From positions 558,001-622,000 of the forward strand of contig JABTUA010000001.1 in the NCBI GenBank assembly GCA_015075635.1: a DNA stretch of 64,000 bases, written 5' to 3'. The notes beneath the pieces were generated by a model. That model had not been told where the DNA came from. It searched no databases and was given only the letters and a program-made list of their open reading frames with translations. A program made the position numbers and the translations under genes. The first letter of the stretch is position 1. Each line of letters opens with the position of its first letter. This stretch comes from Polyangiaceae bacterium. Lineage in GTDB: Bacteria > Myxococcota_A > Polyangia > Polyangiales > Polyangiaceae. Below, piece by piece: positions 1 to 64,000 of the stretch.

Positions 1-750
1 GCCGACGAGACGAAGACGCTGGTTCTGGTTGCGGACGACGAGCCGAGCACGCGCGCTCTCGTGGTCGGGCATCTGAAGCGCAAGGGCTACCGCGTGGTCG
101 AAGCCTCGGACGGCGACGAAGCGTGGGAGCTCGCGCACGAGCACCTGCCCGACTTGGTCGTGCTCGACGTGATGATGCCCGGCATGAGCGGCTGGGAGGT
201 GTGTCGCAAGATCCGCGAGGCCGTCTCGCTCGCGCACACCGGCGTGGTGATGCTCACCGGCATCGGCGAGCACCTGAATGAAATGACCTCGCCGCTCTAC
301 GGCGCGGACGCCTACGTGGACAAGCCGTTCGAGTTCTCGGTGCTCGACGCGAAGGTGAACGAGACGCTCGCGCGCCGGCGCGGTGGCACGGTGGGCCGTG
401 GCGACGCAGAGAGCGCACCGCGACCCGCCAAGCCTGCCAAGGCAGCGAAGCCCGCCAAGCCTGCCAAGGCAGCGAAGCCCGCCAAGCCTGCCAAGGCTGC
501 GAAGCCCGCCAAGCCTGCGAAGAAGCCCAAGGCTGCGAAGGAGCCCAAGGCTGCGAAGAAGCCCAAGGCTGCGGAGAAGCCCAAGGCCGCGAAGAAGCCC
601 AAGGCTGCGAAGAAGCCCAAGGCTGCGGAGAAGCCCAAGGCTGCGAAGAAGCCCAAGGCCGCGAAGAAGCCCAAGGCTGCGAAGCCCGCCAAGGCCGCGA
701 AGAGGGCGAAGACGGCCAAGCCCGCGAAGAAGAAGCGCGGGAAGCGTTGA
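1..750 (+). CDS. Response regulator receiver protein with histone H1-like Lys/Ala/Pro tail (5' partial)
   Basis: A two-component receiver domain followed by a long basic tail. The frame is open to the left edge, so the start lies outside; residues are counted from base 1. The receiver domain has all key positions: acidic pair D12/D13, phospho-acceptor D56 in [10 protein letters not shown]86 in MLTG and K108 in VDKPF. From about residue 141 to the end the protein is a repeat of [17 protein letters not shown] units ending KKKRGKR, with no recognised output domain. Such tails occur in histone H1-like and other DNA-compacting proteins, so non-specific nucleic acid binding is the likely output; this is inference. 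The partner kinase is not visible here. Confidence 0.85.
421..714 (+). repeat. Coding tandem repeat for the [11 protein letters not shown] tail
   Basis: Degenerate tandem units of 9 to 18 bases built from AAG-CCC-GCC-AAG-CCT-GCC-AAG-GCA-GCG and later AAG-AAG-CCC-AAG-GCT-GCG. They stay in the reading frame of the response regulator. Near-identity of units suggests recent expansion and likely length variation between strains. Confidence 0.8.
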
Positions 751-780
751 ACCACCCGGCAGGGTAGACTTCGAGCCTCC

Positions 781-1083
781 GTGTCGCTCCCGAAGGCCCT
801 CGCCCCGCTGTTCCCGGACATCGATCTGGTGACTCTCGAGCCGACGAGGGACTCTCGTCTGATCCTCGCGCGGGCCTTGGAGCACGGAACGCTGGCGGAC
901 GTGAGGTGGTGCATCCGGCGCTACGGGCTTGCGCGCATCCGACGCTTCTTTCGGGAAGGGGGACACGCCGAGCTCTCGGCGCGAACTCTCGCGTTCTGGC
1001 GCGTCGTCCTGAACGCCAAGGAGGAGACATGGGCGCCGTCGCGCCGCTCTCGCCTGCGCAGCGTCGCGCCCTGGCACGACTGA
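781..1083 (+). CDS. DUF6922-like partner (possible antitoxin) of the downstream AbiEii nucleotidyltransferase
   Basis: A 100-residue protein starting at GTG. It carries an [12 protein letters not shown] segment typical of small proteins (DUF6922-like, family name from memory) encoded directly before AbiEii/AbiGii-type nucleotidyltransferases. Its last 55 bases overlap the start of the next gene, so the two are co-transcribed and probably translationally coupled. Its role as antitoxin is inference from this arrangement. A TAGACT box at 765-770 lies 10 bases before the start and could be the -10 element. Confidence 0.6.
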
Positions 1084-1670
1084 GCGGCTCGGGCATCCTC
1101 GACCAGCTGTACCTCGCGGGCGGCGTCGCGGTGGCGTTTCATCTCGGCCACCGTCGCTCGAACGATCTCGACTTCTTCTCGAGCACGCCCGAGCTGGACC
1201 TCGACGTGCTGCGGCGGCGAGCCATCGCCGACCTCGGAGCCACCGTGGTCGCTCAGTCCGACGCGACGTTGAAGGTCAGAGTGAGCGGCGCAGTGCTCGA
1301 CTTCGTGGTGTATCCCTACCGCCCGCTCGCGCGGCCGGCGGCGGGCCCGGATGGCGTGCGAATCGCGAGTCTCCGAGACCTGGCCGTCATGAAGCTCGCG
1401 GCCATCGCGCGCCGGGGGCTGCGACGCGACTTCTGGGACCTGCACGAGATCCTCACGCGAACGCGGTCTCCCCTGCGAAACGCGCTGCGCGACTACCAGA
1501 AGAAGTTCGGCACCGCCGAGGCGGACCTGTACCACGTGGTTCGGGCTCTCACTTGGTTCGAAGACGCGGACGGCGACACCGCGTTTCCGCGGGGCCTCAC
1601 TCGGGCGCACTGGACCGAGGTGAAGCGCTGGTTCGAGGCGGAAGCGGCCAAGACGTTGCGCGCCCTGTGA
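1029..1670 (+). CDS. AbiEii/AbiGii-family nucleotidyltransferase (toxin-like)
   Basis: A DUF1814/AbiEii-type nucleotidyltransferase of 213 residues. The start is the ATG preceded by AAGGAGGAG at 1019-1026. Visible motifs are the glycine pair of LAGGVAVAFHLGHR (about 30-42), the metal-binding NDLDFFS (D46 and D48), a third acidic residue in VLDFVVYPY (about D91), and a DLAVMKLAAIARRGLRRDFWDL segment matching the conserved DxxxxK...R...DxxDL helix region. AbiEii toxins transfer nucleotides to tRNA acceptor ends in the characterised cases. The target here is unknown; many genomic relatives may not be active toxins. Confidence 0.82.
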   Translation: MGAVAPLSPAQRRALARLSGSGILDQLYLAGGVAVAFHLGHRRSNDLDFFSSTPELDLDVLRRRAIADLGATVVAQSDATLKVRVSGAVLDFVVYPYRPLARPAAGPDGVRIASLRDLAVMKLAAIARRGLRRDFWDLHEILTRTRSPLRNALRDYQKKFGTAEADLYHVVRALTWFEDADGDTAFPRGLTRAHWTEVKRWFEAEAAKTLRAL

Positions 1671-1766
1671 CAACCCGCGGGGCAAACCTCTGGTTGGCGG
1701 TCGCCGCGGCAACCCCGCGATCCCTGGAAGCGCCAGGGCGGCACGGGCGTTGCTACATCCGCCCAC

Positions 1767-2549
1767 ATGTCGGCCCAGCAGCGCTTGCTCGTGCTCGTCG
1801 AACCGTCGCTGCTCGACGGCGTCGCGCGCTACGTCGCTGAGCCACGCAAGCGCGAGAGCATCGCGCTCGGCCTGGCCGCACGTGTGCCCGGCTCGACCGG
1901 TGACCGAGAGCGCACGGTGCAACGCGCGGCCGGCATCGCCGCGCGGCTCGATGGCGCGCTCAGCTTGCGCTCGCGCGCGCTCGACAGCGGGTCGGAGCAG
2001 GACTCCAGCGAATACGCGCGCCGCATCTGGAGCGAGGTCGCGTTGCTCGCGGCGACGCTCGGTCCTTCGTGGGGTGAGGGTGTCGGGCGCTCGCTCGGGC
2101 TGCTCGCGCACCCGGAGCGCTTCACCGGCCAGCCCGCTCCCGCAACGGTGCGCCACTTGTCGCGCGCGGTGCGGCACTTGCTCGGCTCCACGGCCGACGC
2201 AACCCAGGGGCTCGCGCTGCCGGGCGCCGAGCGCGCGCTGCCGGCGTGGGGAGGAGACGGCCTGGCGGGAGGCTACGTACCTGCGGAGTTCACCGACTGG
2301 CTCGCGCTGCTGCTCAGCGGCGATCGCTGGCCGCTCGAGCCGCTGGCGACCGAGCTGTTCGGCGCCCGCGCCGCCGCGGCCTGGCGCGACAACGCGCGGC
2401 GCGCTGCACGCGCGGCGGCTCGCAACGGCTGTCACCTGCTGGAGGTGGACCTGAACGCCCTGCGCGCCCAACGCGCGAGCACGCCGCCCGCGCGGCGTCG
2501 TTCCACACCGCCGCCGGCGGCCTGGGCTCTGGAAGCGCGCGTGGCGTGA
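1767..2549 (+). CDS. Hypothetical protein
   Basis: 260 residues, soluble, no signal peptide and no membrane segment. I recognise no family. It is rich in Arg, Ala and Leu, has a few Trp (EYARRIWSEVALLAATLGPSW, about 92-112) and ends in a Pro/Arg-rich tail. Codon use is like the neighbours (strong G/C at third positions), which supports it being real. It stands alone between the nucleotidyltransferase and the lipoprotein gene, about 95 bases after the former. An imperfect TACATC box lies seven bases before the ATG. Confidence 0.6.
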   Translation: MSAQQRLLVLVEPSLLDGVARYVAEPRKRESIALGLAARVPGSTGDRERTVQRAAGIAARLDGALSLRSRALDSGSEQDSSEYARRIWSEVALLAATLGPSWGEGVGRSLGLLAHPERFTGQPAPATVRHLSRAVRHLLGSTADATQGLALPGAERALPAWGGDGLAGGYVPAEFTDWLALLLSGDRWPLEPLATELFGARAAAAWRDNARRAARAAARNGCHLLEVDLNALRAQRASTPPARRRSTPPPAAWALEARVA

Positions 2550-2579
2550 TCGCGCTCGCCAGATCGTAGAGCTCGACGC

Positions 2580-2591
2580 TACGCTCGGCTC
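2580..2591 (+). promoter_or_regulatory. -10-like box directly before a start codon (leaderless promoter candidate)
   Basis: TACGCT at 2580-2585 followed by six bases and the ATG of the lipoprotein gene at 2592; no Shine-Dalgarno fits in between. I see no good -35 box at 17 bases. One of a set in this window with the same geometry. Confidence 0.4.
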
Positions 2592-3224
2592 ATGAAGTGG
2601 CCTCCGTCCGCGCCGCTACTGCTCGGAACGATCGGGCTCCTCTCCTGCGGCACCGCCACGCCCCCGCCTGACGGACCCGTCACTCCGGCACCGACAGCGA
2701 CGCCCGTCGCAGCACCTTCCGCGGCCCCGACAGCCCCGCCCGAGGCGGCTCCCTCCGCCAGCGCGGGGCCGGCGCCCTCCGCATCGGCGGCTGCCGCTGC
2801 TCCGCGCTGCGCCTCGAGCGACGACTGCACGAAGTTCGGAAAGTGCGTCGACTTGCCGGACGGGAAGTGCGGCGTCGATGCCGAGAGCTGTCGAGCTTCT
2901 TCCCAGTGCCCGTACTCCGGGCGCTGCGTGCCCTCGCAGGATGGGCGCCGCTGCACGGCGACCCGGGAGACTTGCCAGTCGTCGCAGGCCTGCCGCGAGG
3001 ATGGCGAGTGCGACTTCGATGCCGACTCGGGTTGCGTCGCGAGCCCCGAGCTGTGCCGAAAGGGCGAGGTGTGCCCGAACGCGGGGCGCTGCGGCTACAG
3101 CGCCACGCTGAAGACGTGCGTGGCCCGGTCGCAGCAGGATTGCCGGCGCTCCAAGCAGTGCAAAGAGGTCGGCTTGTGCAGGATGGATGCCGAGACCGGG
3201 CACTGCCTGCCGGGTCTCCCTTAG
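2592..3224 (+). CDS. Cys-repeat lipoprotein
   Basis: A secreted, lipid-anchored protein of 210 residues. The N-terminus has a short hydrophobic stretch ending in LLSC, a lipobox with C19. An Ala/Pro/Ser-rich linker runs to about residue 73. The rest consists of about five repeats of roughly 24 residues with the pattern CxxSxxCxxxGxC, for example CASSDDCTKFGKC and CQSSQACREDGEC. All cysteines likely pair in disulfides outside the cell. No enzymatic motif is visible. Its TAG stop overlaps the TAA stop of the convergent hydrolase gene within the four bases TTAG. Confidence 0.82.
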   Translation: MKWPPSAPLLLGTIGLLSCGTATPPPDGPVTPAPTATPVAAPSAAPTAPPEAAPSASAGPAPSASAAAAAPRCASSDDCTKFGKCVDLPDGKCGVDAESCRASSQCPYSGRCVPSQDGRRCTATRETCQSSQACREDGECDFDADSGCVASPELCRKGEVCPNAGRCGYSATLKTCVARSQQDCRRSKQCKEVGLCRMDAETGHCLPGLP

Positions 3225-4366
3225 CCCAGGAGCGCGAGCCTCTCTACCGGCTCCGCGAGGCGCCTCTCCACGTAGTCCGCCGGCGGCATCTCCTCGAGTC
3301 GGAAGGTGATCTGCCGCGTGCGCGGGTGCTCCTCGAGCGACAGATAGCCCTCGTCCGCCAGCGTACACAACATGCCGAAGGTGTGGCTCGGGGTCGAGAT
3401 CGGGTGAGAGCCCGCGCTCGGGATGAAGGCGTTCAGATCGCAAGCGCGGAAAGGCTCGGCGCGCCGCGCCGGCTCGCCGAAGAAGCCCTCGAGCAGCGCG
3501 CGGTAGATGCCCTGGAAATACGCCTCGGCGAAGCTCACCCACTCGAGCGGGCGCGTCACCGCGAACTTGCCGTGCGGCGCCAGCACGGCGCGCACCTCGT
3601 GGGTCTCGAAGAAGCGCCGGAGCACGCGGATACTGTCGAGGAAGCGCTCGTACGCCGCCGAATACGCCTGCCCGGCGACGGTGAAGATCGGGATCACGTA
3701 TGCGAGCGTCTCCGGCTTGTCGACGAGGCCGGTGCAGATGATGGTGTCACCGGGCACCGCCACGCCGAGCTCGGGGTCGTAGTAGAGCACGCAGTCCAAC
3801 GAGTGACCGGGCGTGGCCAGCGCCAAGATGCCCGGAGGAAGCGCGCCCCTGTCCACGAACGAGAGCGCGCGCTTGGGCGTCTTGGCGAAGTAGCCGCTGA
3901 AGCGCTTGCGGAGCGCGTTGTTCAGCATCTGCTCGTCGCTGAAGGCGTTGTACTCGTGCAGCCCCCAGTGCGCACGGGTCTGGAAGATCTCGTAGGTCTC
4001 GTTGAGGAACGCGGCCTCCGGGTGGGTCAGGAAGCGATAGCCCGCCGAGTGCAGGTAGATTGGCGCGCGCTCACCGGCCGGCCGCCCGTGACCGGCGACG
4101 AGGCCCGCGCTGCCCGCATGGTCACCGTGACAGTGCGTGAGGCACAGCGCGTCGAGGCGGCGCACGCCGTGGGCCTCGAGCGCGCGCCGCGTCTCCTCCA
4201 CCACGTCGGGTCGCGCCGGCCCGCACTCGAACAGCGTCGTCTGCCCGGCATGGCGCCGGAGCACCAGGTTCACGTGCTTGGGGCTGGGGTAGCCGCTCGG
4301 GACGGGCAACACGTCGAGCCGGCCGAGCAGGCCGAGCTCGCGGAAGGCGTCTGCGAAGGGCAGCAT
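3221..4366 (-). CDS. MBL-fold metallo-hydrolase
   Basis: A metallo-beta-lactamase superfamily hydrolase of 381 residues. The zinc motif HxHxDH is seen as THCHGDHAGS (H78, H80, D82, H83). Further ligands fit a His in TPGHSLDC and the Asp in VPGDTIICTG. The C-terminal third resembles the helical extension found in many thioesterase- or lactonase-like members, so an ester substrate is plausible but unproven. It is the last gene of a PilZ-helicase-hydrolase operon, starting 15 bases after the helicase stop. Confidence 0.85.
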   Translation of the reverse strand: MLPFADAFRELGLLGRLDVLPVPSGYPSPKHVNLVLRRHAGQTTLFECGPARPDVVEETRRALEAHGVRRLDALCLTHCHGDHAGSAGLVAGHGRPAGERAPIYLHSAGYRFLTHPEAAFLNETYEIFQTRAHWGLHEYNAFSDEQMLNNALRKRFSGYFAKTPKRALSFVDRGALPPGILALATPGHSLDCVLYYDPELGVAVPGDTIICTGLVDKPETLAYVIPIFTVAGQAYSAAYERFLDSIRVLRRFFETHEVRAVLAPHGKFAVTRPLEWVSFAEAYFQGIYRALLEGFFGEPARRAEPFRACDLNAFIPSAGSHPISTPSHTFGMLCTLADEGYLSLEEHPRTRQITFRLEEMPPADYVERRLAEPVERLALLG

Positions 4367-4381
4367 CCCGGTCCGCTTCTA

Positions 4382-6382
4382 TCACGAGCGCTCGGCCCAG
4401 AAGCGCCTCACCATGGCGAGGTCGTCGGTGCGCCGGGCCGGAGGCAACGCCGCCAGCACCCGCTTTCCGTAGCTCTTCCGGTGGACGCGATCGTCGAACA
4501 GCGCCACCACGCCGAAGTCGGCGCGCGTGCGGATCAAGCGGCCGAAGCCCTGCTTCAGCGCCAGCGCCGCCGCGGGCACGAACAGCTTCATGAACGGGTT
4601 CTCGCCCTGCTCCTCCAGGCGCGCGGAGCGCGCGCGCACGATGGGATCGGTCGGCACCGCGAACGGGATCTTCTCCAGCACCACCAGCCGGAGCGCGTGC
4701 CCGGGGATGTCCACGCCCTCCCAGAAGCTGGACGTGGCCACCAGCACCGCGCGTCCGTCGCTGCGGAAGCGCTCGAGGAGCGCGCTCTTGGGCGCCTCGC
4801 CCTGCAACAGCAGCTCGCGCCCGCCGAGCCGGCCGCGCAGGGCGGCGTGGAGGCCACGCATCGAGCGCAGGCTGGTCGTGAGCACGAACGCGCCGCCGTC
4901 GGTGAGCTCCGTGAGCTCCACGATGCGGCGCGACGCCAGCTCGATGAACGCCGGGTCGCTCGGCTCCGGCAGGTCTCGCGGCGTGTAGAACAGCGCGTTG
5001 TTCGGGAAGTCGAAGGGCGAGTCGATCAGCGCTTCGTTCACCTCTACGCGGTCACCGTCGAGCCCGAGGCGCGCGCGCAGGTACGCAAACGGGCTCTCGT
5101 CCGGGCGCAGCGCGCCCGTGGCCAGGGTCGCGCTGGTGAGCACCACCGCCGGCACGCTCTCGAACACCAGATCGCGGAACAACCCGGAGACGTCCACCGG
5201 CGTCGAGGACAAGGTCCAGCTCCGCGCGCCGGCCTCGAGCCAGGTGACGCGCCCCGGCCCGCCGTCGATGGCCACGGCGAGCTGCTCGCGCAGCGAGGTC
5301 ACCCGGCGCGAAGCGATCTCGAGCGCGTCGGCGACGGCCCGCGGGTCTTGGCGCAAGCGCGAGCTCCCCGCGGTCAGGCGCCCGCGCGTCGACTCCGCCA
5401 GCCCGACGACGCCCTCGAGCGCGGAGTCGAGCTCGTGCCAGCGCGCCGCCAGCTCGCCGCTCCAGACGTCGCGCTCGATGGCGACGCGGGCGTCCGGGCT
5501 CGTGCTCGCCTCGGCCTGCACGGCGAGCCGCGCCCAGAACGCATCCGAAGCGCGCCGCGCCCCTTGGATGGCGCCGGCGCCCAGAGCCGGCTCCGACGCA
5601 CCGACCAGGATCCGCTCCAGGTCTTTCAGGATGGCCTCGATGCGCGCGCTCGACACCCGCACGCCGAAGAAGTCCGTGGCGATGTCCTCGAGCTGGTGCG
5701 CCTCGTCGAAGATGACGGCGTCGTAGTCCGGCAAGACGCGCCCCGGGTGCGGCCCGCGCAGCGCCAGATCCGCGAAGAACAGGTGGTGATTGACGATCAC
5801 CAGGCGCGCCGCTTCGGCGTCGCGACGCATGCGCGTGACGAAGCACTCGTCGAAGTGTTTGCAGCCCGGGCCCACGCGAGTGTCGCTCGACGAGGTGACG
5901 TCGCGCCAGATGGGGTCGTCCTCCGGCAGCTCGCCGAGCTCGCTCACGTCCCCGCTCAGCGTCCGCTGTCGCCACTCTTCGATGTGCACGAGCGCGGCTT
6001 CGCGGGACGGATCCAAGGTCTGGTAGCGCTGCTCCTCGAAGCGGCGCAGGCACAGGTAGTTGCCGAGCCCCTTCATCACCGCGGCCTGGGCGTCGAGGCC
6101 CAGGTGCTCCTCGATCAGCGGCAGGTCGCGGGTCGCGATCTGCTCCTGTAGCGCGCGCGTGGCGGTCGAGACCACGACCTTCTTCCCGCTGAGGATGGCC
6201 GGAACCAGGTAGGCCAGCGTCTTGCCCGTGCCTGTTCCTGCCTCGCACAACAAGATGCGCTGGTCGGCGAGCGCCCGCTCCACGGCTGCCGCCATCTGGA
6301 GCTGCCCGGGACGCGACTCGTAGTGCGGGAGCGACGCCGCCAGCGGTCCGTCGTCGCCGAGCAGCTCGACCGCGCGGCTCAC
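4382..6382 (-). CDS. DinG/YoaA-family ATP-dependent DNA helicase
   Basis: A superfamily 2 (XPD-like) 5'-3' helicase of 666 residues. Walker A is AGTGTGKT (48-55), the DEAH box is FDEAHQ (225-230), and a C-terminal helicase domain includes VATSSFWEGVDIPG and QGFGRLIRTRADFG. Cysteines C111 (NYLC), C174 and C180 (GPGCKHFDEC) fit the iron-sulfur cluster loop; I do not see an obvious fourth ligand just after C180. Such enzymes unwind forks, D-loops and R-loops in DNA repair. The GTG start overlaps the TGA of the upstream PilZ gene by four bases, so the two are coupled. Confidence 0.9.
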   Translation of the reverse strand: MSRAVELLGDDGPLAASLPHYESRPGQLQMAAAVERALADQRILLCEAGTGTGKTLAYLVPAILSGKKVVVSTATRALQEQIATRDLPLIEEHLGLDAQAAVMKGLGNYLCLRRFEEQRYQTLDPSREAALVHIEEWRQRTLSGDVSELGELPEDDPIWRDVTSSSDTRVGPGCKHFDECFVTRMRRDAEAARLVIVNHHLFFADLALRGPHPGRVLPDYDAVIFDEAHQLEDIATDFFGVRVSSARIEAILKDLERILVGASEPALGAGAIQGARRASDAFWARLAVQAEASTSPDARVAIERDVWSGELAARWHELDSALEGVVGLAESTRGRLTAGSSRLRQDPRAVADALEIASRRVTSLREQLAVAIDGGPGRVTWLEAGARSWTLSSTPVDVSGLFRDLVFESVPAVVLTSATLATGALRPDESPFAYLRARLGLDGDRVEVNEALIDSPFDFPNNALFYTPRDLPEPSDPAFIELASRRIVELTELTDGGAFVLTTSLRSMRGLHAALRGRLGGRELLLQGEAPKSALLERFRSDGRAVLVATSSFWEGVDIPGHALRLVVLEKIPFAVPTDPIVRARSARLEEQGENPFMKLFVPAAALALKQGFGRLIRTRADFGVVALFDDRVHRKSYGKRVLAALPPARRTDDLAMVRRFWAERS

Positions 6383-6765
6383 CCGCTCTTCGAGTCCGGC
6401 GCAGGCGGGATGGTGCCTGGAGGCGGGGGCCCGGTGTTGGTGTCGAGGAACTGCACGCCGCAGATCTGCCCGTCGGCCTCCTCTTGGACCCAGACGATGC
6501 GGCAGGGCCGGCGGACATGCTCCTCGTCTCCCAGCGAGATCTCGTATTCGTTGCCGACCTCTACGCGGTCCTCGACGATGATCCGCACACCGCCGCGGCT
6601 GACGTTGAGCGTCCAGCCCTCGACCTCCGAGTCCTTGCCGAAGAGCCTGACCCTGTCGGACGCCTCACGCCGCGCCCCGCCGGTTTGGCGGCGCGTGCTG
6701 TGCGCGTTCGACCCCGCTCCGGACGGGGGTGTCGAGTCTTGGCCGCTCACGATCCGGGTGAACAT
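6379..6765 (-). CDS. PilZ-domain protein
   Basis: A small soluble protein of 128 residues. I chose the ATG at 6765 because a strong GGAGGAGG sequence lies at 6770-6779; the frame is open further upstream. The PilZ signature for cyclic-di-GMP binding is seen as an Arg-rich stretch (ARREASDRVR) followed by NVSRGGVRI, matching the [D/N]xSxxG box. The N-terminal Arg motif is less canonical than in the second PilZ protein of this window. The C-terminus is Pro-rich. It heads an operon with a helicase and a hydrolase. Confidence 0.8.
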   Translation of the reverse strand: MFTRIVSGQDSTPPSGAGSNAHSTRRQTGGARREASDRVRLFGKDSEVEGWTLNVSRGGVRIIVEDRVEVGNEYEISLGDEEHVRRPCRIVWVQEEADGQICGVQFLDTNTGPPPPGTIPPAPDSKSG

Positions 6766-6995
6766 ATCAAACCTCCTCCTCGGATGCGTCCGCCGCGCGA
6801 AGATTCGGGAGCGCGCGGCATGACCTCCGAGTCCGACCCGCCTTGACGCTGGGAGCGTGGTCTGCGAAGTTTCTAACGCTGGCTTCGAAGAGCGGGGGTT
6901 GTCGCTAATCATCGAAAATCGTTGACCATCGCGAGAAACTGGGAAGGCACCCGGCCTCCGGATGGACTAAGCTCCCCCACCACGCTGCAAGCCAC

Positions 6996-7439
6996 ATGCC
7001 GCCCCCGACCCCCCAAGAGCTGAAAAAGCTGCTGCTTAGCGAGGGTCTCGAGATCTACCGGACGCTGGTTGATCGAGTGATGCTGGCCGACCGCGTTCGC
7101 GACAACCTGATCATGGACAGCGGCGTCAGCGTGCTGTCGCAGGACGGCTCGCTGGGGATTCGGGTCGTCTTTCGCGCGCAAGCGTGTGATTTCCAAGGTG
7201 AAAGTCCAGAGGGATTGTTCGGGCACGCGCGCCGCTTGGGTCAACCTGGGCAGCTCCGGGGTTACACCGAGGCGAGCACCACCGTCGTGCCCATCCACGA
7301 CCCCGGCGACAAGACCCGCGTGCTCGACACCTGGTACGAGGTCGCCTACGAGCGCGCCATCGGCGACGCCGCGGAGCTGATGCCGGAGCTGCGGGTCGCG
7401 CTGGAGTGGCCGAAAGTCGCGACCCGAGGCGGGACGTAG
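6996..7439 (+). CDS. Hypothetical protein
   Basis: 147 residues, predicted cytoplasmic, with no family I recognise. The N-terminal half is helical and charged (LKKLLLSEGLEIYRTLVDRV); the C-terminal half looks beta-rich. A TAAGCT box at 6968-6973 would give a leader of about 16 bases, and there is no clear Shine-Dalgarno. It is followed 69 bases later by the PpiD-like gene on the same strand and may be expressed with it. Confidence 0.65.
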   Translation: MPPPTPQELKKLLLSEGLEIYRTLVDRVMLADRVRDNLIMDSGVSVLSQDGSLGIRVVFRAQACDFQGESPEGLFGHARRLGQPGQLRGYTEASTTVVPIHDPGDKTRVLDTWYEVAYERAIGDAAELMPELRVALEWPKVATRGGT

Positions 7440-7508
7440 ACCAGCCCGGGGGAGCGTGGTAGGTCCGTCGCCCTTCGCGCGCCCCCTCGAGGCGCGCACC
7501 CCAGAGCC

Positions 7509-9224
7509 ATGCTGTCGTTCTTTCGCAAAGGTGGAGGCGGCCAGATCATCATCGGCGGGATCGTCTTCGCGATCATCGTCGTCTTCATCATGGAGTTCCG
7601 CCCCGGGCGCGAGGGCGGCGCGGGCATCTCCCGCGAGTGCGCGGTGAAGCTCCTGGAGAGCTGCATCGACCGCAAGGAGTACTTCGCGGCCTTCGGGCTG
7701 ATCGTCCCCCGCGAGCTCCCGCAGAAGAAGGTCAAGGAGATGGGCCTGCGCAAGGTCGTCATGGACGGCTTCGTCGAGCGCGAGCTCTTGCTCAAAGAGG
7801 CCGCGCGGCTCGGGGTCGGGGTGAGCGAGGAGGAGCTCGACGAAGAGCTGTCGTCCGGCCGCGCCCGCGTGTCGGTGCCCTACCACCAGCTGGACTGGCT
7901 GGGCTACTCGCTTGGGATCAGCCAGGAGATGGTCCGGCTCCTGCCGGTGAAGAGCGCCCAGACGAGCGAGTTCGACTACAAGATCTACGAGCGGGTCGTG
8001 CGCAACACCACGAACCGCAGCCCCAAGGAGTTCAAGGAGATGCAGCGCCGCGAGGTGGTGGCGCAGCGCGTCCGCGATCTGGTGCGCTCGCGGGTCCGCG
8101 TCTCCGAGACCGAGGCCTACGCGCAGTGGGAGCGCGAGCGCTCGAAGGCCGTGGCCCGCGTCGTCTCCGTCCAACGGGAGTGGTTCGGCAAGTGGGTGGT
8201 GGACGCCTCGGACGGCGCCGTGGACGACTGGGCGCTCAAGAACCAGAAGCAGGTCGATGACGCCTGGAAGCAGGCTCAGGCCAGCTGGAAAGCGGAGTGC
8301 CCGCTGGTCAGCGAGGTCGTGGCCTCCGTCGAGGAAGAGTCCGGCGACGCCACCAAGACCGAGAAGCGCCAGCAGGTGCAGAGCGCGCTCGACCGCATCA
8401 AGAAGGGCGAGGCCTTCGAAGTCGTGGCAAAGTCCGCGAGCGAAGGCGCCGCCGACATCGGCTGCCTGGACGAGAGCTACGGCCCCGGCGCCAAGGAGCT
8501 GCTCGACGCCGTCAAGACCATGAAGGCCGGCCAGGTCTCCGAGGTCCTCGAGTCGAAGCGCGGCTTCCACGTGCTCAAGTTCCACGGACTTCTTGCGGAG
8601 AAAGACGTCGAGAAGACCGGCAAGCGCGCGACCGCGCGGCGCATGGCCGTGCCGGCCATGGCCACCGAGCTCGCCAAGGAGTTCGCCGACAAGCTGATCG
8701 AGAAGGCCAAGGGCGGCGCCAAGCTCGAGGACGCCGCCAAGGAGCTGGCGCTCGAGTACGCCGGACGGCGCGCGCCCAAGAAGCCCGTGATGATGCCCGG
8801 GGTCGAGGCGCCTGCGGCGCCGAAGCCCGCCGCCGAGCCGCCGGCGTTGGAGGATGCGCTCCGCCCCAAGGTGGAGATCACCGCACCTTTCAGCATCGCT
8901 GGCAGCCCCATCGAGAGCCCGATGCCCGGCGAGGCGCCGGCCGCCAAGCTGTTCGAGCTGAAGGACGTGGACGCGCTGGTGGACAAGCCGGTCAGGACCA
9001 CGACGGGCTTCGCCGTGCTCCAGCTCAAGGAGAAGACCTTGGCCAAGAAGGAAGACTTCGCCAAGGACCGCCTGGCCATCCTGCGCGGCCTGCGGGTGGC
9101 CAAGGAGCAGGACGCCGTCGTGCGCTACATCGCGGCGCTGCGCAGCAAGGTGAAGGACAAGATCACCTACGACCAGCGGCTGCTCGAGGATACCTCCGCC
9201 GACGACGGCTCGGGAGACGGTTGA
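7509..9224 (+). CDS. PpiD/SurA-type periplasmic peptidyl-prolyl cis-trans isomerase
   Basis: A membrane-anchored folding factor of 571 residues. A single N-terminal membrane segment (IIIGGIVFAIIVVFIMEF, about 13-30) is followed by a SurA_N-like helical chaperone region (about 60-215) and a parvulin rotamase domain (about 262-360) containing GAADIGCLDESYGPGAKELL and GFHVLKFHG. After that comes an Ala/Pro-rich region and a second module (about 425-555) resembling a degenerate parvulin fold (KPVRTTTGFAVLQLKEK). It should assist folding of outer-membrane and periplasmic proteins. Its TGA overlaps the TTG start of the M16 peptidase gene. Confidence 0.85.
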   Translation: MLSFFRKGGGGQIIIGGIVFAIIVVFIMEFRPGREGGAGISRECAVKLLESCIDRKEYFAAFGLIVPRELPQKKVKEMGLRKVVMDGFVERELLLKEAARLGVGVSEEELDEELSSGRARVSVPYHQLDWLGYSLGISQEMVRLLPVKSAQTSEFDYKIYERVVRNTTNRSPKEFKEMQRREVVAQRVRDLVRSRVRVSETEAYAQWERERSKAVARVVSVQREWFGKWVVDASDGAVDDWALKNQKQVDDAWKQAQASWKAECPLVSEVVASVEEESGDATKTEKRQQVQSALDRIKKGEAFEVVAKSASEGAADIGCLDESYGPGAKELLDAVKTMKAGQVSEVLESKRGFHVLKFHGLLAEKDVEKTGKRATARRMAVPAMATELAKEFADKLIEKAKGGAKLEDAAKELALEYAGRRAPKKPVMMPGVEAPAAPKPAAEPPALEDALRPKVEITAPFSIAGSPIESPMPGEAPAAKLFELKDVDALVDKPVRTTTGFAVLQLKEKTLAKKEDFAKDRLAILRGLRVAKEQDAVVRYIAALRSKVKDKITYDQRLLEDTSADDGSGDG

Positions 9225-10510
9225 AGCTCGACGAGCTCCGCTTCGAGGAGCGCGCTCTCGACAGCGGCCTGCGCGCCATCGTGGTGCCGATGCGCGGCGT
9301 GCACCGCGTGGTCGTGAACGCTCAGCTGCGCACGGGTCCGGCCTACGAGCCCCCGGAGGACAACGGCGTCAGCCACTTCCTCGAGCACATGCTGTACCGC
9401 GGCACCGAGCGCCACCCCTCCGCGCACGCTCAGGCCGACGCCTTCGAGAGCCTGGGCGGCACGCTGGGAGCCTCGACCTACGTGGACCACGGCAGCATGG
9501 CCATCTCCGTGCCGGTCGAGTCGTTCGCGAAGACCCTGCCGCTCTTCGCGGAGGTTTACCGGACGCCGCTCTTCAGCCAGATCGAGATCGAGAAGGGCAT
9601 CGTCGGCGAGGAGATCCTGGAGAGCCTGGACGACGACGGCGAGCCCGTGGGCGCCGACGAGCTGATCCGGACGCTGTGCTTCGGCGATCACCCGCTGGGC
9701 CGGCCCATCGTCGGCACGCCCGAAAACCTGGAAGCGGTGGACGAGAAGAAGCTCCGCCGCTACCACGACGCGCTCTATGTCGGAGCCAACACCGTGCTCT
9801 GCATCGCCGGTCCGGTGGACGCCGGCGCGGTGCTCGACGAGGTGGCGAGGGTGTTCGCGGGGCTCGCGCGTGGCGCGGCGCCGAGCACGCCGGCGCTGGC
9901 CGAGCAGACCGCCCCGCGCTTTCGTTACGTGGACCACGCCGGGAGCCAGACCGAGCTCCGGGTCGCGTTCCGCGCGCCGCCCGACCTGCACCCGCTCGAG
10001 CCGGCGACGGACATCCTGCTCCGCGTGCTCGACGACGGCATGTCCACGCGGCTCTACCACCGCATCTGCGACGAGAAAGGGCTCTGCTACGACGTCTCGG
10101 CGGGCTACGAGGCCTACGTCTCCGGAGGCATCTTCGACCTGGCGGCGGAGGCGACCCACGAACGCGCGGAGGAGCTGTTGGGGGAGCTGTTCGCGCTGGT
10201 ACGCGAGCTCCGGGATCAGGGCCCGACCGACGCGGAGCTCGACAAGGTGCGCGCCCGGCTGGGCTGGCACTTCGAGGCGATGCTCGACGACCCGGGTGAG
10301 CTGGCGACCTTCGTCGCGTCCGGGGTGCTCACGGACGTCGCGCCCAAGCTCGCGGAGCGCCGAGCGCAGCTGCTCTCGGTGACTCGTGCCGACGTGCGGC
10401 GTGCCGCGGAGCACGTGTTCACGAGCCGGGGCCTGAGCGTGCTGGCCGTGGGCTCCCTGCGCAAGCGCGAGCGCAAGTCGCTGGAGCGGGCGACGCTCGA
10501 CTTCTCCTGA
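9221..10510 (+). CDS. M16-family zinc peptidase (insulinase/processing-peptidase type)
   Basis: A pitrilysin-family protease of 429 residues. The inverted zinc motif HxxEH is seen as SHFLEHMLYRG (H52, E55, H56), with the third ligand in the IVGEEIL segment (E130 or E131). Two M16 halves are present; the second has the RLYHRICDEKGLCYDVS segment typical of the C-terminal domain. I chose the TTG at 9221 because it overlaps the stop of the previous gene (TTGA); the frame is open upstream but in anti-phase with real coding. No signal peptide is seen, so a cytoplasmic or non-classically placed enzyme is likely. Confidence 0.9.
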   Translation: MKLDELRFEERALDSGLRAIVVPMRGVHRVVVNAQLRTGPAYEPPEDNGVSHFLEHMLYRGTERHPSAHAQADAFESLGGTLGASTYVDHGSMAISVPVESFAKTLPLFAEVYRTPLFSQIEIEKGIVGEEILESLDDDGEPVGADELIRTLCFGDHPLGRPIVGTPENLEAVDEKKLRRYHDALYVGANTVLCIAGPVDAGAVLDEVARVFAGLARGAAPSTPALAEQTAPRFRYVDHAGSQTELRVAFRAPPDLHPLEPATDILLRVLDDGMSTRLYHRICDEKGLCYDVSAGYEAYVSGGIFDLAAEATHERAEELLGELFALVRELRDQGPTDAELDKVRARLGWHFEAMLDDPGELATFVASGVLTDVAPKLAERRAQLLSVTRADVRRAAEHVFTSRGLSVLAVGSLRKRERKSLERATLDFS

Positions 10511-10512
10511 GG

Positions 10513-10524
10513 TATACTCGCCGC
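10513..10524 (+). promoter_or_regulatory. -10-like box directly before a start codon (leaderless promoter candidate)
   Basis: TATACT at 10513-10518, five of six matches to the sigma-70 consensus, then six bases and the ATG at 10525. A weak -35 (GCGACG at 10490-10495, with GAC core) lies 17 bases upstream. Confidence 0.5.
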
Positions 10525-11295
10525 ATGCGCAAGCGGTCCCTCCTGGCAGTTCCCTTCGTGCTCGGCCTGGTCTTCGCGTCGGCGTGCGGCGACGACGACG
10601 ACGATGGCGGCGGAGGAGGCAGCGGCGGCACCGGCGGCGGCAGCCCGGACAACGTCGGCTCGGTGTGCAAGGTCCCCGGGGACTGCTACCCGGAGCTCGA
10701 GGCCGGCGCGCTGAAGGGCGAGGCCATCTGCCTGGACAGAACCGACGAGGGCTACTGCACGCACATGTGCCAGGACGACTCGGACTGCTGCGCCGTCGAG
10801 GGTGAGTGCAAGACCTCGCTGAAGCAGGTGTGCGCGCCGTTCGAGAGCACGGCCGGGAAGAAGTGCTTCTTGAGCTGCGAGAACGCCGACATCGGTGGAG
10901 CGGACGCCGATCAGTACTGTCGCGACAACGTCCACCCCGACTTCGGGTGCCGCTCGACGGGCGGCGGCAACGAGAACCGCAAGGTCTGCTTCCCGGTGGA
11001 CTGCGGCGTGGGCGAATCGTGTGCGGGAGACGCCGAGTGCGCCGCCGGCCTCGTCTGCCTGACCAGCTTCAAGGGAGGCTACTGCGGCAAGAGCGACTGC
11101 GCGGTCAACGCCGACTGCCCCACCGGCTCCTTGTGCGTGAAGAACGGCAGCGGGAGCTACTGCGCCCTGAGCTGCACCGCGCCGGGCGACTGCGCCAGCT
11201 GCCGCGGCGCCGACGTGATCGCGGACTGCAAGGCCGACGCGACCTTCATGGAAGCGGGCACGACCGGGAGCGTGTGCGTGCCTGCGAACAAGTGA
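10525..11295 (+). CDS. Cys-rich lipoprotein
   Basis: 256 residues. The signal peptide ends in a lipobox at FASAC, and the mature N-terminus is an Asp-then-Gly-rich linker (five Asp followed by Gly/Ser/Thr). The remainder is a Cys-rich extracellular region with pairs such as VCKVPGDCYPE, CQDDSDCC and CAVNADCPTGSLC, similar in style to the short dickkopf/EGF-like Cys repeats common in myxobacterial lipoproteins. No catalytic motif is visible. Probably surface exposed; function unknown. Confidence 0.8.
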   Translation: MRKRSLLAVPFVLGLVFASACGDDDDDGGGGGSGGTGGGSPDNVGSVCKVPGDCYPELEAGALKGEAICLDRTDEGYCTHMCQDDSDCCAVEGECKTSLKQVCAPFESTAGKKCFLSCENADIGGADADQYCRDNVHPDFGCRSTGGGNENRKVCFPVDCGVGESCAGDAECAAGLVCLTSFKGGYCGKSDCAVNADCPTGSLCVKNGSGSYCALSCTAPGDCASCRGADVIADCKADATFMEAGTTGSVCVPANK

Positions 11296-11501
11296 GCAGC
11301 CCTCGAGCTGAGCAGTCTTGGCGCGATCAGATCGCGATCCGAAAGGGGTAGCGGCAACCCACGAGAATGTCCGGCGAGGCCGGCGGAAGCCTCCTCGGCC
11401 CGAGGATCGGCCGCCCGGACTTCGCAGGTCACGCTTGGCGTGCGACCTCGAAGAAATCCATCCCCGACGGGATCTCCTCGGCGCCGTAGCGCGCAACGAC
11501 G

Positions 11502-12146
11502 TCACCGCACCCGGTCTTCGATCCCGACGCGCTCGATGCGCGGCAGCACCGCGTCGCCGAACAGCGCGAGCCGCTCGCCCACGGTGGCCTCCGCGTTCCC
11601 GCCCTGGGCGCGCGTCGTGTAGAACGCCGCGTAGCACTGCCCGATGGTGTGACCCACGGCGAGGGCGTAGCCCTCGATCTCACCTTCCTTGCCTGCGCGC
11701 CGCACGCCCACCACGAGCTCGGTGTGGTAGCCCGCCGGGGACTCCAGCGCGCGGCGGTCCACCACGCTCGCGGGCTCGGCCTCGGGGTTCGGCGCCTTGG
11801 GGCGCCAGAGCGTGATTTGCTTCTGGCAGTCTTCGCGCCGCGCCAGCCGCGAGGTGCGCCAGGTCTTCACCGAGAGCTCCGACGAGCTGGGCGGGTGCCG
11901 CGCGGTCCACCAGGGCTCGCGCACGTCCTCGATCTGCCAGTCCTTGCGCTCCGGCAGCGACACGGTCACCGAGAAGCGCCCCGAGGTCACGCTGCCCCAG
12001 GCGCGATCCGCGATGCCGACGCTGCTCTTCGGCACGGGCGGCGGTGGGGGCACCGGCGCGGGCGCCGGCTCGGGCGGCGGTGCCGCCGCGCAGGCCGCGC
12101 TCCCGAGCGCGAGCATCAGGCACACGAGCCGGGACACGGCGCTCAC
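11502..12146 (-). CDS. Lipoprotein, hypothetical
   Basis: 214 residues. I chose the GTG at 12146 because it overlaps the TGA of ilvE by four bases (GTGA), so it is the second gene of that operon. The signal peptide ends in a lipobox, LGSAAC, followed by a Pro/Ala-rich linker with PPPEPAPAPVPPPPP. The folded part (about 45-214) has two Cys and no family I know; it includes VTVSLPERKDWQI. The frame stops at 11502, but a protein-like continuation exists in another frame down to about 11429, so the C-terminus may be shortened by a frameshift. Confidence 0.7.
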   Translation of the reverse strand: MSAVSRLVCLMLALGSAACAAAPPPEPAPAPVPPPPPVPKSSVGIADRAWGSVTSGRFSVTVSLPERKDWQIEDVREPWWTARHPPSSSELSVKTWRTSRLARREDCQKQITLWRPKAPNPEAEPASVVDRRALESPAGYHTELVVGVRRAGKEGEIEGYALAVGHTIGQCYAAFYTTRAQGGNAEATVGERLALFGDAVLPRIERVGIEDRVR

Positions 12147-13066
12147 ACGCGGGTCAGCCACTCCGGGTGCGAGTCGTCGCTGCCCTTGACCACGTCGAAG
12201 TAGCGCTTCTGCATCGCGCGAGTGATGGGGCCCGCCTGCCCGCTGCCAATGCTGCGGTGGTTGATCTCCCGCACCGGCGTGATCTCGGCGGCGGTGCCGG
12301 TCAGAAAGACCTCGTCCGCCAGGTACAGCTCGTCGCGAGTGATGAACTGCTCGGTGACGACCAGCCCCTCTTCGCGCGCCAGGGTGATCACGGTATCGCG
12401 AGTGATGCCGCTCAGGATCGAGGCCGCCTGCGGCGGCGTCAGCAGCTTGCCGCTCTTGACCAGGAAGATGTTCTCGCCCGAGCCCTCGGAGACGTAACCG
12501 TTCACGTCGGTCAGGATGGCCTCGTCGAAGCCCGCGAGCTTCGCCTCCTGCTTGGCCATCACGCTGTTGATGTACTGGCCGACCAGCTTGCCCTTGGCGA
12601 AGGACACGTTGATGTGGTGCCGCGAGAACGACGACACCATGCAACGGATGCCCTTCTCCAGCGCCTCGGGGCCGAGGTAAGTGCCCCACTTCCAGGTCGC
12701 GATGTAGGTCGCGACCGGGTTCTTCGGCGCGTACACGCCCATGGCACCGTCGGCGATCAGCGCGATGGGGCGCAGGTACGCCTCCGCCATCTCGTTCGCG
12801 CGGAGCACGTCGATGCAGCCCTGCACGACCTGCTCGCGGGTCACGGTCGGCTTGATCATCACCAGCTGACACGAGTCGAAGAGCCGGTCGATGTGCTCCC
12901 GGAGGCGGAAGATCGCGGTCTCGCCGCGCGCGCGTTTGTAGGCTCGGATGCCCTCGAAGGCACCCACCCCGTAGTGCAGCGTGTGGGTCAGGAGCGACAG
13001 ATTGCCGCCCGACTTCCAGTCGCTGATCTCGCCGTCTTTCCAGACTTTCTGACCGTATTCGAGCAT
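12143..13066 (-). CDS. ilvE: Branched-chain amino acid aminotransferase
   Basis: A fold-type IV PLP enzyme of 307 residues that transfers the amino group between glutamate and the keto acids of Ile, Leu and Val in the cytoplasm. The PLP lysine is K160 in AKGKLVGQYINS, and the TDVNGYVSEGSGENIF segment is the class-IV signature. Length and layout match the IlvE family. The ATG has a good Shine-Dalgarno (GGGGAGG). A lipoprotein gene overlaps its stop by four bases. Confidence 0.93.
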   Translation of the reverse strand: MLEYGQKVWKDGEISDWKSGGNLSLLTHTLHYGVGAFEGIRAYKRARGETAIFRLREHIDRLFDSCQLVMIKPTVTREQVVQGCIDVLRANEMAEAYLRPIALIADGAMGVYAPKNPVATYIATWKWGTYLGPEALEKGIRCMVSSFSRHHINVSFAKGKLVGQYINSVMAKQEAKLAGFDEAILTDVNGYVSEGSGENIFLVKSGKLLTPPQAASILSGITRDTVITLAREEGLVVTEQFITRDELYLADEVFLTGTAAEITPVREINHRSIGSGQAGPITRAMQKRYFDVVKGSDDSHPEWLTRV

Positions 13067-13198
13067 CGAGCCTCCCCGGCGGAGCCGGGCGGACCTTAGC
13101 TGCGCCGGGGGCATCGGTCGACCGCCAAAGCACCCCGGTGGGACCTTTCGGTGATTTTCGGGATGCGCGGCCGCGGGCCTGTGGTAAGGACCGAGGGT

Positions 13199-13271
13199 CT
13201 GGTGGGTCGGACTCTGCGACGCGAGCTGCGTCCGAGTCGGGGAAACAGCCCACCAGGTGCTACGCGGCACC
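13199..13271 (+). ncRNA. Candidate structured RNA leader upstream of the 13303 gene
   Basis: The 236-base gap between ilvE and the next gene contains nested pairing. CTGGTGGG (13199-13206) pairs with CCCACCAG (13249-13256). Inside it GACTC (13210-13214) pairs with GAGTC (13234-13238), and GACGC (13218-13222) with GCGTC (13228-13232) around a five-base loop. Directly after comes a small hairpin GGTGC/GCACC (13256-13260 and 13267-13271). The unpaired linker GGGGAAACAG (13239-13248) resembles a GGGAAACA stretch of 23S rRNA as I remember it. No known riboswitch is recognised. Confidence 0.4.
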
Positions 13272-13302
13272 CAGGTCGGGGCCCGTTGCGGAAGGACAGA
13301 CC

Positions 13303-13899
13303 ATGTATCAGCAACGCCAGAAGCCCGGCGGAGGCCGCCGGCGCAGGCGCAAGCAACGTTCATCCGAGCCGCGAGGAGCGGTCGAGCCCATCCTGATCGC
13401 GGCCCGGCGCCCCAACGCGCCGCTCGTGGCCCGCGCGCCCGCGGCCATGTCCGCGGCACCCAAGTCGGTGCGCCCCGCGGTGCTGAAGGCCGACAACGGC
13501 CGCCCCGCTCGCCCGGAGCCGGAGCCGGTCCAACGCCGAACGGCGCGCATCGTCCAGGTCACCAAGACCGACCACGACGAGCGCGAGCGGCTGCGCCTGC
13601 GCCTGCTCGATCGGCTGATGGCCGCCGAGACCCGCGGCGCCATCACCCGCGCGGTGGACGAGCTCCTGCGCGAGGGCTTCGAGCTCCCTGCGGAGCAGCC
13701 CTTGCAGCTCCAGCTCCTCGACCACTTCGACGAGGAGCGCGCGCGCTCCGCCATCGAGGTGCTCGGCGTGCTGGTGGCCCAGGCGCCCGCCTTCAAGCGT
13801 CCGGTCATGGAGCAGCGCCTGCGCAGGCTGGAAGAGTACGCCGAAGACTCCTCGATCCGCGACGCGGCCGCCGAGCTGCGCCGGGCCATTCGCGCCTGA
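13303..13899 (+). CDS. Hypothetical basic protein
   Basis: 198 residues. The ATG is preceded by GAAGGA at 13290-13295. The N-terminus is strongly basic with Gly/Arg runs (PGGGRRRRRKQR, about 8-19), then a Pro/Ala/Arg-rich linker to about residue 75, then a helical C-terminal domain (about 85-198) with regularly spaced Leu and Arg. The basic start suggests nucleic-acid binding; this is inference. First gene of a three-gene unit with gaps of 5 and 7 bases, and it follows a candidate RNA leader. Confidence 0.7.
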   Translation: MYQQRQKPGGGRRRRRKQRSSEPRGAVEPILIAARRPNAPLVARAPAAMSAAPKSVRPAVLKADNGRPARPEPEPVQRRTARIVQVTKTDHDERERLRLRLLDRLMAAETRGAITRAVDELLREGFELPAEQPLQLQLLDHFDEERARSAIEVLGVLVAQAPAFKRPVMEQRLRRLEEYAEDSSIRDAAAELRRAIRA

Positions 13900-13904
13900 T
13901 CCCC

Positions 13905-14342
13905 GTGGCCCAGGCGCTCCCCACGGATCTGACTGCGCACGACTTCGAGCGCCGCCTGCGCGACCTGGTGTCGGCTCACGGGCGCGAGCGCGAGAACGAA
14001 GGCTGCGTGCAGTGCACGGGCTGCGTGGCCTGCCTCTCCTGCACGTTTTGCCGGGATTCGGAGCGTCTGGTGCGCTGCAACTACTGCGTCGGCTGCCGCG
14101 GCTGCACGGACTCGTCGCACTGCCGCGGCTCGAGCGGCCTGCTCGGCTGCCAGCACTGCGTCGAGTGCGAGAGCTGCTCGAATTCGAGCTACCTGGTGCG
14201 CTCGGTGTCGCTCTCCCGCTGCAACTACTGCTTCGGCTGCGTGGGCCTGACCGGCAAGGACTTCCACCTGCTCAACGTGCCGCTCTCCCGCACGGACTAC
14301 TTCACGCTCACGCGCCGGCTGGCGCGCGAGCTTCGCCTCTGA
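13905..14342 (+). CDS. Small protein with an 18-cysteine CxxC triplet array
   Basis: 145 residues starting at GTG five bases after the previous stop. After a helical N-terminus (about 1-35) the protein has 18 Cys, mostly every third residue: CVQCTGCVACLSCTFC, CNYCVGCRGC, CQHCVECESC and CNYCFGC, separated by short RLVRC- or SSYLVR-like spacers. The regular triplet spacing with a fixed outer spacing suggests a solenoid with stacked cysteines or several metal sites. There is no signal peptide, so the array sits in the reducing cytoplasm, which favours metal binding over disulfides. I recall no characterised family. Confidence 0.75.
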   Translation: MAQALPTDLTAHDFERRLRDLVSAHGRERENEGCVQCTGCVACLSCTFCRDSERLVRCNYCVGCRGCTDSSHCRGSSGLLGCQHCVECESCSNSSYLVRSVSLSRCNYCFGCVGLTGKDFHLLNVPLSRTDYFTLTRRLARELRL

Positions 14343-14349
14343 CCCCGCC

Positions 14350-14688
14350 ATGGCCGAGCTCTCCGATCCCGCGGTCGAAGCCCTGTGGAAGAACGCCCTC
14401 GACCACTGGGACGAGGAGAAGGCGCACATCGCGTTCGTTGACGCCTGCCGCGAGCGGGGCAAGCTGGCGGAGGCCGCGGCCCGCTACCGCGGCATGGCCG
14501 GCGATCGCGATCGGGGCCCCGAGGCCGAGAAACGCCTGAAGACCATCCTCGCCATCGCCATCGCCTCGCTCGAGGTCGCGCGCACTCCGGAGCCCGTGGT
14601 GAAACGCCGCGCGACGGCCCTCGCCGTGCTCGTGGTGCTCGTCGCCGCGACGATCGGGCTCCTGGTCTACGTCAGCGTCGTGCGCTGA
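14350..14688 (+). CDS. Small tail-anchored membrane protein
   Basis: 112 residues. A charged helical cytoplasmic part (about 1-80, with KAHIAFVDACRERGKLAEAA resembling a TPR-like helix pair) is followed by one C-terminal membrane segment (ALAVLVVLVAATIGLLVYV, about 89-107) and three residues. Third gene of the unit beginning at 13303. Function unknown. Confidence 0.7.
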   Translation: MAELSDPAVEALWKNALDHWDEEKAHIAFVDACRERGKLAEAAARYRGMAGDRDRGPEAEKRLKTILAIAIASLEVARTPEPVVKRRATALAVLVVLVAATIGLLVYVSVVR

Positions 14689-14761
14689 CGGTGAAGGCGT
14701 GAATTTTCGGGGGGTTGGCGCCCCGGGGGAATGCCCGCGAACCACCCGGGGTTTCGCGACA

Positions 14762-14818
14762 CCGGGCAAACCTGCTATCGAGACGACGCCCGGGGTGCCG
14801 TGGCGACGAAGCGCCACG
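14762..14818 (+). promoter_or_regulatory. Hairpins in the leader of the pal-tol operon
   Basis: CCGGGC (14762-14767) can pair with GCCCGG (14788-14793), and CGTGGCG (14799-14805) with CGCCACG (14812-14818) around a six-base loop. They lie 36 to 92 bases before the pal start. They may be leader RNA structure or chance pairing in GC-rich DNA. Confidence 0.25.
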
Positions 14819-14853
14819 ACACGACGCATTCCATCAGCAAGAGGAGAACAGAA

Positions 14854-15402
14854 ATGAAGACGGCCGTGCTCGCAATGACACTCGCTGCCTTCGCCTGCGT
14901 GGCGTGCGGCGGCGACGAGAAGAAACCCCCGACCGCTCCCACCGGCGGCACGGATGACCCGACCGCGAACGCCAAGAAGGCCACCAACGACGGCTCGGGC
15001 GAGAAACCCGGCGACAACCCGGCGCAGTCGCAGATCAACATCTCCGACGAGATCCGCAAGGCCTGCGGCATCTCGGACGTGGACGCGCACTTCGCCTTCA
15101 ACTCGTCGAACATCCGCGAGCAGGATCACAAGATCCTGGGACAGCTCGCCACCTGCTTCACCAGCGGCCCCCTGGCGGGCCGGGAGATGCGCCTGGTGGG
15201 CCACGCGGATCCGCGCGGCGAGCCGGAGTACAACATGGTCCTGGGCGGCAAGCGCGCCGACAACGTCAAGGGCTTCATCGCCAAGAAGGGCATGAACGCG
15301 GACAAGATCGCCACCACCTCGCGAGGCGAGATGGACGCGACCGGAACCGACGAAGCGACCTGGAGCAAGGATCGCCGCGTCGACGTGGTGCTCGGCGACT
15401 GA
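14854..15402 (+). CDS. pal: Peptidoglycan-associated lipoprotein (OmpA domain)
   Basis: 182 residues. I chose the ATG at 14854 for its GAGGAG at 14841-14846. The signal peptide ends in the lipobox ACVAC, placing the protein in the outer membrane. After a polar linker the OmpA-C domain (about 70-182) has the peptidoglycan-binding segment GHADPRGEPEYNMVLGGKRA. It should tie the outer membrane to the cell wall and work with the four Tol genes that follow directly. Here pal comes first rather than last in the cluster. Confidence 0.92.
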   Translation: MKTAVLAMTLAAFACVACGGDEKKPPTAPTGGTDDPTANAKKATNDGSGEKPGDNPAQSQINISDEIRKACGISDVDAHFAFNSSNIREQDHKILGQLATCFTSGPLAGREMRLVGHADPRGEPEYNMVLGGKRADNVKGFIAKKGMNADKIATTSRGEMDATGTDEATWSKDRRVDVVLGD

Positions 15403-15403
15403 C

Positions 15404-16141
<738 letters not shown>

Positions 16142-16144
16142 CCC

Positions 16145-16639
16145 ATGGGCATGCAGGTCGGCTCACGACGTCGCGGAGGCTTCCGCGACATCAACGTCAC
16201 CCCGCTGGTGGACGTGATGCTGGTCTTGCTCATCGTGTTCATGGTCACCGCGCCGCTCCTGACCACCGGCCTCCGCATCGACTTGCCGGAGGTGAAGGCC
16301 GCCGAGACGCCGGTGAAGGACGCGCGCCTGCTCGTGACGGTCACCAAGGAAGAGCGCGTGCTGTTCGGCGAGAAGGACGTCACCGGCAGAGTCGCCCAGG
16401 CCCTGCGCGAGAGCCAGCGCGTGCAGACCGAGCGCGAGCTCTACATCCGCGCCGACAAGGACGCGCGCTACGGCATCGTGGCCGACGTGGTCGCCGCCGC
16501 CCGCAACAGCGGCGTCGAGTCGCTGAACCTGCTGGTCCAGCCGGAGCTGGAAGAGGTGGCCGACGAGCCGGAGAAGCCCGGAAAAGCCGGCGCCGGTGGA
16601 ATGGGCAAGCCAGCAACGCCGTCTCAGAAGAAGAAGTGA
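16145..16639 (+). CDS. tolR: TolR/ExbD biopolymer transport protein
   Basis: 164 residues with one N-terminal membrane segment (about 18-40). The pattern INVTPLVDVMLVLLIVFMVT contains the conserved Asp of the proton path (D23 or D30 region). The rest is the periplasmic TolR-like domain, ending in a Lys/Gly-rich tail. It starts three bases after tolQ. Confidence 0.92.
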   Translation: MGMQVGSRRRGGFRDINVTPLVDVMLVLLIVFMVTAPLLTTGLRIDLPEVKAAETPVKDARLLVTVTKEERVLFGEKDVTGRVAQALRESQRVQTERELYIRADKDARYGIVADVVAAARNSGVESLNLLVQPELEEVADEPEKPGKAGAGGMGKPATPSQKKK

Positions 16640-16642
16640 CCC

Positions 16643-17488
16643 ATGGCCCGCGCCGAAGCCCTCCCGAGCTTCACTCCGATGGAAGTCGGGGTCGCCGTCG
16701 CCGCGGCGTCGTTCATTCAGGCCTTCTTCTTCATCCTGCTGATCGCCGCCGGAAAGCCCCGGGTGGAGATCAAGGCCAAGGAGGAGCTCTTGCCGCGCGA
16801 GCTGCCCATGGCGGTCAAGCCCGTGCTCGACGACGCCCCGCTGCTCAAGCTCGGCGGCAAGAAGGTCAAGCCGAAGCTGCCGGACATGTGGAAGAAGCTC
16901 GATCCCACGCCGGTGCAGCGCTTCGAGGAGAAGAGCGCGCCGAGCGAGAAGGCCAAGGACGACCCGCAGGCCGCGCCCACCAGCTCCGTCGCCATCGGCG
17001 ACGCCGCCGCCCCGCCGCCGGACGCCGAGCTCGCCAAGGAGGTCGATCCCACCTTGCAGGAGCTCGACGCTGCCGTCGCGGACAAGGACCCCGAGGTCGA
17101 GGGCCCGGGCGCCAAGGACGGCGTCAAGGAGGGCACCGAGACCGATCCGCTGAAGGCGCGCGCCGTCGATCAGTACCGGATGAAGATCGCCGGCTGGTTC
17201 AGCTCGCGCTTCAAGGCCCCGGTGGGGCAGGTGCCCTGCGAGGAGCTTCAGAAGCTGTCGGCCGCGGTGAACGCCAGCGTGAGCCCCGACGGCACCGTGA
17301 CCGGCTACAGCATCTCGCGGCCCAGCGGCAACGCGGCCTTCGATGCCAAGGTGAAGGCGACCATGGACGGCGTCATCGGCCAGCAAGTGCCGCCGCCGCC
17401 GCCGCTCTACCCAGGCATCCTGGGCTCCACGGTGTACCCGACGTTTTCAGGAAAAGGCGCCAAATGCGAGCAACCTCCCGCACCGTAG
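16643..17488 (+). CDS. TolA/TonB-like energy-transfer protein
   Basis: 281 residues. One membrane segment near the N-terminus (about 14-36, VAVAAASFIQAFFFILLIAAG), then an extended Lys/Pro/Asp-rich periplasmic region, then a C-terminal domain (about 180-281, with VNASVSPDGTVTGYSISRPS) of TonB/TolA type. Position between tolR and tolB indicates TolA function. It lacks the long Ala/Lys coiled coil of enterobacterial TolA. It starts three bases after tolR and overlaps tolB by 25 bases. Confidence 0.8.
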   Translation: MARAEALPSFTPMEVGVAVAAASFIQAFFFILLIAAGKPRVEIKAKEELLPRELPMAVKPVLDDAPLLKLGGKKVKPKLPDMWKKLDPTPVQRFEEKSAPSEKAKDDPQAAPTSSVAIGDAAAPPPDAELAKEVDPTLQELDAAVADKDPEVEGPGAKDGVKEGTETDPLKARAVDQYRMKIAGWFSSRFKAPVGQVPCEELQKLSAAVNASVSPDGTVTGYSISRPSGNAAFDAKVKATMDGVIGQQVPPPPPLYPGILGSTVYPTFSGKGAKCEQPPAP

Positions 17489-18759
17489 TCGCGCTCGCGC
17501 TCCTCAGCGCGACCGCGGCGGCACAAGAAGCCAAGCCCGACGAGAGCGTGCTGGGCGAGTTCGTCGTCACCAGCTCCGCCACCGCCAACGAGCGCGTGCC
17601 GAAGATCGCCGTGTTGCCCTCCCTCTCCCCGGACATGGAAGACGTGGTGGTGCGCGGCACCGTGCGCCGCGATCTGGAGCTGACCGGCCTGTACGACCTG
17701 ATCCCGGACGCCAAAGCCCCCGCCGGGCTCTACGGCTTCGACGACGCCGTGGACGTGGACGCCTGGAAGAAGCTCGGCGCCGAGGCCATCGTGAAGGCGG
17801 CGGCGCGCAAGCACGCATCGGGCAAGATCGAGGTGTTCGGCCTGGCCTACTTCATGAACGTGGGCAAGGACCCGGTCTACGAGAAGAAGCTCCTGGTCGA
17901 TCCGAAGGACGTGCGCGTGACCGCGCACCGCGTGACGGACGCGCTGCTCGGCGCCCTCACCGGCCGGCCCGGCGGCTTCGCCAGCCAGTTCGTCTACAGC
18001 GGCCGCTGGGGCACGAAGAGCTTTCGCATCTTCCGCATGGACTCCGACGGTCACGACCTCCGGCCGATCAGTGACGACAAGGACACGTCCATCGCGCCCG
18101 CCTGGGGCCCGAACCAGCAGATCTTCTACGGCACGAGCAAGAACTACTCGCCCTATCGCTTGATGCGCTTCGACGGCGCGAAGCACGAGCGCGTCGCCGT
18201 CCCGTTCAAGACCAGCGTCTACAGCGTGGCCTTCGACAAGACTCACGCCAAGATGGCCGTAGCCGTCGCCGAGTCCACGGGCAGCGCCATCTGGGTCGGC
18301 AAGCCCGACGGCAGCGAGATGAAGAAGGTCAGCTCGAGCGAGATGGCCACCCACCCGGTGTGGAGCCCCTCGGGGAAGCTCGCCTGGGTCGGCGGCAGCA
18401 ACAAGAAGGGCTCGCAGCGCGTCTACGTGGACGACAAGCCCGTCTCCCCAGCGGGTTTCACCGCCGGCGCGCCGGCCTTCTGCGACACGGAGGACGGCAT
18501 CCGTCTGGTCTACTCGGTGTCCGTAGGCGGCGATCGCCACGACATCGTGATGAGCGGCGAGAAAGGCGGCGGCATCCAGCGCCTGACGCAGAACCAGGGC
18601 TCGAACACCGCGCCCGCGTGCAGCCCCGACGGCCGCCTGCTCGCGTTCTTCTCCACGCGCAAGAAGCCCGGCACCTACTTCATGAGCCTGAAGCGCTGGA
18701 AGACGCAGCAGCTCAACTCTCAGCTCGGCGAGTCGCTGCGCTGGGAGGCGCTGCCGTGA
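17464..18759 (+). CDS. tolB: TolB beta-propeller protein
   Basis: 431 residues. A signal peptide ends at about ATAAAQ, followed by the TolB N-terminal domain (about 40-165, with KIAVLPSLS) and a six-bladed propeller (about 175-425) with blade motifs such as FRIFRMDSDGHDLRPIS, APAWGPN and APACSPDGRLLAF. It acts in the periplasm and binds Pal and the TolA-like protein. The ATG lies inside the end of the upstream gene. Last gene of the Tol-Pal operon; 143 bases of apparently non-coding DNA follow. Confidence 0.92.
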   Translation: MRATSRTVVALALLSATAAAQEAKPDESVLGEFVVTSSATANERVPKIAVLPSLSPDMEDVVVRGTVRRDLELTGLYDLIPDAKAPAGLYGFDDAVDVDAWKKLGAEAIVKAAARKHASGKIEVFGLAYFMNVGKDPVYEKKLLVDPKDVRVTAHRVTDALLGALTGRPGGFASQFVYSGRWGTKSFRIFRMDSDGHDLRPISDDKDTSIAPAWGPNQQIFYGTSKNYSPYRLMRFDGAKHERVAVPFKTSVYSVAFDKTHAKMAVAVAESTGSAIWVGKPDGSEMKKVSSSEMATHPVWSPSGKLAWVGGSNKKGSQRVYVDDKPVSPAGFTAGAPAFCDTEDGIRLVYSVSVGGDRHDIVMSGEKGGGIQRLTQNQGSNTAPACSPDGRLLAFFSTRKKPGTYFMSLKRWKTQQLNSQLGESLRWEALP

Positions 18760-18890
18760 CCATTCACGTTCCCGCCCACCCGCCCCCGCCGTAGTCCTCC
18801 CGCGGGGGCTCACCGCCCCAGCGAACCCCCGACGCGGCTCGCGCTGCTCGGCGCGGGCTCGCGTTGCTCGCGGTGCCCCCGGGTGCGAGG

Positions 18891-18902
18891 TAAGCTCCTC
18901 CG
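18891..18902 (+). promoter_or_regulatory. -10-like box directly before a start codon (leaderless promoter candidate)
   Basis: TAAGCT at 18891-18896, then six bases and the GTG at 18903. No Shine-Dalgarno and no convincing -35 box are seen. Confidence 0.4.
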
Positions 18903-19481
18903 GTGTCCAGCGCGGCGCCGCGGCTCCTGACCTTCGCTGATCTCGAGGCGCTCGGGGAGGATGTCTCCGCCGAGATCGTCGGCGGCACGCTGGTCTACAA
19001 GGCCAGCCCGAGCGGCGAGCACGCCGACGCGCAGGCGGCGCTCGCCGCGTTCCTGCGCCCCCAATTCCATCGCAAGAGCGGCCAAGGCGGACCAGGGGGC
19101 TGGTGGATCGTCACCGAGTGCGACATCGAGCTCGGCGCGCACGACGTGTTTCGCCCGGATGTCTGCGGCTGGCGGCGCGACCGCGTGCCGGAGCGACTCA
19201 CCGGCCGACCCGTGCGCATCCGCCCCGACTGGGTGTGCGAGATCCTGTCGAACAGCAACGCGGCGACCGATCAGGTGGACAAGTTCCGCGTCTACGCGAC
19301 GGCCGGCGTGCCGTTCTACTGGATCAGCGATCCGGAGCGAAAGATCCTGACCGTGTACCGCCTCGAACAGCGCGAGTACGTGGTCGCGCTCCAGGCCAAG
19401 CAGGGCGAGACGGTGAACGCGCCGCCATTCGAGGCCGTGGCGCTCCGAGTCGGGCTCCTGTTCGGCGAAGATCCGGACTGA
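18903..19481 (+). CDS. Uma2-family (DUF820) endonuclease-like protein
   Basis: 192 residues starting at GTG. It matches the Uma2/DUF820 family of PD-(D/E)XK-fold proteins: EIVGGTLV near the N-terminus, FRPDVCGWRRD (about 80-90), RPDWVCEILSNSN and the Lys-containing DQVDKFRVYATAGVPFYW. These give the acidic D, the E of CEILS and the K of DKFR that form the nuclease-like site. The family is abundant in cyanobacteria and myxobacteria; its role is poorly known, and links to mobile or defence functions are inference. Its stop lies one base from the convergent lipoprotein gene. Confidence 0.85.
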   Translation: MSSAAPRLLTFADLEALGEDVSAEIVGGTLVYKASPSGEHADAQAALAAFLRPQFHRKSGQGGPGGWWIVTECDIELGAHDVFRPDVCGWRRDRVPERLTGRPVRIRPDWVCEILSNSNAATDQVDKFRVYATAGVPFYWISDPERKILTVYRLEQREYVVALQAKQGETVNAPPFEAVALRVGLLFGEDPD

Positions 19482-19482
19482 C

Positions 19483-21996
19483 TCAGGGCTGACACTTCAC
19501 GAGGCGCGCCTTCAGCGCGCCGTCTTGCCAGGCCATGGCGAAGGTGTTCGCGTCCACGGGCGCGACGCTGGGCACGCTGACCGTGGTGGTCATGTCGAGA
19601 TCCGTGAAGGTGACGGCGGGCGTGCTCAGCGACTCCGGCACCCAGGCGAAGGAGACGTAGTTGCTCCGCGCCGCGGTCAAGAGCACGCCGCCCGCGACCG
19701 GTGCCACGCGCGCGTCGCCGGCCCCCACGCCGGACGGGACGGAGATGGTCGCCAGCGTGGCGCCGGTGGTCTCGTGGATGCGGTGCAGGTCGAATGTGCT
19801 GTTGGAGGCGCGTTTCGTCACGACGATGAAGCTCGAGCCCACGTGGGTGGCACCGACCGGGAACTCGTTGTCGCCCTGCAGCACGGTGGTGGAGACCTGG
19901 ATCGGCGCGACGAGGCCGCTCAGGTTCTTGGTGCCTACGGCCGAGCACATGCGCCAGCCGTTCGAGCTGCAGCGCCAGGCGGCCAGGGTCGACGACGGCC
20001 CCGCTGCGATGACCGGGGACGAGCCGCTGGTGTAGGTGGTGTTCGTGAGCGCCGAGCCCGGGTCCAGGAGGTGCGGCGTGGTGCCGGCGCCGGCCGCGCT
20101 CATGGTCGCGGCGTAGATGCGGTCCGTGGCGTTGTCGCCGTGGCGGTCGAACCAGACCATCACGTATTCGCTGCCGTTCCAGGCGAGGTCGGGCCGGCTG
20201 GCCACCAGGTTGGCCCCGTCCAAACCCCAGCCGTAGACCGACGCCAGCGGCGTCGTGAGGGGCGTCCCGAGAGCCGCGTCGGTACGGAAGAGCGTGGAGG
20301 TCTGAGCGGCGCCTCCTGTCTGGACGGTCGTCCCGAACGCGATGCTGGTGCCATCCGTGGCCGCGCCGAGGCCCCAGACCTGCTCCCAGGCGCCGAAGTC
20401 GGTGTTGCTGCCCTGCACGGCCAGCCCGGAGTCCAGCTTGTAGGCGCGGATCATCTTCTGCGAGCCGTTGACGACGGCGAAGACGCGGAACGACCCGTCG
20501 GCCATGCGCAGGATGGCCGGGCCGCCCGGCACGTCGTCGTAGATCTGCTTGCCGGCGTAGACGGCGCCGGTGGCGAGCGTGGTCGCCGGCTGCGCCTTCC
20601 AGAGGCCCTCGTCCACGAAGCCGTTGCAGTTGTTGTCGAGCTGATCGCAGAGCTCCGGCGCGCCGCCGTAGACCTTCGGGTTCTTGTCGTCGCAGTCGTC
20701 GGCGCCGCCGCCGCAGCCCATGGCGAAGTGCCCGTCCTTGTCCTGATCGACCGGCGTCACCGTGGCGGTGTGCTCGCAGACACCGCTGGTGGCGTTGCAG
20801 ACGTCCGTGGTGCAGGGGTTCAGATCGTCGCACACCGGGCCCGGCGGCTTGCAGTAGCCACCCACGCAGAGCTCGACGCCGTTGCACACGATGTTGTCGC
20901 TGCACTCGGCGTTCGTGGTGCAGCTCTTGCCCGCGTCGGCGCCGCCGGTGCCGCCTGTGCCGCCGGTGCCGCCCGTGCCGCCGCTGCCGCCGCTGCCGCC
21001 GTCCGGGCTGCAGAGCGCGCCGCCCTTCACGCAGAAGTTGGACAGGCAGCAGTAGCCGCCGGCCATGTCGCAGTCGCCGCTGTTCAGGCACTCGTAGGCG
21101 CAGACGCCGCCCGCCACGCAGACCAGGCCGCTCGAGCACTGGCTGGTGTGCGTGCAGGGGTTCCCGTAGCCCGGAGGCGCGCCGTCCGGCGCCGCGTAGA
21201 CGCAGGCGTTGTTCAGGCACTGCTTGCCGGCGGCGCAGTCCACCTGGGTCTTGCACTCGAGCTCGCAGCTACCGAGCTTGCAGACCAGCGGCGCCGTGCA
21301 CTCGCTGTTCAGCTTGCAGGGCGCGCCGGTGTCCAGGCTCACGTCGCTGCCGGCGTCGGGGACGACGCCGCCAGTCGTGCAGCGGTTGTCCACGCAACTC
21401 TGCCCGATCGAGCAGTCCTTGTTGCCCTTGCACTGGAGCTTGCAGAACCCACCCATGCACACGAGCGGGTCCTTGCAGTCGCTGCTGTACTCGCACGGTT
21501 GACCGCTGCCCGGCGGGTCGGAAACGTCGCCGCCTGCGTCGCCGAGCTTGTTGGGCAACGCGCCGTTCACCAGCTCGAACGAGTCGGCGCAGACTCCGCC
21601 GACGCAGAGCTGTCCGGGCACGCAGTCGCCGTCCTTCGTGCACGGGTCGCGGCACTCGCCATCGTCGCCACAAAGCAGCGGCGCAGGACAGCTGGCGGAT
21701 GAGTCGCAGTCCTGTTCTTCCGGCAAGAGACACACGTGCTCGGGCTTGGTCCCGAGCACGCAGCGCAGCCCGGTTTCGCAGTCAGCGCTGGTGTTGCATT
21801 GGATGTGACAGCGCTGGAACGCGCAGATCAGCGGATTCGGGCTCTGGCTGCAGTCGCTGTTGATGAGGCAGCCCTCCGCCAGCTTCGCGCGCCGGAGCGC
21901 TGCCGCCTCGTCGTCGCCCCCGCACGCCGCGGCCAGCACCAGCCCCGTCGCACACCAAAAGAACACCCCTCGCCTGCGACCCACACCCGTCAGCAT
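19483..21996 (-). CDS. Large Cys-rich MopE-like lipoprotein
   Basis: 837 residues. The lipobox is LAAAC at the end of the signal peptide. Residues about 40-330 hold many short Cys repeats (CLINSDCSQSPNPLIC, CKTQVDCAAGKQC and similar) that resemble dickkopf/EGF-like units. A Gly/Thr linker (GGSGGTGGTGGTGGTGG) follows, then a MopE-like stretch with DDCDDKNPKVYGGAPELCDQ and DNNCNGFVDEG (about 430-465), where acidic residues and Cys could bind metal. The C-terminal part (about 475-837) looks like a beta-propeller of repeats. It is probably displayed on the cell surface. Confidence 0.8.
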   Translation of the reverse strand: MLTGVGRRRGVFFWCATGLVLAAACGGDDEAAALRRAKLAEGCLINSDCSQSPNPLICAFQRCHIQCNTSADCETGLRCVLGTKPEHVCLLPEEQDCDSSASCPAPLLCGDDGECRDPCTKDGDCVPGQLCVGGVCADSFELVNGALPNKLGDAGGDVSDPPGSGQPCEYSSDCKDPLVCMGGFCKLQCKGNKDCSIGQSCVDNRCTTGGVVPDAGSDVSLDTGAPCKLNSECTAPLVCKLGSCELECKTQVDCAAGKQCLNNACVYAAPDGAPPGYGNPCTHTSQCSSGLVCVAGGVCAYECLNSGDCDMAGGYCCLSNFCVKGGALCSPDGGSGGSGGTGGTGGTGGTGGADAGKSCTTNAECSDNIVCNGVELCVGGYCKPPGPVCDDLNPCTTDVCNATSGVCEHTATVTPVDQDKDGHFAMGCGGGADDCDDKNPKVYGGAPELCDQLDNNCNGFVDEGLWKAQPATTLATGAVYAGKQIYDDVPGGPAILRMADGSFRVFAVVNGSQKMIRAYKLDSGLAVQGSNTDFGAWEQVWGLGAATDGTSIAFGTTVQTGGAAQTSTLFRTDAALGTPLTTPLASVYGWGLDGANLVASRPDLAWNGSEYVMVWFDRHGDNATDRIYAATMSAAGAGTTPHLLDPGSALTNTTYTSGSSPVIAAGPSSTLAAWRCSSNGWRMCSAVGTKNLSGLVAPIQVSTTVLQGDNEFPVGATHVGSSFIVVTKRASNSTFDLHRIHETTGATLATISVPSGVGAGDARVAPVAGGVLLTAARSNYVSFAWVPESLSTPAVTFTDLDMTTTVSVPSVAPVDANTFAMAWQDGALKARLVKCQP

Positions 21997-22010
21997 GACC
22001 CGGCATATTA
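21997..22010 (-). promoter_or_regulatory. -10-like box close to a start codon
   Basis: TAATAT on the minus strand (22010-22005), five of six matches to consensus, then eight bases and the ATG at 21996. Suggests a very short or absent leader. Confidence 0.4.
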
Positions 22011-22054
22011 CGTGAGCCGAGGAGAGCGTGAGCGGGAATATTTGTGTGCCGGAT

Positions 22055-22642
22055 TCAGACGAACACGCCGGACAGCGCCATTGGGATCTGGGCGTTGCCG
22101 ACGATCTTGATCTTGCCGCTCATGGCCAACTGCATCGGGTTCTGCTTGCCCGTCTGCATGTCCATGAAGTCGTTCATCTTGCACTCGAGCCGGCAGTCCG
22201 GCGCGTCGAGCTTCGGGGTGCCGTTGCCCGGGGTGATCCCGAGCTTGTGCGCGGGGCCGCCCGCGTCCACCACGAAGGCCACCGTGCCCTGGATGTTCTT
22301 CACGAGCTTCACCCGCTCGGCGTCCACGGTCAGGGCCTTGAAGGCCATCACCTGCTGCTCCGGCTTGAGCTCCGCGTCGCCCTGCATGATGGCGCCCTGC
22401 ACGAAGATCGGCTCGAAGTCCTCGGGGCCGACGGTCACCTGGATGATGACGTCGTCCTGCATGCCCTCGCTCACCTCGAGCTCGCCGTCCTTCAGGCGCA
22501 GCGTCCACTCCCCGGCGCCGGTCACGCGAAACACCATCGACCCGCTGGAGGACTTTCCGGACAGGCCCGCCTTCATCGCCTCGAAGCGCGAGGGCAGGTA
22601 CTGGGTGAAGAACTCCTTCGGTGTCGTCGGGACGTCGGTCAT
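22055..22642 (-). CDS. SCP2 sterol-binding domain protein
   Basis: 195 residues, soluble. The sequence fits the SCP-2 sterol-transfer fold: FRVTGAGEWTLRLKDGELEV (about 39-58), VTVGPEDFEPIFVQG and the late LAMSGKIKIVGNA. Members bind lipids or acyl chains in a hydrophobic tunnel and transfer them between membranes or enzymes. The ligand is unknown. It stands alone with its own apparent promoter. Confidence 0.85.
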   Translation of the reverse strand: MTDVPTTPKEFFTQYLPSRFEAMKAGLSGKSSSGSMVFRVTGAGEWTLRLKDGELEVSEGMQDDVIIQVTVGPEDFEPIFVQGAIMQGDAELKPEQQVMAFKALTVDAERVKLVKNIQGTVAFVVDAGGPAHKLGITPGNGTPKLDAPDCRLECKMNDFMDMQTGKQNPMQLAMSGKIKIVGNAQIPMALSGVFV

Positions 22643-22677
22643 GTGGGGAATGGATCATGCGGGTTTCGTCGCGTCAA
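22643..22677 (-). promoter_or_regulatory. Sigma-70-like promoter, leaderless
   Basis: TTGACG (-35, 22677-22672 on the minus strand), a 17-base spacer, TCCATT (-10, 22654-22649), six bases, then the ATG of the SCP2 gene. The -35 matches five of six consensus bases; the -10 matches only three. Confidence 0.45.
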
Positions 22678-22698
22678 TGATCGCGCTAGGTCAGCCGG

Positions 22699-23163
22699 GT
22701 GAGCGCGGAAGGGACGAGCCGACCCAAGCCGGGCAAGGCGTTCTGGGGGCGCTTCGCGGTCGGGCACTTTCTCGCCTACCCGGTCTGCTTTCTGACCGCG
22801 GCGGGAGCACTGCCCTTCGCGATGATCCTGCGCCGGCAGGAGCTCTTGAACCCCGGCCGAGCCGGCGCGCGCACCAAGCTGGTCGCCGACGCGGCTCGGG
22901 ATCTGAAGCTCTCGGGCATCGAGGCGGCGCAGGTCGAGCTCGTCCTGGAGTGGGCGATGTGGGCGTGCCTCTTGGTGTTCGTGGTCCTCCACCTGGCCGC
23001 GCTGCCCTGGTCTTTCGCGGCAGCGGCGGCGGCGCGGCACCCGGCCCGAGGCGACGGCGGGATCCGGCGCGGATTTCGAATTTTCGCGGGGACCGCCGCC
23101 ACTACTGTGGTGCTCGTGGCTTTGGCCGGCACCGCCGGCTGGATTTGGGTGCTGACCCGATGA
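22699..23163 (+). CDS. Small polytopic membrane protein, hypothetical
   Basis: 154 residues starting at GTG. Three hydrophobic segments are visible: about 21-44 (VGHFLAYPVCFLTAAGALPFAM), 84-110 (LEWAMWACLLVFVVLHLAAL) and 131-152 (TAATTVVLVALAGTAGWIWVL). No family recognised. Its stop TGA overlaps the ATG of the next lipoprotein gene by four bases (ATGA), so the two are coupled. Confidence 0.7.
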   Translation: MSAEGTSRPKPGKAFWGRFAVGHFLAYPVCFLTAAGALPFAMILRRQELLNPGRAGARTKLVADAARDLKLSGIEAAQVELVLEWAMWACLLVFVVLHLAALPWSFAAAAAARHPARGDGGIRRGFRIFAGTAATTVVLVALAGTAGWIWVLTR

Positions 23164-23993
23164 ATGCTGATCGCATGACCCGCCTCTCGGTTTTCGGCTT
23201 GCTGGCGTCCCTGGCCTACCTCGGCGCCTGCGGGAGCAGCGAGGACAAGTCCGGCAGCGGCGGCGCGGCCGGCAGCGCGGGCAACCCCAACGTGATCCTG
23301 GACGGCGGCGGGATCATCCCCGACGCGCCGAACGGCGAGGCGCTGTGCCAGACCGGGGAGTGCAACTACCAGAAGCAGGACTGCCCGAGCGGGGGTAGCT
23401 GCATCCCGACCGACACCCCGCCGGCGAACGGCGACTGGCCACCCAAGTGCTTCAGCGCGGGGGCCAAGCAGCCCGGCGAGAGCTGCTCTGCCTGGAACGA
23501 CTGCGCGCTCGGCGCGTTCTGCGTCGGCATCGGCGGCGCCGCCGACGGCGGCGTGACCCCCGGGACCTGTCGCAAGCTCTGCTGCGGCGGCGACTGGTCG
23601 GCGTGCCCCAAGGACCAGAGCTGCATCCAGCAGGTCTACCTGGTGCGCCCGGGCGGCGGCGATCCGGTGTACGCCAAGGCCGACGTCTGCGCGCCGGTCA
23701 ACGACTGCGACGTGCTCGATCCGAAGGCCTGCGCGGCCGAGCCCGGGCGGAGCTGCCAGATCGTGGACCCGACGGGCAACGTCGCCTGCATGCCCGCCGG
23801 GACCGGCGGGCCCGGCGACGCCTGCGATCCGAAGAAGCCGTGCAAGGCCGGCTTCGCCTGCGTCGCGGACGAGTGCAGGCGCCTGTGCAAGGCGGTCCCC
23901 GGCGGCGGCGAGCCCTCCTGCCCGGCCTCCGAGGGGACCTGCGTGCACTACGCGCGGGATCCCGCCGGCGTCGGCGAGTGCACGGTGCTCTAG
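23160..23993 (+). CDS. Cys-rich lipoprotein
   Basis: 277 residues from the ATG that overlaps the previous stop; a second in-frame ATG at 23175 is an alternative. The lipobox is YLGAC, followed by a Gly/Ala/Ser linker and a Cys-rich body with spaced pairs such as CQTGECNYQKQDC, CSAWNDCALGAFC and CDPKKPCKAGFACVADEC. This layout recurs in several lipoproteins of the window. The TAG stop lies in the CTAG that flanks a MITE-like element. Confidence 0.8.
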   Translation: MNADRMTRLSVFGLLASLAYLGACGSSEDKSGSGGAAGSAGNPNVILDGGGIIPDAPNGEALCQTGECNYQKQDCPSGGSCIPTDTPPANGDWPPKCFSAGAKQPGESCSAWNDCALGAFCVGIGGAADGGVTPGTCRKLCCGGDWSACPKDQSCIQQVYLVRPGGGDPVYAKADVCAPVNDCDVLDPKACAAEPGRSCQIVDPTGNVACMPAGTGGPGDACDPKKPCKAGFACVADECRRLCKAVPGGGEPSCPASEGTCVHYARDPAGVGECTVL

Positions 23994-24220
23994 GGGTTGT
24001 CCCTGATTCGCGCTCCGCTGGCGGCAGCAGACGCCTCGCGACGCTTCCGTTCGGTCGAAACGGCCGGCGCCGGCCCCGGCCGGTCTCCGCACTCACGCCT
24101 CATTGGCGGATCGAGATCTGATCATGACCAGACTGTTCAAGTGATTCCGGGGCTCGGCTGACCGCCGAGCGGCGCGGATCGAGCCGCTCGGTCGCACACC
24201 GAACTAGGGACACCCCCTAG
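23990..24220. mobile_element. MITE-like element with inverted ends and CTAG target duplication
   Basis: A 223-base insert (23994-24216) between two convergent genes. Its ends are imperfect inverted repeats: the left end starts GGGTTGTCCCTGATTC and the right end, read on the other strand, starts GGGGTGTCCCTAGTTC, 13 of 16 matching. Both sides are flanked by CTAG (23990-23993 and 24217-24220), which fits a 4-base target duplication as made by IS5-group elements (YTAR targets). The inside has no transposase frame and contains GC-rich palindromic stretches near 24060-24085. Removing insert and one CTAG would leave both neighbouring stop codons overlapping in one CTAG. Confidence 0.6.
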
Positions 24221-24513
24221 CCCTTGAGCATGCGGGCGATGGTGTGCGTTTCCTTGGCGCCGAGCAGCCCGAACTGAACCCCGAACCCGCCCGGCTTTGC
24301 CCAGCGCACGGTGCCCGGCAGCTTGAGGTCCGTGCCGGAAATCTTCATGGCGATGCTAAGCTCGGTGCCGAACGCCAGGCTCTCCGCCGACTCGACGAAC
24401 ATGCCGCCCATGCTCACGTCTCTGACGACCCCGGCCACGGGCGGACCGTCCTTGCGCTCGCAGGATACGCTGATCTCTACCTGGACCCGAGGGTGAACGC
24501 GTTTGTCTTGCAC
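24217..24513 (-). CDS. PilZ-domain protein (canonical, stand-alone)
   Basis: 98 residues, essentially one PilZ domain. Both cyclic-di-GMP signatures are present: the Arg motif in KRVHPRVQVEISVSC (about 4-18) and DVSMGGMFVE (about 33-42). The GTG start has a GGAGG at 24519-24523. It probably works as a cyclic-di-GMP adaptor for a partner protein. The stop codon lies in the CTAG flanking the MITE-like element. Confidence 0.88.
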   Translation of the reverse strand: MQDKRVHPRVQVEISVSCERKDGPPVAGVVRDVSMGGMFVESAESLAFGTELSIAMKISGTDLKLPGTVRWAKPGGFGVQFGLLGAKETHTIARMLKG

Positions 24514-24538
24514 TGGCGCCTCCGACCGGCGGGAAAAC

Positions 24539-24551
24539 TACCTTGAGCGGC
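24539..24551 (+). promoter_or_regulatory. -10-like box directly before a start codon
   Basis: TACCTT at 24539-24544, seven bases, then GTG at 24552. It supports GTG 24552 over the in-frame TTG at 24543. Confidence 0.35.
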
Positions 24552-25466
24552 GTGAGTAGCGAAGTCAAGAACGGCCGCGTGCACGGGCGGGCCCGCGGAT
24601 TTTCGCGCCACCTGGAGGGCTGGCAGCCGGCCCTGGTGGCGATCGTGATCGCCGTGACGTTCGCGCTCTTGGTCGTGCCCCGTCCCGCGGCGCCGGACAC
24701 CATTCCGTTGCCCCACGTGGATCATCGCGAAGCCGAGCACGTCGCAGCGCGCGACCGCGAGCTCGCGCAGGCCGCCGCCGCCGAGCCGCTGCCCTACCTG
24801 GTGCGCGCGCTCGGCGAGACGCTGCGCGCGTTCGGCAAGGCGGAGGCGGAGGGGCGCTCCGGCGACGCGGCTCGCAAGCTGCTCGAGCTCCGCGGTCTCG
24901 GACAGACGGCGCGTGCGAAGCACGGCGACGACAGCGTGCTCCGGCTCCAGGCGCTCCAGACCGAGCTGTTCCTGGCGGCCCTCACGCGCTGGGAGCTCCG
25001 CGAGGACCTTGGCGCCGAGCTCGCGGAGCTGGGGGGTGGCTTCGCAGCGAAGGCGGAGGCCGCGGGCTGGCTCCGAGGCCGTCGCCTGGTCGCGACTCCC
25101 GCCGAGCGCCGTGCGCTGTTCAAGGTGCGCTGGAGCGAAGCGACAGGCCTCCGCGGTGTGCCGGCGTTCGCGCCGACCGCCAACGAGCTCCGGACCTACT
25201 ACCGGTTCTTGCTCGCGCACCCGGATCGGGCCCGCAGCATCGAGGAGTCCACGCGCTACGTGGCCGCCGTCGAGAAGGTGGACCTCGAGTACCCGGGCCT
25301 GTTCGCGCGCGGGGTGATCCACTACCGCGCCGGACAGTGGGGCCCGGCGGCGCAGCTGTTCCGGGCGCACCTGGCCAAGCACCCGCGCGGGCCTTGGAGC
25401 CTGCGCGCTCAGAATCATCTGCTTGCCGCCGCCGAGCGAACACGCGAGACCACGCCCGAGCCGTGA
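24552..25466 (+). CDS. Single-pass membrane protein with TPR-like C-terminus
   Basis: 304 residues from the GTG at 24552. One N-terminal membrane segment (about 27-45, ALVAIVIAVTFALLVVP) is followed by a long helical extracytoplasmic region. The C-terminus (about 255-295, FARGVIHYRAGQWGPAAQLFRAHLAKHP) looks like a TPR unit. No family is recognised. Its stop overlaps the GTG start of mfd by four bases (GTGA). Confidence 0.7.
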   Translation: MSSEVKNGRVHGRARGFSRHLEGWQPALVAIVIAVTFALLVVPRPAAPDTIPLPHVDHREAEHVAARDRELAQAAAAEPLPYLVRALGETLRAFGKAEAEGRSGDAARKLLELRGLGQTARAKHGDDSVLRLQALQTELFLAALTRWELREDLGAELAELGGGFAAKAEAAGWLRGRRLVATPAERRALFKVRWSEATGLRGVPAFAPTANELRTYYRFLLAHPDRARSIEESTRYVAAVEKVDLEYPGLFARGVIHYRAGQWGPAAQLFRAHLAKHPRGPWSLRAQNHLLAAAERTRETTPEP

Positions 25467-28400
25467 CCGACGCCGAGGAGCAGCCCGAATCCGAGCGCCT
25501 GCTCGACGCGCTCGCGCTGCCGGAAGGTCGCAAGGTGCTGAGCGCCCGCGAGGTGGCAGAGCTCGCCCGCGCCAGCCGAAACCTCCACGTCGTCGGCGCC
25601 GAGGGCTCGGCCCCCGCGCTGGTCTCCCGCGCGCTCGCGCTCGCCGGGGCGCGCGTGTTGTACGTCGCGCCGGACGTGGACGGAGCGCGGCGCGCGCTCG
25701 CCGACCTCGGCTTCCTGGCCCGCGCCATGCCCTTCGACCCGGCGCGCGTCGCACAGGGCGAGGCCGCGCTGGCGATCCTGCCCGCGGAGTCCACGCCCTG
25801 GGCGGACGTCCGCCCCGACCGGCGGGCGCAGATGGCGCGGACCAGCGCGCTGTTCCACGTCGCCGAAGGGCTGCCTTGGCGCTTCCTGGTCACCACCGCC
25901 GCGGGGCTCGTGCGTCGCTTCGTGCCCCCCGCGCCGCTCAGGGACGCCGCGGTCGAGCTCGTCGCGGAGGACGAGATCGACGTCGGAAAAGTCTCCGAGA
26001 AGCTCGCGGCCGCCGGCTACCTGCGCGCTCCGGTCGTGGAAGATCCCGGGAGCTTCGCCGTGCGCGGCGGCGTGCTCGACGTCTGGCCTCCGAGCGCGGA
26101 GCTGCCGGTGCGAGCCGAGCTGTACGGGGACATGATCCTGTCGCTCAAGTCCTTCGACCCGGAGTCGCAGCGCACGAGCGAGACGATCGCGCGAGTCTGG
26201 CTGCCGCCGGCGCGCGAGGCCATCACCACGCCGGCTGCCTCCGAGCGGGCGCGCGCCATCCTGCGCTCGCTGTGCGACGCGGTGGACTGGCCCTCGACCA
26301 AGGCCCGCGCGCTGGAGGAGGACGTCGCCACGGCCCGCAGCCTGTTCGGCCTCGACGGATTTCTGCCGGCGTTTCACCAGCTGGTCCCGCTCTGGTCCTA
26401 CCTTCCGCCGGAGACGGTGCTGGTGGTCGAGGATCCGGCCCGCGTGGTGGCCGGGGTGCGCGAGGAGCTCGCCCACGCCGACGCCGCGCTCGCTCACAAG
26501 AGCGGGCAGCCCTGCTTCGGGTCGGCCGACCTGTACGTGGACGAGGCAGGGCTCGGCGCGGCGCTCGCCGAGCGCCCGCTGGTCGCGCTGCACCGCACTG
26601 CGGTGGCTTCCAGCGGCGCCGGTCACACCGCGCTCGACGACCTCGAGCTCGCTCCCATGGACGCGCCGAGCCTGGCCATCCGGGATCACGCAGATCTGGG
26701 GCGCGCCGTCGGCCGTGCGCGCTCGGAGCGGGGCAAGGGCGCCGCCCTCGACCCCCTGCTCCGCCGCATCGGCGCCTGGCACGAGGCCGGGCTCGACGTG
26801 GCCATCACCGCGCGCACCGCCACGCAGGCCGAGCGCATCGCCACGCTGCTCGGCCACCGCGGCCTCCGCGTCGCCGACACCGAGTCCCGGGCGCCGCACG
26901 GCACGGTGCGCATCGTCACCGGCGAGCTGGCGCGCGGAGCCATCGTGCCCGCCGAGCGCTTCGTGCTGGTCACCGAGGAGGAGATCTTCGGCCAGCGCGC
27001 GCACCGCCGGCAGGAGCGCAGCAAGAGCGCACAGGCGTTCCTGGAGGATCTGCGGGCGCTGGAGGCCGGCGACTACGTCGTGCACGTCGATCACGGCATC
27101 GGCCGCTACCTGGGGCTCGAGAAGAAGACGCTGAACGGCGTGAGCGTCGAGCTGCTGGTGGTCGAGTACCTGGGCGGCGACAAGCTGTTCCTGCCGGTCC
27201 ACCGCCTGAGCCAGATCCAGAAGTACTCCGGCGGCGAAGGCGCTCCCCGGGTGGACAAGCTGGGGGGCTCGAGCTTTGCGAAGACCAAGGCACGCGTCGA
27301 GAAGCGCGTGCGCCAGATGGCCGACGAGCTGCTCCGGCTCTACGCCGAGCGCGCCGCGCTGACCAAGGAGCCCATCGAGCCGCGCGACGACGAATACGCC
27401 GCCTTCGAGGCGACCTTCCCCTACGAGGAGACTCGCGATCAGGCCGCGGCCATCGAGGAGGTCAACCGCGACCTGGAGAAGCCCGCGGTGATGGATCGGC
27501 TGGTCTGCGGCGACGTGGGCTTCGGCAAGACGGAGGTCGCGCTCCGCGCGGCGTTCCGCGTGGCGATGTCGGGGCGGCAGGTCGCGCTGCTCTGCCCCAC
27601 GACGGTGCTCGCGCAGCAGCACTACCTGACCTTCGCGGGGCGCCTCGCCGGGTATCCCATCCAGGTACGACCGCTGAGCCGCTTCGAGTCCAAGAAGGAG
27701 TCGCAGGACACGCTGAAGGGCCTCAAGGACGGCAGCGTGGACGTGCTGGTCGGTACGCACCGCGTTCTGAGCAAGGACGTCCACTTCAAGAACCTGGGGC
27801 TCTTGATCGTGGACGAAGAGCAGCGCTTCGGCGTCACGCACAAAGAGCGCATCAAGCAGCTCCGCGCGTCGGTGGACGTGCTCACGCTCTCGGCGACGCC
27901 CATCCCGCGCACGCTCCAGATGGCGGTGGGCGGCATGCGGGACATGTCCCTGATCACGACGCCGCCCATGGACCGGCGCTCCATCCGCACCATCACCTCG
28001 CGCTACGACGAGCAGATCATCAGCGAGGCCATCGAGCGCGAGCTGTCGCGCGGCGGGCAGGTCTTCTACGTGTACAACCGCGTCGAGGGCATCTACGAGC
28101 GCGCCGCCCGCGTGCAGGAGCTGGTGCCTGGCGCGAAGGTCGCCGTGGGTCACGGGCAGATGAGCGAAGCGGCGCTGGAGCAGACCATGCTCGACTTCGT
28201 CGAGGGCCGCTTCGACGTGCTGGTCTCCACCGCCATCATCGAGAGCGGGCTCGACATCCCGCGCGCGAACACCATCATCGTCGATCGCGCCGACATGTTC
28301 GGGCTCTCGCAGCTCTACCAGCTGCGCGGAAGGGTCGGGCGCAGCACGGAGCGCGCCTACTGCTACCTACTCGTGCCGCCGCCGAGCCAGCTCAGCGACG

Positions 28401-29062
28401 AGGCCCGGAGCCGCATCGAGGCGCTGGAACGCCACACCGAGCTCGGGGCGGGCTTTCAGATCGCGACCCTCGACATGGAGCTGCGCGGCGCGGGAGATCT
28501 GCTCGGCGCCGAGCAGAGCGGCTTCGTCGCCAGCGTCGGCTTCGACCTGTTCTGCCAGATGCTCCAGGAGGCATCTCACGAGCTCCGGGGAGAGACCGTG
28601 ATCCACGGGGTGGATCCGGATCTCTCCTTCGACGTGGACGCGCTCTTGCCCGAGGACTACGTGGCCGAAATCGGCGTGCGGCTCAGCTTGTACAAGCGCC
28701 TCTCGAGCGCGAGCGACGAGCACGAGGTGCAGGACATCGCGACCGAGATGGAAGATCGCTTCGGGCCTCCGCCCGTCGAGGCCAGGGCCCTGGTCGAGCT
28801 GATGCGGCTGAAGACCGAGCTGCGGCGCTTGATGGTGCTGGGTTGCGAGGCCAGCGCGAAGAGCGTGTCGCTGCACCTGCGCGACGACACGCCGCTCGAC
28901 CCGATGAAGATCGGCGAGCTGGTGGGCAAGAAGAAGAGCCCCTGGCGCATCTCGCCAGACGGGCGGCTCGCGCGCAGAGTGGTGGAAGGCGAGAGCTTCC
29001 CGAACGGCATCGCGCTGGCGGACAAGGCGCTCGAGGAGCTGGCGGAGTGCGGAAAGAGCTAG
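25463..29062 (+). CDS. mfd: Transcription-repair coupling factor
   Basis: An ATP-driven DNA translocase of 1199 residues that removes RNA polymerase stalled at lesions and recruits UvrA. I chose the GTG at 25463 because it overlaps the previous stop. Domains: UvrB-like N-terminus (about 20-400), CarD-like RNA-polymerase interaction domain (about 535-590, GDYVVHVDHGIGRYLGLEKK), RecG-like helicase core with Walker A GDVGFGKTEVALRAAF (about 682-697) and DEEQRFGV (about 783), then the TRCF C-terminal domain (about 1040-1150). Length fits the family. Confidence 0.95.
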   Translation: MTDAEEQPESERLLDALALPEGRKVLSAREVAELARASRNLHVVGAEGSAPALVSRALALAGARVLYVAPDVDGARRALADLGFLARAMPFDPARVAQGEAALAILPAESTPWADVRPDRRAQMARTSALFHVAEGLPWRFLVTTAAGLVRRFVPPAPLRDAAVELVAEDEIDVGKVSEKLAAAGYLRAPVVEDPGSFAVRGGVLDVWPPSAELPVRAELYGDMILSLKSFDPESQRTSETIARVWLPPAREAITTPAASERARAILRSLCDAVDWPSTKARALEEDVATARSLFGLDGFLPAFHQLVPLWSYLPPETVLVVEDPARVVAGVREELAHADAALAHKSGQPCFGSADLYVDEAGLGAALAERPLVALHRTAVASSGAGHTALDDLELAPMDAPSLAIRDHADLGRAVGRARSERGKGAALDPLLRRIGAWHEAGLDVAITARTATQAERIATLLGHRGLRVADTESRAPHGTVRIVTGELARGAIVPAERFVLVTEEEIFGQRAHRRQERSKSAQAFLEDLRALEAGDYVVHVDHGIGRYLGLEKKTLNGVSVELLVVEYLGGDKLFLPVHRLSQIQKYSGGEGAPRVDKLGGSSFAKTKARVEKRVRQMADELLRLYAERAALTKEPIEPRDDEYAAFEATFPYEETRDQAAAIEEVNRDLEKPAVMDRLVCGDVGFGKTEVALRAAFRVAMSGRQVALLCPTTVLAQQHYLTFAGRLAGYPIQVRPLSRFESKKESQDTLKGLKDGSVDVLVGTHRVLSKDVHFKNLGLLIVDEEQRFGVTHKERIKQLRASVDVLTLSATPIPRTLQMAVGGMRDMSLITTPPMDRRSIRTITSRYDEQIISEAIERELSRGGQVFYVYNRVEGIYERAARVQELVPGAKVAVGHGQMSEAALEQTMLDFVEGRFDVLVSTAIIESGLDIPRANTIIVDRADMFGLSQLYQLRGRVGRSTERAYCYLLVPPPSQLSDEARSRIEALERHTELGAGFQIATLDMELRGAGDLLGAEQSGFVASVGFDLFCQMLQEASHELRGETVIHGVDPDLSFDVDALLPEDYVAEIGVRLSLYKRLSSASDEHEVQDIATEMEDRFGPPPVEARALVELMRLKTELRRLMVLGCEASAKSVSLHLRDDTPLDPMKIGELVGKKKSPWRISPDGRLARRVVEGESFPNGIALADKALEELAECGKS

Positions 29063-29065
29063 CGC

Positions 29066-29989
29066 TCAGAAGCGACCCACCGCGCCGAGCCCGGTCGGCC
29101 CGAGGTAGAGCGCGGCGCGCTCGCGGCCCCGACCCCAGTCCACCACGAAAAGGCCCAGGGCCGCGGTGCCGGCGGCCGTGAGCGCGGTCGCGCCGAGCAA
29201 GAGGTTGGTGCGCAGCTCCTTGTCGTGCCCCGCCGCCACGCGCGCGTCGGCCTGTCGCTGGCTCAGGCCCGGCAGATCGCGCTCGTAGTCGTCGAACGCG
29301 CGCTGCGTATCCAGCGCGCTCCACACGGTCACGCCGCCGACCACCGCGGTGACGCCCGCTCCCACGTAGAACCAGAGCGGGCTCGGTCCCGGTGGCGGAG
29401 GAGGCGGCGGCCGGGGTGGCGGTGGCTTGCGCGGCGGAACGACGACCTCCTTGGGACGGTGGACCGCGAGCCGCAGGCGCTCGCCGGCCTCGAGGCGCAG
29501 GGTCTTGTCCAGCAGCGTCTTGCCGTCCAAGACCACGCGCACATGGTGCTCCCCCGGATCCACGCGCGCAACGCCTTCGACCGGCTGCTCGTCGACGAAC
29601 GCCTGGGCGCCCGGAGCCGCGTCGATCTCCAGCGTGGCCACGTTGCGCTCGGCCTGCGCCTTCTCGTTCTGGACCTCGGGCAGGAGGTCCTTCGGCGTCT
29701 CCGGATCCGCCAGCACCCGCTCGAAGTGCCCGAGCGCGCTCACGTAGCGCCGGAGCTTCGACTGGGCGAGGGCCCAGTTGAACAGCACGACCGGATGGGG
29801 CCGGAGCTTCTGCGCCGCCTCGAAGTGCGCCGCGGCGTCCGCCCAGCGCTGAGTCCGGTAGGCCTCGATGCCCGCCTCGAACTCGAGGCGCCCGCAGGTC
29901 TCGGCACCTTGGTCGCACTCCTGGGCTCGGAGCGGCGTCGCCGCGGCGGCGAGGGCCAGAGACAGGAGCAGGCTTCGCCAGACGCGCAT
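29066..29989 (-). CDS. Secreted TPR/PEGA-like membrane protein
   Basis: 307 residues. A signal peptide ends at about TPLRAQ. A TPR-like region (about 35-110, FEAGIEAYRTQRWADAAAHFE) is followed by a PEGA-like beta module (about 115-180, APGAQAFVDEQPVEG and DPGEHHVRVVLDG), a Pro-rich linker with RPPPPPPPGP, and two C-terminal hydrophobic segments (about 205-225 and 265-285). This design is common beside Ser/Thr kinases in myxobacteria. It is encoded 25 bases downstream of the kinase gene on the same strand and was likely expressed with it. Confidence 0.75.
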   Translation of the reverse strand: MRVWRSLLLSLALAAAATPLRAQECDQGAETCGRLEFEAGIEAYRTQRWADAAAHFEAAQKLRPHPVVLFNWALAQSKLRRYVSALGHFERVLADPETPKDLLPEVQNEKAQAERNVATLEIDAAPGAQAFVDEQPVEGVARVDPGEHHVRVVLDGKTLLDKTLRLEAGERLRLAVHRPKEVVVPPRKPPPPRPPPPPPPGPSPLWFYVGAGVTAVVGGVTVWSALDTQRAFDDYERDLPGLSQRQADARVAAGHDKELRTNLLLGATALTAAGTAALGLFVVDWGRGRERAALYLGPTGLGAVGRF

Positions 29990-30014
29990 CGACGCCAGAG
30001 GTTACTGCGCCGTC

Positions 30015-31568
30015 TCACTTCTTGCCAAAGGGGTACTTGGTGACGAGAGGGTCGCCCTTCTTCGTGGCGGGCCCGGTCTTGGCGCCGCCCTTCTTCACCG
30101 GCTTGTCCGCGCTCGGCGCCGGCAGAGGCTCCGGGATCCTCGAGAGCGGCACGACGACGCCGCGCTCGCGGTCGGGCACCACGGAGAGCTTGGCCGGCTC
30201 GAAGCCTTCCGCCCTCACCTCGATTTCCACCGCCGTCTCACTCCGAGGCACGCTCGCGCGCCGAGGCCTGCCCTCCGCCAACACACCCGCGACGCGAATC
30301 GTCGCCTCGACGTCGGGCTGGGTCGTCACCTCGACGCTCACCTCTGCGGGCAGCGGCGCCGCGGAGGGCGCCGGCCCGGGCGTGGGCCTCGGCTCCGACT
30401 TGAGCGCGAGGCCCGCGAGCCCGACCGTGAGCACCGCGCCGCCGGCGGCCAGCGCGTACGCCCAGAGGCGCGGCTTCTGCGGTTCGGGCCGCAGCGAAAC
30501 CACGCCGCTCGCGCGCTCGTTCGCGCCGAGCACGTCGCGACCCGTGACCTCTTCGGTGGAGGCCTGGCGCAGCGCCTCGATGGCTTTCTGCTGCTCCTCG
30601 CGCTCGCTCTCGAAGAGCCGGGTCACGGAACCCGCGAGCAGCGCCTGCGGGTCGTCCGTGTCACGGGAGCGCACGAACGCGTCGAGATCCCGCGCCAGCT
30701 CGCCGGCGTTTTGGTAGCGCTTGTCAGGCTCGCTCTCCAGCGCCCGCGACAAGATCTTGCCGAGCTCTTCGGGGAATCCCTCGACGCGCGCGCAGGGGTC
30801 CGGAATCTCCTCGAACAGGAGCTTGTGCAAGGTCTCCGACTCGTCGATCCCGGCGAACAAACGCGCGCCGACCGCGGCCTCGTACAGCGTCGCGCCGAGC
30901 GCGAACAGATCGGCGCGGTGGTCGAACTCCTTGCCCAGCACCTGCTCCGGCGCCATGTAGCTGAACTTGCCCTTCACGCGCCCGAGCGTGGTCTGCGCGA
31001 TGCGTCCGGCAGCGCGAGCGATGCCGAAGTCGATCAGCTTGACCTCGCCGCGGTAGGTCACGAACACGTTCTGCGGGCTCACGTCGCGGTGCACGAGCCC
31101 GAGGGAGTTCCCCTGATCGTCCTCGAGCTGGTGGGCGTAGCCGAGACCGTCGGCGATGCGCGCACCGAGCCAGGCGACGGCCTCCGGCGCCAGGCGTTCG
31201 TTGCGACGCCCGAGTGCGCTCGTCAGCTTCGAGAGCGGCTGTCCGTGCAGGTACTCCATCGCCAGGAACAGCGTGTCGCCCTCACGACCCAGCTCGTGCA
31301 CCTGCACGATGTTCGGGTGCGCGACGCGCACCAAGAGGTTCGCCTCGTCCAGGAACTGACTGATGAACTCCTTTTCCTCGGACAGGTGGTCGTGCACGAC
31401 CTTGATGGCGACGAAGCGCTCGAAGCTCATCGGTCCGGTCAGGCGCCCGAGGTAGACGGCAGCGCTTCCGCCGACGCCGATGCGGGAGCCGACCTGATAG
31501 CGACCGAGCCGGCTCCCCGCCAGCCGGCGGCGAGACTCGAAGCTCGGTGCTGCTGCTGTGGCGGCCAC
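30015..31568 (-). CDS. Membrane Ser/Thr protein kinase (Hanks type) with PEGA-like C-terminus
   Basis: 517 residues. The kinase domain (about 24-290) has the Gly loop IGVGGSAAVYLG, catalytic K56 (VAIKVV), HRDVSPQN (160-167), DFG (180-182) and APE (206-208). A membrane segment (about 369-388, YALAAGGAVLTVGLAGLAL) leads to an extracytoplasmic region with PEGA-like repeats (VEVTTQPDVEATIRVAGV, VEIEVRAEGFEPAKLSV). The gene starts 3 bases after the FHA gene; FHA domains bind phospho-threonine, so the FHA protein is a likely substrate or adaptor. Confidence 0.92.
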   Translation of the reverse strand: MAATAAAPSFESRRRLAGSRLGRYQVGSRIGVGGSAAVYLGRLTGPMSFERFVAIKVVHDHLSEEKEFISQFLDEANLLVRVAHPNIVQVHELGREGDTLFLAMEYLHGQPLSKLTSALGRRNERLAPEAVAWLGARIADGLGYAHQLEDDQGNSLGLVHRDVSPQNVFVTYRGEVKLIDFGIARAAGRIAQTTLGRVKGKFSYMAPEQVLGKEFDHRADLFALGATLYEAAVGARLFAGIDESETLHKLLFEEIPDPCARVEGFPEELGKILSRALESEPDKRYQNAGELARDLDAFVRSRDTDDPQALLAGSVTRLFESEREEQQKAIEALRQASTEEVTGRDVLGANERASGVVSLRPEPQKPRLWAYALAAGGAVLTVGLAGLALKSEPRPTPGPAPSAAPLPAEVSVEVTTQPDVEATIRVAGVLAEGRPRRASVPRSETAVEIEVRAEGFEPAKLSVVPDRERGVVVPLSRIPEPLPAPSADKPVKKGGAKTGPATKKGDPLVTKYPFGKK

Positions 31569-31571
31569 GGT

Positions 31572-32537
31572 TCACCTGGTCGGCATCTTCAGGATGCGCT
31601 CGACGAGCGTCCACTCTTCGCGCGAGAGGTTGTCGGCAGCGTCGCGCAACGCGGCCTTGAAGCGGAGGAGCAGCTGGCGATCGAGCTCCGGCAAGCGCAG
31701 AAGCAAGAGCTCGAGGATGCCCACCGCGCGCTCCGGCAGCGGCCGGCGCGCCATGGAGTGCAGCTCGATGGCGAGGTTCGCCCAGGTCGCGTCGTGGGTG
31801 ACTTCGCTCAGCTTGAGACCGTAGACGCCGACCGTGTCGAGCACGTCACGGGGAACCACCCGGCCCTGCTTGGCCTTGGCGAGCACGCCCTTCAGGTGAT
31901 CGCCGAGCAAGCGCGCCGCGGCGTCGTGGCGCCCCATGGCGATCATGCGATCTGCCATGCGCGCCATGGTCAAGAGGCCGTCCGCCTTCTCGGTGCGCTG
32001 GGTGGTGTCGCCCCCCTCCGAGGGGTACACCGAGGGCTCCGGCGCTCGCACCATGGGAACCGTCACCTGGGCCGGGACCTCCGGCTGGGTCGGCTGCTGG
32101 CGTGTGACGACCGCCGCCAGCTGCACCGACGGCTGGGCCTTGGGCGTAGGCTGACTGACCCGCGGGGACGGTGGCTCGAGTGTCTCGATCCCGTCGTCCA
32201 CGGCCCGCACCACGAGCTCCTGGGTGCCCACGATGATCCGGTCGCCGTCGTGCAGCGGAGTGGGCCCGGAGATGGGGACTTCGTTGACGATCACGCCGTT
32301 GGTGCTGCCCAGATCCTCGACGAAGAGCGCGACCTTGGAGACCAACAGCCGGGCGTGATGCCGCGAAACCAGCATGTCCTCTACGATGACCTGGCAGCTC
32401 CGACTGCGCCCCAGCAGGAGCTCACCCCGCGAGAGGGCGAGCTCGTTTCCTCCCATCAGCAACGCGAAGCGACGCCCCGTGCTCGGGACGCCCCCACTGA
32501 GCTCCGCGCGCGGCCAAGTGACCGGCGTGTTCCGCAC
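31572..32537 (-). CDS. FHA-domain protein with uncharacterised helical C-terminal domain
   Basis: 321 residues from a GTG at 32537, chosen because a promoter-like box sits six bases upstream; an ATG at 32585 is an alternative. The FHA domain (about 20-100) has LLLGRSRSCQVIVEDMLVSR, RHHARL and DLGSTNGVIVN, the phospho-threonine binding pattern. After a Pro/Gln-rich linker, a helical domain (about 185-320, MARMADRMIAMGRHDAAARL) resembles the C-terminus of the second FHA protein encoded at 33420. It heads the operon with the kinase. Confidence 0.85.
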   Translation of the reverse strand: MRNTPVTWPRAELSGGVPSTGRRFALLMGGNELALSRGELLLGRSRSCQVIVEDMLVSRHHARLLVSKVALFVEDLGSTNGVIVNEVPISGPTPLHDGDRIIVGTQELVVRAVDDGIETLEPPSPRVSQPTPKAQPSVQLAAVVTRQQPTQPEVPAQVTVPMVRAPEPSVYPSEGGDTTQRTEKADGLLTMARMADRMIAMGRHDAAARLLGDHLKGVLAKAKQGRVVPRDVLDTVGVYGLKLSEVTHDATWANLAIELHSMARRPLPERAVGILELLLLRLPELDRQLLLRFKAALRDAADNLSREEWTLVERILKMPTR

Positions 32538-32572
32538 GCAGCTACTATAGGGGGAAAGCCTCGAAGGGTCGA
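32538..32572 (-). promoter_or_regulatory. Sigma-70-like promoter, leaderless, for the FHA-kinase operon
   Basis: On the minus strand TCGACC (32572-32567), a 17-base spacer, TATAGT (32549-32544, five of six consensus matches), six bases, then GTG at 32537. Together with the neighbouring plus-strand box it forms a divergent pair of promoters in under 60 bases. Confidence 0.5.
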
Positions 32573-32582
32573 CTCGCTGTGG

Positions 32583-32594
32583 CATACTCGCGCG
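32583..32594 (+). promoter_or_regulatory. -10-like box directly before a start codon
   Basis: CATACT at 32583-32588, six bases, then GTG at 32595. Divergent from the FHA-kinase promoter. Confidence 0.4.
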
Positions 32595-33401
32595 GTGGGT
32601 CGCGTCCTTCTGTTCAGCATCGGGCTGGCGTGCGCGGCGTGTAGCTTGTTCCCGGACACGGCCCCCCGCTTGGAGGACGACTCGGGGGCGGGGGGCGTTG
32701 CAGGAACCACACCCGGGGGTGGAACCGGGGGAACGGCCGGGATCGGCGCCACGAGCGGAGGTGGCAGCAGTGGCAGCGGCGGCAGCGCCGGAGACGCGGG
32801 CGACGCCGGCGACGCGGCGGGGTGCGGGGGACAGCAAGCGCTCACGCTGGACGCTGCTCGCGACACCTACATTGGCAGCAGTCCGCCCACGGCCAACCAT
32901 GGCAGCAAGTCGATCCTGGAGGTCCTCACCTTCACCCAGAGCTCGGGGCAACGCGCGCTGGTGGGGTTCGAGCTGAGCAAGGGGACGCTGCCGGCCGGCG
33001 CGAAGCTCGAGAAGGCGACGCTCTCTCTGCGCGTGCTGCTGAACGAAGGTGCAACCCAAGACCTCGGCGCGCACCGCTTGCAGAAGAGCTGGACGGAGGA
33101 CGGCGCGACCTGGGCGAAGTACGACGGATCATCCAACTGGCTGAAGAACGGCGGCGACTTCTTGCCACCCTCGAGCCAGGTCGCGGTCGGACCGAACGTC
33201 AAGGTCGGCGACACGCTCGGCTGGGACGTCACCGCGGACGTGGCGGGTGTGCTCGACGGCTCCCTCGGCAACGAAGGCTGGCTGGTCAAGCCACTCGTCG
33301 ATGACCCGCTCGATGGCGAGAAGCTCCACTTCGCGAGCCGCGAAGGCACGGACCCGGTCGCACGGCCGAAGCTCGAGCTGGTCTATGTCATCTGCCCGTG
33401 A
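32595..33401 (+). CDS. DNRLRE-domain lipoprotein
   Basis: 268 residues from GTG. The lipobox is LACAAC, followed by a Gly/Thr/Ser/Ala linker to about residue 75. The folded part (about 80-268) is a DNRLRE/CBM96-like beta sandwich: DAARDTYIGSSPPTANHG at its start, then ALVGFELSKG, and a late TDPVARPKLELVY. Such domains are found in secreted proteins and are thought to bind carbohydrate or serve as surface modules. Likely displayed on the outer surface. Confidence 0.8.
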   Translation: MGRVLLFSIGLACAACSLFPDTAPRLEDDSGAGGVAGTTPGGGTGGTAGIGATSGGGSSGSGGSAGDAGDAGDAAGCGGQQALTLDAARDTYIGSSPPTANHGSKSILEVLTFTQSSGQRALVGFELSKGTLPAGAKLEKATLSLRVLLNEGATQDLGAHRLQKSWTEDGATWAKYDGSSNWLKNGGDFLPPSSQVAVGPNVKVGDTLGWDVTADVAGVLDGSLGNEGWLVKPLVDDPLDGEKLHFASREGTDPVARPKLELVYVICP

Positions 33402-33407
33402 GGGCGC

Positions 33408-33419
33408 TAGATTGGGCTC
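33408..33419 (+). promoter_or_regulatory. -10-like box directly before a start codon
   Basis: TAGATT at 33408-33413, six bases, then GTG at 33420. A weak -35 (ATGTCA at 33385-33390, four of six matches) lies 17 bases upstream. Confidence 0.4.
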
Positions 33420-34235
33420 GTGCCTGGGGTGATGCCGTACCGGCTCAAGGTTCCCACCGGCTGGCTGCCGCTGGCGCCCGGGGGCTACGAGATCGGGCGC
33501 AGCGCGCACTGTCAGGTCATCCTCGACGGCGCCAAGGTCTCGCGCCTGCACGCGCGCATCGTCGTCGACTCGACGGGGGTCAGCGTCGAGGATCTCGGCA
33601 GCTCGAACGGCGTGTTCGTGAACGGCCGGCGCGTGGTGCGCGGGCGCCAAGCCATCATGCCGGGCGATCGCCTCTTGGTCGGGGACGTCGAGCTCGAGCT
33701 GTCGTTGGGAGAGGTACCGGACAGCCTACCGCCCGATCACCGCCCCTCCGGGCGACCGACGCTGGTGGACTCACTGCCGGCGCCGGGGGAGAGCCGCAAC
33801 GTCGCCACGTCCAAGGCCCACGCGCTCGAGCTGCTCGGCAGCGTCGCCGAGCGCGCCATTGGCACCGGCGACGCCAAACGCGCGGAGCTCATCCTCGGCG
33901 GAAGGCTGCGCGAGGTGCTGGCAGCTGCGGCCGCTGGCGGCTGCGACGCCCTGTCGCGAGAGCTGGCGATGAGGCAAGCGCTCCTCCTGGCGCGCACCCT
34001 GCCCTCCGCTGCTTGGGTGGACTACTCGATCGACCTCTTGAGCTCGACGCGCAGTCTGCCCTCCGACACCGAGCTGTCCGCGCTGGAGTCCGCGGCCCAG
34101 AAGGTCAGCGGCGCGGACGCGCGCAAGCTCCAGGACTACACGACGTTGGTGCGAGCGATGCCCAGCTCGCTGGAGAAGGTGCGCTCGCTTCAGCGCCTGG
34201 AGGCCGTGCTGGCGACCGTGTGCGGACGCCAGTAG
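33420..34235 (+). CDS. FHA-domain protein, paralogue of the 31572 gene
   Basis: 271 residues from GTG; the in-frame ATG at 33432 is possible. FHA domain (about 10-95): YEIGRSAHCQVILDGAKVSR, LHARI and DLGSSNGVFVN. The C-terminal half (about 135-271, HALELLGSVAERAIGTGDAK and onward) aligns by eye with that of the other FHA protein, with shared helical spacing (GDAKRAELILGGRLREVLAA against GRHDAAARLLGDHLKGVLAK). It probably reads phosphorylation by the nearby kinase. Confidence 0.85.
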   Translation: MPGVMPYRLKVPTGWLPLAPGGYEIGRSAHCQVILDGAKVSRLHARIVVDSTGVSVEDLGSSNGVFVNGRRVVRGRQAIMPGDRLLVGDVELELSLGEVPDSLPPDHRPSGRPTLVDSLPAPGESRNVATSKAHALELLGSVAERAIGTGDAKRAELILGGRLREVLAAAAAGGCDALSRELAMRQALLLARTLPSAAWVDYSIDLLSSTRSLPSDTELSALESAAQKVSGADARKLQDYTTLVRAMPSSLEKVRSLQRLEAVLATVCGRQ

Positions 34236-34239
34236 CGCC

Positions 34240-34845
34240 TCAGGCGTCAGCCTCGGCGGCGTCGAACAGCTGCGCCTGCGCCGGCGCCGACAGCGCGGGA
34301 TCGAAGCAGCGGCGGCAGCGCGCCTCGTAGGACTCGGTGCCGCCCACGACCACCGTGGCGTCACGCCGCACCAGGCGCTGGGAGCGATCCGCGGGGTTCC
34401 CGCAGAGCATGCAGATTGCCAGGTTCTTGGTCACGTACTCCGCCACCGCCATCAGGTGCGGCATGGGCTCGAAGGGGCGTCCCAGGTAGTCCTGGTCCAG
34501 ACCCGCGACCACGACGCGCTTGCCCTCGTTCGCCAGCCGCTCGGCCACGCCGACCACCGGCGGGCCGAAGAACTGCGCCTCGTCGATGCCGATCACGTCC
34601 GCGTCGGCGGCGTGCTCCAGGATCTCGTGGGCGTCGTCCACCGCCACCGCCGTCAGCTCCTGCTTGGAGTGACTGACCACGCTGTCTGGGGCGTAACGCG
34701 CGTCGATGCGCGGCTTGAAGATCTTGACGCGCTGCTTGGCATACGTGGCGCGGTTCAGGCGGCGGATCAGCTCCTCGGTCTTGCCGCTGAACATGCAGCC
34801 GGTGATGACCTCGATCCAACCGGTGTCGTGCGGGACGTGATGCAT
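34240..34845 (-). CDS. tdk: Thymidine kinase (type II)
   Basis: 201 residues. Walker A is GCMFSGKT (16-23), the DEAQFF segment is the Walker B/lid region, and a zinc site is formed by CMLCG and CRRC in the C-terminal part. It phosphorylates thymidine to dTMP in the salvage pathway. The length is usual for the family. The stop lies 4 bases from the convergent FHA gene. Confidence 0.94.
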   Translation of the reverse strand: MHHVPHDTGWIEVITGCMFSGKTEELIRRLNRATYAKQRVKIFKPRIDARYAPDSVVSHSKQELTAVAVDDAHEILEHAADADVIGIDEAQFFGPPVVGVAERLANEGKRVVVAGLDQDYLGRPFEPMPHLMAVAEYVTKNLAICMLCGNPADRSQRLVRRDATVVVGGTESYEARCRRCFDPALSAPAQAQLFDAAEADA

Positions 34846-34880
34846 CGCGGCTCTCCGTCAAACCCTGCCGCGGGGCGACG

Positions 34881-35717
34881 TCAACCCTTCACGCCGCCGG
34901 CGGTCAGCCCGGCGACCAGGTTCTTCTGCACCACGTAGAACAGCAGCATCACCGGCAAGCTGACCAGGATGGAGCCCGCCGCGAACGTCCCCCACGCCGC
35001 GTCGTGCTCGCCGACGTAGCGCTGGAGCACCACCGGCAAGGTCAGCGCTTCCTCCTTGCCGAGGATGGTCGCGGCCAGGATGAACTCGTTGTAGGCGCTC
35101 ATGAAGGCGAACAGCGCCGTGACCGCGATGGCCGGCCGCGCCGCAGGCAGCACCACCCGCAGGAAGGCGCCGAGCCGGGTAGCGCCGTCCACCATGGCGG
35201 CCTCCTCCAGATCTTTCGGGATGGTGTCGAAGGCGCCGCGCAGCTGGAAGATGGCAAACGGCACGCTGGTGGTCGCGTAGCAGACGACCAGGCCCGTGCG
35301 CGTGTCGAGCAGGCCCAGCGCCTCGAGCACCATGTAGAGCGGTACGGCGCTCGCCACCATCGGGAACATCTGCGTGGCCAGCAGCAGGCGCACGCCCGCG
35401 TCTTTGCCCACGAACGAGAAGCGAGACAGCGCGTACGCGGCGGGCAGCGCGATGGCGATGCCCACCAGCGCGGTCGCGATGCTCACCAGGAGCGAAGACG
35501 CCGCCTGCGACAGCACGTGCGGGCTGCCCGCGAACTCGGTGACGTGCTCCAGCGTGAGCTGGCTGGGGATGGGCAACACGCGCCGCTCGGGCGCGCTGCC
35601 CGCGGAGAGCGCCGTCGAGATCACCCACAGCACCGGATAGAGCGCGAAGGCCACGGCCGCCACGATCGCCAGGTGCGACATCACGCTCTCCACCACGCTG
35701 ACGCGCCGCTCGCTCAT
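34881..35717 (-). CDS. Sugar ABC transporter permease (MalG type)
   Basis: 278 residues, six membrane segments (first at about 15-35, LAIVAAVAFALYPVLWVIS). The cytoplasmic EAA loop is EEAAMVDGATRLGAFLRVVLP, which docks on the ATPase. The ATG at 35717 overlaps the stop of the upstream fusion gene by four bases. Together with that fusion and the ATPase gene at 38666 it forms a carbohydrate importer of the CUT1 class. Confidence 0.9.
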   Translation of the reverse strand: MSERRVSVVESVMSHLAIVAAVAFALYPVLWVISTALSAGSAPERRVLPIPSQLTLEHVTEFAGSPHVLSQAASSLLVSIATALVGIAIALPAAYALSRFSFVGKDAGVRLLLATQMFPMVASAVPLYMVLEALGLLDTRTGLVVCYATTSVPFAIFQLRGAFDTIPKDLEEAAMVDGATRLGAFLRVVLPAARPAIAVTALFAFMSAYNEFILAATILGKEEALTLPVVLQRYVGEHDAAWGTFAAGSILVSLPVMLLFYVVQKNLVAGLTAGGVKG

Positions 35718-37867
35718 GTGGCCTCCCGCGCGCGCCCGACCCGCGACATGAGCCGAGAAGCCACGAACAAGAGCAGGAAGATCAGCACGGCGTAGGCCGC
35801 GGCGTAGCCGTATTGGGCCTGACGCGTGAACGCCCAGCGGTACGCCTCGGAGACCAGGATGTCCGTGGTGCCGTCCGGCTCGCCGCCGCTCACCAGGAAC
35901 ACGACGTTGAACTGGTTGAAGGTCCAGATGGCGCCGAGCAGCACCGCCGGCAGCATGCTCGGGACCACCATCGGAACGGTCACGCGCCAGAGCCGCTGCC
36001 AGCGCGTCGCGCCGTCCACCTCGGCCGCCTCCAGCACCTCCTTGGGGACGGAGGTGAGCGCGCCCAGCGTGACCACCATCATGAACGGGAAGCCGAGCCA
36101 GACGTTGGTGGCGAGGTTCGCCGTGAATGCGGTGGAGAAGCGCGCCCACCACGAGAACGGCTCGACGCCGACGGCCTCGAGCAAGGCGCTGACCGCGCCG
36201 AACTGCCGGCTGAACATGCCCTTCCAGGCCAGCGCCGTGACGTAGGACGGCACCGCCCAGGGGATGATCAGGAGCACCCGGTAGAGCGGCTTGAGCCTGA
36301 GCGTCGGGCGCGAGAGGGCCAGCCCGAGCGCGAAGCCGATACCGACGTGCAGCGTGAGGTTCGCGACAGTCCAGAGCAGGGTGACCAGCAGCACCAGGTA
36401 GAACGAGCCGCTGCCGAGCAGCGGGCCGCCCCGCGCCGTCAGGATCTGGACGAAGTTGGCCAGCCCCACGTAGTGCATCTCGCCCTGGCGTCCGGCAAAG
36501 AGCGCGGTGCCCGCGCCGACGGCGATGGGCAAGATGACCAGCGCGCCCACCGCGAGAACGGCGTGAGCCACCCAGCCGTAGGCCGGCAGCGAGCGCCGGA
36601 GGGCGGGACCGAGCTCACCCCCGCGCGAGCGCTGGAACAACCAGAAGGCTCCGGCCAGGCACAGCGCGCCAATCAGCACCAGCGCGACGTTCGGCGAGCG
36701 TCGCGGCGGCGGCGGGCGCACGACGTCTTCGAAGCGACGCGCGGCCTCGGTCAAGGCCGCGTCGGCGGACACCGTCCCGGAGAGCGTCTTCTTGAGCGCG
36801 CGCTCCGCGGGCTCCCAGGTGGTACGCATGCGCGGCGACGAAGGCATGGGCACCGCCACGGCGGCTTGCGCGGCAAACGCCGCCAAGAAGGCGTCGCCCT
36901 TGGCGCTGGGCGGCAGCTCGACGCGCGCCACGACCTGCCGCCCCACCCGCGCTCGAAGCTCCGCGCCGTCGTCGCCGGCGATGAACGCGAGCAGGCGGCT
37001 GGCCTGAGGGTTGCCTTTGCCCTTTGGCGTCAGCGACGCCGCCTCCACGGTCAAGAACGGGCGCATCGGCGCGCCCGCCGCCTCGATCGGAGGCAGCGGC
37101 ACCACGCGATAGCGCACGCTCTGGCCGATGTCGCTGGCGAACCAGGGCCCGCTGATGGCCATCGCGGCTTTGCCGGTCTTGAACAGCTCGCCCACGACGG
37201 CGCCCGACGCTTCCTCGGGGACCACTCCTTCACGCATCAGGCGCTGCACCAGCTCGAGCGAGCGCACGCCGGCCTCGCCGCGAAAGCCGAAGCTCTCGTC
37301 GGGAGCGAGCTGCGCGCCGCCGAAGGCGTGGAGCAGCGCCGCGTGGAAGTACATGTTGCGCGTCTCGTAGACGAGCGGCACCACGCCCTTGGGCAAGCTC
37401 GCGCGGAGCGCGCCGAAGCCCTCGAGGCTCGCCGGGACCTCCGGGACGAGGTCCTGGTTCACGTAGAGCGCCAGGCACTTCAGCGCGAGCGGCAGCCCCC
37501 GCAGCCCTTGGGGCGAAGCCAGCGCCTCGAGCGCACGCTCCGGGAAGCCCGCGCCCGTTGCCTCCCGCGGGAGCAGCGCCACCACGCCGCGCTGCGCCAG
37601 ATCGCCGATGCGCTCGTGGGAGTCGATGAACACGTCCGGCCCGTGACCGCGGGGGACCGCGGCGGTGAGCTTGGCCGCGTAGGCGTCGTGGGGAACCTGA
37701 AGCGCCTCGACCTTCACGCCCTCCTTCTTTTCGAAGGCGGCGAGCACCTGCTCGAGCGCCGCCTTCTCGTCCCCGCGGTAGGCGTGCCAGACCGCGAGCG
37801 GTTCCGCAGCCCGGGCTGGTCGTGCCAGCGCGAACAAGCAGCAGAGCACCAGCCAGGCTCGCTTCAT
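35714..37867 (-). CDS. Fused sugar-binding protein and permease (MalE-MalF fusion)
   Basis: 717 residues in one frame. A signal peptide (about 1-20, ending PARAAE) is followed by a family-1 solute-binding domain (about 21-385; AVWHAYRGDEKAALEQVLAA, LYVNQDLVPEVP, FKTGKAAMAISGPWFASDIG). A membrane segment (about 394-411) leads to a MalF-like permease (about 430-717) with the EAA loop KEVLEAAEVDGATRWQRLW. In most bacteria these are two genes. Tethering keeps the receptor at the transporter. Start and stop overlap the neighbouring genes by four bases. Confidence 0.9.
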   Translation of the reverse strand: MKRAWLVLCCLFALARPARAAEPLAVWHAYRGDEKAALEQVLAAFEKKEGVKVEALQVPHDAYAAKLTAAVPRGHGPDVFIDSHERIGDLAQRGVVALLPREATGAGFPERALEALASPQGLRGLPLALKCLALYVNQDLVPEVPASLEGFGALRASLPKGVVPLVYETRNMYFHAALLHAFGGAQLAPDESFGFRGEAGVRSLELVQRLMREGVVPEEASGAVVGELFKTGKAAMAISGPWFASDIGQSVRYRVVPLPPIEAAGAPMRPFLTVEAASLTPKGKGNPQASRLLAFIAGDDGAELRARVGRQVVARVELPPSAKGDAFLAAFAAQAAVAVPMPSSPRMRTTWEPAERALKKTLSGTVSADAALTEAARRFEDVVRPPPPRRSPNVALVLIGALCLAGAFWLFQRSRGGELGPALRRSLPAYGWVAHAVLAVGALVILPIAVGAGTALFAGRQGEMHYVGLANFVQILTARGGPLLGSGSFYLVLLVTLLWTVANLTLHVGIGFALGLALSRPTLRLKPLYRVLLIIPWAVPSYVTALAWKGMFSRQFGAVSALLEAVGVEPFSWWARFSTAFTANLATNVWLGFPFMMVVTLGALTSVPKEVLEAAEVDGATRWQRLWRVTVPMVVPSMLPAVLLGAIWTFNQFNVVFLVSGGEPDGTTDILVSEAYRWAFTRQAQYGYAAAYAVLIFLLLFVASRLMSRVGRAREAT

Positions 37868-38661
37868 TTGACGCGACCCGCGCGCTTCATCGCGATGGAG
37901 ATCGCCGAGGTCAGGAGCTCACGCGGCGCGAGCTTGCTCAGCACGGTCTGCACGCGGTTGACGGCGCCCGGCACGCACACCGTGTCACCTGCGGCGTAGG
38001 CGGAGAGGGCGCGCGCGGCGGTCTCCTCGGCGCTCAAGGCGGCGATGCGCTCCACGCCGGGCTCGATGCCGGCCGCCGCCTGAAAGCCCGTCGGCACCGG
38101 GCCCGGGCAGAGCGCCGTCACCGTGACGCCGTTGCCTTCCGCCTCTTTGGCCAGCGCCGCGGAGAAGCTCAGCACGAAAGCCTTCGTGGCCGCGTACACG
38201 GCCATGTAGGGCATGGGCTGGAACGCCGCCGTGGAAGCCACGTTGAGCACGCCGCCCCGGCGCCGCGCCAGCATCGGCGGCAGGAAGTGCCGCGCCAGCA
38301 CCACGACGGCCTCGCAGTTCAGCCGCACCATCTCGGCGAGCTTGTCGGGATCCGCCTTGACCAGCGCGCCGGCATCGCCGAAGCCGGCGTTGTTCACCAG
38401 GTGATCGACGTCCACACCGAGCGCGTCCACGTCGGCGGCCAGGCTCTGGGCGCCGCCCGGTTGCGCCAGATCCGCCACCACTACTTGCACCGCGACGCGG
38501 TTCTTCTGCCTGAGCTCCTCGGCCAGCGCGTCGAGCTTGTCTTTGGAGCGCGCCGTCAGGATCAGGTTCGCGCCGCGGGTCGCGAGCTGACGCGCGAGCT
38601 CCGCGCCGATGCCGGAGGAAGCACCGGTGACCAGCGCGCGAGTCCCGAAGAATCCCTCCAT
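37864..38661 (-). CDS. Short-chain dehydrogenase/reductase
   Basis: 265 residues. NAD(P)-binding motif TGASSGIG (about 12-19), the NNAG motif, catalytic Ser in NVASTAAF and the YxxxK pair in YAATKAF are all seen, as is the PGPVPTGF segment. Arg and Lys after the Gly motif (TARSKDKL) suggest NADP. It sits between the ATPase and the fused binding protein/permease with overlaps, so it is in the transport operon; whether it acts on the imported sugar is unknown. Confidence 0.88.
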   Translation of the reverse strand: MEGFFGTRALVTGASSGIGAELARQLATRGANLILTARSKDKLDALAEELRQKNRVAVQVVVADLAQPGGAQSLAADVDALGVDVDHLVNNAGFGDAGALVKADPDKLAEMVRLNCEAVVVLARHFLPPMLARRRGGVLNVASTAAFQPMPYMAVYAATKAFVLSFSAALAKEAEGNGVTVTALCPGPVPTGFQAAAGIEPGVERIAALSAEETAARALSAYAAGDTVCVPGAVNRVQTVLSKLAPRELLTSAISIAMKRAGRVK

Positions 38662-38665
38662 CGCG

Positions 38666-39769
<1,104 letters not shown>

Positions 39770-39833
39770 GGGGGCCGGACGATAGTGGAAATCCGTTTGC
39801 CCGTGGGGCTCTCTGGGAGTACCGGGAGGCACG

Positions 39834-40592
39834 ATGCCCGCCTACCGGCTGATCACGCTGGGCCCCAGTCACTACTGCGAGAAGGCTCGCTGGGCGCTCA
39901 CGCGCTGTCGCGTGCCGTTCGAGGAGGAGGCGCACGTGCCGCTTTTGCACGCCTTCCACAGCAAGCGGAGCGGCGGGCGCCGGACCGTCCCTGTGCTGGT
40001 GACCGACAGCGGCACCTTCGCGGATTCCACGGACATTCTGGAGCTGTGCGACCGACAGGTGAGCGGCGCCCTGTACGGCAGCGGCGAGCAGCGGCGCGAG
40101 TCCCGGGACCTGGAGGAGTACTTCGACGAGAAGCTCGGCCCGCACTCGCGACGCCTGGCCTACTTCCACGTGCTGGGCGACAAGGCCCTGATGCTCGAGG
40201 CCTTCGGCGCGCGCGGCGGCGAGGCCGCCGCGCTCCGCATCGGCTTCTCCGCCATCCGAGCGCTGATGCGGAGGAGCATGAACGTGAACGCCGAGGGCGC
40301 GGCGCGCTCCCGCGAGCGCTCGCTGGCGATTTTCCGTGAGGTCGGAGCGCGCCTGGCCGACGGCCGGCGCTTCCTGACCGGGGACCGCTTCACCGCCGCC
40401 GACCTGACCTTCGCGGCCCTGGGCGCCCCCTTGGTGGTGCCCCCGGAGTACGGCTGGCCCCTGCCCCCCCTGGAGTCGTTGAGCTCGGCCATGCAGTCCG
40501 AGGCGCGCCACTTCCGCGACACGGTCGCCGGTCAGCTCGTGCTGCGGCTCTACCGCGAAGAGCGCCGGCGGGTGCCGGCCATCGGCGAGTGA
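39834..40592 (+). CDS. Glutathione S-transferase family protein
   Basis: 252 residues. The N-terminal thioredoxin-fold domain has SHYCEKARWALTRCRVPFEE and the cis-Pro segment RTVPVLVTDSG with DSTDILELC. A helical C-terminal domain (about 100-245) follows, with FLTGDRFTAADLTFAALGAP. Cys at the N-terminal active position suggests a Cys-type GST. The ATG has GGGAGG a few bases upstream. It is divergent from the ABC ATPase gene. Confidence 0.85.
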   Translation: MPAYRLITLGPSHYCEKARWALTRCRVPFEEEAHVPLLHAFHSKRSGGRRTVPVLVTDSGTFADSTDILELCDRQVSGALYGSGEQRRESRDLEEYFDEKLGPHSRRLAYFHVLGDKALMLEAFGARGGEAAALRIGFSAIRALMRRSMNVNAEGAARSRERSLAIFREVGARLADGRRFLTGDRFTAADLTFAALGAPLVVPPEYGWPLPPLESLSSAMQSEARHFRDTVAGQLVLRLYREERRRVPAIGE

Positions 40593-40596
40593 CGGC

Positions 40597-41691
40597 TCAG
40601 GCCCGTGCGCCGAGCACCGCTCGCTGCCGGAGCCAGTGGTCCGCCAGCACGATCGCCACCATCGCCTCGGCCACGGGAACGAAGCGCGGCAAGAGACACG
40701 GATCGTGGCGACCGCCGGTGCTGATGGTGGTCGCCTCGCCCGTGCGCGTCACCGTGGGCTGCTCGCGCGGCAAGCTGCTGGTGGGCTTGAGCGCCGCGCG
40801 CAGCAGGATGGGCATACCAGTGGAGATGCCTCCGAGCATTCCGCCGTGGTGGTTGCCCGAGGTGACGATGCGTCCGCCCTCGGAGATGAACGCGTCGTTG
40901 TGCCGGCTGCCGCGCAGAGCGGCGGCCGCGAAGCCGGAGCCGTACTCCACGCCCACCACGGCGGGGATCGAGAACAGCGCCTTCGCCAGATCGGCCTTCA
41001 GCTTGTCGAACACCGGCTCGCCGAGCCCCGCAGGCACGCCGGTCGCGACGAGCTCGGCGACGCCGCCGATGGAGTCCTGGTCTTTGCGCACCGCCTCGAT
41101 CAGCGCGATCATCCGCGCGGCAGCCGCGGGGTCGGGGCAACGCACCGCGGTCGCCTCGACCTCCTCCGGCGTGACCGCCGCCGGATCGGCGATCTCCGCG
41201 ACCACGTCGCCGACCCGCACGACGTAGCCGAGCACCCGCCCGCCGAACGCTTGCGCGACGAGCTTCTTGGCGATGGCCCCCGCCGCCACCCGCGCAACCG
41301 TTTCGCGGGCGCTGGCCCGCCCGCCGCCGCGGTGGTCGCGCCTGCCGTACTTCGCGTCGTAGCTGAAGTCGGCGTGTCCCGGCCGGTACTTGTCGCGGAT
41401 CGCCTCGTAGTCCTGGCTCTTCTGGTCCTGGTTTCGCACCAAGACGGCGATCGGCGTGCCGGTGGTCTTGCCCTCGAACACGCCCGACAGGATCTCCGGC
41501 TCGTCGCTCTCGAGGCGCTGCGAAACGATGCGGCTCTGGCCCGGGCGCCGGCGCACCAGCTCGACGCGCAGATCTTCCTCGTCGAGCGGCAGGCCCGGTG
41601 GGCAGCCATCCACGATCACCACGTTCGCGGGGCCGTGCGACTCACCTGCGGTGGTGACGCGAAAGCACTCCCCGAAGCTATTTCCAGCCAC
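40597..41691 (-). CDS. aroC: Chorismate synthase
   Basis: 364 residues starting at GTG. It converts 5-enolpyruvylshikimate 3-phosphate to chorismate with reduced FMN. Signatures: [50 protein letters not shown] and [17 protein letters not shown]. Length is usual. It is a single gene between a GST and an acyl-CoA dehydrogenase; chorismate mutase lies about 17 kb away. Confidence 0.95.
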
Positions 41692-41705
41692 TGACGCGGA
41701 GCATA
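41692..41705 (-). promoter_or_regulatory. -10-like box close to the aroC start
   Basis: TATGCT on the minus strand (41705-41700), eight bases, then GTG at 41691. Confidence 0.35.
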
Positions 41706-41741
41706 GGGCCCAAAGAAAGTTCGTGCTAGACGGTCCGCGTC

Positions 41742-42905
41742 ATGACCCACCCCGCCCTGACTCAGCTGTCCGAAGAAGAGCGCATGTTCCGAGACGCCGT
41801 GCTCGCGTTCGCACGCGAGCGGGTGGCGCCCAAGGTCCACGAGATGGACAAGGCGGGCGCGGTGGACAAATCGCTGATCCCCGGCCTGTTCGAGCTGGGC
41901 GTGATGGCCGTGGAGGTGCCGAGCGAATACGGCGGCGCCGAGAGCTCGTTCTTCAACGCCATCCTCGCGGTCGAGGCGCTGGCCGAAGTGGACCCCAGCA
42001 TCTCCGTGTTCGTGGACGTGCAGAACACGCTGGTGAACAACTGCATCCTGCGCTGGGCCAACGCCGAGCAGAAGCAGCGCTACCTGCCCAAGATGTCGAG
42101 CGAGTGGGTCGGCTCCTACGCCCTCAGCGAGGCCGGCTCCGGCTCGGACGCCTTCGCGCTCCAGACCAAGGCCGAGAAGCGCGGCGACAAGTGGCTACTC
42201 AACGGCCGCAAGCTCTGGATCACCAACGGCGCGGAGAGCTCGCTGTTCATCGTCTTCGCCAACACCGACTTCAGCAAGGGCTACAAGGGCATCACCGCAT
42301 TCTTGATCGAGAAGGGTCAGAAGGGCTTCGGCGTCGGCAAGAAGGAGGACAAGCTCGGCATCCGCGCCTCCAGCACCACGGAGCTCGTCCTCGAAGACTG
42401 CGAGGTCGGTCCCGAGAACGTCCTGGGCAACGTCGGCGTCGGCTACAAGATCGCCATCGAGACCTTGAACGAGGGGCGCATCGGCATCGGCGCGCAGATG
42501 ATCGGCCTGGCCGCCGGCGCCCTCGACCACGCGATGAGGTACATCGTGGAGCGCAAGCAGTTCGGCAAATCCATCGCCGAGTTCCAGGGCATGGAGTTCC
42601 AGTACGCGCAGATGGCCACGGAGATCGAGGCCGCGAAGCTCATGGTCTACAACGCCGCGCGCCTCAAGGACGCCGGCCAGCCCTTCGTGAAAGAGGCGGC
42701 CATGGCCAAGCTCTTCTCCTCTCAGGTCGCCGAGCGCAGCGCGAGCCTGGCCGTCGAGCTCATGGGCGGCGTCGGCTTCACCAAGGAGTACCCGGTGGAG
42801 AAGCTCTTCCGCGACGCCAAGATCGGCAAGATCTACGAAGGCACCAGCAACATGCAGCTGGCGACCATCGCGAAGCTCGTGCGAAGCGCGTACGCGACGG
42901 GGTGA
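41742..42905 (+). CDS. Acyl-CoA dehydrogenase
   Basis: 387 residues, soluble flavoenzyme of the beta-oxidation type. Segments: SYALSEAGSGSDAF for FAD binding, WITNGAESSLFIVF, RIGIGAQMIGLAAGALDHAM, and the catalytic Glu in KIYEGTSNMQLATIAK near the C-terminus, placed as in short/branched-chain enzymes. Substrate chain length cannot be told. Single gene, divergent from aroC. Confidence 0.93.
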   Translation: MTHPALTQLSEEERMFRDAVLAFARERVAPKVHEMDKAGAVDKSLIPGLFELGVMAVEVPSEYGGAESSFFNAILAVEALAEVDPSISVFVDVQNTLVNNCILRWANAEQKQRYLPKMSSEWVGSYALSEAGSGSDAFALQTKAEKRGDKWLLNGRKLWITNGAESSLFIVFANTDFSKGYKGITAFLIEKGQKGFGVGKKEDKLGIRASSTTELVLEDCEVGPENVLGNVGVGYKIAIETLNEGRIGIGAQMIGLAAGALDHAMRYIVERKQFGKSIAEFQGMEFQYAQMATEIEAAKLMVYNAARLKDAGQPFVKEAAMAKLFSSQVAERSASLAVELMGGVGFTKEYPVEKLFRDAKIGKIYEGTSNMQLATIAKLVRSAYATG

Positions 42906-42910
42906 GATCG

Positions 42911-43156
42911 TCAGCCGCCGAGCGCCGAGCGCACGCGCGCGACCGCCTCTGCGACGTCCTTCGCCACGAGCTCCGCAGGCAAGCGCAGCACCCGCCACCC
43001 GCGCCGACCGAGCTCGCGATCGCGACGCGCATCCGCCGCCGCGCGGGCGGCGTGGTACGGGCCGTCCACCTCAATCACGAGCCGCGCCGAGGGCACGGCC
43101 AGATCTGCGATGTACTGACCGAGCAACGGCCCCGAATGGCGCCCCGACGCCGTCAC
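42911..43156 (-). CDS. Small DUF559 (Vsr-like) endonuclease-domain protein
   Basis: 81 residues. I chose the GTG at 43156 because it overlaps the upstream stop by four bases; a TTG at 43165 is an alternative. It has the core of the DUF559 nuclease-like fold: YIADLAVPSARLVIEVDGPYH (acidic residues D and E-V-D) and RRGWRVLRLPAELV. It lacks the first 30 or so residues of usual members, so it may be truncated or a minimal form. Operon partner of the upstream lipoprotein gene. Confidence 0.65.
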   Translation of the reverse strand: MTASGRHSGPLLGQYIADLAVPSARLVIEVDGPYHAARAAADARRDRELGRRGWRVLRLPAELVAKDVAEAVARVRSALGG

Positions 43157-44142
43157 CCGCCGCAACTATTGTCGCTCACGGGGCGCGCTGGCCCGCACTT
43201 GCCGTCGTTGCACGCACCGCTCGCGCACTCGAAGCCGACAGCGCTCCCGAGCATCTCGCAGTCGGCGCCATCGGGCTTCTTCGCCACGCACTTGTCGTCC
43301 GGTTCGAGACAGTACGTGCCAACGACGCAAGCGTGCAGCGGATCGACGCTGGGTTGAGGACAGTCAGCTCCGAGCGGGAGTCGCGGCGCGCACTTGGACG
43401 TCGTCCAGGCGCAGTAGGCGCCCTCGACACAACCGAGGGTGAAGCAGTCGTCTCCGATCTGACCCGCGGCGGCGCAGGCCCCGTTCAGGCACTGCAAGCC
43501 GTCGTTGATCCAGCATGTGCCAGCGTCGCTACCGAACGGGGTGTCCTCACACTCAATCTTCGACCCGTCATCGTGGCAAGTCTTGTCGCAGACCTCTCCC
43601 AGCGACAGTCGCGCGTCCTGCAGGCAGGTTCCTTTCGAGCAGGTGACCTGGCCGCCCGGAGGTTTCACGCAGTCGGCGCTCGACGTGCAACTGCCGCCGT
43701 CCGGCACGCTGCCCTGGAACGTCTGCTCGCATGGCCCGAGCGAAGTCGGCACCTTGCACGAGCTCGCCACGCTCGCCAGAAACGCCGCGCACTCGCCCGC
43801 CTTGTCCTCGTCGTAGCTGGCCAGCGGACTGTCGAGCTGCTCCAGAGTGCTCTTCCAATACGCGATGCAGCCTGCCAGATTGTAGGGATAGCCGGCGGCC
43901 TGGCAGCAAGCCGCGGCGTTCGCGCAGAACGCCTCTGCGACCTTTTGACCGAAGTCTCCGCGCGCGATCGGACCGGAGCTGACGCTTCCACCGGCCGCGC
44001 CGCTTCCGCCGACCGCACCGCTTCCGCCGACTGCACCGCTTCCGCCGCCGCTGCCGCCGCCGCTCGCTCCGGATGAGCCGCAGCCGCCCACCGACGCGAG
44101 CACCACGATCGCCCACGCCCCGAAAGACCTCTGGCTCCACAT
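43153..44142 (-). CDS. Cys-rich lipoprotein
   Basis: 329 residues. Lipobox SVGGC, then a Gly/Ser/Ala linker of repeated GGSGAVGGSGA units. The folded region has FCANAAACCQAAGYPYNLAGC and many later Cys pairs (CTSSADC, CLQDARLSLGEVC, CWINDGLQCLNGAC) and ends in VSDNSCGG. Typical of the surface lipoproteins of this window. Function unknown. Confidence 0.8.
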   Translation of the reverse strand: MWSQRSFGAWAIVVLASVGGCGSSGASGGGSGGGSGAVGGSGAVGGSGAAGGSVSSGPIARGDFGQKVAEAFCANAAACCQAAGYPYNLAGCIAYWKSTLEQLDSPLASYDEDKAGECAAFLASVASSCKVPTSLGPCEQTFQGSVPDGGSCTSSADCVKPPGGQVTCSKGTCLQDARLSLGEVCDKTCHDDGSKIECEDTPFGSDAGTCWINDGLQCLNGACAAAGQIGDDCFTLGCVEGAYCAWTTSKCAPRLPLGADCPQPSVDPLHACVVGTYCLEPDDKCVAKKPDGADCEMLGSAVGFECASGACNDGKCGPARPVSDNSCGG

Positions 44143-44154
44143 GACGTCAGTCTA
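44143..44154 (-). promoter_or_regulatory. -10-like box directly before a start codon
   Basis: TAGACT on the minus strand (44154-44149), six bases, then ATG at 44142. No -35 box is obvious at 17 bases. The same bases sit in a small palindrome, CAGTC-TAG-GCTG. Confidence 0.4.
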
Positions 44155-44245
44155 GGCTGACTGAATCTGAGGCGCAGCTCCGGGCGGATGGTCCGAACAG
44201 GCTCGGGGTGGCGTTGCGTGGGCTCGGGCGGGCGAAAGCCGAGCC

Positions 44246-46072
44246 TCAGAGCCCCGACTTCAGCTCGCCCGCCGGCACGAACAGCTTCCCGCTCTGAGCC
44301 GGCACGCTCACCACCAGCGTGCCGTCGCCGGCCACGCTGACGCTCTCGTTCGGATCGAGCACGTTCACCAGGCTGGTGCCGCCAGGAGCGGCGAGCTGCA
44401 TGCCGGCGCCGTTGAACTGCGTCGAGCTCTCATGGCTCGCGTTCGTGTTGAGCACGACCAGCGCGTAGGCTTGGCCGGCGTCGCCGCCGGTGCGCTCGAA
44501 GGCGAAGATGCCGGCGTCGGACTCGGCGCCCGTGCGATCGCTCGACCAGGTCACCTTGAGGTCGCCGTGGGTGAGCGCCGGGTAGCTGCGGCGAATGCGC
44601 GCCAAGCGCCGCACCCACTGGAAGTCGGAGTTCGACTGATCGTAGCCGCTCCACCAGAGATCCTCGCGGTTCGCCGGGTCGTTGCCGCCGGAGAAGCCCT
44701 GCTCGGTGCCGTAATAGACGCAGGGGATGCCGTCCTCCGTGAACAGGAACAGGAGCGCGTTGTGGAGCGCGGCCTTGTCGTTCTTGAAGAACAAGAAGCG
44801 GCCGACGTCGTGGTTGTCGAGGAAGTTCACCAGCGCCTTGTTCGGCGGCACGCCGATGCCACCCGGCTGCGGCACCGTGCCGTAGTTGCCGTTCGGACCC
44901 AGGCGCTGGTTCCAGAGATCTTCGATCTTCTTGGTGGCGGCGCCCTGCTGGAAGACGTCGCGGATCACCGTGTAGTACTGCGGGAAGTAGAACACGCTGT
45001 CCACCTCGTCGGCGAAGGTGAAGGAGCCCACGAGCTCGTCGTTGCCGTCGAACGACTCGCCGAACATGAAGAAGTTGTTCTTGCCCTTCGCCGCCAGGCG
45101 CTGGCGCACGGCGGGCGCGAAGGTCTTCCAGAAGTCGTGCTCGACGTGCTTGAGCGTGTCGATGCGAAAGCCGTCGAGATCCGTGAGCTCGACCCAGCGC
45201 ACGAACACGTCGATCAGCGCCTGGCGCACCTCGGGATCCTCCGTGTTCAGATCCTTGAGGCCGCCGGGGAAGTCGCCGAGCCGCACCTGATCGAGATCGT
45301 CCCAGTTCCAGACCCGGCCCTTGCGGTTGTAGGCGCGAGGCTCCTGGAAGATCGCCGGCTCCGGCGGCATGTGGTTCGAGGCCGGGTCGTAGACGAAGAC
45401 GACCGGCGCCGGGCCGGCCTCGCCCAGGCTCGTCCAGGCCTGCACGCCCCGCGGGTCGTAGTCCGGGTCGTACTCGTTGATGTGACTGACGGGGCTGGTC
45501 TCGCCGCCGCCCGGCCCCTTGGGGGCGATCAGCGGGCCCGCGCCCTCCACGCGTTCGTCGGGTTGCCCGTTCAGGTTGATGTCGTAATAGAAGACCTGGC
45601 CCACGTGATTCACGACGATGTCGAGGATCACCTTCATGCCTCGCTCGTGGGCCTGGTCGACCATGCGGCGCAGGCTGAGCAGATCCCCGAAGTGGGGATT
45701 GAGCCGGGTGAAGTCCTGCGTCCAGTAGCCGTGGTAGCCGTCCACGCCGGCGTCGGTCTCGACGTTCTTGACGATGGGCGAGATCCAGAGCGCCGTCACG
45801 CCCAGGTTGTCGAGGTAGTCGAGCTTCTCCTCGACGCCGCGCCAGTCGCCGCCGTGATATCGGGCCGGAGCGTTCTCGACCACGCGATAGTCGTTCGCGT
45901 GGTCGCCGTTCGCGAAGCGGTCCGTCAAGAGCTGGTAGACGATCTCGCTGCGCCAGTCCTGCACGTGGGTCTTGATCGGGCGTTCGCCGTCGAGCCCCTC
46001 GAAGTCCATGCAGCCGGAGCTGCCGAGCGCCAGCGCGGCGACGAGAGGAGTGAGCTTGGTCTTCATGTTCAT
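44246..46072 (-). CDS. GH13 alpha-amylase-type lipoprotein
   Basis: 608 residues from the ATG that overlaps the maltoporin stop. The lipobox is LGSSGC. The TIM-barrel has all GH13 regions: DIVVNHV, GFRIDTLKHV (nucleophile Asp, about 304), FGESFD (acid Glu, about 337) and FLDNHDVGR (about 420). A beta-sheet domain C follows. It hydrolyses alpha-1,4-glucans outside the cytoplasm, tied to a membrane by lipid. Extra loops (KGPGGGETSPVSHINEYD) fit the neopullulanase/cyclomaltodextrinase-like group; substrate unproven. Confidence 0.9.
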   Translation of the reverse strand: MNMKTKLTPLVAALALGSSGCMDFEGLDGERPIKTHVQDWRSEIVYQLLTDRFANGDHANDYRVVENAPARYHGGDWRGVEEKLDYLDNLGVTALWISPIVKNVETDAGVDGYHGYWTQDFTRLNPHFGDLLSLRRMVDQAHERGMKVILDIVVNHVGQVFYYDINLNGQPDERVEGAGPLIAPKGPGGGETSPVSHINEYDPDYDPRGVQAWTSLGEAGPAPVVFVYDPASNHMPPEPAIFQEPRAYNRKGRVWNWDDLDQVRLGDFPGGLKDLNTEDPEVRQALIDVFVRWVELTDLDGFRIDTLKHVEHDFWKTFAPAVRQRLAAKGKNNFFMFGESFDGNDELVGSFTFADEVDSVFYFPQYYTVIRDVFQQGAATKKIEDLWNQRLGPNGNYGTVPQPGGIGVPPNKALVNFLDNHDVGRFLFFKNDKAALHNALLFLFTEDGIPCVYYGTEQGFSGGNDPANREDLWWSGYDQSNSDFQWVRRLARIRRSYPALTHGDLKVTWSSDRTGAESDAGIFAFERTGGDAGQAYALVVLNTNASHESSTQFNGAGMQLAAPGGTSLVNVLDPNESVSVAGDGTLVVSVPAQSGKLFVPAGELKSGL

Positions 46073-47640
46073 TGCCCGTAGCTCGAAGAGTTGAACCACC
46101 ACTCGGCACCGATGCCGTAGAACTGCTCGACCTTGCGCCGTGCGAACACGTCGTCGTAGGCGTAGAGAGCGCGCGCGTCGTCGTTGCGCTGCGTGAACGC
46201 CATGATCAGGCGCAGCACCGGCCGCTTGAAGACCCCCGGTCCCGAAGGCGACAGGTAGGGCATCAGGCCGAAGCGCCAGACCTTCGCGTGCACCGGCTGG
46301 TTCGTGGCGATGTTCAAGACGCCGCGCTGCTGCGCCTGGTACGAGCCCTCGACGGCGACGCCGGCGTGGTCGCCCAGGAAGACGTGGGGCCGCGCCACGA
46401 AGATGCCCTCGTCCACGTTGTTGAAGTTGAAGGTCTCCGGTGTCGGCTCGCGGAAGGAGCGGAAGTAGCCGCCGACCACCACGCCGAAGGGGTGCATCTC
46501 CCAGTTGCCGGCCAGGCCGATCAAGGTCTGGGTCGCGCCCTCGACCGTGCGCTCGGGGCTCGTGCCCTCCGGCGTGGCGAGCTCGCCGTAGGCCGCGAGG
46601 CCGCGCCCGTGGCGGAAGAACAGGTTGACGAAGGTGTCATGCTCGCCGGTGAACAGGCCCACCTGGCCGCCGATCAGCGTGCCGCTGTCGCCGGGGACCT
46701 CCTCGAGCCGTCCGGGCTGGTCCTCGCGCTCGCCGCTCGGCAGGCGGTGGACCTCGCCGTAGAGCACGGCCTTGACGCCGCCCTTTTCGTCGAACATCGG
46801 CACGATGTGCGAGAGCTTCAGGCTGCTGATGATCCGCGGCCGGTTCAGGATCTCCACGTCCGTGGTGCCGGGCTGGTTCTGCGGGGCCGGCCGCGGCCGC
46901 ACCTGGTGCTGGAAGGGATCGTCGGCGCGGTTCAGGCCGACGTGCCAGGCGGCGAAGCTCTTGCCGTCTCGCGTGTCGAAGCGCACGCCGCCGCCCACGG
47001 TGTTCAGGTTGTCGAGGGGCCAGAAGTCGAGCAGGTAGATGTCGTCGCCGCGGTACATGCGCGAGCCGGCCCAGACGCTGAGGCCCTTGTCGCCGATGCC
47101 GCGCTCCTCGAGGTACAGGTTCCTGACCGCGACCTTCGCGTCGAACTTGCCGTCGTAGTGGAAGAGCGGGCCGCCGATAGCGAGCGTGGTCACGATGCGC
47201 GAGGAGAGGTCCTTCTTCCACTCGTCGTCGCGCCGGAGCTCGAGCTCGGCGTAGGGCCCCTCGTCGATGCGGGTGCCGTAGGCGACCACGTCGGCGTCGC
47301 GCCCCTCGCCGCCGCGACCGTCGCTGGCCACCACCACGCGACCGTAGGAGCCGAACGAGAAGCTCGAGCGCGGGTAGTCGAGCTTCGGGGCCGGCACCTT
47401 CACCGGGCCCATGAAGGGCGGCACCTTGCCGGTCTGCACCGCCGGCTCCTCCGGCTCGGGCTCCGGGGCGGGCTTCTCCTTCTTGGGCGGCGGCTCCTCC
47501 GTCAGCTCCACGGCCGCCGGGGCCGGCGGCTCCACGGTGGGCGGCGGCGCCGGGTCCGGCGGCACCGCGCCGGGCTGCGCGAGCGCGGGGCGCAGGAGCG
47601 CGAGGGAGAACAGCCCACAAGCCCAGACCCCGCGCTTCAT
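46069..47640 (-). CDS. Maltoporin-like carbohydrate porin
   Basis: 523 residues. A signal peptide ends at about PALAQ, followed by a long Pro/Glu/Lys-rich spacer (about 22-85) and an outer-membrane beta barrel (about 90-523). The barrel contains FSFGSYGRV, WAGSRMYRGDDIYLLDFWPLDN and a terminal IGAEWWFNSSSY strand, resembling LamB in placement of these segments. It should let maltodextrins cross the outer membrane. It is coupled to the GH13 gene by a four-base overlap. A charged, Pro-rich periplasmic spacer is unusual for LamB. Confidence 0.8.
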   Translation of the reverse strand: MKRGVWACGLFSLALLRPALAQPGAVPPDPAPPPTVEPPAPAAVELTEEPPPKKEKPAPEPEPEEPAVQTGKVPPFMGPVKVPAPKLDYPRSSFSFGSYGRVVVASDGRGGEGRDADVVAYGTRIDEGPYAELELRRDDEWKKDLSSRIVTTLAIGGPLFHYDGKFDAKVAVRNLYLEERGIGDKGLSVWAGSRMYRGDDIYLLDFWPLDNLNTVGGGVRFDTRDGKSFAAWHVGLNRADDPFQHQVRPRPAPQNQPGTTDVEILNRPRIISSLKLSHIVPMFDEKGGVKAVLYGEVHRLPSGEREDQPGRLEEVPGDSGTLIGGQVGLFTGEHDTFVNLFFRHGRGLAAYGELATPEGTSPERTVEGATQTLIGLAGNWEMHPFGVVVGGYFRSFREPTPETFNFNNVDEGIFVARPHVFLGDHAGVAVEGSYQAQQRGVLNIATNQPVHAKVWRFGLMPYLSPSGPGVFKRPVLRLIMAFTQRNDDARALYAYDDVFARRKVEQFYGIGAEWWFNSSSYGQ

Positions 47641-47710
47641 CGTGGGCCGCGGATATCACATCCGGGCCCGGAGGTGACGCGTGTCTCTTGCGCTCGGGCG
47701 CGAGCCGAGT

Positions 47711-47860
47711 ATGGATGGCGTCGCCATGGAGCCCGGACTCGTCACCCTCGCGAAGATCGTCGGCCTGCTCGGCGTCGCCATCAGCTTGATCCCGCTGGTG
47801 TTCATCTTCTCGCCCGGCAGCCGCGAGGAGCCCAAGGATCACCTGGCCGGCCTGGAGTGA
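47711..47860 (+). CDS. Micro-membrane protein
   Basis: 49 residues from ATG 47711; ATG 47726 would give 44. It has one membrane segment (LAKIVGLLGVAISLIPLVFIF) and a short charged tail SPGSREEPKDHLAGLE. Codon use has high GC at third positions. It is too short for standard gene calls but reads as a real single-pass protein. It stands alone between the divergent maltoporin and the next lipoprotein. Confidence 0.55.
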   Translation: MDGVAMEPGLVTLAKIVGLLGVAISLIPLVFIFSPGSREEPKDHLAGLE

Positions 47861-47919
47861 CGAACGCTCGTCCAGCGACGAGATTCCGAGCACTTGCAGC
47901 CGCTAACTGCACCATTTCC

Positions 47920-47948
47920 TTGACCGACCTGGGGCGGCAAGGTACCCC
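47920..47948 (+). promoter_or_regulatory. Candidate sigma-70-like promoter
   Basis: TTGACC (47920-47925), a 17-base spacer, TACCCC (47943-47948). Good -35, poor -10. It would give a leader of about 65 bases for the lipoprotein gene at 48022. Confidence 0.3.
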
Positions 47949-48021
47949 GACACATGCGCGGGCAGGCTTTCCGGGTGTCCCCGGGGCCCTGGCGCGTGAG
48001 TTTCCTGCGAGGCGAATACCA

Positions 48022-48474
48022 ATGAAGAACTTGATCACTCTTGCGTTCATGGCGGGTCTGGCGACGATGGCGGCCTGTAGCTCCGAAGACTCCACCAGCG
48101 GCACCGGCGGTGCGGCGGGCGCGGCGAGCGGCGGCGGCGGCACCGGTGGCGGCTCGGGCGGCTCGGGCGGCTCGGCCGGCTCGGCCAGCGGCGGCAGCGC
48201 GGGCTCGGCCAGCGGCGGCAGCGCGGGCTCGGCCAGCGGCGGCGCGGCCGGCGGCACGGGCAACGACTGTGTCACCTGCTTGCAGACCAACTGTGGCACC
48301 GAGCTTGCTGCGTGCTTGGGCAACACGGCCTGCGCGGCGATCGTTCAGTGCGCCGGATCTTGCACGGATCAGGCCTGCGCGGACGCCTGCGTCACGTCCA
48401 ACCCGAACGGGAAGACGGATTGGGACGCGGTCGAGGCGTGCGGCACGACCAAGTGCGCGACCGAGTGCACCTGA
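48022..48474 (+). CDS. Small Cys-rich lipoprotein with Gly/Ser/Ala repeats
   Basis: 150 residues. Lipobox TMAAC, then a long low-complexity linker of GGSAGSAS units (about 25-80), then a compact Cys-rich domain of ten Cys (DCVTCLQTNCGTELAACLGN, CAAIVQCAGSC, CADACV, CGTTKCATEC). The linker is coded by near-perfect 24-base repeats. A strong terminator follows. Function unknown. Confidence 0.8.
   Translation: MKNLITLAFMAGLATMAACSSEDSTSGTGGAAGAASGGGGTGGGSGGSGGSAGSASGGSAGSASGGSAGSASGGAAGGTGNDCVTCLQTNCGTELAACLGNTACAAIVQCAGSCTDQACADACVTSNPNGKTDWDAVEACGTTKCATECT
48178..48243 (+). repeat. 24-base coding tandem repeat
   Basis: Nearly three copies of a unit starting GGCTCGGCCAGCGGCGGCAG, in frame with the lipoprotein gene, encoding GSASGGSA. 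Units one and two are identical. Confidence 0.75.
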
Positions 48475-48500
48475 TCTCGAGCAACTCGTGAGACCGGATT

Positions 48501-48534
48501 CCGCCGGCGGCACCCCCGCCGGCGGTTTCGTTTT
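48501..48534 (+). terminator. Rho-independent terminator
   Basis: CCGCCGGCGG (48501-48510), a five-base loop CACCC, CCGCCGGCGG (48516-48525) and then TTTCGTTTT. Ten-base perfect stem followed by a T-rich run, 27 bases after the lipoprotein stop. It is the clearest intrinsic terminator in the window. Confidence 0.85.
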
Positions 48535-48551
48535 GTAGGCTAGAGTTCCGC

Positions 48552-50819
48552 ATGCTGAAGGCTCCACTCCGAGTCGCCGCGGTCGCGGCGGTGACCTCAT
48601 TGTCCCCGAGCGCGCTCGGCGCCGCGCAACCGCACCGCTCGGCCACGGAGCTGGTCTCGTCCAACGGTCGGGCCGTGGTCGGCTTCGACGTTCCCCAGCA
48701 GCGCATCACCAGCTTCCTGGAGCACCCGTATCGGCAGAAGAGCAACGGCGCCGAGACTCGCGACATCGCCTACGACGTCTACCCGGGCGTGCGGGTCGGC
48801 AGCTCCGGCAAGTGGCTGGGCGAGGTCGCGCCGACGAGCGTCGCGTACGAGACCGGAACGGGCATCATCCGCGTGACCCGGGTGCACGCTGGGCTCGAGA
48901 TCGACGAGTACATCTTCGCGCCCATCGAGCTCGGCGAGCACGCCTTCGTCGATCTGGTCAGGGTGAAGCGCACGAGCGGCTCGGGGCCCGTGGACGTGTA
49001 CGGGCTCTTCAACTTCCACCTCGGCGCGGGCGCGCCGGAGCCGGGCTCGGGACAGGAGACCATCTCCTGGGACGCGACCCGCGATGCCTTCCTGGAGTGG
49101 GGACCGAGCGGGCTGACGGTGGGCTACGGCAGCATCGGCGCCTCGTCGCACCACGGCGCGAGCCCCCAGAATCCTTTCCCGGCGCTGAACGCCGGTCAGG
49201 ATCTGGCCGACAACGCCGGCACCGGCGGCGCCTTCGACGACGCCGCGGCGGGCTTGCAGTGGTCGCTCGGCGATCTCGCGGTGGGCGAGACCAAGTGGGC
49301 CGGAAGCTACGCGGTGCTCGACGACCAGAGCAACGTCTTGCCGCGCATCGACGCGGTGAAGCAGTGGCTGGGGACGAAGACCCCGGAGCAGGTGCTCGAC
49401 GCGGAGAAGGCCGCGTGGGCCAGCTGGCACACGCCGCTGCCGAGCGGGCTCTCGGCGCTGGAGGACCCGCTCTACCGGCAGCAGATGGCCATTCTGCGCA
49501 TGGGACAGGTGCGCGAGCCGGGCAAGGGTGACGGGCAGATCCTGGCCAGCCTGCCGCCGGGCAACTGGAACATCTCCTGGGTGCGCGACATGGCCTACGC
49601 CGTCGCGGCCCTCGCCAAGAGCGGCCACGCGAGCGAGGCGAAGCGCGCCATCGAGTTCCAGCTGAACGCCGACTCCGGCAAGTACGAGTCCTACGTGGGC
49701 AAGCCCTACCAGATCTCGATCACCCGCTACTTCGGCGACGGCGTCGAGGAGACCGACTCGAACGAGAACGGTCCCAACATCGAATTCGACGGCTTCGGCC
49801 TGTTCCTGTGGGAGCTGGGCGAATACGTGCAGGCGAGCAAGGACGAGACCAGCCTGAAGGCCTGGTGGCCGGTGGTGAGCGAGAAGGTCGGCGACGTGCT
49901 CCTGGCTCTGCAAGAGCAGAACGGGCTGATCGCGAAGGACTCGTCGATCTGGGAAGTGCACTGGAACGGCCAGGAGAAGCACTTCGCGTACACCACGCTG
50001 ACCGCGGCCACGGGCCTGTGCTGGGCGGCGAGCTTGGCCGAGAAGGTCGGAGACGGCGCCCGCGCGACCGAGTACCGCGCCGCCGGCAAGAAGGCGCAGG
50101 CCGCGCTGATCTCCCAGCTCTCGGCCCCCGACGGCACGCTGGCGCAGAGCAGCGAAGATCTGGCGAAGGGCTCGGGCTTCCTCGACGCCGCCGCCATCGA
50201 GGCGGTGGGCTTCGGGCTCGTGGATCCGAAGGGCAAGGCCGCCAAGGCGACGCTCGCGTCGATGAAAGCGAAGCTCGTGCCGCCGAGCGGCCGCGGCTTC
50301 ATGCGCAACGACGACGGCGGCTGGTACGACAGCCAGGAGTGGATCTTCGTCGATCTGCGCACCGTCAACGTGATGCGTTTGGGCGACGACGTCGAGGCCG
50401 GAGATCTGCTCGGCTGGATCACGGCGCAAGGCACCGAGAACTTCGGGCTGATCTCCGAGCTCCACGAGGCGACGACCGCCGACTACCAGGGCGAGATGCC
50501 GATGGTGGGCTTCGGCGCCGGCGCCTACGCGCTGGCGGTGATCGATCGCGCGAGCGGGAGCGCCCCCATGCCCTGCGGCGACTACGCGGCCGAAGGCGGC
50601 GGCGGTTCGGGCACCGGAGGCGCGGGTGGCTCCGCGGGCAGCGCCGGGGCAGGCGGCAGCGGCGGCGGCTCGGGCGGGTCCAAGCCCAGCGGCTCGGACG
50701 ACGACGGCGGCTGCGGCTGCCGCGCACCGCGGCGCTCCGGCGAGCCCGCGTTCGGCGCGCTCTTGCTCGGGCTCGGCGCGCTGGGCCTCCGGCGCTTGCG
50801 CGGGCGCTTTTCGCGCTAA
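48552..50819 (+). CDS. GH15 glucoamylase-like enzyme with MYXO-CTERM-type anchor
   Basis: 755 residues. A signal peptide ends near PSALGAAQ. An N-terminal beta domain (about 30-270) precedes an (alpha/alpha)6 barrel (about 285-675). GH15 marks: LPPGNWNISWVRDMAY, SSIWEVHWNGQEKHFAYTT (acid Glu in IWE) and FGLISELHEATTAD (second Glu). A Gly/Ser linker leads to the C-terminal tail DDDGGCGCRAP, a hydrophobic stretch and an Arg-rich end, the MYXO-CTERM pattern that tethers proteins to the cell surface. It should release glucose from the ends of alpha-glucans. Confidence 0.9.
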   Translation: MLKAPLRVAAVAAVTSLSPSALGAAQPHRSATELVSSNGRAVVGFDVPQQRITSFLEHPYRQKSNGAETRDIAYDVYPGVRVGSSGKWLGEVAPTSVAYETGTGIIRVTRVHAGLEIDEYIFAPIELGEHAFVDLVRVKRTSGSGPVDVYGLFNFHLGAGAPEPGSGQETISWDATRDAFLEWGPSGLTVGYGSIGASSHHGASPQNPFPALNAGQDLADNAGTGGAFDDAAAGLQWSLGDLAVGETKWAGSYAVLDDQSNVLPRIDAVKQWLGTKTPEQVLDAEKAAWASWHTPLPSGLSALEDPLYRQQMAILRMGQVREPGKGDGQILASLPPGNWNISWVRDMAYAVAALAKSGHASEAKRAIEFQLNADSGKYESYVGKPYQISITRYFGDGVEETDSNENGPNIEFDGFGLFLWELGEYVQASKDETSLKAWWPVVSEKVGDVLLALQEQNGLIAKDSSIWEVHWNGQEKHFAYTTLTAATGLCWAASLAEKVGDGARATEYRAAGKKAQAALISQLSAPDGTLAQSSEDLAKGSGFLDAAAIEAVGFGLVDPKGKAAKATLASMKAKLVPPSGRGFMRNDDGGWYDSQEWIFVDLRTVNVMRLGDDVEAGDLLGWITAQGTENFGLISELHEATTADYQGEMPMVGFGAGAYALAVIDRASGSAPMPCGDYAAEGGGGSGTGGAGGSAGSAGAGGSGGGSGGSKPSGSDDDGGCGCRAPRRSGEPAFGALLLGLGALGLRRLRGRFSR

Positions 50820-50831
50820 CCTGGGACGTCC

Positions 50832-53135
50832 ATGCGGCGCTTCACTCTCCTCTGGGCCGCCCTCGGGGCGATGGCGTTCCTCGGCACCGCGAGCTGCTCG
50901 GACGACGCGGAGCCCGCGAAGACTTCCTTCGGCGGCTCGGGCGGCAGCGGCGGCTCGGGCGGCAGCGGCGGCTCCGGCGGCGTGGGCGGCAGCACGACCG
51001 GCGCGCTCTGTCCCACGGAGGTTCGCTTCAAGCCGGAGGCGGGGATGGCCGTGACCAGCGTCGAGGTCGCCGGCGAGTGGAACGGCTTCGACACCGCCAA
51101 GACCACCAAGCTCAGCGGACCCGACGCGAGCGGCTACTACACCGGCAGCGTCGCGCTCACGGCCGGGCTCTGGGGCTACAAGCTGGTCGTCAACGGCAAC
51201 AACTGGATCCTCGATCCGGGTCAGGGCTACCGAAAATACGTGGACGGCACGGAGAACTCGGGGCTGCGCGTGCGCGACTGCGGCTTGCCCATCCTCGCGG
51301 CAAGCTCGACCAACGTGACGCGGCCGAGCCCCGGTGCCGGGAAGTTCGAGGCCAAGGTCAAGGTCAGCGCGCCCGTCACCGGCGAGAAGCTCGATCTCGG
51401 CAGCCTGAGCGCGAAGCTGTCGCACCACGGTACCGTGGACGACGTCGCGAAGAGCGTGACCGCGACCGAGAGCGAGCTCGGGGTGTCGCTGGGCTCGCTC
51501 GCCGACGGCAAGTACACGCTGACGCTCACGCTGGCGGACGCGAAGGGCAAGGTCTCCGAGCCGCTCCGCCTGGTGTTCTGGGTCGAAGCCGAGAAGTTCG
51601 AGTGGTCCGACGCGCTGGTCTACATGATCATGACGGACCGCTACAATAACGGCGACCCGGGCAACGACGGGCCGAAGACGAGCGGCGTGCAGGATCCTCG
51701 CGGCGACTTCCAGGGCGGCGACCTGGAGGGCGTGCGCCAGAAGATCGCCGACGGCACGCTGGATCAGCTCGGCGTGCGCGCCATCTGGATGACGCCGTTC
51801 CAGCAGAACCCCGCCGGCGCGTTCCTGGCCAGCGACAACTACCACCTGGTCACCGGCTACCACGGCTACTGGCCGATCAAGGCTCGCGAGGTGGACGCGC
51901 GCCTGGGCGGCAACGCCGCGCTCAAGGCGCTGGTGAAGGAAGCTCACGCGCACGGCATACGCATCCTGATGGACTACGTGGTGAACCACGTCCACGAGGA
52001 CCACGAGTATTACAAACAACACCCAGAGTGGTTCCGCACCGGTTGCGTGTGCGGCACCGCAGACTGCGACTGGACCGAGAAGCGGCTGGAGTGCCTGTTC
52101 ACGCCCTACCTGCCGGACGTGAACTGGACGGTGCCGGAGGCGGCGGAGCAGCTGGTGGCCGACGCCCTGTGGTGGATGGAGGAGTTCGACCTGGACGGAC
52201 TACGCGTGGACGCGGTCAAGCACGTCGAGGACGTGGCCATCCGCAACGTCTCGACGCGCCTGAAGGAAGAGCTGGAGATCGCCGGGACCACGTATTTTCA
52301 GATGGGCGAGACGGCGATGGGCTGGAGCGACTGCGGCGTCGACTGCAACAAGAGCCAATACGGCACCATCAGCCAGTACATCGGCCCCTTCGCCCTGGAT
52401 GGCCAGTTCGACTTCGTGCTGTACCACGGCGTGCCGTATCGCGTGTTCGCCTACGACGAGAAGGGCCTGCTCCACGCCGACTACTGGACGCAGCAGAGTC
52501 AGCTGCAATACCCGGCGGGCTCTGTGATGACGCCGTTCATCGGCAGCCACGACTCGCCGCGCTTCGTCACGCTGGCCACGTATCGCGGGCAGCCCGGCTA
52601 CGACAAAGGCGTGCCCGGCAACCAGTGGAACGACGTGGCCGGCGCACCGCCGGACGCCGAGCCTTACGAGCGGCACGCGCTGGCGCTGTCCTGGCTGATG
52701 GGCCTGCCGGGTGCGCCGCTGCTCTACTACGGCGACGAATACGGCGAGTGGGGCGGCTCCGATCCCGGCAACCGTGCCTTCTGGCGCGGCGACGGCGCGC
52801 TCTCGGCGAGCGAGAGCGCCGTGCTGGACCGGACGCGGAAGCTCGGCGCCGCGCGCAAGGAGCTGGTCGCGCTCAGGCGCGGCGCCTACCGTAGCCTGCA
52901 CGCCACCGAGACCTTCCTGGCGTTCGCCCGCGAGACCAAGGACGGCAAGGTCGCCGTCGTGGCACTCTCCCGCGAAGCCGGCCCGACCACGACCGAGGTC
53001 ACGCTGCCGCTCACGCTGCCGCTCGCCAATGGCACCACGCTCAGCGACCGGCTGGGCGGCGCGCCGGTGACGGTGAGCGGAGGCAAGCTCTCGATTTCGT
53101 TGCCCGGCCGCGGGGCCGCGGTGCTGGCGCCGTAG
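50832..53135 (+). CDS. GH13 amylase-type lipoprotein with N-terminal E-set/CBM48-like domain
   Basis: 767 residues. Lipobox GTASC, then a GGSGGSGG linker. An E-set/CBM48-like domain (about 60-130, VEVAGEWNGFDTAKTTKL, YKLVVNGNNWILDP), a second beta domain (about 150-255), then the GH13 barrel: MDYVVNHVHEDH, GLRVDAVKHV (nucleophile about 459), MGETAMG (acid about 493), IGSHDSPRF (about 571). It starts 12 bases after the GH15 stop. It differs in domain layout from the GH13 protein encoded at 44246. Confidence 0.9.
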   Translation: MRRFTLLWAALGAMAFLGTASCSDDAEPAKTSFGGSGGSGGSGGSGGSGGVGGSTTGALCPTEVRFKPEAGMAVTSVEVAGEWNGFDTAKTTKLSGPDASGYYTGSVALTAGLWGYKLVVNGNNWILDPGQGYRKYVDGTENSGLRVRDCGLPILAASSTNVTRPSPGAGKFEAKVKVSAPVTGEKLDLGSLSAKLSHHGTVDDVAKSVTATESELGVSLGSLADGKYTLTLTLADAKGKVSEPLRLVFWVEAEKFEWSDALVYMIMTDRYNNGDPGNDGPKTSGVQDPRGDFQGGDLEGVRQKIADGTLDQLGVRAIWMTPFQQNPAGAFLASDNYHLVTGYHGYWPIKAREVDARLGGNAALKALVKEAHAHGIRILMDYVVNHVHEDHEYYKQHPEWFRTGCVCGTADCDWTEKRLECLFTPYLPDVNWTVPEAAEQLVADALWWMEEFDLDGLRVDAVKHVEDVAIRNVSTRLKEELEIAGTTYFQMGETAMGWSDCGVDCNKSQYGTISQYIGPFALDGQFDFVLYHGVPYRVFAYDEKGLLHADYWTQQSQLQYPAGSVMTPFIGSHDSPRFVTLATYRGQPGYDKGVPGNQWNDVAGAPPDAEPYERHALALSWLMGLPGAPLLYYGDEYGEWGGSDPGNRAFWRGDGALSASESAVLDRTRKLGAARKELVALRRGAYRSLHATETFLAFARETKDGKVAVVALSREAGPTTTEVTLPLTLPLANGTTLSDRLGGAPVTVSGGKLSISLPGRGAAVLAP

Positions 53136-53180
53136 CCGGGGCTCCCGAAACCTGCCGAGGCGTGCGACGTAGTAGGGACC

Positions 53181-53957
53181 ATGCGCTCGGTCCTCCCCCT
53201 GCTGTTCGGCCTCTCTCTCGTCGCCTGCGACAACAAGCCTTCGGCGCCGCTGGCTCCGAGCGCGTCGGCCCTGGCGCCGGCGGAGAAGCGCAGCGAGGCC
53301 GCCAAGACCTTCGAGATCGACACCGCCGGCAGCAAGGTGACGTTCCTGATGACCGCGCCCATCGAGAAGATCCACGGCGAGGCCGCCGACAGCGCCAAGG
53401 GTCAGCTCTTCATCGATCCGGCGGATATCGCCAAGACCTCCGGCTTGATCCAGATCGATCTCGACAAGCTGGTGCTCTACCAGCAGAAGCGCGCGGACGA
53501 GCAGGGCGAGTACGGCGAGCGGGTGAAGAGCGACAAGCAGAACGAGCACGCCAAGACCTGGCTCGAGATCTCGTCGGACGCGCCCGCCGACCAGCGCGAG
53601 CTGAACCGCTGGGTCGAATACCGCATCGACAAGGTAATCGAGACCTCGGCGACCGACGTGAACAAGCTGAGCGGGGCCGAACGCAAGATCACGGCCACCG
53701 TCGAGGGCGATCTGCGCGTGCACCAGCGCAAGGTGAAGAAGCAGGCCAAGGTCGAGGCCACCTTCAAGTACGACGGCGACAAACCGGTGAGCGTGACCAT
53801 CAAGACCACGGCGCCGGTCGTTGTCGATCTGGACGCCCACGACGTCCGCCCACGCGAGCTGTTCGGCAAGCTGGCGCAGAAGACGCTCTCCGACATGGGT
53901 TCGAAGGTGGCGAAGGAAGCGCCGATCGAGCTGGAAATCTCGGCGAAGCTCCGCTGA
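53181..53957 (+). CDS. YceI-family lipoprotein
   Basis: 258 residues. Lipobox LSLVAC, Ala/Pro/Ser linker, then a YceI-like lipocalin-type domain (about 45-255): FEIDTAGSKVTFLMTAP, LFIDPADIAKTSGLIQIDL, TATVEGDLRVHQRKVKKQ and late VDLDAHDVRP. YceI proteins bind isoprenoid or other lipids in the periplasm. Its stop abuts the convergent repeat/PDZ protein gene with no gap. Confidence 0.85.
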   Translation: MRSVLPLLFGLSLVACDNKPSAPLAPSASALAPAEKRSEAAKTFEIDTAGSKVTFLMTAPIEKIHGEAADSAKGQLFIDPADIAKTSGLIQIDLDKLVLYQQKRADEQGEYGERVKSDKQNEHAKTWLEISSDAPADQRELNRWVEYRIDKVIETSATDVNKLSGAERKITATVEGDLRVHQRKVKKQAKVEATFKYDGDKPVSVTIKTTAPVVVDLDAHDVRPRELFGKLAQKTLSDMGSKVAKEAPIELEISAKLR

Positions 53958-56912
53958 TCAGCGCCGCACCTGCTCGCGGCCCACGCGCAGCTTGAGCACC
54001 TTCCCGCTGCGATCCAGCTCGACGATCACGTCGGTCTGGACGGGCCCGCTCAGCCGCGCGCGGGCGTCGCGCATGTCGATCACCTCGCGTCCGTCCACGG
54101 CGAGCAGCACGTCCCCGGGAGCCAGGCCCGCGCGCTCGGCCTCGCTGGCGTCGGCCACGTGGACGATCACCACGTCGAGCTCGTCGCCGTCTCCACGCTC
54201 GCCCAAGGTCACGGCCACGCTGCCGCTCACGGTCGGGTCGTCGTCTCCCGCGGCGCCGGTCAGGCGAAGCGTGATCCCGGTGGTGTTCCCCCCGGAGTGA
54301 ACCACCACACCTCGCACGGCCCCGCGCCCGACGTCCGGCGCGTAAGCTTCGAGGTCGACCTTGCCGGGCGCGACTCCGCGGAGCGAGAAGCGTCCCTTGG
54401 CGTCGGAGACGGCCATGCCGGGCGGCAAGCTGCCCGCGGGCAAGTAGGCGGGCACCATACCCGCGGCCACGCGCGCGCCACGCACGGGCTTGCCATGAGC
54501 GTCGAGCACCTCGCCCTCGATGCCGCCACCCTCCGCCAGATCCACCGTCGGCAGCTCGAAGGCGCGGTCGGCGCGGCCCGTGTCCTTCACCGTCGCGCTC
54601 ACCTCGCCGCCGGCGAAGTCCGGGTGCGAGACGAGCACGTGCACCGGCGCGGCGGCGACGTCCTTGACGCGATACAGCCCGTCCTTGTCGGTCAGGGCCG
54701 AGAAGCGCCGGCCTTCGGCGACGATGGTCACGCTCGCACCCTCCACCGCGCGGCGGCCCCGGACCGAGGTCACTCGACCTTCGACCAAGACGCCGCGGCT
54801 GAGCGCGATCTCGAGTCGCTCGCCCGCGCGTTCGAGCTGGCGCACCGCCACGCCGAAGCCCGGTGCCTCCACCACGACCCTGAGCTCGAGACCGCGTGCG
54901 TCCGCGATGGTGACCGAGCCCTCGGCCGAGGTGAACGCCGTCTGCCGGAGCGGCGCGCTCGGATCGAGGGACAGCACCGCCACTTGCGCGGCAGGGACGG
55001 CCAACCCGCGCTCGTCCTTCACGCTCACCGTGAGCGAGTCTCGCGGCGCCGGCAGCGTGATGGTCAGGTTGGCCTTCCCACCCTCCGGCACCTCGATGCT
55101 CTTCTTGACCACCAGCTTGGACGGATCCTCCGGTCGAGCCACCGAGACGGTCACTTCCTCCGGCACGGACGCGAACGCGAACGTGCCGTCGGTGGCCGTG
55201 AGCGTCGTGCGCTCCAGCGTGCCGCGGACTGCGGTCAGATCGACCCGGGCGCCGGACACGCCGCGACCCGAGGCGTCCACGACACGACCTTCGAGCGCGC
55301 CGCCGGCGAGCAGCACGACCTTGACCTTGCCGGTGGCGCCGGGCGAGAGCGCGATCGGATCGCTGAACCCTTCGACGTACGCCGGGTGGCGCACCAGCGC
55401 GCGCACCCGGCCGGGGGTCACCGGGTGTGCCTTGAAAGTGCCGTCCAGGCGCGTGACCCAGGGCTCGAAGCTGGGCATCGGCACGTCCACGACGGGGGCG
55501 TCGGCGGACACCGACCCACCGCGCGGAATGGGCGGGATGGGCCCGGGCATCACGCCGAGCTCACCCGCCGGGATGAGCGGGCGCGGTCCGGGCAGCGCCC
55601 ACTCGAAGTGCGAGCGCCGGAATGCCATCATCGACGGCGTGTCGGCGACCGGCAGGCCGAAGAGGTCCACGCCGATGACCTCGACGGAGGCGCCGTCCAC
55701 CGGAGCGCCCTTCGAGTCCACGACCTCGCCTTCCAGCGTCGCGCCGCGGAGCAGCTGGATCTGCACGGGCCCGTCGAGCACTTCCGGCACCGCCACGGCG
55801 GGGCGCGTGACGAAGCCGTCCGCGCTGGCCGAAACCGAGGCTGCTCCCGCCGAGATCGGCCCGAGCGTCAGCGTGCCGTCGCCAGCGGTCCGGCCTTGAA
55901 TCGGGAACGAGCTGAGCCCGCCTTCGGCCAGCACCACGTCCGCGTCGCGCACCGGCGACGGGTGATCCGGCTCGTCGTCCGTCACCGCGATCGCCACCAT
56001 GCGCCCTGGACCGAGCCTGAGCGTGAGCGACTGGTGCGCGCCGCGCGCGAGCTCGTAGCCGAACAGAGTCTCGCTCACGAGCTCGCCCTTGGTGGCCCGA
56101 AGATCGAAGTGGCCGGCGACCAGCCCGGAGATGCGCGTCACGCCGCTCGCGTCGGTCTCCGCGCGGCGCGCGGGCCAGAGCGTCGAGCCGGCAATGGTGA
56201 CCTGCGCTCCCGCCGCCGGAGCGCCGTCGGGGCCAACCACGCGCACCTCGAGCGAGGCCAGCCGCCGGAGCGCGAGGGTCACGTCGGCGGTCACGCCCGA
56301 CTGCGTGATGGACTCGTAGCCCGGCGCGGAGCCCTTCACCGTCCAAGGTGAGGGGGGCAGGCGCGTGAAGGTCGCGACCCCCGACGCGCCCGTGAGCGCG
56401 CCGAACGGCAGCGGGTCCCCCGACGTGACGAGCACGGTCGCGCGCGGCAGCAGCGCCCCTTCCTCGTCGCTGACGGTGACCCGCAGCGTCGCTGCCGTCA
56501 CCAGACGCACCTCGGCCAAGCGCGGCTCGCCCTCGAGCACCAGCCGCGTCGAGCTGCGCGCGTACCCGGACGCTTCGATCACCACCCAGACGGCGCCGCG
56601 CGGCAGTCCGCCGATCTTGGCCCCTCCACCCGCGTCGCTGCGGCCGGTGCCCGCCAGGAAGTAGCGCTGGTCGCGCTCCCAGAACACGCGCGCCTCGGCG
56701 CCCGGCACCGGGGCGCCTTCGGCGTTGGTGACGGTCAGCGCGACCTCGGCGTCGCGCTCCTCGACCTCCGCGGGCGGCGGCGGCGCCTGCGGCGAGAGCG
56801 GCGACGGCCGCAGCCCGACATCGACGACCCGCGACAGGAGCGCCCAGCACGCCAAGAGGGCGAGCACGGCGATCAGGCGGTGGACGAGGCGATCCCGCGA
56901 CAACGGCGGCAC
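53958..56912 (-). CDS. Large membrane protein of carboxypeptidase-regulatory-like repeats with C-terminal PDZ
   Basis: 984 residues from a GTG at 56912. One N-terminal membrane segment (about 12-32, LIAVLALLACWALLSRVV) puts the rest outside the cytoplasm. The body is about ten repeats of 80-90 residues of the carboxypeptidase regulatory/CNA-B-like beta-sandwich type, with motifs such as NAEGAPVPGAEARVF, DASGRGVSGARVDLT and DAHGKPVRGARVAAG. A PDZ domain ends it (about 905-984, AERAGLAPGDVLLAVDGREV). It has no protease domain. Possible scaffold for envelope or surface proteins. Confidence 0.85.
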   Translation of the reverse strand: MPPLSRDRLVHRLIAVLALLACWALLSRVVDVGLRPSPLSPQAPPPPAEVEERDAEVALTVTNAEGAPVPGAEARVFWERDQRYFLAGTGRSDAGGGAKIGGLPRGAVWVVIEASGYARSSTRLVLEGEPRLAEVRLVTAATLRVTVSDEEGALLPRATVLVTSGDPLPFGALTGASGVATFTRLPPSPWTVKGSAPGYESITQSGVTADVTLALRRLASLEVRVVGPDGAPAAGAQVTIAGSTLWPARRAETDASGVTRISGLVAGHFDLRATKGELVSETLFGYELARGAHQSLTLRLGPGRMVAIAVTDDEPDHPSPVRDADVVLAEGGLSSFPIQGRTAGDGTLTLGPISAGAASVSASADGFVTRPAVAVPEVLDGPVQIQLLRGATLEGEVVDSKGAPVDGASVEVIGVDLFGLPVADTPSMMAFRRSHFEWALPGPRPLIPAGELGVMPGPIPPIPRGGSVSADAPVVDVPMPSFEPWVTRLDGTFKAHPVTPGRVRALVRHPAYVEGFSDPIALSPGATGKVKVVLLAGGALEGRVVDASGRGVSGARVDLTAVRGTLERTTLTATDGTFAFASVPEEVTVSVARPEDPSKLVVKKSIEVPEGGKANLTITLPAPRDSLTVSVKDERGLAVPAAQVAVLSLDPSAPLRQTAFTSAEGSVTIADARGLELRVVVEAPGFGVAVRQLERAGERLEIALSRGVLVEGRVTSVRGRRAVEGASVTIVAEGRRFSALTDKDGLYRVKDVAAAPVHVLVSHPDFAGGEVSATVKDTGRADRAFELPTVDLAEGGGIEGEVLDAHGKPVRGARVAAGMVPAYLPAGSLPPGMAVSDAKGRFSLRGVAPGKVDLEAYAPDVGRGAVRGVVVHSGGNTTGITLRLTGAAGDDDPTVSGSVAVTLGERGDGDELDVVIVHVADASEAERAGLAPGDVLLAVDGREVIDMRDARARLSGPVQTDVIVELDRSGKVLKLRVGREQVRR

Positions 56913-56948
56913 GATAACGCGGCGGCGCCCGCGGCGCTTCCGCCCTGC

Positions 56949-56961
56949 TATGCTGGAAGGC
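56949..56961 (+). promoter_or_regulatory. -10-like box overlapping the annotated start
   Basis: TATGCT at 56949-56954, seven bases, then GTG at 56962. If used, the vWA lipoprotein would begin at the GTG, as the ATG at 56950 would lie inside the -10 box. Confidence 0.35.
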
Positions 56962-58158
56962 GTGCGTCGGCTGCTCTCGACGGCTGCTCTGCTGGCTGGG
57001 GTGTTGGGGGTCTCCCACGCCTGCAGCGGCGGGGACCGCGCCAAGCCCTATTCGAACGGCGGCCAAGACGCTGGCTCGACGGGGGGCGGAGGCGGCCTCG
57101 ACGCGACATTGTCGGACGGCCCGCCTTCTCCGGACGCCCAGGGCTTGTGCGGCAACCTGGTGATCCCGGTGATCACCGAGCGGCCGAACGTCTACTTCGT
57201 GGTGGACCGCTCCGGCAGCATGAGCGATCCGCTGCCGAAGAGCTCGTACAACAAATACGTCAACGCGCGCATCGCCATCGGCAAGCTGCTGCGCGCCATC
57301 GGCCATCGCCTCCGCTATGGCGCCGCGGTCTTCCCGATGCCCGGCGGGACCCAGCAGGGCTGTCACGCCGGCGCGGAGATCTTCCCCACGCAAGACGGCG
57401 ACCCGGCCAGCTACGCCGCCGAAGGCAAGAGCGGGCCCGTGCTCTCGAAGCTCCTGGCGGTGCTCGGCGGCTACGACCCCAACGGCGGCACGCCGACCTC
57501 GCCCACGCTGGAGCTGCTCGCGCCGACGCTGGCCGCCCTGCCGGGCAAGACCTTCGTCGTGCTCGCGACCGACGGCGCACCCAACTGCAACGCGAACGCG
57601 ACCTGCAGCCCCGACGAGTGCATGGCGAACATCGAGGGGCTCTACCTCGATCCGTCCACGCCGTGCGCGGCACCGATCAACTGCTGCGATCCGAAGTTGG
57701 TCTCGAACGGACCCGAGCTGTGCGTCGATCGACAAGCGACGGTGGACGTCGTGCAGAAGCTGTTCGACGCAGGCATCGGCACCTACGTCATCGGCATGCC
57801 CGGCGCGGAGCCCTACGCCAAGGTGCTGAACGAGGTCGCGACGGCCGGCGGTACGGCCAAGCCCGTCGAGCCGTATTACTACCCAGTTCAGGACCAGGAT
57901 GAGCTCACTTCCGCGCTGAAGGAGATCGGCATCAAGGTGGCGATCACGTGCACCGTCGATCTCGGCACGGCGCCGCCGGACAAGAGCCTGGTGAACGTGT
58001 ACCTGGACACCACTTTGGTTCAGCTCGATCCCGTGGACGGCTGGAGCTGGGTCGATGACACGACCGTCGAGCTCGCGGGCGAGGCTTGCGAGAAGCTGAA
58101 GAGCGGCGACGTGCTCCAGGTCCAGGTCGTCGCGGGCTGTCCCACTTCCGTGAAGTGA
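56950..58158 (+). CDS. vWA-domain lipoprotein
   Basis: 402 residues from ATG 56950, or 398 from GTG 56962. Lipobox VSHAC, then a Gly/Ser/Asp linker. The von Willebrand A domain (about 75-330) has the metal site DRSGSMS (MIDAS), a Thr in GGTPTSP and Asp in LATDGAPNC. Cys in the domain (CNANATCSPDEC, CAAPINCC) suggest disulfides. A C-terminal beta region follows. Extracellular adhesion or complex assembly is likely; partner unknown. Confidence 0.82.
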   Translation: MLEGVRRLLSTAALLAGVLGVSHACSGGDRAKPYSNGGQDAGSTGGGGGLDATLSDGPPSPDAQGLCGNLVIPVITERPNVYFVVDRSGSMSDPLPKSSYNKYVNARIAIGKLLRAIGHRLRYGAAVFPMPGGTQQGCHAGAEIFPTQDGDPASYAAEGKSGPVLSKLLAVLGGYDPNGGTPTSPTLELLAPTLAALPGKTFVVLATDGAPNCNANATCSPDECMANIEGLYLDPSTPCAAPINCCDPKLVSNGPELCVDRQATVDVVQKLFDAGIGTYVIGMPGAEPYAKVLNEVATAGGTAKPVEPYYYPVQDQDELTSALKEIGIKVAITCTVDLGTAPPDKSLVNVYLDTTLVQLDPVDGWSWVDDTTVELAGEACEKLKSGDVLQVQVVAGCPTSVK

Positions 58159-58160
58159 CG

Positions 58161-58172
58161 TAGCATGGCTCC
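58161..58172 (+). promoter_or_regulatory. -10-like box directly before a start codon
   Basis: TAGCAT at 58161-58166, six bases, then GTG at 58173. Confidence 0.4.
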
Positions 58173-58451
58173 GTGGATGCCGAGCCCACGCTCTCGGAGC
58201 TGCGCGATCAGATCGATCGCATCGACGACCGCTTGCTGGAGCTGCTCGCCGAGCGGGTACGCGTCGCGCTGCGCATCGGCGAGCTGAAGAACGAAGGTGG
58301 GCTACCGGTGTACGATCCGGAGCGCGAGCGCAGCATCTACCTCAGGTTGTGCCAGCGCGCGATGGCGCCGCTGACGCCGGACGTGGTGCGCCGGGTCTTC
58401 GAGCGCATCGTGGACGAGACGCGCTGGGCAGAGCAGCGCGCGAAGCGCTGA
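58173..58451 (+). CDS. Chorismate mutase (AroQ class, monofunctional)
   Basis: 92 residues from GTG. It converts chorismate to prephenate for Phe and Tyr synthesis. The residues known in the E. coli enzyme are at the same numbers here: R11, R28, K39, D48, E52 and Q88. All three helices of the AroQ fold are covered, so the domain is complete without a fused dehydratase or dehydrogenase. Its TGA abuts the convergent gene's TCA, forming TGATCA. Confidence 0.9.
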   Translation: MDAEPTLSELRDQIDRIDDRLLELLAERVRVALRIGELKNEGGLPVYDPERERSIYLRLCQRAMAPLTPDVVRRVFERIVDETRWAEQRAKR

Positions 58452-59705
58452 TCAGTGCAGCGTGTGCCAGCGCCCGTCGTGCTCCACGCGCGGGACCTCG
58501 GTCTCTTCCACCGGAGGCTTCATCGGCACGACCTCGGCGCGGGGCTCCCGTGCGATTACGATGCGCACGCGCCCGGCCTCGGCCTCGCGCAGGCGACGCC
58601 GGAGCTCGTCCTCTGCGGCTTCTTCGCGCTCCCAGCGCGCCAGCGTGACCTCCGCCCGCTTCTTGCGGCGCCGCCAGGCCCAGACGAAGAGGCCGATGGC
58701 CCCGGCCCAGACCACCGAGCCGCTGAACAGCGCCGGCCAGAACGTGTAGCGGCGCGAGACGTCCTCCCGCCACTCGAACTCCAGCGTCGCCAGGTCGAGG
58801 CCGTAGGAGTCCTTCAGCGCCGAGTCGAACTCCTGACCCTTGCGGATGCGCTCGAGCATCTGCACGAAACGCTGCTGGTCCTCGCGTCGGATCAGGAAGC
58901 GCACGACGTCCGCCGCTTGGGCGTAGGCCACGGAGACCCCCACGGCGTCCGTGGGGAAGGTGCGCTCCAGCCTCTGAAGCGGTAGGAGCTCGCCGGCGAC
59001 CGTGGCCGTCCACAGGGTCTGAAGCCGCGTCACCGAGCCCTCGCCTGACGCGAACACCGCCAAGCCCTCGTTCAGCCAGCGGGGCACCGGGCGTCCGTCC
59101 ACGGCGTCGTGGAGCGCGACGTGCGCCAGCTCGTGCCGGAACACCTCGCCCAGATCGTGGCGCGCGTTGGGGTCGACCGGGTGCAGGGTGAGCAGCACGA
59201 AGCCGATGTCGGAGTAGGCGACGCCAGCCGCGTAGCGGGGAAAGGGCGCCCCTTCCGGCGCGAGGCTCGCCATCTCTCCCGGAGTCCGCGCCACGTACAC
59301 CGTGACCTTGCCGAGCACCGGCCTGCCCATGCGGCGCACCAGATCGGCGCGCGCGGCGTCCGCGCCGGTGATCAGCGGCTGCACGCGCTCACGCAGGCTG
59401 GGCTCGTAGGCGAAACGGATCCAGCCGCCGTCGTGGGTGTTGAAGCCGGCTGGAGGCGGCGGAATCGCGAGCTTCGAGTCGATGCGGGGCGCGTCCGCCG
59501 GCGGCGCGTGGGTCTCCGGATCCGGCCCGGTGCGCTGCTCAGGCTCGGTCACGGGCTGCGCGGGCGTGGACACTCCAATGCGTACCGGCATCCCCGCGGG
59601 CGGAGTCTGTGCCACCGCGCTCCCGCCGACGAACAGCGCCAGGAGTACCGCAGTCAGGAGCGCGAGCCGGCGGAAGAAGCTGAGTCCGACGCGCACAGCG
59701 CCCAT
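58452..59705 (-). CDS. Peptidase MA-like zinc metallopeptidase, membrane-anchored
   Basis: 417 residues. A signal peptide (AVLLALFVGGSAVAQ) is followed by a Pro-rich part and a gluzincin-like domain (about 120-315) with FRHELAHVALHD (HExxH) and RWLNEGLAVFASGE (Glu ligand). A C-terminal membrane segment (about 330-350, LFSGSVVWAGAIGLFVWAW) and a charged cytoplasmic tail end it. It should act in the periplasm. Family assignment is by motif order only. Confidence 0.82.
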   Translation of the reverse strand: MGAVRVGLSFFRRLALLTAVLLALFVGGSAVAQTPPAGMPVRIGVSTPAQPVTEPEQRTGPDPETHAPPADAPRIDSKLAIPPPPAGFNTHDGGWIRFAYEPSLRERVQPLITGADAARADLVRRMGRPVLGKVTVYVARTPGEMASLAPEGAPFPRYAAGVAYSDIGFVLLTLHPVDPNARHDLGEVFRHELAHVALHDAVDGRPVPRWLNEGLAVFASGEGSVTRLQTLWTATVAGELLPLQRLERTFPTDAVGVSVAYAQAADVVRFLIRREDQQRFVQMLERIRKGQEFDSALKDSYGLDLATLEFEWREDVSRRYTFWPALFSGSVVWAGAIGLFVWAWRRRKKRAEVTLARWEREEAAEDELRRRLREAEAGRVRIVIAREPRAEVVPMKPPVEETEVPRVEHDGRWHTLH

Positions 59706-59751
59706 GGTCCGTTGAAGGTAAGGGCCGGTACGCGCTCCGTCAACGCGCGGG

Positions 59752-60471
59752 TCAGGGGCGGAGCCACCCTGCTAACCCGAGCAGCACCGGAGCGTGGTCG
59801 GCCAGCGCCGCCCGAGTCGCAGCGCTGCCGAGGCCGACGGCGAGCGCCGAGCCGATGGCGCCGATCCAGAGCAAAGGCCCCGAGATCGCAGCCCGCGCCG
59901 CGATCCGACGCTGCTCCGGTACGAGCGCGCCGAGGGCCGTGACGCCGAGCAAGAGCACGCCGTCGAGCAACGCACCCCTGAGCTCCGCGCCGAGCATCGG
60001 CAAAGCCAACGGGACGGCCAGACACGACCCGAGCAGCGCGACGACGACCGGTAGCTTGGCCTTCGCGCCTGCTTGCTGCCCGGACCAGGCGAGCAGCCGC
60101 GCCGCAACCGCGGTCGCGCCCAGGACCAGGAGCGCCGCGACGATCGCGAAGGTCGCCCCGCCCAGCGGCCGATGGTGGGTGGCGGTCTTGAGCAGGCGCG
60201 CGAAGACCATCAGCGGCGCGAGCGAGAGCGCCACGCCCAGCGGCAGACACCACGCGCTCGCCGGCAGCGGTCGCGCCACGCGCCAGGCACCGGCGACCGG
60301 CGCGGCCATGAGCGCGGCCGAGCCCCAGAGCGCGAGCCATGAGAGGGGCAGCGGCGCGCCGCTGCGCAGCGCGGCGGGCAGCGCGATCAGCGCGCAGCCG
60401 AGCGTGGCGACCAGCACGCCGTAGCCGAAGCCGGCGGGGGCCGCGACGGACTCGCGCGCCTGAGCGCTCAC
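59752..60471 (-). CDS. Polytopic membrane protein, hypothetical
   Basis: 239 residues starting at GTG. About seven hydrophobic segments (for example LVATLGCALIALPAAL, VVVALLGSCLAVPLALPML). No recognised family. The GTG overlaps the stop of the upstream epimerase gene by four bases, so it is coupled to it. Confidence 0.65.
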   Translation of the reverse strand: MSAQARESVAAPAGFGYGVLVATLGCALIALPAALRSGAPLPLSWLALWGSAALMAAPVAGAWRVARPLPASAWCLPLGVALSLAPLMVFARLLKTATHHRPLGGATFAIVAALLVLGATAVAARLLAWSGQQAGAKAKLPVVVALLGSCLAVPLALPMLGAELRGALLDGVLLLGVTALGALVPEQRRIAARAAISGPLLWIGAIGSALAVGLGSAATRAALADHAPVLLGLAGWLRP

Positions 60472-61523
60472 GTGGTGCGGAACTCCAAGCGGACACGTCG
60501 CGCCGCGTGCTCCGGCACGTAGCCGTGCTCCAGGTACCAGCGCACGGCCCGTGACAGAGTCTGGCGAGCCGGACGATGCTGGTAGCCGAGCTCCTTCTCC
60601 GCCTTCTCGCTGGTGACCCAGACGTAGGCGTTGGCGTAGTCCCGAGCCAGCCGCTTCGTGAGCGGCGGATCGCCGCCGAACAGGCTGGCCTTGAGCTCCA
60701 GCAAGCTGCCGACCAGACCGAGGAGTCCCGGGCCCAGCGTCTTGCCGGGGAGCGCGAGCCCGGTGATGTCCGCGAGCAGCTCGATCAGCTGCTCGAAGGT
60801 GACGTTCTCGCCTCCGAGGACGTACGTCTCGCCGATGCGACCCTTCTCCATCGCCGCGATGTGGCCTTCGACCACGTCGTCCACGTCCACCACGCTGATG
60901 CCACCGGCGCTGACCGGCACGCTGAGCGACGGCGGCGTCTTCAGGTAGGTGACGATGCTCTGACCCGTGGGCGTCGGCTTCCAGTCACCGGGGCCGTAGA
61001 TGGCCGACGGGCGCACCACCACGATCGGTTGTCCCTCGTCCGCCGCTTCCAGCGCCACGCGCTCCGCCTCGTACTTGGACAGCACGTAGGTCTCCGGATC
61101 CTGGAGGTTGAACGCGTGCGTCTCGTCCATCTCCTCCTGGCCCGGCGTGGAGCCCATCGCCGCCACGCTGCTCGTGACGACGATCTTCTCGAGGCCGCGG
61201 CGGCGCGCCGCTTCCAGCGTCGCCCTCGTGCCCTCGATGGCCGGGCGCAGGATGGTGTCGGGATCCTCGTCCCACATCTTGAAATTGCTCGCGACGTGGT
61301 ACATGCGATCGCAGCTGGCCAGCGCCCTGTACACCGTGTGCTCCACGGTGATGTCGCCGAACGCGAGCTTCAGGCGGTCACTCGGCAGATCGGCGAGCTG
61401 GCGCAGGCTCGAGCCTGGCCGCACGAAGGCCTTGACGTGCTCGCCGCGCTCGACGAGGGCGTGCACCAGCCGAGAGCCCACGAAACCCGAGGCACCAGTG
61501 ACCAGAGTCCACGACTCGCTCAT
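60468..61523 (-). CDS. NAD-dependent epimerase/dehydratase (HpnA-like SDR)
   Basis: 351 residues. Extended SDR with TGASGFVGSRL (about 8-18), DITVEHTVYRAL and YVLSKYEAE with the catalytic Tyr and Lys. The NFKMWDEDP and VVRPSAIYGPGDW parts resemble dihydroflavonol-4-reductase and hopanoid-associated sugar epimerase (HpnA) types. No hopanoid genes are near, so the substrate is open. It is coupled to a polytopic membrane protein gene. Confidence 0.85.
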   Translation of the reverse strand: MSESWTLVTGASGFVGSRLVHALVERGEHVKAFVRPGSSLRQLADLPSDRLKLAFGDITVEHTVYRALASCDRMYHVASNFKMWDEDPDTILRPAIEGTRATLEAARRRGLEKIVVTSSVAAMGSTPGQEEMDETHAFNLQDPETYVLSKYEAERVALEAADEGQPIVVVRPSAIYGPGDWKPTPTGQSIVTYLKTPPSLSVPVSAGGISVVDVDDVVEGHIAAMEKGRIGETYVLGGENVTFEQLIELLADITGLALPGKTLGPGLLGLVGSLLELKASLFGGDPPLTKRLARDYANAYVWVTSEKAEKELGYQHRPARQTLSRAVRWYLEHGYVPEHAARRVRLEFRTT

Positions 61524-61556
61524 GCCGGCTTACCTAGCATCGAGCTCGCGGGGATG

Positions 61557-64000
61557 TCACCGGGCTCGGGCCCGCTGGCCGCAGGTGGGCTGGGCTCTGA
61601 GCGCGGTCTCCGCGGCTCTGCGCGCGAGAAGCGGAGCTTTCGCGTCGGTGAGCGGGCCCAGCCGCTTGGGCAGATCGGCGGGCCGGATGCGCGACAGCGA
61701 GCCGAGCGCCACCGGCGCGAGCGCCCGGGCATCGGCGCTGGCCGCGGGGTCCCTGAGCGCTAGGGCCAGATCCGTGAGCACCCCGACGGAGCCGGTGTCG
61801 CAGAGCAGGCCGAGCGCGAGCGCGGCAGCCAGCCGCACCTCGAGCGCCTCCTCCGCGTCCTCGAGGCGCTCGCGCACGGCGACCGCGTGCGCGCCCGCGC
61901 GCCGCTCGCCCAACGCCAACGCCGCCGGCGCGCGCACCTTGACCGAGGCGTCGGACAGCGCGCGAGCGAGCGCCGCGTCCGCCGTCGCGCTCGCGCCGTA
62001 GCGGGCGAGCGCGACCGCTGACGCCCCGCGCACGAGCGGCCAGCGATCCGACTCCAAGAGACCGGTGACGGCGCCGATGGCGAAGGCGCCCTCGGGTTTG
62101 GTGAGCGTCTCCAGCGCGGCCTCGCGCACGCGCACCTCGGGATCGGCCAGGGCGTGCAGGAGCTCCTTCTGGAAGAGCGCCACACGCGGCACGCGACGCG
62201 CGGCCTCCGCACGCACGTGATGGCTGGGATCCGCGGTGACGGACCGAGCGAGCGAGGCCCGCGCAGCCGCGTCGCGCTCGGAGAGCGCGGCGGCCGGACC
62301 GAGCGCCAGGTAGCGCGCGCGAAAATCGGCATCGGGCTTGGACACCCGCGCCAGGGCCGAGGCGGACTCCGGCACGAAGGCCGAGGCCCGATCGCCGAGC
62401 GCGCGCAACAGGTCGATGGTCGCGAGCTCCGGCAGCGTGGCGTCGGCGAGCAAGCGACGCACCTCCGGCACCGCCCGCGCGTCGCGCGTGGCCCAGCCGA
62501 GCGCCTTGCGCAGCAGGCGGCGCCCCGGCGCGTCGCTCTGGGGGAGCAGCGGCACCACGATCCGCACGGCGCGCTCGGGCGCTATCAGCGAGAGCTCCGA
62601 GGCCAAGAGCGGGCGCAGCCGCGGCGAGGCGGAGCGGAGCGCCTTGTCGAGCGCCTCGGCGGCGTCGTCCCCGCAGCGCCGCAGGCGATCGCGGCCGTGC
62701 CGTCGCTGCGCGGCGAAGGGCCCGGTCAGCGCGCGCATGTAGAGCGGCACGGCGGCGGAGCAGGGGGCCTGGTCGATCACCGCCAGCGCGACACGGCGAC
62801 CGCCCTCGTCCAGCGTTCCGAAGGCCTTGGCGATGGGCTCGAACGCCGCCGGGCCGAGCGCCCGCAGCGCGTCACCGGCGGCCTCTGCCCGCGCGCCGCC
62901 GCCCGCCAGCGCGCCGACCAACGCCTCCATGGTGCTCTGATCGAACTCGGTTCGCGCCGTGAGCTCCGCGAACGTCACGCGCGACTCTTTCGTCGCGCCC
63001 TGCGCGCTCTCCGTCACCAACGCCAGGCAGTCGCTGGTGAGCGGCGCGTCGAGCGCGATCTCGAAGCGCGCCCCCGGCTCCTTCCAGGCGTCCTCCGGCA
63101 GCGTGACGTGGATCAGCCCGCGGGTGGTCGCCAGCCAGAAGTCCGCCGGCGCGACGCCGTGCTCCGGCGCCGAGCCCGGAGGCCGCACCACCAGCTCGAA
63201 GCCGTGGATGGGCAGCTGCGATGGCGCGTCCATCAGCACGAACTCGCCTCGCCCGTCGCCGCCTTTGTTCTCGGCCCAGGTGGTCTCGGGCTTGCCGTCC
63301 GTGAGCGCCGCGGGATCGCCCACCGCGCTGCTCGCACCGATGGCGCGCAGCAGGCGGTAGCCTTGGAGCGGCGCGTCGGGGGCGAGCTTCTTGGCCGCGA
63401 TCTGCTTGGCCTCCGCTCGCTCCGCGGAGCCCAGTCGCTGCACCTTGGCGGGCTTCAGCGTCAGATCCGGCGCGACCAGCTTGGGTGAGAGCACAGCAGG
63501 CCGACCGCAGATGGACAGGTCCTCACGCTGCTCGCCGATCACGATGCTCCAGGTTCCGTCGGCGTTGGGATCGCCGCGCTGGACCATCGGACCGCGTCGC
63601 CCGCCGGGCTCGCCCTCCACGAGACCGGCCCAGCCCCTGAACAAGGTCTTGGGCTCCGCGCTGCCGTCCACCGGGGCGGCGACCACCGCATGCCAGGTGC
63701 GCGAACGGCTGGGGTCGGGGATCTCCACCGTGACCAGCCGCCGCGCCTTCGCGATGCGCACCACCGCGAGCTTGGCGCGACCGCCGAGCGCCTTGGCCTC
63801 CGGCGGGAGCTCCAGGTTCATCCCCGCGTCGAGCGGGCAGCGCGCGCCCGGACAGGTCGCCGCTCGCAGCGTCTCGTCCGCGGCGAAGCCGACGCTCAGT
63901 GCCGGCTGGCGGTCACCCGCCGGTGCGTGAGCGACGACCGGACGGAGCTTTTGCGCGCTCGCCTCCTTCGAGGCGCACAACACCGCCAGGAGCACCAAAG
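61557..64000 (-). CDS. Secreted HEAT-repeat protein (5' partial)
   Basis: At least 813 residues; the frame runs off the right edge and the visible start is the hydrophobic end of a signal peptide (VLLAVLCASKEASAQ). A beta-rich region (about 20-330) is followed by HEAT/armadillo-like helical repeats (about 350-810) with units such as VREAALETLTKPEGAFAIGA, VRAEAARRVPRVALF and LLRALGDRASAF. HEAT solenoids bind proteins. Cellular partner unknown. Confidence 0.8.
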   Translation of the reverse strand, partial: LVLLAVLCASKEASAQKLRPVVAHAPAGDRQPALSVGFAADETLRAATCPGARCPLDAGMNLELPPEAKALGGRAKLAVVRIAKARRLVTVEIPDPSRSRTWHAVVAAPVDGSAEPKTLFRGWAGLVEGEPGGRRGPMVQRGDPNADGTWSIVIGEQREDLSICGRPAVLSPKLVAPDLTLKPAKVQRLGSAERAEAKQIAAKKLAPDAPLQGYRLLRAIGASSAVGDPAALTDGKPETTWAENKGGDGRGEFVLMDAPSQLPIHGFELVVRPPGSAPEHGVAPADFWLATTRGLIHVTLPEDAWKEPGARFEIALDAPLTSDCLALVTESAQGATKESRVTFAELTARTEFDQSTMEALVGALAGGGARAEAAGDALRALGPAAFEPIAKAFGTLDEGGRRVALAVIDQAPCSAAVPLYMRALTGPFAAQRRHGRDRLRRCGDDAAEALDKALRSASPRLRPLLASELSLIAPERAVRIVVPLLPQSDAPGRRLLRKALGWATRDARAVPEVRRLLADATLPELATIDLLRALGDRASAFVPESASALARVSKPDADFRARYLALGPAAALSERDAAARASLARSVTADPSHHVRAEAARRVPRVALFQKELLHALADPEVRVREAALETLTKPEGAFAIGAVTGLLESDRWPLVRGASAVALARYGASATADAALARALSDASVKVRAPAALALGERRAGAHAVAVRERLEDAEEALEVRLAAALALGLLCDTGSVGVLTDLALALRDPAASADARALAPVALGSLSRIRPADLPKRLGPLTDAKAPLLARRAAETALRAQPTCGQRARAR

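Follow-up and report, generated by a model that had tools for sequence, protein, structure and literature searches.

The 225-base insert that lies between two convergent genes at positions 23990-24220 of the window (the entire stretch of 64,000 nucleotides of a Polyangiaceae genome analyzed here) is a MITE, a non-autonomous DNA transposon of a known kind, with an unusually clear stop-codon niche. In all probability, it represents a CTAG-targeted MITE of the IS5 family, of which the copies in genes and promoters were subsequently lost, and we take the window copy itself to be neutral baggage.

The insert, its flanking genes and its copies

The insert and the two genes that it separates have the following features:

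23175..23993, plus strand: upstream convergent gene, putative lipoprotein (start from the codon-usage caller)
23990..23993, no strand: left CTAG, a target copy of TA (or CTAG), the TAG of which is the stop of the upstream plus-strand gene
23993..24010, plus strand: left terminal inverted repeat, GGGGTTGTCCCTGATTCG
24029..24148, plus strand: interior core with approximate limits (nhmmer), present also in copies without these ends and in a second MITE-like family
24109-24133, within the interior core: core motif, GATCnnGATCTGATCnTGnCAAGAC
24200..24217, minus strand: right terminal inverted repeat, GGGGGTGTCCCTAGTTCG, near-identical to the ends of an 866-bp insertion sequence (IS)
24217..24220, no strand: right CTAG, the second target copy, the CTA of which is the stop (TAG) of the minus-strand PilZ gene
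24217..24513, minus strand: downstream convergent PilZ-domain gene (PF07238, E 7.5e-15)

As the first-pass annotation had it, CTAG is present at both borders (23990-23993 and 24217-24220). The TAs are separated by about 225 bp. The upstream open reading frame (ORF; 23175-23993, plus strand, no match in a Pfam search) ends in the TAG at 23991-23993 and the PilZ ORF (24217-24513, minus strand) in the TAG, read as CTA, at 24217-24219; both genes indeed terminate at the insert borders and both stops are intact after the insertion. The inverted ends are real as well: the arms at 23990-24010 and 24200-24220 (21 nt) are 86% complementary, and the window holds two matches to the end pattern when 3 mismatches are allowed, where 0.45 would be expected. 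Judging by the copy and control counts given below, the pattern is far above chance. The uninterrupted shared-stop layout noted in the same annotation was correctly placed in the TTAG at 3221-3224, where a plus-strand ORF (2592-3224) and a minus-strand ORF (3221-4366) overlap.

A blastn search with the 231 bases of this region against its own genome (9.47 Mb, 70% GC) detected 40 distinct loci, some of them partial, with 70-96% identity, and a search with the end pattern (35 matches, against 4 for the reversed control) contributed an 82-bp mini-copy, for a total of 41 dispersed loci, so that the expectation of further genomic copies is borne out. The element is short, dispersed, present in multiple copies and devoid of a transposase, for which about 225 bp is too short. 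The arrangement at the left border, where the target copy includes the stop TAG, is repeated in most copies. The alignment of 25 copies gives GGGGGTGTCCCTnATTCG as the consensus left end, and CTAGGGGGTGTCCCTnATTCG and CGAACTAGGGACACCCCCTAG as the end consensus. One region (L212) contains two adjacent copies. In five copies (L014, L015, L028, L030 and L073), the hairpin loop holds a further short palindrome, CACCCCGTCGGG...TCGCGAAGCGCGTCC or a variant of it, which looks like a nested insertion.

When 39 genomes, the own one included, were searched with the same 231 bases, the sister species G001 yielded 7 diverged matches, and a single short match came from each of G023 and G024; 35 genomes, including the other sister species, G002, had no match. 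From the plasmid collection, 12 records gave short, weak matches, none of which reached 80% coverage, and the end-pattern search returned no match among viral contigs and, among genome contigs, one contig (a Nitrospirae MAG) with a single end.

The first-pass annotation had called for relatives with an empty site, and in both sisters the same two genes are adjacent, with no insert. It had also placed both stops within a single pre-insertion CTAG, and here the sisters differ: each of the two genes has its own TGA stop, the two lying 6 bp from each other, and there is no CTAG. The site of another copy (L079) is likewise insert-free in both sisters; there, too, the stops are separate, with spacings of 6 and 9 bp, and at both sites the length of the protein ends is nearly unchanged. 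The predicted empty CTAG was thus not seen in G001 or G002 at either site; given that the sisters lack it, the CTAG required before insertion must have arisen in this lineage. The junction itself points to a CTAG pre-insertion site and to a putative ancestor in which the two stops shared it. At L015, the gene order differs in both sisters: the left gene is followed by another gene and the right-hand neighbor is elsewhere, a rearrangement at a MITE. The flank of L006 matched on one side only. The possibility that the insert is a diverged intergenic spacer with inverted ends formed by chance is practically eliminated by the 41 loci, the control counts and the insert-free sister sites.

The partner insertion sequence and the target site

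With one mismatch allowed, the end pattern was found in 6 of the 183 genomes of the order, the own genome among them. Of the 7 places outside the own genome, L081 in G031 and L083 in G099 are matched by another inverted end at a distance of 866 bp, whereas the remaining five showed a single end; a third complete IS (L132 in G147, 865 bp) came from a protein search. The hosts of this partner IS (865-866 bp) belong to other genera of the same order. L081 and L083 each contain two overlapping ORFs matching DUF4096 (PF13340) and DDE_Tnp_1 (PF01609), and all four ORFs tested in these two copies passed the cut-off of NF033580 (NCBIfam, IS5-family transposase). The MITE has terminal inverted repeats in common with an autonomous element, the IS in G031, G099 and G147. 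The transposase's own TAG stop lies inside the right end of the IS, and that stretch is retained in the MITE (GAACTAGGGACACCCCC).

By size and gene layout, the partner IS fits an IS427-like element rather than the IS5 group sensu stricto. Members of the IS427 group are typically about 850 bp long and have two overlapping ORFs that are joined by a frameshift. The IS427 group of Paracoccus comprises elements of 832-865 bp with ends of 13-21 bp and, in some members, two overlapping ORFs (PMC3281130); the partner IS, with its two overlapping ORFs and 865-866 bp, matches in length and ORF arrangement, whereas the window element has no transposase and shares with the partner IS the ends alone. The original assignment to the IS5 group therefore holds in that the ends belong to an IS5-family element but not in the narrow sense. 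CTAG is also a target of IS630; an IS630 origin was rejected, with PF13358 (DDE_3) counted 0 times in the own genome.

The full IS with the same ends that the first-pass annotation had suggested looking for thus exists in three other genomes, but a search limited to relatives of its transposase found none in the own genome, G001 or G002, and the own genome yielded no autonomous copy. The MITE family looks to be stranded there now, and its past mobilization in trans is inferred from the ends alone.

In 15 of 39 copies, the ends are clean and a TA is found where expected on either side; the implied site is CTAG in 12 of these and TTAG (L007), CTAA (L009) and CTAC (L021) in the others. Convergent stops can overlap by four bases in four ways, namely CTAG, CTAA, TTAG and TTAA (PMC2174442). 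In L007 and L009, as well as in L030 and L019, which have less clean ends, the outer bases differ between the two sides, as would follow from duplication of TA or from mutation at a later time. In L021, by contrast, CTAC flanks the element left and right, in keeping with a duplication of 4 bp. A strict claim of TA duplication was abandoned, with the outer-base changes in the former four copies possibly being later mutations and L021 opposing it. The CTAG on both sides noted earlier is confirmed; the duplication may be TA (L007, L009, L030 and, less cleanly, L019) or 4 bp of the CTAG type (L021). IS427-group elements of Paracoccus mostly make 2-bp duplications (PMC3281130), and MITEPsy1 a 4-bp duplication (PMC3189936). 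In the open-access papers searched on IS427/IS5 and IS701 targets, we found no direct statement on CTAG.

MITEPsy1 of Pseudomonas syringae is, as far as the consulted passages go, also a short MITE, thought to derive from the IS5-family ISPsy2, with 18-nt inverted ends and insertion at CTAG or YTAA with duplication; it differs from the window element in being 100 nt long, in its sequence and in its 6 copies in the strain, and these passages make no mention of a stop-codon pattern (PMC3189936).

The stop-codon niche and its possible causes

Genes were called with a simple script based on codon usage, for which the window served as training set, and 39 of the 41 loci were classified; L076 and L078, which are arrays or rearranged, were left out. 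Of the 39, 28 are convergent and 11 tandem, and none is divergent or genic. In 37 of them, at least one junction has a stop codon no more than 20 bp away, and in 24 both junctions do. In the background set of 1.6 Mb, taken from the own genome as 80 stretches of 20 kb each, CTAG occurs 461 times, against approximately 4523 expected from base composition, an approximately tenfold depletion. With sites close to stretch ends set aside, 423 CTAG remain, of which 123 are genic, 46 convergent, 166 tandem and 82 divergent, with 6 at edges. Compared to the non-genic sites, of which 46 of 294 are convergent (not counting the 6 at piece edges), the excess of convergent copies has p ~1e-12, and their absence from genes has p ~5e-6.

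We propose the following scenario for these observations. The element is a non-autonomous IS5-family MITE with IS427-like ends and about 225 bp between the TAs, which was probably moved into CTAG/YTAR sites by a transposase binding GGGGGTGTCCCTnnTTCG ends. Insertion into a TAG stop would restore TAG on the left and leave TAG on the other strand on the right, given that the target is palindromic and the TA is duplicated; with the stops restored on both sides, neither protein need change. Copies in genes or promoter regions would be lost, with the survivors located at gene ends, mostly between convergent genes. CTAG is scarce in this GC-rich genome, and when TA or CTAG is duplicated within a TAG stop, each strand regains its stop; the family would be a case of a transposon with a palindromic, stop-containing target multiplying at little cost.

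Under a different view, insertion is actively directed to the 3' ends of convergent genes by the element or its transposase, for example through supercoiling or an extended sequence, and selection is minor. Sites with two stops are rare (6 CTAG and 10 YTAR in 1.6 Mb) and yet hold 5 of the 15 clean copies, and none of the many intergenic CTAG sites between divergent genes has a copy; targeting could also yield the bias among survivors, and the readable IS copies are too few to decide. However, the clean copies in convergent gaps (5 at two stops, 6 at one stop, 1 intergenic) are not very far from the background (6, 18 and 22, respectively), and the context does not differ between younger and older copies (p 0.44). 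Among the four IS copies examined, L083 lies at a TAG stop, L132 and L136 gave no clear answer, and L081 splits a gene that would read through once its two parts were joined, which shows that the IS is able to enter genes. We therefore regard a predominant role of targeting as unlikely and infer that selection against copies in genes and promoters, more than targeting, produced the bias.

Another option is that the copies are retained for a bidirectional role at 3' ends between convergent genes, as terminator, insulator or mRNA stabilizer. Old copies remain in the same kind of place, the interior motif is found in three genera, and both strands fold better than shuffled sequences (z -4.4 and -3.9), as expected from the inverted ends. 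Against such a role, there is no terminator-like site with a T run within the element, covariation does not support the fold predicted for the consensus of 25 copies (term +0.32; double changes in 3 of 46 pairs), and the sisters lack the element at two sites, making this option quite improbable. A structured RNA or intrinsic terminator was likewise rejected in the absence of an Rfam match (window 23700-24500), a T-run terminator and covarying helices. The preference for gene ends also has a parallel: QMITE2 of Coxiella burnetii is found mainly in 3' untranslated regions according to a review (PMC10969869), so the 3'-end habit itself is not new, the difference being that in the present family the junction coincides with the stop codon. 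The open-access papers searched on MITEs of myxobacteria or Sorangium, stop codons and convergent genes yielded nothing on the present element, which we continue to interpret as a CTAG-targeted MITE shaped by loss.

The interior core and a second family of ends

The nhmmer search of the 80 background stretches with the MITE profile gave 17 further matches, to the interior only; the ends of this family are absent from all of them. The own genome has 98 occurrences of the core motif GATCnnGATCTGATCnTGnCAAGAC, whereas G001 has 6, G002 4, G022 10, and G145 and G146 two each (control 0); the motif is absent from the other 177 of the 183 genomes. Tandem arrays of the core were observed at L078:1903-2737 (seven units of ~95 bp followed by a longer one) and L159:16676-17327 (four units).

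Several core copies carry other inverted ends, CTAGnCTCGACTTGnGCA, and constitute a second MITE-like family, denoted family B:

L147:13889-14090: family B copy
L285:1119-1355: family B copy
L286:1101-1336: family B copy
L291:1469-1675: family B copy

Family B shares with the window element the interior core, the CTAG at the ends and the abutment to TAG stops (in the own genome, three of the four complete copies examined abut one), but its ends are CTCGACTTGnGCA instead of the IS5-type ends. These ends were counted 22 times in the own and 20 times in the G022 genome (controls 0), with most other genomes of the family near the control level, and match an IS701-like remnant in G167, where two of them lie 1051 bp apart (L283:1003-2053) around a broken transposase that resembles the IS701 type below the cut-off (NF049999, E 1e-21, 77 vs 170 bits). 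CTAG is a target for IS701. No publication on family B was found.

Unexpectedly, the same interior thus seems to travel with the ends of two transposase families. A tentative extension of this view, which we consider possible rather than probable, is that the ~110-bp interior is itself an old element, which on at least two occasions was capped anew with ends from unrelated transposon families, of the IS5 type in the window family and IS701-like in family B, and that both caps, being CTAG-directed, delivered the core repeatedly to stops in several myxobacterial genera, where it is perhaps useful at 3' ends. An interior common to two MITE-like families with different ends provides a testable case of MITE end-swapping.

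At L283 of G167, a neighboring gene's TAG stop lies at the left end of the IS701-like remnant. The window itself contains one more copy of the core motif, at 11315-11339 on the minus strand (one mismatch; chance expectation 0.00), between convergent genes that end in TGA (gap 11295-11502).
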